DNA from: a virus
Length of the DNA stretch: 44,788 bases
Direction: 5' to 3' (one strand)
Virus record (IMG/VR): IMGVR_UViG_3300009605_006683
Span: 1 to 44,788 of that record
Under the pieces are notes generated by a model that saw only the letters and a list, made by a program, of their open reading frames with translations, had not been told where the DNA came from and ran no database searches. This document shows, piece after piece, positions 1-44,788 of the stretch (within the stretch, counting starts at the first letter, position 1; every line of letters starts with the position of its first letter). The position numbers and the translations under genes are program-made.

Positions 1-477
1 ATTCTTGATTTAAATAAGTCAATGCGGAATCTTAATGACAATTTGCTCAATCAAGCACAGTTATTGGGCCTGCAGGACCCAGCAAGCATACATATACACA
101 TCAATAGCTTTGGAGGCAGTGTTTTTGCTGGCTTATCGGCTGTAGACTATATAAAGGCATGTGAAGTCCCGGTTATTACAGTAGTCGAAGGGTGCGCAGC
201 ATCTGCAGCAACTCTTTTTAGTGTTGTTGGTACACACAGACAGATAAGGTATAATTCCTTTATGCTGATTCACCAGATATCTTCCGGAATGTGGGGGAAA
301 TACGAAGAATTAAAGGATAGTTTAGACAATTGTGATCTTTTCATGCGAATTATCAAAGACATCTACAACGAACATACAAAAATACCTAAAAAGAAACTTA
401 ATGAGATCCTAAAGCATGATTTGTGGTTTGACGCTGAAACGTGTCTTGAATATGGCTTAGTCGACGAGATAATTTAG
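1..477 (+). CDS. ClpP-like (S14) serine protease, 5' end cut by window
   Basis: The frame is open from the first base of the window, so the true start lies upstream; the first internal ATG is at 22. Counting from that ATG, the glycine-rich GGS strand motif is at 31-33, the nucleophile Ser61 sits in the CAASA motif, His84 in LIHQ, and the third triad residue Asp133 in HDLWF, followed by the family's YGLVDEI ending. The ClpP/S14 triad is therefore complete. In tailed phages such proteins usually act as prohead maturation proteases, processing scaffold and capsid during head assembly; a ClpP-like regulatory role is the alternative. No capsid gene is visible beside it, so the substrate cannot be deduced. 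The family call is firm and the role is inferred. Confidence 0.88.
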   Translation: MLDLNKSMRNLNDNLLNQAQLLGLQDPASIHIHINSFGGSVFAGLSAVDYIKACEVPVITVVEGCAASAATLFSVVGTHRQIRYNSFMLIHQISSGMWGKYEELKDSLDNCDLFMRIIKDIYNEHTKIPKKKLNEILKHDLWFDAETCLEYGLVDEII

Positions 478-483
478 TGGGTT

Positions 484-708
484 ATGCCAATATATGAGTA
501 TAAATGTGAAAAATGTCGCTTTGTTTTTGAAATAATACAAAAAGTTGATGAAACGCCGCCATTATGCGAAAATATAGTAGTTAGCGGTTCTCTAGAGAGA
601 CGATGCAACGGAAAGTGTAAGAAACTTATCTCAAAGAGCACTTTTGCTTTAAAAGGTGAATGTTGGTACAAAGATGGGTATACAAAGAAGAAAAAAGGAC
701 TAAAATAG
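484..708 (+). CDS. FmdB-type zinc-ribbon small protein
   Basis: This 74-residue protein starts MPIYEYKCEKC, the hallmark opening of the FmdB/CxxC_CxxC family, with a second cysteine group around residues 41-45 and the usual C-terminal GxxWYKDGY segment. Four Cys can bind one zinc. The family is described as putative regulatory; its molecular role is unknown. It begins 6 bases after the ClpP-like gene and its last 9 bases overlap the end of the convergent protease gene. A second FmdB-like gene lies at 21605, next to the sigma factor. The second cysteine group is spaced differently from the classic pair, so this may be a divergent copy. Confidence 0.75.
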   Translation: MPIYEYKCEKCRFVFEIIQKVDETPPLCENIVVSGSLERRCNGKCKKLISKSTFALKGECWYKDGYTKKKKGLK

Positions 709-1506
709 CAAATTTTCAATTATTCTCTTTTTGAGAAGCAATTCTTTGTTGATATTATTTTTTATAAACGAAACTAGCTCGCTATACTGTGGAGATAGGC
801 TAAGAAAGGGAAATCGGATATAAACAGAGTGAATCATACCTATTAATTTTCCTTTTTCATCAAAAATTGGAGATCCAGACGAACCACCGACTGCCGGTAC
901 TGAATATATGGCTCGTTCTTCTAATACCCCATCATAATAACCATTAAGAATAGGCACCATTCCTTTGCCAAATATACCAATTGGCGCCGCTAAATTATAT
1001 GCCCTATCTCCATGGACCGGCGGATGCTTTGCAATTTCTACCGGAGTTCTGAAAAAACCATAGGAATAGATCATACACACATCGATTTCAGAATCATAAT
1101 TTAAAACTACTGCTGTGTACTTGTCTTTATCAACATCAATTATTTGGAATTCTCTTTTTGAATAATCAACTCCCGGCTGAGAAGATACGTAAGCTTTTAC
1201 CTCTTCGTTATCACACACGTGAGCAGCTGTTACCAAATAAGACCCTTCATCGTCGTAAGAAACAACAAAGCCTGATGCCACTGAGCCTAGGCGCCTTTCG
1301 TCGCATTGTTCTAACTCTGCAACATTTGTTTTACATATGGTTAGATCGATCGTTTTTCTTATTTTTACGAATGAGTTTTTTGGTAAAATCTCACTTAAGG
1401 AATCTCTTTTATTTGAAAAAATCGGATCTTTGCAACAGTGTAAAACGCACGAAGATAAGAAAATTGCAGCGATCACCAAACATGTCTTTATGAACTTATT
1501 AAACAT
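700..1506 (-). CDS. Trypsin-like serine protease with lipoprotein signal
   Basis: This is the only convincing minus-strand gene in the window (268 aa). The N-terminus has basic residues, a hydrophobic stretch and a lipobox LSSC with Cys20, so the mature protein should be lipid-anchored in the periplasm or outer membrane. The S1/trypsin triad is visible: His96 in TAAHV, Asp142 in EIDVC, Ser210 in GSSGSP. On its own strand an AGGAG ribosome site precedes the ATG, with CTATTTAT further upstream. Extra Cys residues (24, 25, 58, 68, 98, 144) suggest disulfides and fit an exported protein. Substrate is unknown; envelope remodelling, superinfection exclusion or lysis support are guesses. Its opposite orientation and exported nature make it look like an independently transcribed accessory gene. 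Confidence 0.85.
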   Translation of the reverse strand: MFNKFIKTCLVIAAIFLSSCVLHCCKDPIFSNKRDSLSEILPKNSFVKIRKTIDLTICKTNVAELEQCDERRLGSVASGFVVSYDDEGSYLVTAAHVCDNEEVKAYVSSQPGVDYSKREFQIIDVDKDKYTAVVLNYDSEIDVCMIYSYGFFRTPVEIAKHPPVHGDRAYNLAAPIGIFGKGMVPILNGYYDGVLEERAIYSVPAVGGSSGSPIFDEKGKLIGMIHSVYIRFPFLSLSPQYSELVSFIKNNINKELLLKKRIIENLLF

Positions 1507-1527
1507 TTTAAGTTAACTCCTACAAGG

Positions 1528-1535
1528 ATAAATAG
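1528..1535 (-). promoter_or_regulatory. Candidate phage promoter element CTATTTAT upstream of the protease
   Basis: Read on the minus strand, CTATTTAT lies 21 bases before the protease ATG, with an AGGAG ribosome site between. The same octamer is found before the genes at 1982 and 22873. Its complement ATAAATAG resembles the T4-type late motif (TATAAATA), so a + strand promoter firing towards 1617 is the competing reading. Confidence 0.4.
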
Positions 1536-1616
1536 ATGAATTTACGTAAAAAAGGGCCAAAAGGGCTACATAAGTCTATATACATATTATAACTCAACAA
1601 GAGGAATTCCGTTTTC

Positions 1617-1931
1617 ATGAACAAAAACAACGTTTTAGATAGATCGATCATTATGATCGCTATAATTACTAGCCTTGTTACACTTTCATTGTGTGTACTT
1701 GTAAACTGTACTTCTGCGGTACAAAACAAGAGATTGCCACAACCATCTGCAGAAATTGAAAAACCAATCATTACTGATGATTTATCATATTTTTCAGAAG
1801 ATCAGATCCTCACTGAAGAATTTGAGGAAATTAAAGATTCGAACATCGTATATACGATGCAGGTGATACTATATGATAAAAAAGGCAAAATGAAAGAGCA
1901 GTTGACCTTAAAACCGTCAGCGAAACGATAA
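1617..1931 (+). CDS. Small single-pass membrane or lipoprotein-like protein, unknown
   Basis: This 104-residue protein has one long hydrophobic segment at about residues 11-31, followed by a polar acidic region. Cys31 sits at the end of the segment, but the residue before it is Asn (LVNC), a poor lipobox, so a simple membrane anchor is at least as likely. It starts about 110 bases from the divergent protease gene and also encodes a membrane-targeted product; the two may belong to the same envelope-directed function, but nothing shows this directly. An AAGAGG ribosome site lies about 12 bases upstream, rather far. Function not recognised. Confidence 0.6.
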   Translation: MNKNNVLDRSIIMIAIITSLVTLSLCVLVNCTSAVQNKRLPQPSAEIEKPIITDDLSYFSEDQILTEEFEEIKDSNIVYTMQVILYDKKGKMKEQLTLKPSAKR

Positions 1932-1946
1932 ATTAATCATATTTAC

Positions 1947-1954
1947 CTATTTAT
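1947..1954 (+). promoter_or_regulatory. Candidate phage promoter element CTATTTAT upstream of phoH
   Basis: The octamer lies in the 50-base gap between the small membrane protein and the PhoH gene, 27 bases before the ATG. The ten bases CCTATTTATT are identical to those before the gene at 22873. Confidence 0.4.
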
Positions 1955-1981
1955 TATGAAGACTTTAAGATAGGTTAATAT

Positions 1982-3295
1982 ATGGCGAAAAAGACTTATG
2001 TGCTAGACACAAATGTTTATTTAACAGATGCCTATTCAATTAATTCATTTGGTAATAATGATATATTGGTACCATTTAAGGTACTTGAAGAAATAGATAA
2101 GCATAAGAAACGACAGGACAGCGTCGGTTTAAATGCACGAACTATCATAAGGATCTTGGATGAGCTAAGAGCTAAAGGCAGTCTCAAGAAGGGCGTCCGC
2201 GTAGACAAAGGAAAAGGAATAGTATTTGCTAGACCTCATGTGTTGTCGTTGTTGCCCGTTGAATTTGATCGCAATGATCCGGACAATACAATTATAAGTG
2301 CCGCTCTTGCGGAGAAAGAAGATAATCCCGATAAAAAAGTTATCGTTGTTACTCGCGATATCAATATGAGAATTAAGTGCGACGCACTTGGTTTACCATC
2401 CGAAGATTATCAAGCAGATCAAGCGGTAACTGATAGTGAGTTGTTATATTCAGGGTTTACTAAATATCTTGTTGATGATCAGATAATAAATCAGTTTTAT
2501 GATGGAGAATTAGTGCAGGCCACAGAAGACGACATTACGTTATATCCAAATCAGTTTGTGATGCTTGTATCAAATGCGAACGATAAGAGAACAGCCTTGG
2601 CTAAATTTATCAACTATTCAGAGCCTTTAAGAAAAGTGGTAGAATATAAAAATGTTTGGGGCGTGAAGCCTAGAAACAAAGAGCAAAGTTTTGCATTGGA
2701 CTTGCTGATGGATGAAAAAGTGCCAATTGTATCTTTGGTGGGAAAAGCAGGCTCCGGAAAAACTTTGTGCGCCATAGCCGCTGGCCTTGAACAGGTTTTA
2801 GAAGGTGATTCGGAAGGGAGATACAAAAAAATTATAGTTTCCAGGCCTATACAGCCGATGGGAAAGGACATTGGTTACTTGCCGGGAACGTTAGAAGAAA
2901 AAATGGCGCCATGGCTAGCTCCAGTTCAAGATAACTTGGAATTTTTGATGGGCAACAAAAAAACACTCGATATGTATATAGATGAAGGCACAATTGAGGT
3001 TGAAGCCTTGACTTATATTCGTGGCCGTTCTATAGCGAATACGTTTATTGTAATTGATGAAGCGCAACAATTAACAAAACATGAAATAAAGACTATACTT
3101 ACAAGAGTAGGTGAAGGCACAAAGATAGTGTTTACTGGAGATATTGAACAAATTGATAATGTATATGTCGATGAGACCTCGAACGGGCTTACTTGCATAG
3201 TTGAAAAGTTTAAAGAACATGACGTTGCAGGACATATCATATTGAAAAAAGGTGAAAGATCGAAAGTGGCTACTTTGGCTGCTAAAATATTATAA
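1982..3295 (+). CDS. phoH: PIN-PhoH protein (RNase domain plus PhoH ATPase)
   Basis: This 437-residue protein joins two domains. Residues 1-140 form a PIN-type nuclease: LDTN with Asp9, LEEIDKHK near 36-43, DPDNT near 100, and TRD near 125 supply the acidic metal-binding residues. Residues 230-437 form the PhoH ATPase with Walker A GKAGSGKT at 254-261 and Walker B IVIDEA at 356-361, followed by FTGD. Proteins of this build act on RNA as ATP-dependent helicase/RNases. PhoH is common in large phages, often as the ATPase domain alone; here the PIN part looks intact. It starts a + strand run after a 50-base gap holding a candidate promoter. The role in infection, perhaps RNA turnover, is inferred. 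Confidence 0.92.
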   Translation: MAKKTYVLDTNVYLTDAYSINSFGNNDILVPFKVLEEIDKHKKRQDSVGLNARTIIRILDELRAKGSLKKGVRVDKGKGIVFARPHVLSLLPVEFDRNDPDNTIISAALAEKEDNPDKKVIVVTRDINMRIKCDALGLPSEDYQADQAVTDSELLYSGFTKYLVDDQIINQFYDGELVQATEDDITLYPNQFVMLVSNANDKRTALAKFINYSEPLRKVVEYKNVWGVKPRNKEQSFALDLLMDEKVPIVSLVGKAGSGKTLCAIAAGLEQVLEGDSEGRYKKIIVSRPIQPMGKDIGYLPGTLEEKMAPWLAPVQDNLEFLMGNKKTLDMYIDEGTIEVEALTYIRGRSIANTFIVIDEAQQLTKHEIKTILTRVGEGTKIVFTGDIEQIDNVYVDETSNGLTCIVEKFKEHDVAGHIILKKGERSKVATLAAKIL

Positions 3296-3311
3296 CAAGC
3301 GAGGTTAAAAA

Positions 3312-3623
3312 ATGAGTACAGAGCATGAAGATAAAGCTTATCACAACCCCTTACTTAAGGAGCAAGTTGCTTCTGAAACAGAGGTTAAGAGTTGGCTAGT
3401 TGAATATGTGGGCGCGCAATGCGAACCAGAAGACAGCAATGTAACTGTTGAGATGATTGTTGAAACAGTCGCTAAAGAATTCCCGGAATTCTTGATGGTC
3501 GTAGCTGAAGAAAATTTTATGCGTGGATATGAGCAGGCCTTAAATGATGTGGAGAGTTATAACCAAGTCATTAAGGAACACGATCAGATGTTGGCTAAAC
3601 CAGCTGCAGATGATGACGAATAG
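3312..3623 (+). CDS. Small acidic protein, unknown
   Basis: This 103-residue, strongly acidic protein has no motif that I recognise and no membrane segment; the middle is predicted helical from its residue pattern. GAGG 10 bases before the ATG serves as ribosome site. It sits between PhoH and the metallopeptidase gene, whose start codon overlaps its end by 14 bases, so the two are probably translationally coupled. Confidence 0.65.
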   Translation: MSTEHEDKAYHNPLLKEQVASETEVKSWLVEYVGAQCEPEDSNVTVEMIVETVAKEFPEFLMVVAEENFMRGYEQALNDVESYNQVIKEHDQMLAKPAADDDE

Positions 3624-4308
3624 AAAAAATATAAGTTCATACCTTAAAAAATCTCACTCTGACGCCATTAAAAATCAGGATCATTTGCAACTTTTCGATG
3701 GTGAACTACAGGTTTTTTTAAAAGAGCCGCCGACAGAAGAGATTGACATTGCAAAAGTGTTTAATAGTCTTGAGAAACTAGTTCCGAGTCATTTATTTTA
3801 TAATGTCGACACCATTATCATGGGCGAACTTGAAGAGTTCGCAAAGCGCGATACAAATGCACTGTATCAAGATGGAGCTATATATGTTTCTAGCGAACAA
3901 GACAATGAAGAAGATATGCTGGATGACATAATACACGAGCTAGCTCACTCGATAGAAGAATATGCCCAAGAAGAAATCTATGGAGACTCAACTTTAGAGG
4001 AAGAGTTTTTAGGAAAAAGAAAAAGATTACTTGACATTTTGGACTTAGAAGGGTACAATGTATATAAGAATGAATTTTTGGATTTAGATCATTCAGAAGC
4101 TTTTGACGAATTTCTTTATAAAGAAGTAGGGTACCCAACGTTGATATCCTTGACAATGGGGCTATTTGTTTCCCCGTATGCAGCAACTTCATTACGAGAA
4201 TATTTTGCAAATGGTTTTGAAAATTATTTTCTTGGCGATAAACGATACTTGAGAAAGTTGAGTCCTTATTTGTTTAATAAAATACAAAACATAGTGGAGA
4301 TAGAATAA
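3610..4308 (+). CDS. HExxH zinc metallopeptidase-like protein
   Basis: I take the start at ATG 3610 (or the next codon, 3613), because the longer frame from 3544 would add a stretch that merely reads through the previous gene. The protein has about 232 residues. HELAH at 109-113 gives two zinc-binding His and the catalytic Glu. About 85 residues later REYFANGFE (196-204) fits the downstream Glu helix of gluzincins in the anthrax lethal factor-like group, where an E in an YFA-type helix is the third ligand. The rest is acidic and there is no signal peptide, so it should act in the host cytoplasm or be packaged. Substrate unknown. It lies between a small acidic protein and a nuclease gene whose ATG follows by one base. 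Confidence 0.72.
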   Translation: MMTNRKNISSYLKKSHSDAIKNQDHLQLFDGELQVFLKEPPTEEIDIAKVFNSLEKLVPSHLFYNVDTIIMGELEEFAKRDTNALYQDGAIYVSSEQDNEEDMLDDIIHELAHSIEEYAQEEIYGDSTLEEEFLGKRKRLLDILDLEGYNVYKNEFLDLDHSEAFDEFLYKEVGYPTLISLTMGLFVSPYAATSLREYFANGFENYFLGDKRYLRKLSPYLFNKIQNIVEIE

Positions 4309-4309
4309 A

Positions 4310-5116
4310 ATGACAGTTGATAAAGAAAAACAGCAGAAGAAAGTGCCTCACGTATCTTTTTCTGAATTAAAAAATTGGCAACGTTGTCCCTTTTACCATA
4401 AACTAACTTATATAGATGGACATCGCCTTTTTAAAGGTAATGAATACACAGCGTTTGGTTCGGCTGTACACAGCGTTTGTGAGAAACTTGTTTTAGAAGA
4501 CGATCTGAATCCTCATGAATATTTTACACACATGTTCTCTAAAAACCTCGAAGATCTTTTGAAGAATGACGTTGAACTAAACAACGATATAGTGGCTCCC
4601 ATGGAAAAACAAGGCTTAGGCTTAATAAACTACATCAAGCCAGCGCTTAGAGATTACTTTAAAGATTATGAAGTTGTGACAGTCGAAGAAAAATTGTCTC
4701 AGCAAATTAAAGAGTTTGTTGAAAAAGAGTACAATTTCAAAGGATATATTGACCTTGTCCTGAAAACGCGGGATGGAAGGTACCATATTATTGACTGGAA
4801 AACGTGCTCATGGGGCTGGGACGCCAGAAGAAAATCTGAAGCAATGAGCACATATCAGTTAATATTTTATAAACATTATTATTGTGATAAGCACGACATT
4901 GATCCTTCAAACGTGGATGTACATTTTGGACTTTTAAAGCGAACAGCGAAGAAAAACAAGATTGAGCTATTTAAAGTGACTAGTGGGCAAAAAAGAACAA
5001 ACAATGCTATTAACTTTTTAAATAAAGCGTTGTATAATATAAACAATAAAAATTATATCAAAAATAAACTTTCGTGCACCAATTGCGAATTTTATAAAAC
5101 AGAACATTGTCCTTAA
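4310..5116 (+). CDS. PD-(D/E)XK nuclease with Cys cluster (Cas4/RecB-like)
   Basis: This 268-residue protein begins with SFSELKNWQRCPF, the N-terminal motif of the RecB/AddB/Cas4 nuclease family. Catalytic residues are visible as Asp148 in YIDLV, and Asp162 and Lys164 in IIDWKT, followed by a QLIFYKHYY helix. Cys26 together with Cys256, Cys259 and Cys267 matches the four-Cys pattern that binds an iron-sulfur cluster in Cas4 and AddB. It should therefore be a DNA exonuclease or end-processing enzyme in phage recombination or replication. No cas genes are near, so CRISPR adaptation is unlikely. It is the last DNA-metabolism gene before the sugar cluster. Confidence 0.87.
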   Translation: MTVDKEKQQKKVPHVSFSELKNWQRCPFYHKLTYIDGHRLFKGNEYTAFGSAVHSVCEKLVLEDDLNPHEYFTHMFSKNLEDLLKNDVELNNDIVAPMEKQGLGLINYIKPALRDYFKDYEVVTVEEKLSQQIKEFVEKEYNFKGYIDLVLKTRDGRYHIIDWKTCSWGWDARRKSEAMSTYQLIFYKHYYCDKHDIDPSNVDVHFGLLKRTAKKNKIELFKVTSGQKRTNNAINFLNKALYNINNKNYIKNKLSCTNCEFYKTEHCP

Positions 5117-5125
5117 GAGGTTAAA

Positions 5126-6394
5126 TTGAACGAAAAAAAGATTAAGATTTTTACATTAGGTGACCATCCTTTGTCACCATCAGGCGTAGGAACACAAACA
5201 AAATATGTTGTTGAAGCCCTCCTTAATACGGGAAAATATAAAGTCATTAGCTTCGGCGGCGCCATAAAGCACATAGATTATGAGCCAATGAGAACCGAAG
5301 AGTATGGAGATGATTGGGTGATATATCCAATTGACGGATACGGCACACAGGAAGCTATACGTGGTGTCATTAGAAACGAAAAACCAGATGTTTTATGGTT
5401 CATGACAGATCCGAGATTTTGGGACTGGTTATGGGCAATGGACCATGAGATTCGTGCTCATATGCCAATGGTCTACTATCATGTGTGGGATAATTATCCG
5501 TATCCTAAATTTAACAAACAATATTATGATTCTAACGATTTAGTGGTAAGTATTTCTAAAGTTACCGATGATATTGTTCGAACGGTAGCTCCGGATGTAG
5601 AATGTATATATTTGCCACACGCGGTCAACGCAGAGATATTTAAGCCAATGTCAGATGCGGATAATAAAAGTTTTAAAAAATCATCCGGATTGTTAGGCGC
5701 GGTAGGTGATAAATTTGTATTCTTCTGGAATAACAGAAACGCTCGACGGAAAATGAGCGGAAGTATTGTATGGTGGTTTAAAGAATTCTTAGACAAAGTT
5801 GGACATGACAAGGCATGTTTAATTATGCACACCGATCCACATGACGAACATGGACAAGATTTGCAAGCCATTATACAAGAATTGGGGATAGCCAACGGTG
5901 AAGTATTGTTTTCACAAGAAAAATATCCACCGGACGAACTGGCCAAGATCTATAGTGTTGCAGACTGTACAATTAATGTATCAGATGCAGAAGGGTTTGG
6001 ATTGGCAACGTTAGAATCGTTATCATGCGGAACTCCTATAATTGTTAATATGACTGGTGGCCTTCAACAGCAGGTTACAGATGGAGAAGATTGGTTTGGT
6101 ATAGGGATAGAACCCGCATCCAAAGCAATTATAGGCTCTCAACAGGTGCCATATATATATGAAGACAGAGTGAGTAAAGAAGATTTTATTAACGCACTGC
6201 TTAAAATGTATAATATGCCTAAAAAGAAAAGAAAGGAACTTGGCGCCAAAGGCAGAGAATATGTAATGAAAGAGTACAATTTTAATACTTTTTGCCAGAA
6301 ATGGAATGCTGTTTTTGATCACATACATGATAAACATGGGTCGTGGGAAACAAGAAAGTCATATAAAAGTTGGAATATTACAGAGGTTAAATAA
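5126..6394 (+). CDS. GT-B glycosyltransferase (GT4-like)
   Basis: The start is TTG at 5126 with AAGAGG five bases upstream. The 422-residue protein has a GT-B layout: an N-terminal acceptor domain with GVGTQTKY near residue 20, and a C-terminal nucleotide-sugar domain with the retaining EX7E motif, Glu289 and Glu297 in EGFGLATLE, followed by CGTPII. It should be a cytoplasmic retaining glycosyltransferase; donor and acceptor are not evident. Its stop overlaps the ATG of the next GT by one base (TAATG), so both are probably coupled. It is the first gene of the sixteen-gene glycan block. Confidence 0.88.
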   Translation: MNEKKIKIFTLGDHPLSPSGVGTQTKYVVEALLNTGKYKVISFGGAIKHIDYEPMRTEEYGDDWVIYPIDGYGTQEAIRGVIRNEKPDVLWFMTDPRFWDWLWAMDHEIRAHMPMVYYHVWDNYPYPKFNKQYYDSNDLVVSISKVTDDIVRTVAPDVECIYLPHAVNAEIFKPMSDADNKSFKKSSGLLGAVGDKFVFFWNNRNARRKMSGSIVWWFKEFLDKVGHDKACLIMHTDPHDEHGQDLQAIIQELGIANGEVLFSQEKYPPDELAKIYSVADCTINVSDAEGFGLATLESLSCGTPIIVNMTGGLQQQVTDGEDWFGIGIEPASKAIIGSQQVPYIYEDRVSKEDFINALLKMYNMPKKKRKELGAKGREYVMKEYNFNTFCQKWNAVFDHIHDKHGSWETRKSYKSWNITEVK

Positions 6395-8466
6395 TGAAAA
6401 AGGTTTTAGTCAAAGGGCCCGTCTTTTCAAGATCCGGGTATGGTGAGCAAACAAGATTTGCTCTTAGATCTTTAGCACAGTATCCCGAAAGATTTGATAT
6501 TTTTATAGAAAATATTAGGTGGGGAAATACAGGTTGGATCTTTGACGATGACAGTGAACGAATATGGCTGGACAATCTTGCTAAAAAGTCTATTACATAT
6601 GGAAAACACGTAAATAATTATGATATATCAATTCAGGTCACCATTCCGCAAGAATGGCAAAAAATAGCACCTATTAATATTGGCTACACAGCTGGTACTG
6701 AAACGACAAAAATTTCTTCACAATGGGTTCAAGCTTCGAACTTTATGGATAAAATTATTGTACCATCAAGCCATTCTAAATTTGCATTTGACAACACAGT
6801 ACATCAAGTAATGAATGAGGCAACGAGAGAACCGGTAAGTATAAAATGTCAGACACCGGTAGAAGTTGTTAATTTTCCTGTAAAAGAGTGCGAACCGGAA
6901 GAAATAGACATTGACCTAGAACATGATTTTAATTTTTTGGTTGTTTCTCAGTGGAGTCCACGCAAGAATTTGAAGAATACGATTCGTTGGTTTATGGAAG
7001 AATTTAGAGATGATGAAGTTGGTTTGGTGTTGAAAATCAACTGTGCAAGTGATTGTACAATGGATAAGGCCCTTACTTTAAAAAAGATACAAAAATTCTC
7101 TAATGAATATAAAGACAGAAAATGTAAACTTTATGTTCTTCATGGAACAATGAAAGAGAGCGAGATGATAGGGCTGTATACTCATCCCAAAATAAAAGCA
7201 TTAATTAATATTTCACATGGCGAAGGCTTCGGACTCCCTGTTTTTGAGGCAGCACATAACAGCTTGCCAGTAGTTGCTTCTAATTGGGGCGGAGTAACTG
7301 ACTTTATGAACGCGCCAACGAAAGATAAAAAAGGGAAAATGAAAAAAAGGCCTCATTATGCAAGCGTTGAGTATGATATTAAGCCTATTCAACAAGATGC
7401 CGTTTGGGAACCAGTTTTAGTTAAGGATTCAATGTGGTGTTTTCCTAAAGAGGGTAGCTATAAAAAAACCATAAGAAGCGTGTATAAGAGTCATGGCCAA
7501 TATTTGAGTAAAGCTAAAAAGTTGGCACCACAATTGCGAGAAAGACTTTCGGAAACAAACCAGTTCAAGCTTTTCGCGGATCATGTATATGACGGAGAGG
7601 ATTTGAAAGATGTTGAATACATCTTTGTTAGTGACATGTTTGCTAGTGAGTTTCAAGGCGGAGCAGAGCTTAGTTTACAAACGTTGATTAATAGTTGTCC
7701 AGCTTCATCGGTGGCAATTAAAGCTAATGCGGTCAGTGAACATTTTCTTGATATATGGAAGGACAGTAAGTGGATTTTTGCAAATATGACAGCAATGCAC
7801 CCGGAAGTTGTTAGCCTGCTAAAAGAAAAAGAAATTGTGTATTCTTTCGTTGAGTACGACTATAAGATGTGTAAACACAGAAATCCGGCATTGTATGAGT
7901 TTGTGGAAGGTGAAGCTTGTGATTATGCTAAAACTGGGTTGGCAACCGTGATTAAAGATTTCATGATGAACGCCCAATCAGTTTTCTTTATGGCTAAAAA
8001 ACAAAGGGATATTTATACTGAGCATTTTCCGGAATTAAAGGAAACGAACACTCATATCTTATCTTCACTTTTCGAAGAACAACATTTAGACTATATTCAA
8101 AAATTAAGAAACAAACATTATGATAAGGGAAGATGGCTTGTACTTAATTCAAACAGTTGGGTTAAAGGCGTCGCCGCATCTGAAAAATGGTGTAAGGACA
8201 ATAAAGTTGAATATGACTTGGTTGGAGATCTAAGCTATGATCAGTTTTTGAAACAATTAAGAGTTTCGAAGGGAGTGTGCTTCAAACCAGATGGCTTAGA
8301 CACATGTCCTAGGTTTATTATCGAGGCTAAGCTTCTTGGTTGTGAACTAGAGTTAAATGACAAGGTACAGCATGCCGGCGAAGAATGGTTTAATTTAAAT
8401 GCCGAAGATATGGTAAAATATCTGAAGTCTAGAAAAGATTATTTTTGGCAAAAAGCATTTAACTGA
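6394..8466 (+). CDS. Two-domain glycosyltransferase fusion (GT-B + second GT-like half)
   Basis: At 690 residues this is far longer than a single GT-B enzyme (about 350-420). Residues 1-400 form a GT4-like unit with SPRKNLKN in the hinge and an intact EX7E motif, Glu277 and Glu285 in EGFGLPVFE. From about residue 406 a second Rossmann-like unit begins (IFVSDMF, GGAEL), and it ends with a degenerate sugar-binding segment near 640 (PRFIIEAKLLG) that keeps only one Glu of the motif. The protein may add two sugars in succession, or the second half may be a binding domain. The fusion frame is continuous with no stop or shift. It overlaps neighbours by 1 base on each side. Confidence 0.8.
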   Translation: MKKVLVKGPVFSRSGYGEQTRFALRSLAQYPERFDIFIENIRWGNTGWIFDDDSERIWLDNLAKKSITYGKHVNNYDISIQVTIPQEWQKIAPINIGYTAGTETTKISSQWVQASNFMDKIIVPSSHSKFAFDNTVHQVMNEATREPVSIKCQTPVEVVNFPVKECEPEEIDIDLEHDFNFLVVSQWSPRKNLKNTIRWFMEEFRDDEVGLVLKINCASDCTMDKALTLKKIQKFSNEYKDRKCKLYVLHGTMKESEMIGLYTHPKIKALINISHGEGFGLPVFEAAHNSLPVVASNWGGVTDFMNAPTKDKKGKMKKRPHYASVEYDIKPIQQDAVWEPVLVKDSMWCFPKEGSYKKTIRSVYKSHGQYLSKAKKLAPQLRERLSETNQFKLFADHVYDGEDLKDVEYIFVSDMFASEFQGGAELSLQTLINSCPASSVAIKANAVSEHFLDIWKDSKWIFANMTAMHPEVVSLLKEKEIVYSFVEYDYKMCKHRNPALYEFVEGEACDYAKTGLATVIKDFMMNAQSVFFMAKKQRDIYTEHFPELKETNTHILSSLFEEQHLDYIQKLRNKHYDKGRWLVLNSNSWVKGVAASEKWCKDNKVEYDLVGDLSYDQFLKQLRVSKGVCFKPDGLDTCPRFIIEAKLLGCELELNDKVQHAGEEWFNLNAEDMVKYLKSRKDYFWQKAFN

Positions 8467-9215
8467 TGAAAAACCATTTTACGATTGTCGTTCCTGCTTA
8501 CAATGTAGAGCAGTGGGCAGAGAAAAATATAAAATCAGCCCTTACACAAGATTACGACAATTATGACGTTATATATATAAATGATGCGTCTACAGACGAG
8601 ACTAGAAAAATTGTAGACTCAACTTTTCAAAATTTGGTTAAAGAGACGAATGCCGACTCTAAAGTCATGCACAACGAGAGTAACAAAAAGGCTCTTTACA
8701 ATATTATAACTGCTGTTAAATTAGCTCGCCCAAATAGTATCATTGTAACGTTAGATGGCGACGACAGGCTGCCACATAAAAATGTCTTAAGTTCGTTAGA
8801 TGAAACTTATTCATCATCTAATGTGTGGATGACAGCCGGCTCGTATGTTGATTCTTTGACTGGTCTTATTGGAAATCCACAAGTCGACGAATATTTTTGG
8901 CAAGGAAATATAAGGCATAAAGAATGGGCTTTTTCACATCTTAGAACGTTTCGTAAAGAACTGTTTTTGAAAATCGATGAAGCAGATATGACAGATAAAG
9001 ATGGAGAAATCTACAAGTATACCTTCGATCAAGTTATGATGTTTCCGATGGCAGAAATGTCCGGACCAGAACATTGTGTATTTATAAAAGAGCCTTTATA
9101 TGTTTACAATAGAGATAACCCAATATCAGTTGATAGAGTTCACCGAATAGACCAATTAAGGATCGAACAAACGATTAGAAATAAGAAACCTTATTCAAGA
9201 TTAGAGGCACTATGA
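8466..9215 (+). CDS. Family 2 glycosyltransferase (GT-A)
   Basis: This 249-residue protein has the GT2 opening FTIVVPAYNVE, then INDASTDET and a DGDD motif at 97-100 that binds metal and nucleotide sugar. Length matches a single GT-A domain with no membrane anchor. It should be an inverting transferase acting in the cytoplasm. The start overlaps the previous stop (TGATG), and the next gene starts 4 bases before its own stop. Confidence 0.85.
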   Translation: MKNHFTIVVPAYNVEQWAEKNIKSALTQDYDNYDVIYINDASTDETRKIVDSTFQNLVKETNADSKVMHNESNKKALYNIITAVKLARPNSIIVTLDGDDRLPHKNVLSSLDETYSSSNVWMTAGSYVDSLTGLIGNPQVDEYFWQGNIRHKEWAFSHLRTFRKELFLKIDEADMTDKDGEIYKYTFDQVMMFPMAEMSGPEHCVFIKEPLYVYNRDNPISVDRVHRIDQLRIEQTIRNKKPYSRLEAL

Positions 9216-10420
9216 ATAAGAAAAAATTAATTATATTTGCTCCGACGCCTGTTTATGGCGCTGGCATAAATTTAGTAGAAGCTATTAATATGTATTCTGA
9301 AAAGTATGTTGCCGAAGGCTGGTATATAGATAAATCTACTTATCCTTTTTATAGTGAGAAACAAAAAAAGGATTGGAAGCATGTAATTGGCTCTTTCGAG
9401 AATTTAAGTTATGTGCGCAAAGTACTAGAAAAGCCAGATGTATATTTTTTTGGGATATCTGGTAGAGCTGTTGAAATGCTTTTAAATTTATATAAATTTT
9501 ATGTTTGTTTACCTCCATCGCCACTTGCTCATGATGAAATAGAAATTTTTGATAGTTTTGCATACAATGGAGAAACTTCAAACAAGACCCTCAAACTTGA
9601 AAGACATCAATTGCTTGAAATTGGCATCGGCGCATCTACAGCTGGTTGTTTCCCTTCTATTATAGAACTTCTTCGTCTCGTATTCCCTAATGTATCCAAT
9701 ACACAGGCACTAAGCATGCTCCACAATCTTCTGGGTCATAAAAAACTTAATGAAAGGCTAGCCTTTTGGTGGACAGATTCACTGTATAGAAAAGATTTTG
9801 AGAACTATAATAAGATTACAGAGTTGTACAATATACAGACATTTGCAATGTTAGATTTGTTGAGGCTAAGTGAAAAGTCTTTACCATTGATGCAAACATA
9901 TAATATTGATGCAAAGGAAGAAAAATATAAAGACTTTACGGTTATACACACGCCAGGACATAGAGAATCGAATAAAAAAGGTACTGATGTAGTTAAAAAA
10001 GTTGCAAAAAAACTTCAGGACATTAAGTTCAATATATATGGAAAAAACAGCTTCGTACCAAATGAACAGTTAGTTAGTGAAAAAGTGAAATCTCATGTCT
10101 GCGTAGATAAAATAACAAAAGATGCGATGCTTGGTACCAATGGCGTTGCTGGTGGCCCCGGGAAATCTGCTTTAGAATCAATTTACGCAGGCATACCAAC
10201 CATTTGTTCGATGCAAGAAACGCTAAATGAAAGAGCCGGTAGATATAAAGATATACCAATTATTGATGTTAGAAATGAAGAAGATCTTGAGAAAGAACTC
10301 ATAAAACTAAGCACTGATAAAAAATATTATAATGAGATATCAAACAAAGTAGAAGAGTGGGCTAAAGTTCTAACTTATGAGAACACTGTAAAATATTTAG
10401 ATGAAAATTTATATAAATGA
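9212..10420 (+). CDS. GT-B-like glycosyltransferase, tandem paralogue 1
   Basis: This 402-residue protein and the next one are clear paralogues. The C-terminal third has the look of a GT-B donor domain: an HTPG segment, then GPGKSALESIYAGIPTI, where a Glu sits in the usual place. The exact family is not recognised, and no complete EX7E motif is present. The two copies are close at both ends, including their opening codons and the segment EWAKVLTYE, but diverge in residues about 75-190. That pattern fits the same donor with different acceptors. Its stop overlaps the ATG of its twin. Confidence 0.65.
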   Translation: MNKKKLIIFAPTPVYGAGINLVEAINMYSEKYVAEGWYIDKSTYPFYSEKQKKDWKHVIGSFENLSYVRKVLEKPDVYFFGISGRAVEMLLNLYKFYVCLPPSPLAHDEIEIFDSFAYNGETSNKTLKLERHQLLEIGIGASTAGCFPSIIELLRLVFPNVSNTQALSMLHNLLGHKKLNERLAFWWTDSLYRKDFENYNKITELYNIQTFAMLDLLRLSEKSLPLMQTYNIDAKEEKYKDFTVIHTPGHRESNKKGTDVVKKVAKKLQDIKFNIYGKNSFVPNEQLVSEKVKSHVCVDKITKDAMLGTNGVAGGPGKSALESIYAGIPTICSMQETLNERAGRYKDIPIIDVRNEEDLEKELIKLSTDKKYYNEISNKVEEWAKVLTYENTVKYLDENLYK

Positions 10421-11637
10421 ACAAGAAAAAATTAATTATATTTACGCCTAATCCTTTTTATGCAACGGCGACAAATTTTGTAGACGCTATAAATTTATAT
10501 TCTAAAAGATTTACCGCCCATGGAGTTTATGTTGAAGAAAGTCCTTATGACCGTCTAAGCGAAGAGCAGAAAAAAGATTGGACAAATTTATACAGTTCAG
10601 CTGAGTTTATTGATCATTTGCTAGAGCTATATCAAGACTCAAACAGTCATTTTTTAGGAATTTCAACTCGATCCGTTGAGATATTTTTTCAACTTTTTTT
10701 ACTTCACCATGGGCTTCATGATATTGATTCAACAGTGAAGATTTCCTTCGATACCTTGTCGACTCCGGAAGAGGGTAAAAAAGAAAATAGTTTAGATATA
10801 CCTAAATCCTTTTTTACGCGTCTTTGTTTCGCTGGACGTCAAAAAGGTCTTTTTGGAAAAACAGAAAATTTAGATAATAATAACACCTTTTTAGCTATGG
10901 CTCTTTCTCAAGTGACTATGTCATATGCGAGTCAATTCTTAGACAACTATTTGAGGCATAAAGACTTTTGTAAAAGGCTTGCATTTTGGTGGTGTGGTTC
11001 GCCATATAGACAAAGGCCTGATAGTTATAACGCCTTGACAGATCAACACAATATACAAACCTTTGCTCATCTAGATTTACTAAGGCTGAATGAAAAATCC
11101 TTACCATTAGCGTTCGTGTATGATTTCGATTTATCTGAAGATAAGTATGAAAATTTTACTGCCATACACACTCCGGGCCTTCAGATGTTTAAAGGAACTG
11201 ACATAGTTAAAGAAGTTGCAAATAATCTTTCGGATATTAAATTTGATATATATGAAGGGCATAATTTTTTACCAGGTAAACAAGTGATTCTTGAAAGAGC
11301 GAAATCTCACGTCTGTATAGATAAGATAACAGAGAATAGTATACTCGGACTTTCAGGCGCCATGGGCGGCATTGGTATGTCTGGCTGCGAAGCAATTTAT
11401 ACTGGAACTCCAACGATTTGTTCAATGCAAGAAACAGCAAACGAACGTTTAGGTCGATATAAAAATATACCTGCTATTGACATCAGAACTGCGTCTGAGC
11501 TTGAAGAGGAACTTAAAAAGCTAAGCACTAATAAAGAATATTATAAAGAGATATCAAGTAAAACAAAAGAATGGGCAAAAGTTCTAACTTATGAAAGTAC
11601 CGTTAAATATCTAGACGAGGTGCTGTACAATGGATAA
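10417..11637 (+). CDS. GT-B-like glycosyltransferase, tandem paralogue 2
   Basis: This 406-residue protein is the second member of the tandem pair. Shared landmarks with its twin include KKLIIF at the start, LAFWW near the middle, HNIQTFA, SLPL, SHVCIDKIT, PTICSMQET and GRYK. The donor-side segment is SGCEAIYTGTPTI. The region between about residues 85 and 175 aligns poorly with the twin and carries the length change. The function is inferred only from fold and context. It overlaps the following methyltransferase gene by 8 bases. Confidence 0.65.
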   Translation: MNKKKLIIFTPNPFYATATNFVDAINLYSKRFTAHGVYVEESPYDRLSEEQKKDWTNLYSSAEFIDHLLELYQDSNSHFLGISTRSVEIFFQLFLLHHGLHDIDSTVKISFDTLSTPEEGKKENSLDIPKSFFTRLCFAGRQKGLFGKTENLDNNNTFLAMALSQVTMSYASQFLDNYLRHKDFCKRLAFWWCGSPYRQRPDSYNALTDQHNIQTFAHLDLLRLNEKSLPLAFVYDFDLSEDKYENFTAIHTPGLQMFKGTDIVKEVANNLSDIKFDIYEGHNFLPGKQVILERAKSHVCIDKITENSILGLSGAMGGIGMSGCEAIYTGTPTICSMQETANERLGRYKNIPAIDIRTASELEEELKKLSTNKEYYKEISSKTKEWAKVLTYESTVKYLDEVLYNG

Positions 11638-12247
11638 AAACTACTGCATAAAAGAAGGGTATATTTCTAGAAAAGAATATAACCAAAATGTACAAATTGA
11701 ATCAGGTGATCAGTTTCAAGACGAAGTATATCAAAGAGCTAGGCAAATATTAGATGAACACAAATATAAAAAAGTGCTTGACATCGGCTGTGGTTCGAGC
11801 TTTAAGCTAATTAAATATTTTAGAGACAGGCCTTTTGTTGGACTGGATCTTGAACCTAATCTTTCATGGTTAAAGGAAACATATCCTTATTTTGATTATA
11901 GACTTTCAGATTATAACAATCCTCTCAAAGATGAATTTGATTTGGTTATTTGTTCCGATGTTATTGAGCATGTGCTAGACCCGGACCTAATGATTGACTT
12001 TATCAACAATATAAATTTTAAGCAGTTGGTGATTTCTACTCCGGAACGTGATATAATACAACGGGTACAAAGGGAAATGAACTGGGATGTTAAAGAAAGC
12101 GGCCCTCCTGCAAATATATGCCATGTGAGAGAATGGACAAAGGACGAGTTTGCAGAATATATTTCTCAGACTTTTGATATCGAAGAACATTATATAACCC
12201 CAATTCAAATAGAATGTCAAGTAATTGTGGCGACTAAGAAAAAATGA
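11630..12247 (+). CDS. Class I SAM-dependent methyltransferase
   Basis: This 205-residue protein has SAM motif I VLDIGCGSS near residue 46, an acidic loop after the second strand (GLDLEPN), and VICSDVIEHV near residue 105, the standard order of a class I methyltransferase. It resembles sugar or lipid-type small-molecule methyltransferases rather than DNA methylases: there is no DPPY/NPPY motif. Within this glycan block a sugar O- or N-methylation is likely. It overlaps its neighbours by 8 and 4 bases. Confidence 0.82.
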   Translation: MDKNYCIKEGYISRKEYNQNVQIESGDQFQDEVYQRARQILDEHKYKKVLDIGCGSSFKLIKYFRDRPFVGLDLEPNLSWLKETYPYFDYRLSDYNNPLKDEFDLVICSDVIEHVLDPDLMIDFINNINFKQLVISTPERDIIQRVQREMNWDVKESGPPANICHVREWTKDEFAEYISQTFDIEEHYITPIQIECQVIVATKKK

Positions 12248-13161
12248 ATATATTTTTAGACAATGTAGCAATTGGCTCAAGCACAGGTCCAAATCATTTT
12301 GGCACAAAACTATTAAAATATCTCAAAAAGCAAGGACATAGGTGTTATACAATTCCAATTCCGCCACCAGAAATACAACTTTCGTTTATCGAAGCTAACT
12401 CTAATAATTTAAGTGTACCTGTTGTACAAAGATTGGATGGAATTTATTTCGATAGAACTAAAGATCACACATTGCAGAATACAAATATTTTGGACACCTA
12501 TAGAAAAGCTAGTGGTGTGATATTCCAGTCAGAGTATAGCAAGAAGTTAGTATTTAAATACTTTGGAGAACATGCAGATTACGAAATAATTCACAACGGC
12601 GCCGACTTGGAATTGATGGATGAAGTTGACCCGGCAAACAATAAAGAACTAGAAGATTATGAGAATGTTTGGTGCTGTGCATCGAACTGGCGCGGCTGGA
12701 AAAGGATGCCTGACAATATTAGATATTTTTTAGAGTTTTCTGGCAACAAGGACTGCCTTATAGTTGCCGGTATGCCAAAGCCATGGGAAATGGTAGAACA
12801 TGATAGAATATTTTATTTAGGGCAGGTGAGCCCTCTTTCCTTGTTTTCGTATATGAAGGCGTCTAAACATTTTATACATCTTGCAAGGTATGATGCGTGC
12901 CCCAATGTTGTTGTGGACGCAAGAGCAGCCGGCTGTAATATAATATGTTGTTCAGAGGGCGGCACAAAAGAGATTGCAGGTCCGGATGCTACAATAGTTG
13001 TAGAAGAACCATGGAATTTTGAACCTGTTGACGTCGACCATCCACCAAGATTAAAGTTTGATAATATTACGAGCAACAATTTTGATTCTGACATCGATAT
13101 GAACAATGTGGCCGAAAGATATGCAAATTTTTTAAAAAATATGAAGGAGAGTGAAGAATAA
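12244..13161 (+). CDS. GT-B glycosyltransferase (GT4-like, short)
   Basis: This 305-residue protein has a GT-B pattern: FGTKLLKYLKKQGH in the N-terminal acceptor domain, IIHNGAD at the interdomain junction, CASNWRGWKR where GT4 enzymes contact the donor phosphate, and a C-terminal HLARYDACPNVVVDARAAG. In the last segment the two Glu of EX7E appear as Asp, so either the motif is altered or the family is distant. It is short for a GT-B enzyme. Its stop overlaps the next ATG by one base. Confidence 0.75.
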   Translation: MNIFLDNVAIGSSTGPNHFGTKLLKYLKKQGHRCYTIPIPPPEIQLSFIEANSNNLSVPVVQRLDGIYFDRTKDHTLQNTNILDTYRKASGVIFQSEYSKKLVFKYFGEHADYEIIHNGADLELMDEVDPANNKELEDYENVWCCASNWRGWKRMPDNIRYFLEFSGNKDCLIVAGMPKPWEMVEHDRIFYLGQVSPLSLFSYMKASKHFIHLARYDACPNVVVDARAAGCNIICCSEGGTKEIAGPDATIVVEEPWNFEPVDVDHPPRLKFDNITSNNFDSDIDMNNVAERYANFLKNMKESEE

Positions 13162-14006
13162 TGCTAGTAAAACAATACGTAGGCAATTTTTTGATGAATT
13201 TGGATCTAGCAGATAACGGCATATCTCAGACCCTATATAGCGTAGGAGGAAGAGAAAAGGCCTTTATGGGCATATTAGAAGACACTGTGAAGGAGGGTAT
13301 GGTTTGCCTTGATTTGGGCGCTAACATTGGCTATACGACGCTTTACATGCTAAACAACGTTGGAGAAGAGGGATTTGTGTATGCAATTGAACCTGGAAAA
13401 CATAACTTGGAATTACTGCAGCAGAACGTTGAGCTAAATAATTATGAAGATACGTGTGAAATTGTAGAAGGGGTTATATCATCTGAAGATGGAGTACTGG
13501 ACTTTTGGTTGGCAGACGCGCCAAACTTGCATAGTTTTATAAAAACCAATAGGAGCACGAGTAAGGTTAATGTAGAAGCGTATACACTGGAAACGTTTTT
13601 GAAAAACAGGAAATTTCCAAACTTTATTAAAATGGATGTCGAAGGGCATGAAGTCGATATCTTTAAGGGCGGCCTGAACTATTTTAAGAATAACCCTGGA
13701 CCCACAAACATATTGATAGAAGTGCATCCGTCACTATATAACGAAGAAAATGATTTTGCAGAAATACTAAAAGAATACTTTGCCATTGGCTTTAGACCTA
13801 AATATGTTGTGACCACTCCTGTACCACAACCAAAATTGTTTAAGGAGGCTGGTTATGAGCCAATCAAATCTGTACAAACAGATGGCTTTCATAGAGGTGT
13901 TTATGAAAATATTTCTGAAGAACATCTTTTAGAATTTGCGTGCAAGGAGAATGCTGAAGGCAACAGTAAAAAGATAGTCAGAAGCTTTATGATAACGAGA
14001 GATTAA
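13161..14006 (+). CDS. FkbM-family methyltransferase
   Basis: This 281-residue protein has the FkbM landmarks: CLDLGANIGYTTL near residue 49 (SAM-binding), AIEPGKHNLELL, and the diagnostic FIKMDVEGHE near residue 157 followed by LIEVHP. FkbM enzymes O-methylate sugars and small molecules and are common in polysaccharide and flagellin or virion glycan clusters. It lies next to a second, more divergent FkbM-like gene, only one base away. Confidence 0.87.
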   Translation: MLVKQYVGNFLMNLDLADNGISQTLYSVGGREKAFMGILEDTVKEGMVCLDLGANIGYTTLYMLNNVGEEGFVYAIEPGKHNLELLQQNVELNNYEDTCEIVEGVISSEDGVLDFWLADAPNLHSFIKTNRSTSKVNVEAYTLETFLKNRKFPNFIKMDVEGHEVDIFKGGLNYFKNNPGPTNILIEVHPSLYNEENDFAEILKEYFAIGFRPKYVVTTPVPQPKLFKEAGYEPIKSVQTDGFHRGVYENISEEHLLEFACKENAEGNSKKIVRSFMITRD

Positions 14007-14007
14007 A

Positions 14008-14949
14008 ATGAAAGAACAAATTAAAATAAATTACTTTGACTTAGGTCTTCACACTGCTAATGAGCTTTTTAGGACATGTGAGCTTTTGGATGATAATTAT
14101 TCCGGTTGGAGAGCTTATGGGTTTGAGGCCTGTGGTCTATATCATGATTTTTGCGAAGAGAGATTTAAAGGGAACACACATGTAAAGATTATACATGGCG
14201 CGATATCAAATACCGAAGAAGACATTAAACTTCATTACGCAAATAACGCACTTGGACATTCCATTTTTGAATCTAAAAATGAAGAGGTGACAGATACTTT
14301 TGTTGCCACTAGTGGAAGCATAGACGTCGATGCACTATCTACACTGCCTTCCACTAGTTTGCCTATGATGTTTAATCATTGCTTTGTAAATGGTGATTTT
14401 AGTAAAGTTACACCGGGACTTTCATTAGAAAAGATATATTCTTGGGTCAAAAAATACTCTGAGGAATTTCAAGCCGGGATCCCAATTGGCTTTACTGAAG
14501 GTAATAAAATTTCATATATCGATGCAACAAACGTCCCCATATGGTTTCAGGGCGGAGGACTCATAGCGAGACGAGACAAGACCCTCAACCCGGTACCACA
14601 GTATGAATACACAAAAGGAATAATATTTTCAAAATGGCTTAAGGAAAATATACCAGATTTTGAGAGTAGTTTTAATATACTGAGGGTTAATATAGAAGGC
14701 GCCGAGGTACATTTATTTGAAGACCTAATCAACAGTGATCTGATAAAACATTTTGATATATTTTGTGGCACGGGCAACGATGTAGAAAAAATCTCAGAAC
14801 ATTCTGCAGATAAATATTACAAAATGCTAGATGATAATGAAATAAAAATGTATAGATTTACAGATTGGAAACCAGAATTAAATGACATGATAGGAGACAT
14901 TATAATAGAGAAGGTTAAAGAGTGGAAAACAAAAAATGTACTTTCCTGA
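14008..14949 (+). CDS. Divergent FkbM-like methyltransferase with internal insertion
   Basis: This 313-residue protein starts with YFDLGLHTANE, a degenerate version of the FkbM SAM motif (normally DxGANxG), then AYGFEACG, and near residue 230 has LRVNIEGAEVHLF, which matches the family's KxDIEGAE segment. About 100 residues between the two parts (roughly 105-215) have no counterpart in the neighbouring FkbM gene and look like an insertion. It may methylate a different position or may have lost activity. It overlaps the sialyltransferase-like gene by 14 bases. Confidence 0.68.
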   Translation: MKEQIKINYFDLGLHTANELFRTCELLDDNYSGWRAYGFEACGLYHDFCEERFKGNTHVKIIHGAISNTEEDIKLHYANNALGHSIFESKNEEVTDTFVATSGSIDVDALSTLPSTSLPMMFNHCFVNGDFSKVTPGLSLEKIYSWVKKYSEEFQAGIPIGFTEGNKISYIDATNVPIWFQGGGLIARRDKTLNPVPQYEYTKGIIFSKWLKENIPDFESSFNILRVNIEGAEVHLFEDLINSDLIKHFDIFCGTGNDVEKISEHSADKYYKMLDDNEIKMYRFTDWKPELNDMIGDIIIEKVKEWKTKNVLS

Positions 14950-15634
14950 AAATTTAGACAACTTCGGCGTAATTCTAAAGGGCTCAAGTATTAAACATAT
15001 ATGTGATTATACTGATAAGTTTGACCACTGTTTTATGGTTAACAACTTTGATAGGAACACCGACAATAAAAATTCTGAATGGGAGACTGTATCACCACAC
15101 TTAAAGGGAAAAGAAATTGTTCACTTTGTCAATAGATTAACAACTGCTCCGTTATTGAGAGAGCATTATGAAGAACTGAATATCAAACATGTTCAATTTC
15201 CTAAAACCGCAATGGACGATGCTTTAAGAATTGTAAGACCCTATTACGAGGATTGTGGTTTGAAGTGCCATCTTTTACCGGAAGAGGCTTTAAAATATAA
15301 TGATTTCTTTGATGATAAATATTACCTGAAACCTGGCGACTCAAATTACAGAGCAAAGCATCCAAATACGGGAGTCCTGGCCATAATTTATGCAGCAGGA
15401 TTGTTAAAGGCAAAGAACGTATGGATAATTGGATTAGACTTTTATCAAAGCGATTATCTGTACAGAAGACCATGGCAAACGCCGATAGAAAACCAGCAGT
15501 TGAAAATGAAAAATACAGACATGATTGGACACTTTATTGACATAACCAAGAGAACGCCAGATGTCAATTTTCATTTAGTTACAAAAGCTTCGAACATCCC
15601 AGAAACAGGCAACTTGCAAGTTTTTAAGGTCTGA
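14936..15634 (+). CDS. GT42-like sialyltransferase candidate
   Basis: This 232-residue protein fits the Campylobacter CstII type of sialyltransferase by motif and length (family about 250-290). The visible parallels are: an N-terminal GxSIK turn at 16-20; VNNFD at 35-39 in the place of the nucleotide-contacting CNQF; then NTGVLA at 144-149 and IIGLDFYQSDYLY at 164-176, close to CstII's SGVYMC and LSGIDFYQ; and IGH at 197-199, where CstII has IGH in its catalytic region. It lies directly upstream of two NeuB-like genes and a CMP-sugar synthetase domain, which would supply the CMP-nonulosonate donor. A DUF115/MptE-like protein is the main alternative. Confidence 0.68.
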   Translation: MYFPENLDNFGVILKGSSIKHICDYTDKFDHCFMVNNFDRNTDNKNSEWETVSPHLKGKEIVHFVNRLTTAPLLREHYEELNIKHVQFPKTAMDDALRIVRPYYEDCGLKCHLLPEEALKYNDFFDDKYYLKPGDSNYRAKHPNTGVLAIIYAAGLLKAKNVWIIGLDFYQSDYLYRRPWQTPIENQQLKMKNTDMIGHFIDITKRTPDVNFHLVTKASNIPETGNLQVFKV

Positions 15635-15653
15635 ACGATTAAAAGGTGCACAT

Positions 15654-16340
15654 ATGAAAATAATATCAGAAATTGGAATAAACCATAATGGTGACTTTCG
15701 CAAGATTGAAGAATTAGTTCGACAATCAAAGATTGGGGGAGCAGATTATGCAAAGTTTCAACTTTATAATTCTGTAAGAGTGTTTGGCGATGAGTCTAGA
15801 AAGCAAAATGAATTCACGTTTAAGCAGGTACGTCAAATAAAAGACATATGCGATAATTATGGAATTACTTTTTTTGCATCAGTCTTTGATGAGGAAAAAC
15901 TAGAATGGTGTGAAAAGCTAAACGTTGGCTTGTACAAGGTTGCAAGTAGAACGGTTGTCAAGGAACCCAAATTATGTGAGCAGATTATCACAACTAAGAA
16001 GCCGGTTTATATATCTTTAGGCTTTTGGGAGGAAGAGGGACTGCCGTTTGAGGGAAATAATATTAAATACTTAAACTGTATTTCAAAGTACCCAACAAGC
16101 GCTTTGGACTTTAAAAATTTTGAGTATGATGGTAAAATTGTTGGGCTAAGCGATCACTCTTATGGAATTTCTTACGCATTGTATAATATTGCACACGGAG
16201 CAAGAGTAATAGAAAAACACTTTACCCTCAACAAGGGCATGGGTGGAAATGATCATATTGGCTCTATGACTTTAGAAGAACTTAAACTGTTGAGAGAATA
16301 TGGAGATCAGATTGAAGGCATTAAACATAATATCGAGTGA
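15654..16340 (+). CDS. neuB: NeuB-like nonulosonate synthase, barrel only
   Basis: This 228-residue protein shows the NeuB barrel in order: SEIGINHNGD at the start, AKFQL, FFASVFD, YKVASR, GLSDH with His168, and IEKHFTL with His189. The two His are 21 residues apart, as are the metal-binding His215 and His236 of meningococcal NeuB. It should condense an N-acyl hexosamine with phosphoenolpyruvate to a nine-carbon sialic-type acid. It is about 110 residues shorter than typical NeuB because the C-terminal SAF (antifreeze-like) domain is missing; the stop is clean. In known NeuB dimers that domain covers the partner's active site, so this copy may need the fused paralogue next door. AAAGGTG precedes the ATG. 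Confidence 0.88.
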   Translation: MKIISEIGINHNGDFRKIEELVRQSKIGGADYAKFQLYNSVRVFGDESRKQNEFTFKQVRQIKDICDNYGITFFASVFDEEKLEWCEKLNVGLYKVASRTVVKEPKLCEQIITTKKPVYISLGFWEEEGLPFEGNNIKYLNCISKYPTSALDFKNFEYDGKIVGLSDHSYGISYALYNIAHGARVIEKHFTLNKGMGGNDHIGSMTLEELKLLREYGDQIEGIKHNIE

Positions 16341-18109
16341 TGACTAAACCACCATACATAATTGCAGAAATTGCGAACGCGGCCCAAGGAGATTATCAAG
16401 CTAATTTTGAATTAATTCAGAATGCAAAAGATTCAGGCGTTCCAGCAGTTAAATTTCAGTTCTACAAGTACGACGTTTTGACAACGCCAGCTTATAGTAA
16501 ATATGAAATATACGAACAAACATTTTATACTGCTGAACAAAGGTCGGAATTTGTTAAGTTTGCAAAAGAACTAGAACTAGATGTTTGGGTTGATGTGTTT
16601 GATAGTTGGGGTTTAGGCGTAGTAAAGGACAATATTGAACATGTTGATGGTATTAAGATACCCCCTACTGTCTCTTTGAACCACAAGCTAGTTAATGATA
16701 TCTTATCTCTTGAAGCGGATATACCTATACTTTTAGGCGTTGGAGGTTTAAATGATCGCCAGGTTGATAGAGCCGTACAACAAGTAAAGGGCTCGAATAA
16801 AAAAATTATACTAATGTATGGTTACCAAGGATTTCCAACCAATGAAAAAGATACAGCATTATCTAGGATCGGATACCTGAAGCAAAAATATGGATATGAT
16901 ATTGGTTTCGCAGATCATGTTGACGCTGAATCGGATTTGAGTATCAAAATGCCTTGTTACGCTTATTTTGCCGGGGCCAGTATACTTGAAAAACACATAA
17001 CACTGGATCGAGCAGCTAAAGGTTATGATTATTATTCCTCTTTAGAACTCGGCGAATATAAAGAAATGGTAAAAGAGCTGGAAAGGTGCAGTGGTATAGC
17101 TGGAATTCCAAATAATATAACACAGGACCAGGAGAAATATATGTCACATGCGGTTCGTGCAGTGGTATCTTGTGACAAGAATGAGGGAGATTTAATTTTC
17201 GAAAATGATGTTGATTTCAAAAGGACGGGAAACCAAACAGATTTGTTGCCAAATGAAATCGAATCGATGTTGCCGGCAAAAGCAACAAAAGAATTAAAAA
17301 TCAATTGCGGTATTAACATAAACTCAATAACAAAAGCAAGAACAGGTATAATTGTTTTATGCCGCCTCAATTCAACTAGATTGTCAAAAAAGGCTCTTCT
17401 AAAACTAGCAGGCAAAACTACGATCCAGAGATGTCTAAATAACTGCTTGAAAAGTGAAATGGCAAACGAAGTTGTATTAGCAACATCTACAGATCCAAAT
17501 GATAGCCCTTTAGAAACTCAGCTTATCAACGGTGTGAAATACTTTAAAGGAGATCCAGATAATCCAGCAAGAAGGATATTACAGGTTGCAGAACAATATG
17601 ATCTAGATTTTATTGTACGCGTAACAGGCGACAGTCCATTAATATCTTATGAATTGATCGATCAACTGATATCTTCTCATTTAGCTTCTGGTGCAGATTA
17701 TTCTTATATTGGAAATGCTCCATTGGGTACACGATCAGAAATATTTAACACCAAAGCTATCAAGAAATTATTTAACAGCTTAGAGACTGAAAAGTACAGT
17801 GAGTACTTGACTTTGTATTTTAAGAACAATCCGAACTTTTTCAAAATAAACAAGTTAGAATTATCAGATGAAAATATATTAAAATACAAAGATGCCAGAT
17901 TTACACTTGATTACGAAGAAGATTATAATTTTTTGAGTTCAATTTTTAACAAATTGGGCAGTAAAGAGTATACTAAACTATCTGAATTGCTTGATGTATT
18001 GGACGCGAATTCACAGCTGTTGAACATAAATTCTCATATAATTCCAAAATACGTCAAAAACAAAGAACTAGCTGAAGAGCTTGACAGAGTGACGAAAATT
18101 AATAGGTAG
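16340..18109 (+). CDS. NeuB-SAF-SpsF fusion: nonulosonate synthase plus cytidylyltransferase
   Basis: I take ATG 16340, overlapping the previous stop as TGATG; a GTG one codon earlier is possible. Of 589 residues, about 1-265 form a NeuB/SpsE barrel (AEIANAAQGD, VKFQFYK, ADH with His193, LEKHITL with His219). About 270-330 form a SAF domain (RAVVSCDKNEGDLI). From residue 335 an SpsF-type cytidylyltransferase follows: IIVLCRLNSTRLSKKALLKL, VVLATSTDP, then RVTGDSPLI, matching the family's RxTGDCPL. The fusion would make a nonulosonic acid and activate it with CTP in one polypeptide. SpsF enzymes act on sialic-like and other sugars, so the exact product is open. It is linked to the transferase candidate two genes upstream. 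Confidence 0.87.
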   Translation: MTKPPYIIAEIANAAQGDYQANFELIQNAKDSGVPAVKFQFYKYDVLTTPAYSKYEIYEQTFYTAEQRSEFVKFAKELELDVWVDVFDSWGLGVVKDNIEHVDGIKIPPTVSLNHKLVNDILSLEADIPILLGVGGLNDRQVDRAVQQVKGSNKKIILMYGYQGFPTNEKDTALSRIGYLKQKYGYDIGFADHVDAESDLSIKMPCYAYFAGASILEKHITLDRAAKGYDYYSSLELGEYKEMVKELERCSGIAGIPNNITQDQEKYMSHAVRAVVSCDKNEGDLIFENDVDFKRTGNQTDLLPNEIESMLPAKATKELKINCGININSITKARTGIIVLCRLNSTRLSKKALLKLAGKTTIQRCLNNCLKSEMANEVVLATSTDPNDSPLETQLINGVKYFKGDPDNPARRILQVAEQYDLDFIVRVTGDSPLISYELIDQLISSHLASGADYSYIGNAPLGTRSEIFNTKAIKKLFNSLETEKYSEYLTLYFKNNPNFFKINKLELSDENILKYKDARFTLDYEEDYNFLSSIFNKLGSKEYTKLSELLDVLDANSQLLNINSHIIPKYVKNKELAEELDRVTKINR

Positions 18110-18112
18110 AAT

Positions 18113-19024
18113 ATGCGAATAAAACTTGATTGTCCAGTTGATTTTGTGTCTATAGGTGAACTAAACCAGTTATTTCGCAAACACGATTATACCCTAGGAA
18201 ATTTAGATGCGGATTGTGTCATTGTAAATCCTGGAACAAATAAGTATCTAGGGCCTGAATATTTTAATCAGTTTCCTTTTTTAAAAGTTGTTGGCACACC
18301 TTCAACAGGGATTAATCATATCGACGTTGAATATCTTGCGCAAAATGGTGTTTCTGTAAAGTGTTTATTAGACGATAGAGAATCCTTAGATGATATTCAC
18401 GCCTCCGCTGAATTTACATGGCTTCACATAATGAACGCTGTTAGAAAATTTGGCTTAGCCGTTAACAACAAAAAAAACTGGCGAGAAAAGAACAATGAGG
18501 CATTTTTAAGATCTAATGAAATGCACGGTAAGAAACTAGGCATTGTTGGGATGGGCAGGATTGGAAAAAAGCTCGCGAACTATGCTAAAACCTTTGGAAT
18601 GCAAGTATTCTGGTACGATCCGTATGTTAATGACGACGAAACAAATAATAAAGTTAATAATTTAAATGACTTGAAAGATTGTGATATACTTTCAATTAAC
18701 TGTTACTTAACTGATGAAACTAAAGAGTTAATAACTTACGGAACTTTAGATGATTTTAAGACGGGCTTAATAGTTGTTAACACATCGCGAGGAGAAGTGA
18801 TTAACGAAGATTATATTTATGACTTGATTGTGAATGAGGAAATCAAGTATTCAGCTGATGTTCTTTGTAATGAGCAAAATACGCACTTGCTTCACAAATC
18901 TAAGCTTTTTAACTTAGAGCACGATGGTATCACAATTACTCCACATGTTGCAGGAGCTACAGTAGAAAGCCAGTTTAAAGCGCTTAAAGCGATATTAGAA
19001 TTGTGTAAAAGATGTATAAAATAA
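18113..19024 (+). CDS. D-isomer-specific 2-hydroxyacid dehydrogenase
   Basis: This 303-residue protein resembles phosphoglycerate dehydrogenase. Visible are the nucleotide-binding GIVGMGRIGKKLA near residue 143, NTSRGEV near residue 224 with the catalytic Arg, a Glu in the NEQN stretch, and TPHVAGAT near 286 with the catalytic His. It lacks the C-terminal regulatory ACT domain of many SerA proteins. In a sugar cluster such an enzyme may provide a keto- or hydroxy-acid for acylating an amino sugar; this is inference. It overlaps the following glycosyltransferase by 13 bases. Confidence 0.88.
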   Translation: MRIKLDCPVDFVSIGELNQLFRKHDYTLGNLDADCVIVNPGTNKYLGPEYFNQFPFLKVVGTPSTGINHIDVEYLAQNGVSVKCLLDDRESLDDIHASAEFTWLHIMNAVRKFGLAVNNKKNWREKNNEAFLRSNEMHGKKLGIVGMGRIGKKLANYAKTFGMQVFWYDPYVNDDETNNKVNNLNDLKDCDILSINCYLTDETKELITYGTLDDFKTGLIVVNTSRGEVINEDYIYDLIVNEEIKYSADVLCNEQNTHLLHKSKLFNLEHDGITITPHVAGATVESQFKALKAILELCKRCIK

Positions 19025-19692
19025 CAGTTGGTATATGTTGCTATGAACAAAAAAAGTGGCTTTATCGTTGCTTAAGGAGTCTGTCCAAACAGACAATTTC
19101 GAAGGACGAGTTCGAAGTTATTATCGTGAATGATGATCCAGAAGAACAATTAGAAGAAGTTTGTAAACCCTTAGAAGATTATTTGAATATAAGATTAATA
19201 AACAACACCGAGAATATAGGACTACCAGGATCGTTAAACACAGTCCTTAAAAATTCTCTAGGCAAGTACTTTGTCAGGATAGACTCAGACGATTATGTGT
19301 CGAAGCATTTCTTATATATGCTTTCTACTTTTCTTGATATGAATTCCGGGCCAAGAGTAATGGGCGATGGTCAAAGTTATCAAGCTGCTGCGTGTGATTA
19401 TTTCAAGGTCGACAATGCAGGAAATATTTTAAGTCGGCATATGTCTTCAACAGAACCCATCGCTTGTGGTATAATGTTTACATATGAATCTTTGTGTAGC
19501 ATAGGTTTTTATAATGAAGATTTTAAGATGCGCGAAGGGCATGAACTTTTGACGAGATACAAAGAGAACTACAATTTATATAATTTGTTGATGCCTTTAT
19601 ACAAATATAGAATGCATGGCGATAATAGGACCAATAACAAAAAAGAAGTAGAGAGATACGATAATAGATTGGCGGAGGTAAATAATGGCTAG
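19012..19692 (+). CDS. Family 2 glycosyltransferase (GT-A)
   Basis: This 226-residue protein opens with ITVGICCYEQKKWLYRCLRSLSKQ, continues with VIIVNDDPEE, and carries the DSDD metal motif at 91-94 in RIDSDDYV. This is the standard GT2 nucleotide-binding half, with a short acceptor half. No membrane segment is present. It should transfer one sugar from a nucleotide donor. Gene overlaps on both sides (13 and 8 bases) place it in the same transcript as the dehydrogenase and epimerase. Confidence 0.86.
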   Translation: MYKITVGICCYEQKKWLYRCLRSLSKQTISKDEFEVIIVNDDPEEQLEEVCKPLEDYLNIRLINNTENIGLPGSLNTVLKNSLGKYFVRIDSDDYVSKHFLYMLSTFLDMNSGPRVMGDGQSYQAAACDYFKVDNAGNILSRHMSSTEPIACGIMFTYESLCSIGFYNEDFKMREGHELLTRYKENYNLYNLLMPLYKYRMHGDNRTNNKKEVERYDNRLAEVNNG

Positions 19693-20548
19693 ATGTTTAG
19701 TAACTGGTCACAAAGGCTATATTGGCAGTCGATTGTACGCCGAGTTAACAAAACAAGGACACGATGTTGTTGGCGTCGATATGAAAGACTCACCTGACGA
19801 TGATATCTTGTTCCCGGACTGCCTTGAGGATCTTACCTCTTTCTCTCCGGAGTATATTTTTCACTTAGCATGCATTCCGAGAGTTGCATATAGTGTCGAA
19901 AACCCAGTATCGACAATGCAAAATAATGTTATGGCCGGCAGCGTTGTATTAAACTTTGCCAGACAAGTGAAAGCAAAACGCGTTATATATTCAAGCTCTT
20001 CCTCAGTTGTTGGTAATGGCGATGGGCCAACTAGTCCGTATGGTTTACAGAAGTTGGTTACAGAGATGGAGTGCAAATTATATGCAGATCTTTATGGCGT
20101 CGATACTGTCAGTTTAAGGTACTTTAATGTCTATTCAGAAGATCAAACCGTTGATGGCCCTTATGCAACAGCCGTTGCAAATTGGATGAAATATATTCGT
20201 GAAGGAGAAGTTCCATTTATCACCGGAGATGGAGAACAGAGAAGAGACATGTTATATGTTCACGACGCAGTCGCTGCAAATGTCTTCTGTATGGAATATA
20301 GCGATGAATTTAACGGCGCCCATTACGATGTTGGCACCGGAACAAATATATCATTAAATGAGATGAAAGGAATAGCAAGAGAATACCATCCGGATGTATC
20401 GTTTGAATATAGGTCACCACGACCAGGTGATGTTTTATATACTAAGGCCGACACAAAGCCGTTGGCCGAATTAGGTTGGCGAGTGAAGGTTAAATTAAGT
20501 GAAGGTCTGAACCGGTGTTTCAAAGGAATAAAAAATGACAAAATATAA
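19685..20548 (+). CDS. NAD-dependent sugar epimerase/dehydratase (extended SDR)
   Basis: This 287-residue protein has the Rossmann motif GHKGYIG at 8-14, SSSSSV in the active-site strand, the catalytic YxxxK as Tyr119 and Lys123 in SPYGLQK, and RYFNVY. This is the pattern of UDP-glucose 4-epimerase and related nucleotide-sugar epimerases, at slightly under the usual 310-340 residues. The substrate cannot be read from the sequence. Adjacent to a UDP-sugar dehydrogenase-like gene, it may interconvert UDP-hexoses or uronic acids. Confidence 0.88.
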   Translation: MARCLVTGHKGYIGSRLYAELTKQGHDVVGVDMKDSPDDDILFPDCLEDLTSFSPEYIFHLACIPRVAYSVENPVSTMQNNVMAGSVVLNFARQVKAKRVIYSSSSSVVGNGDGPTSPYGLQKLVTEMECKLYADLYGVDTVSLRYFNVYSEDQTVDGPYATAVANWMKYIREGEVPFITGDGEQRRDMLYVHDAVAANVFCMEYSDEFNGAHYDVGTGTNISLNEMKGIAREYHPDVSFEYRSPRPGDVLYTKADTKPLAELGWRVKVKLSEGLNRCFKGIKNDKI

Positions 20549-21383
20549 TGTTGGTATTATTGGCAATGGCTTTGTTGGCCAAGCTTTGGCTTATGGTTTT
20601 AGCCCTGTGGCCAAAATTCGAATTTATGATCTGGACCCTTTAAAGTGTGTCGATGAATTTAAAGAAACGGTAAACAGATCCGATATACTTTTTGTGTCTG
20701 TGCCCACGCCCATGAACCCGGATGGCTCAATAAATTTAGATATCATCAACGATGTTATTACAAAGATTGATGAGGCGAACATAAGAAAAGACAACGTAGT
20801 GGTTTTGAAATCGACTGTTGTCCCGGGAACAACTGATTATTTAACAGAGTTGTTTCCGTCTCTTAATTTTGTATACAATCCAGAATTCTTAACAGAGAGA
20901 AAAGCCAAGTTTGATTTTTTGAATCAATCTAGGGTCGTTTTAGGCGGAGACTTCAAGTCAGTACAGAAAGTCGTCGGTCTTTATATAAACCGGTTTAATC
21001 ATTGCAATTTCGTAAAAACGGATTGTAGGACAGCAGAATTTATAAAATATTTAGGAAACGTGTTCTTTGCTTTGAAAGTTTCTTTCGCTAACGAGACGAG
21101 ACTTTTTGCCGAAGAAATAGGAGTTAACTGGGATGATGCATTGCGCGGCTTCGTTGCCGATGGCCGCGTCGCAGACTCTCATCTACATGTACCAGGTCCG
21201 GATGGGAAATTGGGCTTCGGAGGGAGTTGTCTTCCTAAAGATTTAAATGCTTTCATAGCTTTAGCTGATAGTGTTGGAATTAGTCTAAATACGCTTAAAG
21301 CTGCATGGCAAACCAATCTAGAAATTCGTCCGGAAAAAGATTGGGAAAAACTTAAAGGACGAGCAGTAATAAAGGAGAATTAA
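20535..21383 (+). CDS. UDP-glucose/GDP-mannose dehydrogenase family, shortened
   Basis: This 282-residue protein has GIIGNGFVGQAL at the start (NAD-binding), SVPTPMNPDGS, KSTVVPGTT, YNPEFLTER, and the catalytic cysteine Cys232 in GFGGSCLPKD. Family members are about 390-450 residues. This one ends soon after the central helix domain and lacks the C-terminal nucleotide-sugar domain. The stop is followed two bases later by the next ATG, so there is no sign of a recent frameshift. It may bind substrate differently, act with a partner, or oxidise a smaller substrate. It is the last sugar gene of the block. Confidence 0.86.
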   Translation: MTKYNVGIIGNGFVGQALAYGFSPVAKIRIYDLDPLKCVDEFKETVNRSDILFVSVPTPMNPDGSINLDIINDVITKIDEANIRKDNVVVLKSTVVPGTTDYLTELFPSLNFVYNPEFLTERKAKFDFLNQSRVVLGGDFKSVQKVVGLYINRFNHCNFVKTDCRTAEFIKYLGNVFFALKVSFANETRLFAEEIGVNWDDALRGFVADGRVADSHLHVPGPDGKLGFGGSCLPKDLNAFIALADSVGISLNTLKAAWQTNLEIRPEKDWEKLKGRAVIKEN

Positions 21384-21384
21384 T

Positions 21385-21612
21385 ATGAGTGATACAAAAA
21401 CAAATGAATTGCATCTTTCAGATCAGGCTTTAGGGGCTGTAATGATGGCGCTGCAAAAGAGTCTAATGGAGCAAAGTGACATCGTTCCAGTATTAAAGAG
21501 CTTCAAGTTTGTTGACAGCGATGGAGACTTAGTTGTTTTGAACCCGCCAATTGTTAAGTTTTCACATGAAGACATGGAAATGATTGAATCGGTCACTGAA
21601 GAAGATGCCTAG
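21385..21612 (+). CDS. Small acidic protein, unknown
   Basis: This 75-residue protein, preceded by AAGGAGAA, has no recognised domain or membrane segment. It looks like a small helical plus strand domain (LHLSDQALGAVMMALQ, then FKFVDSDGDLVVL). It stands between the sugar block and the zinc-ribbon and sigma genes. The next start codon overlaps its end by 8 bases. Confidence 0.68.
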   Translation: MSDTKTNELHLSDQALGAVMMALQKSLMEQSDIVPVLKSFKFVDSDGDLVVLNPPIVKFSHEDMEMIESVTEEDA

Positions 21613-21856
21613 ATATACCTACATTTGTACAAAATGTGAAAAGGTTTTCGAAGCAAGACATTCGATGAGGGAAAAATTAGAAAAATGCAGTTTCATTGAT
21701 TGCGACGGTGATGTCAAAAAAAAGCCAGCAATCTTTAGCAAAAGAAAAACAAAAGATAAAAAAGTGGGCCAAGAAGTAAAAAGTTTTATTGAAGAAACCA
21801 AAAATGAAGTTAAAAGAGAAAAGAAAAAGTTGAAAAATCAGGAATACAAGCCGTGA
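21605..21856 (+). CDS. FmdB-type zinc-ribbon protein with Lys-rich tail
   Basis: ATG 21605 is chosen over the longer frame from 21584 because it gives the family's opening MPRYTYICTKC. The 83-residue protein has CxxC at residues 8-11 and later Cys29 and Cys36, followed by a highly basic helix (KKKPAIFSKRKTKDKK and onward). The ribbon resembles the protein at 484-708 but the basic tail is different; it may bind nucleic acid or an acidic partner. It lies just upstream of the late sigma factor, but a role in transcription is only a guess. Confidence 0.72.
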   Translation: MPRYTYICTKCEKVFEARHSMREKLEKCSFIDCDGDVKKKPAIFSKRKTKDKKVGQEVKSFIEETKNEVKREKKKLKNQEYKP

Positions 21857-22164
21857 TATATCTTACAGTATCTCTAGTGTTAGCTCTTTCTTTGAATATT
21901 CTTCTTTTGTGGTATATTCGCAAGGTTTTGTATAAACTTTTATTTGTTTCAGATAACATTGACGATTTATTAGAATCAACACGAAGATTTTCTGAGCACT
22001 TGGAGCGGGTTCACAACATGGAAACCTATTACGGAGATCAGATAATTAAAAATTTAATCGATCATTCCAAAGAAGTTATATCAGAGATACAAGAATTTGA
22101 GAAAGTTTATATCCCTCCGCCAGTAGAAAGTGAGGAGGGAGAACATGCCGAAGAAATCGAGTAA
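21853..22164 (+). CDS. Membrane-anchored coiled-coil-like protein, unknown
   Basis: The start is GTG at 21853, overlapping the previous stop as GTGA. The 103-residue protein has one N-terminal hydrophobic segment (residues 2-19), then a helical region with heptad-like spacing (about 25-80) and an acidic C-terminus containing PPP. It should be anchored in the inner membrane with the helical part in the cytoplasm. The function is not recognised. It overlaps the sigma gene by 20 bases. Confidence 0.68.
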   Translation: MIYLTVSLVLALSLNILLLWYIRKVLYKLLFVSDNIDDLLESTRRFSEHLERVHNMETYYGDQIIKNLIDHSKEVISEIQEFEKVYIPPPVESEEGEHAEEIE

Positions 22165-22834
22165 AGCTGGAAAATATTATTTTACACAAGATCATGAAAA
22201 TGCCGTAATAAAATATGCTCTAAGCACAGACAGAGAAGAGAAAACACAGTTATATATTGTGTTTATCCAGCCGGCTTTTAGTGAGATGGTGGATAAGATT
22301 GTCTATACATATAAATTTTCCACGCTTTCAAATATCGACATTCTACGTGAAGAGTGTAAAATTTGGCTTACAACAATTTTAGATAAGTATGATCCAAATA
22401 AAGGTTCAAAAGCTTTTTCTTATTTTAGTGTAATCACAAAAAACTGGTTTATACATAAAGTCAAAAAAGACAGCCAGCGAAAGAAAAGAGAAATACATTT
22501 TGATGACCTAAGCAAAAGTTTAGAACAAAGTTATTTGTCAGTAGAAAATAATTATGATCAAGTGAAAGAACTCGAACAGTTTTGGGAAAAACTTTGGGAG
22601 GAGATACAATCATGGGATACCGATGATCTGAAACCAAACGAAAGAAAAGTATTGGAAGCCATAAAAATTTTATTATCAAACTCAGACAAGATTGAGATTT
22701 TTAATAAAAAGGCAGTGTATCTTTACCTCAGAGAACTGACCGGTCTAAATACAAAGCAAGTTGTTAATAGTCTTAATAAAATGAGAACTAGATATAGAGA
22801 CTTCAAGAAAGACTGGAATGAAGGAAAAATATAG
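22145..22834 (+). CDS. 55: gp55-like late-transcription sigma factor
   Basis: ATG 22145 is chosen because GGAGGGAG lies directly upstream; a GTG at 22130 would put that site inside the gene. The 229-residue protein carries a region-2-like stretch: LREECKIWLTTILDKYDP, then GSKAFSYFSVITKNWFIHKVKK, the pattern of T4 gp55 and phage sigma factors that direct host RNA polymerase to late promoters. The C-terminal part (PNERKVLEAI, then a helix-turn-helix-like LRELTGLNTKQVVNSL) may contact DNA or coactivator. It stands directly ahead of the virion genes it would be expected to switch on. Confidence 0.82.
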   Translation: MPKKSSKAGKYYFTQDHENAVIKYALSTDREEKTQLYIVFIQPAFSEMVDKIVYTYKFSTLSNIDILREECKIWLTTILDKYDPNKGSKAFSYFSVITKNWFIHKVKKDSQRKKREIHFDDLSKSLEQSYLSVENNYDQVKELEQFWEKLWEEIQSWDTDDLKPNERKVLEAIKILLSNSDKIEIFNKKAVYLYLRELTGLNTKQVVNSLNKMRTRYRDFKKDWNEGKI

Positions 22835-22841
22835 TAAAAGC

Positions 22842-22849
22842 CTATTTAT
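22842..22849 (+). promoter_or_regulatory. Candidate phage promoter element CTATTTAT before the virion genes
   Basis: The octamer lies in the 38-base gap after the sigma gene, 23 bases before the next ATG; the ten bases CCTATTTATT equal those upstream of phoH. The gap separates the regulatory gene group from the baseplate genes, where a late promoter would be expected. Confidence 0.45.
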
Positions 22850-22872
22850 TGTATCGTTGAGGGGCGAGTTTC

Positions 22873-23169
22873 ATGAAGAAAGATATAGAAAAGTATTTAC
22901 AGGAAGCTATTGACAATATTCACGATGATCGACAAGTTACAAAAGATCTTCTTAAGGATGTTTTACGTCATTTGGCTGTAGATGACAAGAGCCACGAAAA
23001 AGTTGGCCAAGTAGCCGCAAAATACGTTGAAACATTGCAAAGATCCAATGAACAATTGGTAAAGATCGTAGCACTTCTTCAAAAAAGAGAATCTAAATCA
23101 GAAAATCTCACAAATGAAGATAAACAAGAGTTGTTTGATTTGATTCAAGGCAACGGAACAGATGGCTAA
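22873..23169 (+). CDS. Small helical protein, unknown
   Basis: This 98-residue charged protein is almost entirely helix-forming, with heptad-like stretches (residues 1-90) and no Cys or membrane segment. GAGGGGCGAG supplies a ribosome site. It overlaps the hub gene by 8 bases and lies first in the structural run, so a chaperone or minor virion protein is possible. Not recognised. Confidence 0.68.
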   Translation: MKKDIEKYLQEAIDNIHDDRQVTKDLLKDVLRHLAVDDKSHEKVGQVAAKYVETLQRSNEQLVKIVALLQKRESKSENLTNEDKQELFDLIQGNGTDG

Positions 23170-24841
23170 GGAATCTAAACCCGTTGATTGCAATATTCAA
23201 AGACAGCTAGCTGCACAAGTTGCATCTCACCAATATGGCGACTTGAATCCGATGGAAAAGTCGGAATTTGGCAAGAAGGTTAATGAACTGAGCACGGTCA
23301 TGACTGCATTGAAAAATCTTCAAAAAGCCCCACCACCATCAACCGCGCCTGGACAAGGTTCGATGAAAGCAGTTGTTCTATATGCTTGGAAGGAAGAACT
23401 TCACGGAGGAAGCGTTCCTAGGCAAATTGTCTGCGTAAAAGCAATAATTGTTGAGCAAAATGATCTTGCCTACCCTGCAGCCTTGCCACTGGATAACAAT
23501 CCAAAGGATCCCTGTGCTGATTGGGGAAGTATAAATCTGCACACAACGTTTTTTGGCGTGAAACCCGGCTTGCCTTTACCAAAACCTACCGATATAATAA
23601 AAGTCGATTTTGGCAATAGAGGTCAACGTAGAGAACCTCATTATATCGAATTGGTATCTTCGTCTTTGTTAAAATGCCAAGCCGATCTCAAAAAGTCGCC
23701 AGGAAATTGTCAAGAAGCTTTGAAAAGAAATATGGAAAAAGTTTCAGAACGCAAGACACCAAAAGATGGAGTTCCTGCCTCGCGTTTGGGCTTCTCTCCG
23801 GAACCTAAAGCTGCTCCTCCTTTAGATCCTAATAAAGCTCCGGTCATCGGCGTATATTTACCCCCTTTTCTCCATAAGTACAAAAAAGATCGTAATCCTA
23901 AAAAAATAGGCTACTGGACAGCAGATTGGGTAGAAAGAGTTGCTAATGCTGGCATCAATTACGTATGTTTTAAATTGCATGGGGCTCGCGCCGCAAAAGA
24001 TGGAACCATGTATGACAACGATTATACAAAAAAAGTGACCGGAAGAACTGTTAAAGAGCAGGTTAGTCATATATTAAAAGTGGCACGTACAATAAACCCA
24101 GAGTTCGAAGTTCATGCCTGGGGCTTTTCTGGCGTACAAAGATGGGGTACTGGAGAGAAAAAAACCACCGGGACCGGAGCCATTATTGCGAGACCCCGAA
24201 ATGAACAAGAAGCTCAGCAAATGGCTATAAGAGAGGCACAGGCAGTTGGAAAAAAGATGAATTTTCTCGGCCTCAAGGACTACCATTGGAATGCGGAACA
24301 TTCAGCACTTCAGGGATACCCTGGCCATTCAGGATTTTCTGGAAACCCTCTCCCCGGAAAAAGAACAGGATCGTCCTTCATGCTCATGAATGACCTTGTT
24401 GCAGCCACTTTTGCTAATGAGCTTAGGAAACAAGTACCGGGCGCCAGAATTTGGTTTAACGGGTTCATTGAGTGTATTAGCCAAAGAGTCTTGATGGAAT
24501 ATTTTGATGTAGTTGAACCTCAATCTTGGCCAGTCGGTGTAGATTCTTTCCGTAAGAAATTTGATGGTAAACATCTTGGCGCGCCAGATGGCCGCCAATT
24601 ATTACCTGCGCAGATGCAGGTATCTTGGACGATTCCGGACGGAGGATATGGGGGCACATATGACAATGTGAACCGAGCAGAAGCCTGGACAGCACTAAAA
24701 GATAAGATCATAGAGTACAAAACTCGTATATATGGAGTTAATATTTTCGCTATGAGTTCGTTATTGCATCAAGGCTATGATGGCTGGCCCAGTATTCCGG
24801 AACAAGTTCAACAGCTTAAAGAAGGTTTTAACAGAACATAA
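23162..24841 (+). CDS. Baseplate hub-like protein: OB-fold plus TIM-barrel hydrolase-like domain
   Basis: This 559-residue protein has a helical N-terminus, then a beta-rich segment (about 65-175) with the look of the gp5/VgrG OB fold, a Pro-rich linker (200-225), and a barrel-like domain from residue 227 (PVIGVYLPPF) to the end. The barrel shows strand-end motifs of a glycoside hydrolase: INYVCFKLHG, VHAWGF, GLKDYHWNAEH with possible catalytic Asp373 and Glu379, WFNGF, and VEPQSWP with Glu452. In T4, gp5 carries OB fold plus lysozyme; here a barrel enzyme may replace the lysozyme to open the host envelope. Overall family recognised only by architecture; catalysis is inferred. Confidence 0.6.
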   Translation: MAKESKPVDCNIQRQLAAQVASHQYGDLNPMEKSEFGKKVNELSTVMTALKNLQKAPPPSTAPGQGSMKAVVLYAWKEELHGGSVPRQIVCVKAIIVEQNDLAYPAALPLDNNPKDPCADWGSINLHTTFFGVKPGLPLPKPTDIIKVDFGNRGQRREPHYIELVSSSLLKCQADLKKSPGNCQEALKRNMEKVSERKTPKDGVPASRLGFSPEPKAAPPLDPNKAPVIGVYLPPFLHKYKKDRNPKKIGYWTADWVERVANAGINYVCFKLHGARAAKDGTMYDNDYTKKVTGRTVKEQVSHILKVARTINPEFEVHAWGFSGVQRWGTGEKKTTGTGAIIARPRNEQEAQQMAIREAQAVGKKMNFLGLKDYHWNAEHSALQGYPGHSGFSGNPLPGKRTGSSFMLMNDLVAATFANELRKQVPGARIWFNGFIECISQRVLMEYFDVVEPQSWPVGVDSFRKKFDGKHLGAPDGRQLLPAQMQVSWTIPDGGYGGTYDNVNRAEAWTALKDKIIEYKTRIYGVNIFAMSSLLHQGYDGWPSIPEQVQQLKEGFNRT

Positions 24842-24872
24842 TTTATATAAAAAATTGGAAATGTCAAGTACT

Positions 24873-24878
24873 TATAAT
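24873..24878 (+). promoter_or_regulatory. TATAAT-like -10 element
   Basis: A perfect TATAAT lies in the 61-base gap upstream of the gene at 24903. No -35 box at the proper distance is visible: TTGGAA is only 12 bases away. It could be a weak host-type promoter or chance in AT-rich sequence. Confidence 0.25.
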
Positions 24879-24902
24879 ATATATTGTTTTTAGGAATATT
24901 GT

Positions 24903-25841
24903 ATGACAGAGAAAAAACCGGCACGGAACATATCAGGTTTAAATCCGGATGTGGCAAAATCATTAGCTTGCGCTTCGGAAGAAGATCAGCTAGCTACGAA
25001 TCAAGGCACTTTTGGCACTAAACTTATTGAACCTGTTCCTCATTTTACTAAAACAGAATCCGAAAAAGAGATATGTAATGATAATAATGCTTCTATAGTT
25101 CTAGGCCGAGATCGGCCGTCTAATGTCATGAGTGGCTACGGAGGCCGCGGCGACACTCAGGCAGGCAGTATACATTTGGTTGTTGGCCGAATGGCACATA
25201 AACCGGTTTCCGACGCATATGTTGACCCAAGTTTTCAATCCGACGCGGCATGTGTCTATATAAGTCAAAAAACTGATGTTGATGCAAATTTTCGTTTAGC
25301 TGCCGGCAACATTGGAAGTCCTGAATTTTTTGAAAAACCAGCATCAGGGGTGACTTTAAAGGCCGATGGAGTACGCGTCTGTGCCAGAGATGGCGGCATT
25401 AAGCTTGTAACTGGTGTCGATGCGATGAATTCTCAAGGCGGAAAAATAAAGAGTAGGATAGGAATTGACTTGATAGCGGGGAATGATGATGGGGATATGC
25501 AGCCCATACCTAAAGGTAAGAACTTAATTCTCGCTCTTGAATCACTAGCGGAAGAGGTCGCAACTTTGGCTGGAGTTGTGGGTATGCTAGCAAGTGATGT
25601 TTCTGCCTTGGGCTCAGCATTGGTGCTTCACACCCATCCGGTCGCCACGTCCGGTGGCCCAGGAACCGCGGCCCCTTCAATCGATCTTACCATTGCAATG
25701 GTGCCAATTGCGATGAATTTGGTAGGGCAAGTGTTAACGAGTTTAACTATAATGTCGTTAAATGAGCCTGTATACAAACTTGATTATTTAAACCCATTAG
25801 GCAAGTATTATATTAATAGTGAACATAATTATACAAATTAA
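24903..25841 (+). CDS. Virion structural protein, probably baseplate or spike
   Basis: This 312-residue protein has many short beta-type segments with Gly turns: IVLGRDRPSN, GYGGRGDT, GSIHLVVGRM, ADGVRVCARDGG. These are followed by a helical, Ala-rich region (about 205-235), a TxHTHP-like motif near 245 and a second hydrophobic stretch. It resembles proteins next to the gp5-like hub in other T4-like phages; a role at the central spike is plausible from position. No signal peptide. TTTAGGAATATTGT precedes the ATG. Confidence 0.6.
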   Translation: MTEKKPARNISGLNPDVAKSLACASEEDQLATNQGTFGTKLIEPVPHFTKTESEKEICNDNNASIVLGRDRPSNVMSGYGGRGDTQAGSIHLVVGRMAHKPVSDAYVDPSFQSDAACVYISQKTDVDANFRLAAGNIGSPEFFEKPASGVTLKADGVRVCARDGGIKLVTGVDAMNSQGGKIKSRIGIDLIAGNDDGDMQPIPKGKNLILALESLAEEVATLAGVVGMLASDVSALGSALVLHTHPVATSGGPGTAAPSIDLTIAMVPIAMNLVGQVLTSLTIMSLNEPVYKLDYLNPLGKYYINSEHNYTN

Positions 25842-25852
25842 GGATTATATTG

Positions 25853-28800
25853 ATGGCAGGTGACTGGAAAAATAAGATACCAAATGAACCATATGTCGAT
25901 TCGAACGGAAGATTTTCAGTTGTATTGATGCACGAATGGCCTTTAGAGACTAAGTCGACTATGGAACAATATAATGAAATGAAGACCTGGTCTTTCCTTT
26001 TAAGTGTTGCAAAGGAAGGCTTTCAACGTTTGATGCAAAAATATGGTAGAGAGTATTACCAAAATACATGGGCAAATGTTACTGCAGCGTCATTAAAAAT
26101 AAATGTTGCCATAAAATATGCATCAGTTTTTGACCCGGCGAAAGCGTTTGGCAGCCTGGCCCGGGCCCGTTTTGCCCATATAGGAATAAGCGCGGGCGAT
26201 TATGTATTAGCCAAACGAGGATGGGATTTAGAGGGTCCGTATTTTCCTCCACGACCTGGAGTTGGGTATGGGCTTTATAAGCTTTCTATTCATCCTCGCA
26301 ATTTCGAAAAGTTTGGACCCATGACTTATGAGAATCGAACGACGGCAATAATGTCGAAGGGCGAAGAATATTATAAGGAAATAGAATTTGACAGCTATGA
26401 AGATCTAGAGACGCAATTAGCAGAGGTTTCTGCAGTATTGACCGAGTATGAATCTGCCCACATAGATATGCAAACACAGGCAGCAGACAAGGACAACTCT
26501 CCACAAATATTTAAAGGCCCAGAAGTTGGCGATCCACCATGGCCAAACCCTGATATCCCTAGAACAGATCATTACGGGCTATTAAATTTGGTTGATGAGG
26601 CTGCACGATTAAATACACTTAGCGGAAAAATAAAAGATTTTCTAAACTTAAATAAAGTACATTTAAGTCGCGACAAAATTATAATTGGGCTTTATCCGAC
26701 TGAACCCAAATATAATCCGGCAATGTCAATTAATGATGCAGATGACTCACCAATATCTACGGCTCAAACTACCCCTGAAGAGAAAGTCGCAGCTGTTTCT
26801 CCTTCTGAATTTGGTACCGTTACAGAACCTCCACTCACGTCCTCGGGTACTAAATACGTAGATGCACATGGGCATGCTACATATTTCACTAATCGATATA
26901 AGGTTCAGCAAGGTGATACCTTATGGAAAATTACAAAATTTTATCTTGGCACAGGTGGCGTCCGCGCCCGCGAACTGATTGATGCAAATTGGTATCGTGG
27001 CCCAGACCTGCCGGCCGGAGAATTCGGCCCTAAGCTTTACGAACAACGCGGTTGGACATCGACGCAAAAACTCAGCAAACTCGAACAAGCCTTTGATCGG
27101 GCTAAACGGCTTAACCTTAGCTACGAACAGCCACCCGCGTCCTCCGGCTTCGACGAACCGAACTACGACCCAACCGAACTCGACCAATATATATCTGACA
27201 ATCAAGAACTTTGGGATCAGCTTGAAAAAGCCAGAAAACCACAAGTCGAACCTGGCGACATTTTGACAATCCCTCGATTTTGGATGACCGAGATTTTAAA
27301 AAAGAAAAATAAAGCTTCCGAACTTCTTGGCATGAAACCTACATGGGATAGCGTTGCCTGGGAAGATATGACAAAGGGTATGGATGAATATGATAAGTCT
27401 TCGGTTCTTATATATGAAATACAATCAACGCAGGCAAAGGAACCTCTTACGCCAGATGGTCCCCCGATATCAACAACTACTGCTGTAGATCCCACATGGG
27501 ATACCTACCATATGCATGCCGGAAATTCAGATTTAGGCCAGGGAAAAATTGCTTACTTTAAGTTACCGTCTCCGACATACTCTAAAGCTGCTAAACAATA
27601 TAAAACTGCTAAAGCAAATTTAAAAAGTGCACCACCTACCAATAAGACGTTGTTAGAGACTCGCTTCGCCAATGCGAAACTGCATTTAAAAGATATTGCT
27701 GTACAAGAGAAACCGTTTAAATGGTCAGGATTTTTAGATTTAGTTTATTCTAAGCCCGCGCAGATCCCGCGCACTCTACATTTTTTAACTAATTTAGATA
27801 TTGTTGTCAACGAACCGGGTGTTAAAGGAGCACTGCTTCGTTTCTGCAGCCCTAATCAGAAGCCACCTAAGAAAGCAAAGAAGATATCGGTTTTTGTTAA
27901 AAAGTATATTTATGATCCACCAAAAGCCACCGCGCATATACCTACTGGTGAAGAATCAGCACGTAGTTTATATGATGCTCGAGCCCGTGATCACCACACT
28001 CCTAGGACAGAAAAAGAGGCCAATGCGTGGAACACCATAGTTAAGAGCCCTTTGATGAAAACAGCTGTTGCTAGACGAAATCAAAAGTTTTCAGACCAGG
28101 CAGGCGACGCAGTTTTTACCTCCCTTCCGCGCAGCATTGACAAGATCAATACTTTAAGTGATGTACATAGGTATGTTCTTTCTCGCATGGACTTGCCAAC
28201 GCTAGCGGAAGAAGTGCTGAAATGCTTAGGGCTTTCGTTATCTTTGAACGATGTTATAGAAGCAATGTGTGATGGTTTTCTAAGGAAAATCGGAGCAGAT
28301 CCTGATAAAATCGATCAATTTTACGATTTGTTGATGTCAGGTGAATTCAACCTCAGTGTTGAGTCGATGGATAATCTTGAATTAATTGATACCGCACGCA
28401 TGGCGGCGGATATACAAAAGTTTGTTGCCGAAGGCGTAGCCGCCGGCGTAGATGATCCTTTTTATGCTGCAGTTATAAGACAAAATATTGATAATGCTTC
28501 TGGAAAAATGTTAATTTGCGAATTGATAATGTCGTCTATCTTTGCGCTGGCGGACATGTTAGCTAATTTAGAATCTGGTCCGGAGCATAAGGATGCGGTG
28601 CCTCCTGTAGGCCGCTGTAAAGTTCCTCCGAAATTATTTATGCCAAAAATGCCTTTTGGTATTCCATTCGGCGATATTTGGTACCCGATTCGTAAGAAAC
28701 TAGAACAAATGCTCTACAGTCTTCTAGAAGATTTGATCATGTGGCCAATTAAAGAGCTTTTAGAATCTTTAGCAGACGCCTGCGCAGAGGAACACCCAGA

Positions 28801-31800
28801 ATTTGGTGCTCCTCCACCTCCAGCTTTACCGGGCAAAGAAGAGGATTTAAATAGAGCTTTTGCGGGCCTAGGAGTAGAAAGCCCTAGAGACTTTTTGGCG
28901 CATCTTCTTTCAACATTAACTCAAAGGGAACTGTGTGAACTGATAAATGGCACAGCTGCTCCAATTATATTGTTGCACGTTCGCAAGTTTATGAGAGCAA
29001 ATTATGTCGAATTTTATAATTTATTTTCGACCGATGACAAGATCTTTTCATTTTTCAAAGGTCTGCAGGGAATTTTAGATTTGAGCGCTTGCGTAATATC
29101 TCCCCTCGCGGCCCCAACCGCACCAGGATTGAGCTTAGATAATTTATGTAAAGACGGAGTAACGCCTAGGCAAGATGCATTAAAAAGATCCTTATTGGCG
29201 AAGGGATTGTCTCTGGAACAAGTCGAAGAACAACTAGAAATTGACAAGCAAATTAAAAAAGATTTGATAAGTTTAGCTGTGGACTCAATGTTTCCGAGCC
29301 CATTAGAAGATAAGGCGAATATCGGCGCAACTGCAAACACTATGATTCATGAATCTCAAAACATACGCCAAAATAATGATCGAGCCGTTAACTCGGCTTT
29401 TGACCCATTGAAAGTTACTTACAATGTTGAATCTGCCAGATTCATCCCTGATATCAAAGCCAAAATTGCAACTTTAGAATCGCCCGCCGGCGGGAATTAT
29501 GATTATTCAACATTACCGTTAGTTACGCAAATGAACTCCTCAATTGATTTAATGGCAAACAATATGGATGATTTCAGAGGCATGTCCGGGCTCGAGCAAT
29601 CGTTTCAACATATGTTTCAGATCTGGATAAAATCCCTTGCGTTTACAGCAGGTACCGCCGAGTTAAAAGATGCACAAGGCAAAGTAACTCAAGCAGGAAC
29701 AAAAGGTTTAATAGATGTATCTAACCAGGCGGCATCCCAGAAAAGGCTTTTATACGACATGAAATCTCAGCACGCCTCAACGACAAATTCTGATGAAGGC
29801 TACTATTTTGCTTTACAACAGCGTAATCCTAACGACGGAACATATTGGTACCATTTTAGTACTACGTCAATTGGTCGCACCGCCGATCAGATCTCAACTT
29901 TTGCTAAAAATGAGCTAAAAAAATACAAAAATCGTACACTGCATAAAATATTGCCACAGCAAGTTGATGTATGGCTAGCCTTTTTAACAAGAAAATTAGA
30001 AGTTATGTACAGTACAACTGTGTCCGGTGCTTCGCCAAAGCCCTTTCGATCTGAGGGATGGTATGGAATTAAAAGTTTAGAAACAAATGTGTCTACGAGT
30101 CCACATGCAAACACAAGCTTTCCACAACGTATGGTGGCACAAAAAATTTATAATTTGGCTTTTGAGTCCTTATATGCTCGAGTCCTTAATATTATTATGA
30201 CATCCCCCGCTTTGGACTTCTCCGTTGGTGGTGAAAATGTGCTCTTTGATTTAGACATAAATCCGTTGGCTTCTCTTGAGGATATTCACACCCGAACGCA
30301 CGAAAAGGTTGACGAACTTATGAAAAAAACTGACTTTGTTGGCGCCGGCCCGCCGAGTTGTCTTGGAGAAGCAATTTTTGAGGGGATGGCAAAATCCATT
30401 ATTAAGATTGAATTGTTAAAAAAACTTGTTTCGTCAGTGCCTGTTTTTGCAAAATTTAAATTTGATGATGCCTTTAACGATCCTATTATAAATGAATTTA
30501 CTGTTGAGTCTTTACGAAAGGAAAATATTTATGATTTGTTTATAGAGTATTACAATGAAAAAGAAAAGAAACTAAGACTAGAACTCGAAGCCGAAGGACC
30601 TCTTTCAACTCCTCCAAAAAAGATTTTAAGTGAGGAAGAAATATCCGAAAAAATAAGCAAGCAACTTTATGATAGTGGTACCGACAAAGGCCCATACACC
30701 ACCCCGGAAGAATATTTTCTTGGCTTTGCTGACGAAGTTGCTAGTTCTATGAAGGAGGAGATAAAAAAATCCATAGTTCTTAAGGCACAGAGTATCGATG
30801 AGGAAGCAGAAGCACAAGAAGCCGGCCTGATACAAATAAAGGACAAACTTAAATCCACAGGTGTAACTTCAGAGGCTGGTGATCCCCGCCACGCACACGA
30901 TTACACTATGACGTCGGAAGGAGTCGGCGTTTTAAGCGCCGCCGCCGACGGACATCCCCACCATACACATCCCATAGAAAAATGGGTTGTTCAACCTGCA
31001 GGCGCCGATAATCACACTCATCTATTGGAGGAGTCCATCTCCGCAGCTCAGCCAGCTCCTGAAGTCCATAGTATTACTACGCGCGCAGTGCCCCTCAAGC
31101 AAATGAACGACAACAACGATGGTTTGGAATTAGCTACCAATTGGAGAGACTCTAATTATAATGAGATTGAAGGAAGTACCAAATCCACACTTATGCAACA
31201 ACACTTCCCTGTAGGAACTTACTCGAGCGCTACTGCAGGCAACGGCGGCCCCTTGGTTGAAATACCAGACGGTACCACCATACCCCCCGGAACAAATTAT
31301 TATCCTGGCTCCACTGCTGCTTTTTTCGAACTTAAGGAACCAAGAATCGATGGTCATGGCAACGATCATACCGATATAGGCCACGGTGCAAAGCGTTGGT
31401 TTTCCACTAGTGGTTATACATATAAGGTCGCCACCTGGAACAACTCCGCGCAACAGGATTCGACGGTCACCGACGAGGCTGCAATGGTCGAGTTCCTTGA
31501 TGTGATCAGCCGCGCGCGCAGTGATTATGAGGCTAATCATGCTGGCAAGGGTTATTGGGGTGCCAACCCTTCGATAGCCACATGGCGCCAAGCTTTCTCA
31601 GATATAGATATAGTGTCGGGCACCGGCATTGTTGCTAGTCCGAAACTAAGCGCACAATTCTCGCCCACTCTGGGAGTTAAATATTATATTCTGCCACATA
31701 CAGGTATTGATGTTCTAGGAGACAAAACCAGCTGGGCGCTCAACGCAAATTTGAACAATGCCGAAACCGACAAGAAAATTTTCTCCAAAGCTATGGTCGA

Positions 31801-34312
31801 CGGCTACTATATAGAAAAAGAAGTCACATGGGATGCCTCCACTAGCCCTCCTCAAAATGCTGATCAGTGGGGTGCTTTTGGCTTAGGTTCACCTTATGAG
31901 TCGGAAGAAAATCCTATGATTAGATTGAGCGTACCTTTTCATGGCGACGGCGGAGATACCACGATTGAGGTATTTTCAGCTGCCACGTTAGATATTACAA
32001 TAAATGGTAAAAACTTCACGCCTGATGCAAGAGTCTTTTTTATAGGCAGAAATTTTGGTCGAATGTATGAATTTGAGATTAAATGGGAAACGCACAAAGA
32101 TTCAACCAAACTCCACGCGTCAATGGATATTTCGTCATATGGGGCATATGGGGCCCACTCCAATAGAGAAGCGGCATATCTGTCTGCCGACGCTTTAAAA
32201 AACGAAGATCCGAAGTGGGGCCAAAAGGATGGACCAAAGCATGGCGAGACTGTAAGAGTTCGTTATGGCCATGGCCACATCGATGAGATGGGGAAAACTT
32301 TCGACACCCAACATTCTGATTCAAAATATTATGTTGTTGATGATATATATATGTTGGCTGTGCAAACCCCTACAACTGGAAGAATGGCGTTTGCTCCAAT
32401 ATATTTTCACACATTCACACCCTACGCCCGATCTTGGAACAACGCGGCTAATAACAACTTAGACCATTATGAAGATGATATCCCCTTCGATACGGCTAAT
32501 AACAACCGCGACTATGGCGGCTCCGCCCTCAATTGGGACGGCGGCGGAGACCGCGACGGCGATAAGTTTCTAGGAGACACTGCAACAGGTGTTGTAAACT
32601 TAGATTTGGCGCCTCAATGGAGAGACAAAAATATGAAATGGCCGAATCCGGAAGAGCACCCGCAATCAGGCGTCACTGTTCTTCCTCGTTTAGGCCCCAG
32701 GCCATGGGAAAATCTCTCTGCTATGAATTTTCAAGCATTTCCTTTGACAGTTTATGGCGAAGACCACGAAAGATGGGATATAGTCGACGTTGCTGATGTA
32801 ATTGGCATAAAGCGTGACGCAGCGCAGGGAGGAAGTGCCTTAAATATGAGACAGTCTATATTATGTAAACCTAGATTGGTTAATAAAAAGTATGCTTTAA
32901 AGCTCAAAGATCATGGAGGCTTCATATTAGAAAAATATGTGAAAATTAAATTTAAGTCTGAAAGTACTTTGAGAGCCTCTGGTATAGACGAAGAAATTAT
33001 AAAGAGGATTTATGGTGCTTCTACAGGCGATATCGCAACAACATCAGCGCCGCTTGCCGTTGTAGCGATATCACCCGCAGACGCCGCATCTGCTGCAGCC
33101 AACGAGGATGGCTCTTGGAAGTGGGCCGCGGACGACATCTTTAATAAAAAGATATACGCTGATGAATTTCTGATATCTGAATTTACTGATAAACCTGGTC
33201 TTGTTGTCCCCGCACAAAATGCACAAATTCTTTCTTATGATGCTTTTATAAGACTGCAGCAACACTTGCTTGGCATCCCTATAGATTCTGACCCAACTTC
33301 AACTGAGGCAATGAGTTCTATAATAGCAGCAACGCAAACCGATGTAAACCAGGTATTAGTTCAAGGCTCTTTTGGGCAGATTCTATCAGATTTTAGCTAT
33401 GGCTTGAGGGTTTCTTATGTGTTGCCTTTGCGTGGCGTCCAAAATCAAACAGAAGATTCTGATGCACTCATTGGCTCCGGAAAATTTGCTGCTGTTCTTA
33501 AAAACATGTTTTCTCCTACTATAGAGGGCGTCGACGGCTCATGGGATTTTGATCCTCCGGGCACCGACCAACTTCACCTTACAAAGGTCAAAGCTCTTTA
33601 TAAGGCATTACATATGATAGAATATGAAGGCACAGGGTTGGTCACCGGCGCCGGAGCCTCTGATATTTATAGCATGCCACCGGGAGATTTTGCTGGAGGC
33701 GATCTTGAATTGGTCCTTCCTGAACCAGGTTTCGGAGAAGGCCAAACGACAGTGGAGAATCTTCCCCTTCATTCCTCGAAACTGGATAAGGGTTTCATCA
33801 AAGACTGGGTGACCGCCGGCACAGGCGGTACGGCGGAGGAATTCTTTGCTGGAGCTTTAGCTGCAGGTTCCACGGGTGGCACGGCAAGAGCAGGAACAGT
33901 TTTGAAAGTATATCGCGATGTATATGTTCTTCCTTTAATTGAAGCAGAACTGAGAAAAGGACAAGATGGATTCCCGCCTGTAGTTAACACATTTCAAGAT
34001 CTGCGCCGCGGCTACCCCTCTGAAGAGGAATCAGAGTGGGTACAGGATGGAAAGACGGTTTTTAATGCATTATATTTGCAATTGAGAAGAAATCCAGCAT
34101 TTAAATTGTTATTTGAATATATATTTCCCACAAAAAGAATGTTAGGCTTCAATACTATATACACCATGGAGTCTTTTAAAGATATGTTCCCAGACGTCGA
34201 CGTTCTTGAAAAAGGGTGGGAATCTTCGACTGCGATGGCAAAAGGAATAGCAAAAAAAGTAATAGAAAATCCTACCGGGAACACTACTAAAAAAGAACAA
34301 CCCTCCGGATAA
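25853..34312 (+). CDS. Giant virion protein with split LysM domain and HxH motifs
   Basis: I choose ATG 25853 (AAGGA upstream) over a TTG one codon earlier; the product has 2819 residues. A LysM domain opens at YKVQQGDTLWKI (349-360) and closes at PGDILTIP (467-474). LysM is normally about 45 residues, so about 80 extra residues are inserted. Around 1680-1723 are three His clusters (HAHD, HPHHTHP, NHTHL) that could bind metal, as HxH motifs do in T4 fibre tips. Many regions are helical; no tape-measure coiled coil is seen. Position between the hub and gp25-like genes suggests a baseplate or cell-wall-contact protein. Several stretches are much richer in GC than the rest, suggesting module acquisition. 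The overall family is not recognised. Confidence 0.8.
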   Translation: MAGDWKNKIPNEPYVDSNGRFSVVLMHEWPLETKSTMEQYNEMKTWSFLLSVAKEGFQRLMQKYGREYYQNTWANVTAASLKINVAIKYASVFDPAKAFGSLARARFAHIGISAGDYVLAKRGWDLEGPYFPPRPGVGYGLYKLSIHPRNFEKFGPMTYENRTTAIMSKGEEYYKEIEFDSYEDLETQLAEVSAVLTEYESAHIDMQTQAADKDNSPQIFKGPEVGDPPWPNPDIPRTDHYGLLNLVDEAARLNTLSGKIKDFLNLNKVHLSRDKIIIGLYPTEPKYNPAMSINDADDSPISTAQTTPEEKVAAVSPSEFGTVTEPPLTSSGTKYVDAHGHATYFTNRYKVQQGDTLWKITKFYLGTGGVRARELIDANWYRGPDLPAGEFGPKLYEQRGWTSTQKLSKLEQAFDRAKRLNLSYEQPPASSGFDEPNYDPTELDQYISDNQELWDQLEKARKPQVEPGDILTIPRFWMTEILKKKNKASELLGMKPTWDSVAWEDMTKGMDEYDKSSVLIYEIQSTQAKEPLTPDGPPISTTTAVDPTWDTYHMHAGNSDLGQGKIAYFKLPSPTYSKAAKQYKTAKANLKSAPPTNKTLLETRFANAKLHLKDIAVQEKPFKWSGFLDLVYSKPAQIPRTLHFLTNLDIVVNEPGVKGALLRFCSPNQKPPKKAKKISVFVKKYIYDPPKATAHIPTGEESARSLYDARARDHHTPRTEKEANAWNTIVKSPLMKTAVARRNQKFSDQAGDAVFTSLPRSIDKINTLSDVHRYVLSRMDLPTLAEEVLKCLGLSLSLNDVIEAMCDGFLRKIGADPDKIDQFYDLLMSGEFNLSVESMDNLELIDTARMAADIQKFVAEGVAAGVDDPFYAAVIRQNIDNASGKMLICELIMSSIFALADMLANLESGPEHKDAVPPVGRCKVPPKLFMPKMPFGIPFGDIWYPIRKKLEQMLYSLLEDLIMWPIKELLESLADACAEEHPEFGAPPPPALPGKEEDLNRAFAGLGVESPRDFLAHLLSTLTQRELCELINGTAAPIILLHVRKFMRANYVEFYNLFSTDDKIFSFFKGLQGILDLSACVISPLAAPTAPGLSLDNLCKDGVTPRQDALKRSLLAKGLSLEQVEEQLEIDKQIKKDLISLAVDSMFPSPLEDKANIGATANTMIHESQNIRQNNDRAVNSAFDPLKVTYNVESARFIPDIKAKIATLESPAGGNYDYSTLPLVTQMNSSIDLMANNMDDFRGMSGLEQSFQHMFQIWIKSLAFTAGTAELKDAQGKVTQAGTKGLIDVSNQAASQKRLLYDMKSQHASTTNSDEGYYFALQQRNPNDGTYWYHFSTTSIGRTADQISTFAKNELKKYKNRTLHKILPQQVDVWLAFLTRKLEVMYSTTVSGASPKPFRSEGWYGIKSLETNVSTSPHANTSFPQRMVAQKIYNLAFESLYARVLNIIMTSPALDFSVGGENVLFDLDINPLASLEDIHTRTHEKVDELMKKTDFVGAGPPSCLGEAIFEGMAKSIIKIELLKKLVSSVPVFAKFKFDDAFNDPIINEFTVESLRKENIYDLFIEYYNEKEKKLRLELEAEGPLSTPPKKILSEEEISEKISKQLYDSGTDKGPYTTPEEYFLGFADEVASSMKEEIKKSIVLKAQSIDEEAEAQEAGLIQIKDKLKSTGVTSEAGDPRHAHDYTMTSEGVGVLSAAADGHPHHTHPIEKWVVQPAGADNHTHLLEESISAAQPAPEVHSITTRAVPLKQMNDNNDGLELATNWRDSNYNEIEGSTKSTLMQQHFPVGTYSSATAGNGGPLVEIPDGTTIPPGTNYYPGSTAAFFELKEPRIDGHGNDHTDIGHGAKRWFSTSGYTYKVATWNNSAQQDSTVTDEAAMVEFLDVISRARSDYEANHAGKGYWGANPSIATWRQAFSDIDIVSGTGIVASPKLSAQFSPTLGVKYYILPHTGIDVLGDKTSWALNANLNNAETDKKIFSKAMVDGYYIEKEVTWDASTSPPQNADQWGAFGLGSPYESEENPMIRLSVPFHGDGGDTTIEVFSAATLDITINGKNFTPDARVFFIGRNFGRMYEFEIKWETHKDSTKLHASMDISSYGAYGAHSNREAAYLSADALKNEDPKWGQKDGPKHGETVRVRYGHGHIDEMGKTFDTQHSDSKYYVVDDIYMLAVQTPTTGRMAFAPIYFHTFTPYARSWNNAANNNLDHYEDDIPFDTANNNRDYGGSALNWDGGGDRDGDKFLGDTATGVVNLDLAPQWRDKNMKWPNPEEHPQSGVTVLPRLGPRPWENLSAMNFQAFPLTVYGEDHERWDIVDVADVIGIKRDAAQGGSALNMRQSILCKPRLVNKKYALKLKDHGGFILEKYVKIKFKSESTLRASGIDEEIIKRIYGASTGDIATTSAPLAVVAISPADAASAAANEDGSWKWAADDIFNKKIYADEFLISEFTDKPGLVVPAQNAQILSYDAFIRLQQHLLGIPIDSDPTSTEAMSSIIAATQTDVNQVLVQGSFGQILSDFSYGLRVSYVLPLRGVQNQTEDSDALIGSGKFAAVLKNMFSPTIEGVDGSWDFDPPGTDQLHLTKVKALYKALHMIEYEGTGLVTGAGASDIYSMPPGDFAGGDLELVLPEPGFGEGQTTVENLPLHSSKLDKGFIKDWVTAGTGGTAEEFFAGALAAGSTGGTARAGTVLKVYRDVYVLPLIEAELRKGQDGFPPVVNTFQDLRRGYPSEEESEWVQDGKTVFNALYLQLRRNPAFKLLFEYIFPTKRMLGFNTIYTMESFKDMFPDVDVLEKGWESSTAMAKGIAKKVIENPTGNTTKKEQPSG
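26930..27200. other. GC-rich insertion inside the LysM domain
   Basis: This stretch in the giant gene, between the two halves of LysM, is distinctly GC-rich (one line of 60 bases at 27001 has 37 G/C) and uses codons such as CGC, CTG and CCG rarely seen in flanking sequence. It encodes about 80 charged residues, Pro- and Glu-rich. Confidence 0.6.
30880..32600. other. GC-rich block coding His-rich and beta-rich modules
   Basis: Composition rises in several stretches (for example 31201-31260 with 35 of 60 G/C, 32521-32580 with 39 of 60) inside the giant gene, while flanks are AT-rich. The block begins with the HxH clusters and continues with Gly/Asp/Asn-rich segments such as GGGDRDGD. Confidence 0.5.
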
Positions 34313-34333
34313 TTATAGCGAGAATAAATACAA

Positions 34334-34720
34334 ATGTCAGGAATATCAGTAAAACTACCACTTAGTACAAGCGACGAAGACGGACACTATGCTTTAAATA
34401 AAACGTTTTTAGAAACAACAAAGCAAAATTTTAAAAATTTGTTACTTACCAATCCTGGTGAAAAAATTATGGATCCCGCCTTTGGCATTGGAGTCGCTGC
34501 TCTACTTTTTGAACAAGACGTAGAGGAGAGTAGAGAACATATGGCATCAATCATTTATAAACAAGCTGAAACTTATTTGCCATACGTTGTTATAGAAGAT
34601 CTTTTCTTTAAAGGATCGGAGGCCGGCCCAGATATCTCACCAAATTCATTATCACTAACTATTCAATACAGAGTCTCGCCTCTCAACCAATCAGATTTAT
34701 TAGATATAATTATAGAATAA
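34334..34720 (+). CDS. 25: gp25-like baseplate wedge protein
   Basis: This 128-residue protein matches the GPW/gp25 family: LNKTFLETTKQNFKNLLLTNPGEKIMDPAFGIG near residues 20-52 is the typical GE-R/K-xMxPxFG region, followed by an acidic helix and a beta ending. Length is normal (T4 gp25 has 132 residues). gp25 joins the wedge to the tail tube-sheath junction and resembles the type VI secretion protein TssE. It is directly followed by the gp6-like gene, the usual order. Confidence 0.9.
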   Translation: MSGISVKLPLSTSDEDGHYALNKTFLETTKQNFKNLLLTNPGEKIMDPAFGIGVAALLFEQDVEESREHMASIIYKQAETYLPYVVIEDLFFKGSEAGPDISPNSLSLTIQYRVSPLNQSDLLDIIIE

Positions 34721-34745
34721 AACTAATTAGGGAGAGGGCTTGACA

Positions 34746-36533
34746 ATGCCAAAAAATACGCCATCGATAAAATACACCAGTAGAAACTTTGATTCTATTA
34801 AAAATGACTTGATAGAATATGCAAAAAGATATTATCCGGACACATTTAAAGACTTTAGCGAAGCCTCTTTCGGAGCAATGATGGTGGATATGGTTGCATA
34901 TGTGGGGGACATCTTGTCTTTCTATTTGGACTATCAAGCAAACGAATGTTTTTTGGATACTGCTACCGAATATGATAATATTATAAAACTGGCGAAACAA
35001 TCTGGCTACAAATTTAAGTCAACAAATGTTTCTCAAGGGACTTTGTCCTTTTTTATTACAGTTCCTGCTGATGCAGCCGGCGCACCAGATGAAAAATACA
35101 TGCCAATATTAAAAAAGGGTTCTCAATTTACTTCAGGCGACGGCGCAACGTTTGTATTGATAGAAGACGTTGACTTTGCCGACGAAGACAATGATCTTGT
35201 TGTTGCGAATACAAACACGGTCGGCAACCCAACCGATTACGCAATTAAGACGGTTGGAAGAGTAATATCGGGACAAATTAAGATAAACACAAAGACTGTA
35301 GGAAGTTACGAAAAGTTTAAAAAAATTAAATTAGATGACAGTAAAGTATCAGAAATTGTCTCAGTTACTGATATGGAAGGACATGAATATTTTGAGGTCG
35401 AACATCTTTCGCAAAATATTATATACTTACCAATAAGAAATAAGAGTGCGGATAAAGCCAGAGTGCCTAACTTGATTAAGCCTTTTGTTGTCCCACGTCG
35501 ATTTGTAGTCGAACACGACAGAGAATCTACTTTCCTTCAATTTGGTTATGGTTCTGACTCTCAATTGAGAAACCAATCAATTGCGGATCCATCTGATATT
35601 GTATTGGATGTCCATGGCCGAACTCATATCACAGATCGTTCTTTTGATCCCACAAAGTTGATATCAAGCGATAAATTTGGAGTTGTTCCAACAAACACGA
35701 CATTGCATATAGTTTTTAGAGTTAATGATAGCAACGATGTCAATGCTGCAACTGACTCTGTAAACGCAATTACAGCAGCAAGCTTTGAGTTTTCTACTCC
35801 AGCCGAATTAAATAGTGCCTTGGTTTCTAACGTGGAAAGCAGTCTAGAGTGTACAAACGAAGAACCGATTGTTGGAGATGTCACACTTCCGTCTGCGTTT
35901 GAACTTAAACAGAAAATTAAGAGTAACTACTTCACTCAAAATAGAGCAGTGACAAGTCAAGATTATCAGGCTTTGATATATGCAATGCCGGGCAAGTTCG
36001 GAGCCATAAAAAAATGTATGGTTCTTCAAGATAAAGATTCTTTTAGAAGAAATTTGAACCTGTATGTTATTTCGGAAGATAAGAATGGTAAATTAACTTC
36101 GTCTACGCCTTCCTTGAAAGATAATATACGTACTTGGCTATCTGATTATAAGATGATAAACGACACAATTGACATTTTAGATGCTAAAATAATAAATTTG
36201 GGCATAGAATATATTGTAAAAGTAGAACAAGACGTCAACAGGTATGATGTTCTGTCTTTGTGTAATCGTATTGTAAGGGATTATCTTCGTTCAATGAAAG
36301 AAATAGGCGAACATGTTTTTATTACAGATGTGTATAAACTTGTTAATGCTGTTCGAGGCGTTATCGACACCATTGATGTACAAATTACAAATAAAACTGG
36401 ATCTGAATATTCGGATACTTATTTGGATATAGGACTGAACACGTCTTCAGATGGGACTAAACTTTTTATACCAAATGATTGCATAGCAGAATTTAAATAT
36501 CCTTCTATTGACATTAAAGGAAGTGTAAAATAA
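34746..36533 (+). CDS. 6: gp6-like (baseplate J family) wedge protein
   Basis: ATG 34746 is chosen with GGGAGAGGG seven bases upstream; the TTG at 34740 is too near that site. The 595-residue protein begins with KYTSRNFDSIKNDLIEYAKRYYP and FGAMMVDMVAYVGDILSFYLD, the characteristic N-terminal region of T4 gp6 and its phage relatives, then a beta-rich middle and a C-terminal domain with VTSQDYQALIYAMPG. gp6 forms the inner ring of wedges and switches shape during sheath contraction. It is followed directly by the next gene with no gap. Confidence 0.9.
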   Translation: MPKNTPSIKYTSRNFDSIKNDLIEYAKRYYPDTFKDFSEASFGAMMVDMVAYVGDILSFYLDYQANECFLDTATEYDNIIKLAKQSGYKFKSTNVSQGTLSFFITVPADAAGAPDEKYMPILKKGSQFTSGDGATFVLIEDVDFADEDNDLVVANTNTVGNPTDYAIKTVGRVISGQIKINTKTVGSYEKFKKIKLDDSKVSEIVSVTDMEGHEYFEVEHLSQNIIYLPIRNKSADKARVPNLIKPFVVPRRFVVEHDRESTFLQFGYGSDSQLRNQSIADPSDIVLDVHGRTHITDRSFDPTKLISSDKFGVVPTNTTLHIVFRVNDSNDVNAATDSVNAITAASFEFSTPAELNSALVSNVESSLECTNEEPIVGDVTLPSAFELKQKIKSNYFTQNRAVTSQDYQALIYAMPGKFGAIKKCMVLQDKDSFRRNLNLYVISEDKNGKLTSSTPSLKDNIRTWLSDYKMINDTIDILDAKIINLGIEYIVKVEQDVNRYDVLSLCNRIVRDYLRSMKEIGEHVFITDVYKLVNAVRGVIDTIDVQITNKTGSEYSDTYLDIGLNTSSDGTKLFIPNDCIAEFKYPSIDIKGSVK

Positions 36534-38093
36534 GTGGGAATAAAAAGATACATAGCGGATGCTGACACGACTATTACTAACGCATATAAATTAAACTTGT
36601 CAACAAGAGGTACTGGCTCGAGTATGGGCGCTTCTGATGTATTGGAAGTGTTTTCCATATATGGTCAAGCCGCTTCATCTTCAGCAGAATTATCAAGAAT
36701 TTTGATTAAATTTCCGACGTCGGACATTATTTCTGATCGCACAGCTGAGAATCTACCAGTTAGCGGAAGTGTTAAGTTCTATCTTCGTATGTTCAACTGT
36801 AGACATGCTTATACCGTTCCACGTGATTATAAGTTAGTCGTCACTCCTTTGAATGCCGCATGGGAAGAGGGTACTGGGCTTGATATGGAAAATTATCGAG
36901 ACGAGACCAAAGATACCATTGCCGGCGCGAATTGGATGAACAGAAAAGAAGCCACAGCTTGGACTATTCCCGGAGCAGTAGCAAGAAATCAACAAGATCT
37001 CTATGGTTTATCAGAAGTCGTGACCTTTCACACTGGCTCTGAAGATCTAGAAGTTGATGTAACCAGACAAGTAGAAGATTGGGTTGCGGGAAATTATACC
37101 AACAACGGATTTGTCATTGCGTTAACAAGCTCGCAAGAGGCGTGGGTCGAGAGATCTGATGACGATTCAATAGTATATCAGAACACTACTGGTTCGAAAG
37201 CGTCTAGTTATACAAAAAAATTCTTTGCCAGAACATCAGAATTCTTTTATAAACGGCCAATGATTGAGGCGCGTTGGAATTCTGCGAAAAAAGATGATAG
37301 AAATAACTTTTTTTATAGTAGTTCGCTAGCATCTCAAACCGACAATTTGAACACAGTTTATTTGTACAATTATATTAGAGGAAAACTTCAAAATATTCCT
37401 GATGTTGGTACAGGCCCAATTTATGTTATGATATTTTCTGGCAATATAGGAAATAATTTGCCTTCAACTTCTTCAATAAAATTGCCTCAAGGAGGAGGAG
37501 TTACGTCCTCAGCAACTGGATATCCAACGTATGTTACAGGCGGATACGTTTCTACTGGAATTTATTCTGCTTCTTTTGCCTTGACTGGTTCAAGGTCTTC
37601 GTTGACTGAAGTGTACGATGTATGGAGTAACACAGCAGAACGCACCCAAACTGGTTACACTCAGTACCACACAGGCACGATATCTTTGAAAGATGTAGTT
37701 TCTTCTAACACCAATCCAAGCACTGAGTATACAACAACTATAAATAATTTAAAATCGACATATTCTCGAAGTGAGACGCCAATTTTTAGATTATTTGTAC
37801 GTGAGAAAAATTGGAATCCAAATATTTACAACAAAGCATCGATAGCAGCTCAAAATATGACTGTTCAAAGTGGTTCATACAAAATAGTAAGAGTTGTAGA
37901 CAATTATGATGTAGTGGCATACGGTACTGGAAGCGATTTGTATACCCATTTGTCTTATGACGTGTCCGGAAGTTATTTTGATTTTGATATGGCCATGCTC
38001 GAGAAGGGGTATGCATATAAGATTAAATTGGCGTATTATGTTAATAATGACTGGGTAGAGCAGGCAGACGAGTTCAAATTCAGGGTTGAATAA
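36534..38093 (+). CDS. DNRLRE-like tail or baseplate protein
   Basis: The start is GTG at 36534, immediately after the gp6 stop, with AGGAAG upstream. The 519-residue protein has features of the DNRLRE (CBM96-like) domain: a beta start near residue 20, SRILIKF near 55-61, WEEGTG near 112, DVTRQVEDWVAG near 182-193, and GFVIAL. Such domains bind or scaffold carbohydrate on surface proteins and occur in tail proteins of large phages. The second half (about 250-519) consists of beta-rich Ser/Thr/Tyr-rich stretches. It lies where T4 carries gp7/gp8-like wedge genes. Confidence 0.7.
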   Translation: MGIKRYIADADTTITNAYKLNLSTRGTGSSMGASDVLEVFSIYGQAASSSAELSRILIKFPTSDIISDRTAENLPVSGSVKFYLRMFNCRHAYTVPRDYKLVVTPLNAAWEEGTGLDMENYRDETKDTIAGANWMNRKEATAWTIPGAVARNQQDLYGLSEVVTFHTGSEDLEVDVTRQVEDWVAGNYTNNGFVIALTSSQEAWVERSDDDSIVYQNTTGSKASSYTKKFFARTSEFFYKRPMIEARWNSAKKDDRNNFFYSSSLASQTDNLNTVYLYNYIRGKLQNIPDVGTGPIYVMIFSGNIGNNLPSTSSIKLPQGGGVTSSATGYPTYVTGGYVSTGIYSASFALTGSRSSLTEVYDVWSNTAERTQTGYTQYHTGTISLKDVVSSNTNPSTEYTTTINNLKSTYSRSETPIFRLFVREKNWNPNIYNKASIAAQNMTVQSGSYKIVRVVDNYDVVAYGTGSDLYTHLSYDVSGSYFDFDMAMLEKGYAYKIKLAYYVNNDWVEQADEFKFRVE

Positions 38094-38095
38094 AC

Positions 38096-41000
38096 ATGAG
38101 TACTAAAGACCTTTTTAAAGATAAAAAAGCAAAAAAAGTCTTGCCAATTTTAAGCACTGATGAAATTGGTAAACAGGCGGAGTCTAAGCGCTATATTGAA
38201 GAGCGTGTAAAAAAGAAAGATAGAGTCTTTCCAAAAATAGACTACACTAACCCGGAAGAATTTGCGAGATTTGGTTCAGCAAAAGAATATTACGGAGAAT
38301 CTATTAAAAGAATTTGGAAAACTTATCCTTATGATGGTTCTCTTTATGAAAGAGTAGCATGGGAGAACAGTTCTTCCTACTTAGATTTATATCTTTTTGA
38401 AAAAGAATATCCAAGACGAAATGGATATGCAATTTTTTCTCCTGGTTCAAGCTGGGGCACACAAGATGTTGCAGTTAACGGTATTGGAGTTCCTACATCC
38501 GCAGATATTCAATATATTTCTTTTGAAGGTGGCCCAAATAAAGATCCCGACAACAAGGATCTTAAAAAAATATTTCCCGATATCAAGAATAGATATTCCG
38601 GCTCTAAAGGCGCAAATATCTATGACAAAACAAAATATAGACAGTCTAATTTACAATATAGCGCCAGTCAAGGATCGACAATTGAATTTTGGATGAAAAA
38701 GGCAGATCTAGTTGCTGCAGCCAAAACTACAGAAGAGTGCATATTCGATCTCTGGAACAACAGTCACATGGTCACAAGAGAGTACGGAAGACTGTCGCTC
38801 AGACTTATGACTTCTGATACAACCGATACTGCAACGCCGCTTGAGTTAATATACCAATCCGGATCAGCTAGCGGTTCGTTCACCTATACATCACTTAAAA
38901 AATCTGAAATGATTGACAATAAATGGCACCACTATGCTGTTACTTTAAAAACTGAAGGAACAGGTGCCTTAAAATCGGAATTGTATTTTGATGGCTCGCA
39001 CAGAGAGAGTATCCTGAATCATGAAGTATATGGCACAGCAACCATTACAGTCACTGGTGGAGACACCACTGATTGGATACCGAGTACTGGCCAGTCAGGC
39101 AAGATTGCAATCTACGACGCGGCTAACAAACTCGTTCTCTTCATACCCTCTGCAAACTTACCTAGTAACGTCGGCACGGATGCAGCTGCAAAAGTTTCAG
39201 ATAATGTTTATACTTTTGCCGTTAACGATGATCCGGGCACGCAACTCATCGCTTCAAATCTCAAAAGGGCAATTGCTCTTGCTAGAGAAAATGGAGATCT
39301 TGACGTATTTGTAACAAATTATAATGTAAGCAATTCCGTCGTCAATTTGCAACAAGCGGCTCAAGGCGCCTCCCGAAATAAAGCGATTAAAACGTTTCAC
39401 ACACCTCCAGTAACTATATCTGGCTTCTCCGGAGGCAGCTCTGGTATGCTTAGCGAAGTTAAACCAGCTCAAAATTCAAATTCTGGCTCCATGTTGGGGA
39501 TGATTGGTGCGTATAGGACCATTTCTGGCTCGCGACCACCGGGTCACGGAAAACTTTCGGCGTCAATTGATGAGTTTAGGTACTGGAAAACAAGAAGAAA
39601 CGCAGAACAAATTGGCAGATTTTATCGTACTCAAGTTGGTGGTGGAACGAATGTAGATGATGCAAATACTGATTTAGGGGTCTATTTCAAATTTAATGAA
39701 GGGATAACAGGAAGGTCTAATATCGATGAAAGAGTCCTAGATTATTCCGGAAGAATTTCAAACGGGTATTGGAAAGGTTATTCTTCAACTTCCAGAAACA
39801 CCGGTTCAGCTATAGTTGAGTCTAGTGCTTCTGCAACAGAGTTCAAAGATCCAATCATATACCCACTTCACCCAAAGGTCAAAGCCCTGCAGGACGAAAA
39901 AGTGGGACTTGGCCAAACTCATGATTATACAAATAATGGCGCGATTTATAGGAGCTTACCAGAGTGGATAACCTCTGAAGATAGCAAAAGTGGTTCAGAG
40001 CTTCTCAAATTAACTCAAATTATGGCGAGTTATTTTGATACTTTGGCCGTACAAATGAAAGAGTTACCCTCTCTTAAAGATCCTGGATACGTCAGCAGCA
40101 GTCACGAACCGTTTCCTTTTGGCAATCGAATGCTAGAAAATTCAGGATTTTTAACTCCTGATTTATTTGCTAATGCAAACGTTATTGAAGAATTTTTAGA
40201 TCGAGACGAACAGAATACGTATGAAAATTCTTTATATAAAGTCAAAAATTTAATTTATCAGAACATTTACAATAATTTAACATATATTGCCAAGACGAAA
40301 GGAACTGAAAAATCTTTCAGAAATCTCATTCGCTGCTTTGGCGTGGATGACGAGTTGATTAATGTTAATATCTATGGAAATAACGTTGTTTACAAATTTG
40401 AAGATTCAGCAAGATACACAGATGTGAAGAAAAGGTATATAGATTTTAACAGTGCAGACAGAAATAGTGCTTGTATATTTCAGTATAAAGACCCATCAGA
40501 AATAAACTCAGTATCTTTTATAAGTGGTTCCGGAGGCTCGTACGAGGAACAACATGGCGCCGATAATTCTCCATTTATAGAAAAAGGTGCCTCTATAACA
40601 TTTGAATACGAAGCAATCCTTCCAAAAACAAAAACTATATATGAGCAATTCAGTTATATTTATTCGGATTTGTCTTCGTCCATCGGCGGAGTCCACACAG
40701 CTAAAAGAACAAATGAGCTGCCTACGACAACAATTAGCGTACCGGATATAACTACACTTCCAAATCATGATAATTCTACTGCGTTAGTGATCACAAATAC
40801 TGATGGTACCACAGTAACATTTGCAACAGATTCAGATACTGCTTTTGGTTCGTCTACAGCAACGGTCATAGGTACCAAAAACATAACGACCACCAATCAA
40901 GGCGCAGAAGCCATTTATAGGGCTTGTAGGGCTGCCATCGCTGCCGACCCACAAACTCTCAAAGCAACTATATCCAATTATACAGAATATTCAAATGATT

Positions 41001-44000
41001 CATTTGATTTAACACAGACAACCGGTGGAACAGCCGGCGAAACGACTTTTACTGGCGCCTTAACCACTTTAGATACTGCAACAGCAACAATTACTGTTAC
41101 TGACTATACTGCCGTCCCACAAGATTCGTTTGTATTAGCCTTCACTCTCAAAGACGCTTCCGGCGGCTTCCATAACTTTAATTTTGATAGTAGTGTAAGT
41201 ACTGTAACTAATAATACAATTGGTCTTTTAACGGTGGATAGCAATAACGATTTGGCTAGTAACATTTATCTAGCAATTGTTGATTCTACAGCGACCACAT
41301 ATGGAAAAATGACAGTTACAAATCTAGGTTCCGGAGTACTCAGAATAACACAGGCTACTGCAGGTACTATTGGCAACCAGACAAACAGTGATTATGCAGA
41401 TGGTATCACCGTTGGTAGTTTTTCCGGCGGCGGTCCAACAATCATTGGAATTGGTAATGAAAATAAATATGCTATAGGCACAAAAGATGTTGGCTGGTCA
41501 AGCGATGATTTGGCAAATTTCCAAATATTTGCCACTAGGGACAAAATAGGTTCGGACAACGTCAAGTTTGTCTTGACTAGTACTGGCCCAGGCCCAGTGC
41601 CAGAATTGTCTAGTTCTTTGTTTTACAATGTTTACGACAATGAAAAATGGAATTTTGCAGTAAAAATTAGACCACAAAACTTCCCATGGGCAACAGGCGT
41701 TTCTGGCAGTTATCTAGATGATGAAGCTTCTCCAAATTATATTGTTGAATTTTACGGTGTCAACACTGCCGCCGATATAAAACAAAATAGTTTCTTATTA
41801 ACCGGTTCATTAACAAGAGCTAATGGAGATGCCTTTCTCAAAAAACCAAAAAGGGTATTTGTCGGCGCCCATAAAACAGATTTCACAGGAACACTTTTAC
41901 AAAAATCAGATGTAAAAATAGGTTCAGCTAGAGTTTGGATGGACTATCTTTCGAATGATGTCATTGATGCCCATGCAAGAGATGTGACAAATGTTGGAAC
42001 AACACACCCATATGAAAGTGCATATCTTTTTGAAGCCGGCCGCGTTGAAAGTACGCCTGGCGATGATGCTGGCGCAGCTGGCGCACCCGGAGATTTCGCC
42101 CTTACAAGCTCATTTGGGTTTGTTCCACAGATTGAAACGTTAGCCCTCCATTGGGATTTCAATCAAGTGTCAGGCTCAGATCCAAGTGGCGAGATCAAAA
42201 TTGGTGACTTTTCTTCGGGCTCAGTATACTGGACGGATTCTGCTGGTAATCTGGTCAAACAAAACAGTTATGGACCAATCGGCGCGATCACCGGTAGACA
42301 GCACACAGCCATAGGATACGACTTTCCCGCCTCCACAGAAAAGGCAGTAGACGTAGAGTATATAAGCTCAGCAAAACAACTTTTGCCAGAGCTTATTGGC
42401 AGCGCTGATATGATCAAAGTTCTTAGCGCTGACGATCTTTACTTTGAACGGGATACAAGACCAGAAAGCTATTATTTTGCTGCAGAAAAAAGTATGTACC
42501 GTGTTATTTCTGAAGAAATGTTAAATTTGTTTGCGACAATCAAAGATTTCAATAACTTGATAGGAGAGCCGGTAAATCGATATCGCCATTCATACAAAAG
42601 GATGGAGAAATTAAGACATTTATTCTTTCGAAGGCTCAAAAACACTCCAGATCTAGACAAATATATAGAATATTACAAATGGATCGACAAAGCTGTCAAT
42701 GATATGATTGAACAACTTTTCCCCGCATCCGCAGCTTTTTCAGATAAATTACGGACAGTTGTTGAAAGCCATGTATTGGAGAGGAATAAATATGTTAGCA
42801 AATTTCCTACGATTGAGGATCAACTAGACAGGATCGCAGATGGGGAACTTCTAGCGATGCCGATCCCGGAAAATTACTTCACGTATATTTACAATCCAAA
42901 CAAACAAGCTAGTGCTAGGAGAGAGACTGATTTTGCAACAATATTAGCACCTGCTACTCAGGGCCTAGGCAACACAGATCAAGAAAACTTTGATGCATGG
43001 TATGCGAACATTACACAGGATGAAATCGGTGAAGGCGAAATTACTTCTGGTGACGACGCCGTCGATGAAACCATAAAAGCTGTAATAGAGATTCAACCGC
43101 CTAGCCCCATGAAGCAGATTACAGCTAAACAACCAATGGTTACTAGAAAGCATTATATTTTTAGAGCGGAGATTAGACAAGGTCTTCATTCTGGCCATAA
43201 CGTTCCTTCTGTTATGGGGCAATTTGTACCAACATTGTTACCAGGAGGCCCAGTCGATGGCGACGGTAACATACAGGACTATATAACTTTTAAAAAGGGT
43301 ACATTCACGCTCAAAGACAGGCATAAGCCAACAGCAAATTCTCGTCCCCAATATGATCCTAGTCATGGAATTCTCAGATCTGATTACAAGGCAAGACTTA
43401 GTGCGGATGTAGAAAGCACTATAGACAACACCGGCGGCCCGACAACTCTAAGTCGATGGGCTGGTAGTCTTGTAAGTTTGTACATAGATTCTGATGATGA
43501 CATCAAGTTCACCAACATACATAAAGATTTTGGACCATCTATTATGGGAGGTTCTGCCACTTTACAAGGACCATTTACTGAAAAATGGATCGGCGGTTCC
43601 GCCCACAGAAAAGTTGGCTTGAACATTCAACCAAAGTCTACTGATTCTGATGGCGACGGAAAATATAATGATTTTGACACCATCAGAGATCGACCAGAAA
43701 AATTTAGATTATCAGGTAGAGCAGAACTTTTGGATAAAAATTCAATTTATTCTGACCCGGGAACTGGAACAATAATAATAGGCTCAGGAAAAACTACTGA
43801 CTGGGATACAAAAACTGTTGTAATAACAGATGTTATCAATTCCACAGTAGGAATAGACAAAAGCACTACAGGGAATGCCGTCACTTTCACAGGAAAAAGT
43901 GCTGATGCCGCAAACACTGTTGCCAAGGTCAGCTCCACATCATATACGTTTGGTGTTGCGTCAGATCCAGGCACGAGCAATGTAGCATCGTCTCTTCAAA

Positions 44001-44788
44001 CTGCAGTTGCCCTCGCTAAAACAAACGGAGATCTTAATGTAACAGCAACAGTGGATACCGCAACTGTTTCTTTAGCTCAAGATATTGCAGGCGACTCCGG
44101 TAATAGCAGAATCACGACAACAATACTTGATCATCGAGGAAATTCAGACGCAGAGCTTACCGTATCTAACGCTGCTAATCTGAATGGCAATGACAAAGCA
44201 ACTGCCACTGTTACTGTATCTTCCGCTAATGCTTTAGATGGTGCAGAAAAGGCAAGTACTATTATTACAGTTAACACATTGACAGCTGCAACTGCTACTA
44301 TTACCGTAAGTAACGCCGCAAATATTACTGTCAATGATTCAGTTGAACTGGTTCCTCCTACTGGCACACCGCATTTTCTTATAGCCACCGAAAGTACAAC
44401 CACTAGCGCTAACACGACAGGTCCTACGTATGCTATTGATGCTAGTAGTGCGAACAACACTGCAGCCAATATAACAACCGCTATCAACGCTCTTGATGAT
44501 TTCAGTGCTACAAGATCCGATAACGTTGTCACAGTCACACAATCAATTGTTGGTTCCGATGGAGATACTGCAATTTCTGTGGCCGAACAATCGACTAGCG
44601 CCGGGATCTATGCAGGCAACGTTGCGGAAGGTACAATCACTTTTTCTGGTTGGCCCACGCCCGGCGACACTATTACGATAATCGACACTGCCGGCACATC
44701 AAAAGCATATGTAGCAGCCGCTGACGGCGCAGCACAAGACTTGACCACTAATCCCCCAACTTTCGACCGTGGCAATGGTGGCACTGAA
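38096..44788 (+). CDS. Giant LamG-containing wedge/adhesion protein, 3' end cut by window
   Basis: The frame is open from ATG 38096 to the right edge: 2231 codons without a stop, checked line by line. Residues 190-505 form a LamG-like domain (WHHYAVTL at 279, IDEFRYW near 490) that is interrupted by an inserted module at about 314-442. Residues 583-795 are alpha-helical with NIYNNLTYIAKTKGTEKSFRNL, similar to the P2 gpI/gp7-like wedge segment. A second LamG-like domain (about 832-1305) is interrupted by two modules (883-1118). Residues 1343-1702 are helical, 1702-1885 beta-rich (MGGSATLQGPF), and from 1888 on the chain consists of Thr/Ala/Asn-rich repeats. A baseplate wedge and glycan-binding role is inferred. 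Confidence 0.82.
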   Translation, partial: MSTKDLFKDKKAKKVLPILSTDEIGKQAESKRYIEERVKKKDRVFPKIDYTNPEEFARFGSAKEYYGESIKRIWKTYPYDGSLYERVAWENSSSYLDLYLFEKEYPRRNGYAIFSPGSSWGTQDVAVNGIGVPTSADIQYISFEGGPNKDPDNKDLKKIFPDIKNRYSGSKGANIYDKTKYRQSNLQYSASQGSTIEFWMKKADLVAAAKTTEECIFDLWNNSHMVTREYGRLSLRLMTSDTTDTATPLELIYQSGSASGSFTYTSLKKSEMIDNKWHHYAVTLKTEGTGALKSELYFDGSHRESILNHEVYGTATITVTGGDTTDWIPSTGQSGKIAIYDAANKLVLFIPSANLPSNVGTDAAAKVSDNVYTFAVNDDPGTQLIASNLKRAIALARENGDLDVFVTNYNVSNSVVNLQQAAQGASRNKAIKTFHTPPVTISGFSGGSSGMLSEVKPAQNSNSGSMLGMIGAYRTISGSRPPGHGKLSASIDEFRYWKTRRNAEQIGRFYRTQVGGGTNVDDANTDLGVYFKFNEGITGRSNIDERVLDYSGRISNGYWKGYSSTSRNTGSAIVESSASATEFKDPIIYPLHPKVKALQDEKVGLGQTHDYTNNGAIYRSLPEWITSEDSKSGSELLKLTQIMASYFDTLAVQMKELPSLKDPGYVSSSHEPFPFGNRMLENSGFLTPDLFANANVIEEFLDRDEQNTYENSLYKVKNLIYQNIYNNLTYIAKTKGTEKSFRNLIRCFGVDDELINVNIYGNNVVYKFEDSARYTDVKKRYIDFNSADRNSACIFQYKDPSEINSVSFISGSGGSYEEQHGADNSPFIEKGASITFEYEAILPKTKTIYEQFSYIYSDLSSSIGGVHTAKRTNELPTTTISVPDITTLPNHDNSTALVITNTDGTTVTFATDSDTAFGSSTATVIGTKNITTTNQGAEAIYRACRAAIAADPQTLKATISNYTEYSNDSFDLTQTTGGTAGETTFTGALTTLDTATATITVTDYTAVPQDSFVLAFTLKDASGGFHNFNFDSSVSTVTNNTIGLLTVDSNNDLASNIYLAIVDSTATTYGKMTVTNLGSGVLRITQATAGTIGNQTNSDYADGITVGSFSGGGPTIIGIGNENKYAIGTKDVGWSSDDLANFQIFATRDKIGSDNVKFVLTSTGPGPVPELSSSLFYNVYDNEKWNFAVKIRPQNFPWATGVSGSYLDDEASPNYIVEFYGVNTAADIKQNSFLLTGSLTRANGDAFLKKPKRVFVGAHKTDFTGTLLQKSDVKIGSARVWMDYLSNDVIDAHARDVTNVGTTHPYESAYLFEAGRVESTPGDDAGAAGAPGDFALTSSFGFVPQIETLALHWDFNQVSGSDPSGEIKIGDFSSGSVYWTDSAGNLVKQNSYGPIGAITGRQHTAIGYDFPASTEKAVDVEYISSAKQLLPELIGSADMIKVLSADDLYFERDTRPESYYFAAEKSMYRVISEEMLNLFATIKDFNNLIGEPVNRYRHSYKRMEKLRHLFFRRLKNTPDLDKYIEYYKWIDKAVNDMIEQLFPASAAFSDKLRTVVESHVLERNKYVSKFPTIEDQLDRIADGELLAMPIPENYFTYIYNPNKQASARRETDFATILAPATQGLGNTDQENFDAWYANITQDEIGEGEITSGDDAVDETIKAVIEIQPPSPMKQITAKQPMVTRKHYIFRAEIRQGLHSGHNVPSVMGQFVPTLLPGGPVDGDGNIQDYITFKKGTFTLKDRHKPTANSRPQYDPSHGILRSDYKARLSADVESTIDNTGGPTTLSRWAGSLVSLYIDSDDDIKFTNIHKDFGPSIMGGSATLQGPFTEKWIGGSAHRKVGLNIQPKSTDSDGDGKYNDFDTIRDRPEKFRLSGRAELLDKNSIYSDPGTGTIIIGSGKTTDWDTKTVVITDVINSTVGIDKSTTGNAVTFTGKSADAANTVAKVSSTSYTFGVASDPGTSNVASSLQTAVALAKTNGDLNVTATVDTATVSLAQDIAGDSGNSRITTTILDHRGNSDAELTVSNAANLNGNDKATATVTVSSANALDGAEKASTIITVNTLTAATATITVSNAANITVNDSVELVPPTGTPHFLIATESTTTSANTTGPTYAIDASSANNTAANITTAINALDDFSATRSDNVVTVTQSIVGSDGDTAISVAEQSTSAGIYAGNVAEGTITFSGWPTPGDTITIIDTAGTSKAYVAAADGAAQDLTTNPPTFDRGNGGTE
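39035..39421 (+). repeat. Thr/Ala-rich module copy A, inside first LamG
   Basis: The core reads YTFAVNDDPGTQ, then a helix-like SNLKRAIALARENGDL, then VNLQQAAQG. It is the closest match to copy D. It lies between the LamG strand YFDG and the strand IGAY. Confidence 0.65.
40742..41080 (+). repeat. Thr/Ala-rich module copy B, inside second LamG
   Basis: The core reads DGTTVTFATDSDTAFG, then a helix-like AEAIYRACRAAIAAD, then FDLTQTTGGTAG. The layout is the same as in the other copies. Confidence 0.6.
41081..41449 (+). repeat. Thr/Ala-rich module copy C, tandem to B
   Basis: The core reads TATITVTDY, NDLASNIYLAIVD, then LRITQATAGTIGNQT. It is more diverged than A or D but has the same order of strand, helix and LxxTQxxxGxxGN. 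Confidence 0.5.
43757..44125 (+). repeat. Thr/Ala-rich module copy D
   Basis: The core reads YTFGVASDPGTSN, then SSLQTAVALAKTNGDL, then VSLAQDIAGDSGNS. It aligns over its length with copy A, including TDW near its start. Confidence 0.65.
44280..44788 (+). repeat. Thr/Ala-rich module copies E and F (F cut by window)
   Basis: Copy E (to about 44620) reads TATITVSNAAN, then NITTAINALDDF, then VTVTQSIVGSDGD. A further copy starts with GTITFSGWPTPGDTITIID. The words VSNAAN recur at 44162-44179 and 44306-44323. Confidence 0.5.

Follow-up and report, generated by a model that had tools for sequence, protein, structure and literature searches.

Introduction

The closest described counterparts of the locus analysed here are bacterial pathways that pair a NeuB-type synthase with an SpsF- or PseF-type cytidylyltransferase, namely PseI/PseF and the SpsE/SpsF pair of Bacillus subtilis, whose sps genes make CMP-legionaminic acid (PMC7439481). 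The transferases that come nearest to the one discussed below belong to families GT42 (CstI and CstII, PF06002) and GT29 (PF00777), which are related (PMC5811610), and to the Maf/MptE-like flagellin nonulosonate transferases (PF01973). The Maf/MptE domain resembles CstII, within the same broad fold group, and Maf enzymes transfer nonulosonic acids to protein in a soluble, cytosolic reaction (PMC11339370). From viruses, neuB and neuA reads are known through contamination-free viromes (Roux et al., 2013, PMC3877843).

The window, by which we mean the whole stretch of DNA analysed, is a 44,788-base IMG/VR virus record. PhoH, a gene resembling a late sigma factor and the baseplate genes gp25 and gp6 mark it as a fragment of a T4-like myovirus; its source is a marine T4-like phage contig. 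As in the bacterial systems, a NeuB-type synthase is combined with an SpsF/PseF-type cytidylyltransferase, and a SAF-SpsF protein is also found in a Priestia pse operon. Unlike the bacterial pse/leg pathways, the genes are phage-borne, NeuB, SAF and SpsF are fused and accompanied by an extra SAF-less NeuB, and the precursor dehydratase, aminotransferase and hydrolase are absent from the window. The gene families are the same as those in the virus-only metagenomes, but whereas the earlier data were short reads, the present record and its relatives provide genome context, gene pairing, a transferase family and residue checks.

Results

A sequence-only reading of this DNA had proposed open reading frames at 14936, 15654 and 16340, with NeuB domains in both synthases and an SpsF-type domain in the fusion. 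All three frames were confirmed, as were both PF03102 matches and the CTP_transf_3 match of the fusion (Table 1), which starts at 16337 (GTG) or 16340 (ATG) and ends at 18109. Overlaps of a few bases join the FkbM-like and transferase genes (14936/14949) and the short NeuB and fusion genes (16337/16340). This part of the window is rich in glycosyltransferases. Host or assembly contamination was considered and rejected, as the genes sit between phage genes and their synteny is common to independent contigs.

Table 1. Genes of the cassette in the window and the evidence for each assignment
Feature	Position	Strand	Evidence
FkbM-family methyltransferase, directly upstream of the 14008 and 14936 genes, kept in relatives	13161..14006	+	PF05050 6.1e-24
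Weak FkbM-like protein, 313 aa, overlaps transferase gene	14008..14949	+	TIGR01444 3.6e-05, under cut-off
Putative CMP-nonulosonate transferase, GT42/GT29/MptE-like superfamily, 232 aa	14936..15634	+	Profile link to phage GT29-like proteins; CstII above 350 decoys; NeuB and CTP transferase genes in the same records
SAF-less NeuB-type synthase, 228 aa	15654..16340	+	PF03102 1.5e-36; PDB 6ncs 1.3e-18; residue check
NeuB-SAF-SpsF fusion, 590 aa	16337..18109	+	PF03102 3.4e-31; PF02348 7.2e-30; PDB 6oew 1.2e-20; residue check
D-2-hydroxyacid dehydrogenase	18113..19024	+	PF02826 2.6e-38; syntenic with NeuB/NeuA in closest relatives
GT2 glycosyltransferase, conserved cassette member	19012..19692	+	PF00535 6.1e-22
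NAD-dependent sugar epimerase/dehydratase (SDR)	19685..20548	+	PF01370 5.8e-45; conserved position
Nucleotide-sugar dehydrogenase lacking the C-terminal domain typical of such enzymes	20535..21383	+	PF03721 7.1e-23, PF00984 1.2e-20; conserved position

A protein scan together with a motif scan placed the family of the 232-aa protein on 15 viral contigs. Profile and pattern scans of bacterial genomes returned no relative of it; the patterns being narrow, a bacterial donor may exist. All 17 records with the GLDFY[QE] family, among which a distant relative from Marine virus AG-345-L05 (224 aa, 23% identity to the window protein, E=4e-6) is counted, encode NeuB, and all 17 encode CTP_transf_3; most of the records compared are fragments. 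Among the closest relatives the gene order is constant, running FkbM, transferase, NeuB/NeuA, 2-hydroxyacid dehydrogenase, GT2, SDR, NDP-sugar dehydrogenase and sigma factor, and their PseF-like cytidylyltransferase occupies the slot that the NeuB-SAF-SpsF fusion holds in the window. The full fusion had no relative in the scan of viral contigs.

Scanning viral contigs for NeuB gave at least 599 stretches, at least 522 of them encoding a relative; 80 loci were kept, with a cytidylyltransferase nearby in 70 and a member of the transferase superfamily in 24. GT29 and GT42 searches of NeuB loci covered samples of 50 loci. A control scan was anchored on the sigma gene, independently of both NeuB and the transferase. 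Here the superfamily occurred in 5/17 sigma-linked loci with NulO (NeuB/NeuA) genes versus 0/63 without (p=0.0003), and the difference held when two already known contigs were left out (3/15 versus 0/63, p=0.006). Whole records for 50 of the 63 NulO-less loci contained NeuB in four cases and GT29 in one, this single GT29 record also carrying NeuB, at a distance of about 2 kb from the GT29 gene. In the huge phage LR756508, which was held out of profile building, three PF00777 (GT29) genes flank NeuB.

The cassette is under strong purifying selection. Compared with the relative L004, the transferase gave a pN of 0.08 and a pS of 0.70 and NeuB gave values of 0.07 and 0.71, a degree of constraint similar to what the sigma factor shows in other pairs. 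Because the gene set recurs in independent contigs and is selected in this way, chance is excluded as an explanation.

The 232-aa protein had been read as a GT42-like transferase on account of its GLDFYQ, VNNFD and IGH motifs. All three are present, and even the distant relatives without exception keep G-D-F-Y and N36. The IGH histidine (H199), a proposed catalytic residue (cf. H188 of CstII), is confined to close relatives, occurring in about 10 of 20 alignment rows and missing from about half of the wider family, and the relative L048 carries a CstII-like GHS. In common with GT42, the protein has the TG...G-(I/L)-D-F-Y-Q...Tyr block, an N-terminal G-x-S and an Asn at the VNNF position; unlike GT42, its histidine is shifted and not universal, and it gave no match to PF06002 at E<=10. 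It gave no match at E<=10 to PF01973 either, differing from the Maf/MptE-like enzymes also in being one small domain, and none in Pfam, NCBIfam, PHROGs or PDB sequences.

The protein did not match PF00777 directly, and its tie to GT29 runs via intermediates alone. Phage GT29-like proteins adjoin NeuB in other phages, and a strict profile iteration seeded with two phage proteins above the PF00777 cut-off reached the window protein at E=2.8e-6, before inclusion; profile-profile comparison of the GT29-like set with the window family gave a probability of 94%. A more permissive iterative expansion (>100 matches) had drifted into large proteins, and the stricter one was used instead. The sequence of CstII, retrieved from the PDB and checked there, scored higher against the window family in hhalign than 350 decoys (250 unrelated phage ORFs and 100 shuffles), the core of the match being TG...GLDFYQ...Y over 39 columns with an hhalign probability of only 33%. 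One NeuB-adjacent phage protein scored above the CST-I cut-off and was also matched, below cut-off, by an MptE-like model.

An AlphaFold model of the 232-aa protein built from 20 relatives was confident (pLDDT 82). Searched against the PDB with Foldseek, it gave Rossmann-type look-alikes with a low TM of about 0.3, which we counted neither for nor against the assignment; CstII was not among the best 50 matches listed. Its best viral structural matches were uncharacterised phage proteins, with an MptE-like and a GT29 protein at TM 0.41-0.44. The TIM-barrel matches of an earlier, poor model built from four close sequences were set aside. Judged from its profiles and motifs, the protein is predicted to be a divergent member of a GT42/GT29/MptE-like superfamily. 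This much of the original assignment stands; GT42 membership proper is not proven, given the missing PF06002 match, the absence of CstII from the best 50 PDB matches and a histidine that is not universal.

The short NeuB retains the equivalents of E25, K53, Q55, K129, S132, S154, Y186, S213, H215, H236 and D247 of Neisseria meningitidis NeuB, in which K53, K129, S132, S154, S213, H215, H236 and D247 are PEP-binding and metal residues. The sequence-only reading had named loss of the PEP and metal residues from both NeuB proteins as evidence against it, and the short NeuB keeps both sets. It ends after the barrel, without the C-terminal SAF domain (Arg314), and also lacks E134; its substrate may therefore differ from ManNAc. 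The barrel of the fusion retains K53, Q55, K129, H215, H236 and D247 and carries S132P, S154G and S213A, so that the three PEP-phosphate serines are lost, together with Y186F. More than one NeuB per locus is common in phages, and among the aligned copies all three serines are lost only in this fusion. Its SAF domain has an arginine equivalent to R314 (KRTGN aligned with KRPGN), and this arginine and the CTP domain look intact in the alignments. The second NeuB had been taken as a further synthase: it does match PF03102, but with P, G and A in place of the three serines it is unlikely to be a simple one.

Discussion

On the basis of gene content, homology, residue conservation, co-occurrence and purifying selection, we propose, with a probability of about 0.7, that the three genes supply the final reactions of a nonulosonic acid pathway encoded by the phage, with likely cytosolic transfer. 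We infer that the SAF-less NeuB would condense PEP with a host-derived amino-sugar to give a 3-deoxy-2-ulosonic acid, that the SpsF domain of the fusion would activate this acid with CTP, and that the 232-aa protein would transfer the activated sugar in the cytosol, onto virion proteins or inner-leaflet host glycan intermediates. The connected route of synthesis, activation and transfer suggested by the sequence-only reading is well supported by co-occurrence and residue checks, while the GT42 label, the role of the second NeuB and the type of sugar need changing.

The acceptor divides this explanation in two. Initiating transferase/lipid carrier, flippase and ligase genes (PF02397, PF01943, PF04932) were absent from the 17 records, several of which exceed 100 kb, while bacterial controls were matched, and the cassette enzymes have no transmembrane segment. 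With soluble-looking enzymes and no genes for a lipid carrier, flippase or ligase, cytosolic transfer is most likely, and the data mildly favour it, for instance onto virion proteins, host lipid-linked intermediates being a possible alternative substrate. The same enzymes could instead place the sugar on a host surface glycan, blocking superinfection or re-adsorption, an outcome to which we would give somewhat less than even odds. CstII-type enzymes act on lipid-linked glycans, and the glycosyltransferases in the same region would fit such a role. For pelagimyophages, modification of the host O-chain by their glycosyltransferases has been suggested (PMC7029224). The phage would bring no flippase, ligase, initiating transferase or membrane segment of its own to this task, although the host machinery could serve.

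The second question concerns the fusion. Its barrel may be a pseudo-synthase that lends the SAF arginine and the CTP domain to the SAF-less NeuB, so that the two proteins form one split, channelling CMP-nonulosonate synthase. The complementary losses, with an intact PEP site and no SAF in one protein and lost serines and a kept arginine in the other, point this way, as does the overlap of the two genes. When NeuB forms its known homodimer, the SAF domain of one subunit lies over the active site of the other, and pairs of a SAF-less and a SAF-bearing NeuB recur in phage loci. Against this, in sister phages a cytidylyltransferase encoded on its own accompanies the same short NeuB and there is no SAF protein, so SAF in trans is not required, and in other NeuB pairs both copies look active; we therefore regard a split enzyme as unlikely. 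That it would moreover feed phage-specific cytosolic transferases, with which uncultured ocean phages coat their own virion proteins in sialic-like sugars, is a long shot.

As to the sugar, a sialic-type, nine-carbon product had been suggested; a nonulosonate-type pathway is still the probable one, but its product need not have nine carbons. The SAF-SpsF half of the fusion is 34% identical to the Priestia protein and the sister-phage cytidylyltransferases match PseF; these relatives suggest that the product would be of pseudaminic/legionaminic type rather than Neu5Ac. No precursor enzyme of NeuC or PseB/C/G/H type (dehydratase, aminotransferase, hydrolase) was present among the window proteins scanned, in agreement with the earlier remark that no NeuC-type epimerase is visible. 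A NeuB-family enzyme with changed specificity might make a different 3-deoxy-2-ulosonic acid, for example an octulosonic acid. The short NeuB without SAF and E134, a CTP domain that also matches KDO cytidylyltransferases and the missing amino-sugar precursor genes would all agree with this, but the synthases match PF03102, NeuB_NnaB and PseI best, the sister cytidylyltransferases are PseF-like and the associated transferases resemble sialyltransferases, which makes a different ulosonate rather improbable.

For the 232-aa protein, an MptE/DUF115 fold, put forward in the sequence-only reading as evidence against a transferase, would not settle the matter: the Maf/MptE domain is itself similar to CstII, and nonulosonic acids are what Maf enzymes transfer. 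That the protein is a non-transferase MptE-like fold member, or degenerate, with no tie to the sugar is very doubtful: it has no curated family match and an MptE-like phage protein is among its structural matches, but its family co-occurs fully with NeuB and CTP genes, conserves GLDFY and N36, is under purifying selection and is linked by profile to GT29-like proteins.

Beyond the neuB reads from viromes, the novelty lies in a cassette conserved among phages, in a transferase family that has diverged and in a fusion of unusual make-up. We found no description of the gene set in the literature covered, which excludes subscription journals and preprints. Three NeuB queries against 50,697 phage records returned three records only: a single-cell virus, a 484-kb phage that is uncultured and a short contig bearing the label Moritella viscosa. 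Among these records no clearly cultured phage with a NeuB synthase was found, whereas many ocean phages known without cultivation share the gene set. Here NeuB belongs to a phage gene set that is conserved, has an activating enzyme of its own and includes a transferase family that is absent from curated databases. The enzymes of the cassette can be tested directly in vitro, and if the sugar is placed on virions or host surfaces, the pathway would bear on phage adsorption, superinfection and marine sialic-acid chemistry.

Multiple NeuB Genes and Their Neighbors

About one-third of the phage NeuB loci listed (L022-L101) carry two or three NeuB-like genes, and the multi-NeuB loci frequently pair a copy that lacks both the SAF domain and E134 with a SAF-bearing copy that has E134 and R314 (N. 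meningitidis NeuB numbering). NeuB-SAF proteins of ~485-503 aa recur alongside a second NeuB copy in four tabulated loci; judged by eye, their C-terminal part looks cupin-like.

In LR756508.1, a 484-kb uncultured phage, NeuB is flanked by three clear GT29 sialyltransferase genes (best match, 7.9e-32). A second, GT29-like gene lies near the 232-aa-type transferase in four close relatives of the window (L007, L009, L011, L014) and is absent from the window itself. The D-2-hydroxyacid dehydrogenase gene is syntenic with NeuB/NeuA in the window and its closest relatives (L003, L004, L005, L007, L009, L014, L016), and was found in none of the 80 wider NeuB loci. The transferase-to-NeuB interval of L004 (9884-12668) holds, as judged by eye, a gene for a nucleotidyltransferase-HAD-kinase-like protein of 694 aa, along with one that is transaldolase-like.

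Locations of the genes discussed and of two more ORFs of the window
Feature	Location	Strand	Remark
NeuB-SAF	L160:3294-4751
NeuB-SAF	L187:4309-5820
NeuB-SAF	L065:14455-15912
NeuB-SAF	L075:10247-11716
GT29 genes, NeuB	LR756508.1 (L184):7247-11322
GT29-like	L007:8084-8890
GT29-like	L009:2198-3034
GT29-like	L011:1260-2036
GT29-like	L014:1947-2777
Trypsin-like peptidase	Window:700-1506	-
ORF	Window:3544-4308	+	Weak metallopeptidase-type matches, below cut-off
D-2-hydroxyacid dehydrogenase	Window:18113-19024	+
NDP-sugar dehydrogenase	Window:20535-21383	+	282 aa
Giant ORF	Window:25850-34312		2820 aa
Giant ORF	Window:38096-44788		>2231 aa, open at contig end

Other Genes of the Window

The 282-aa NDP-sugar dehydrogenase lacks the usual C-terminal domain but is nonetheless conserved in the window's relatives. 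Pfam searches of the two giant ORFs returned nothing beyond a LysM domain in the 2820-aa ORF; both could be glycan acceptors.
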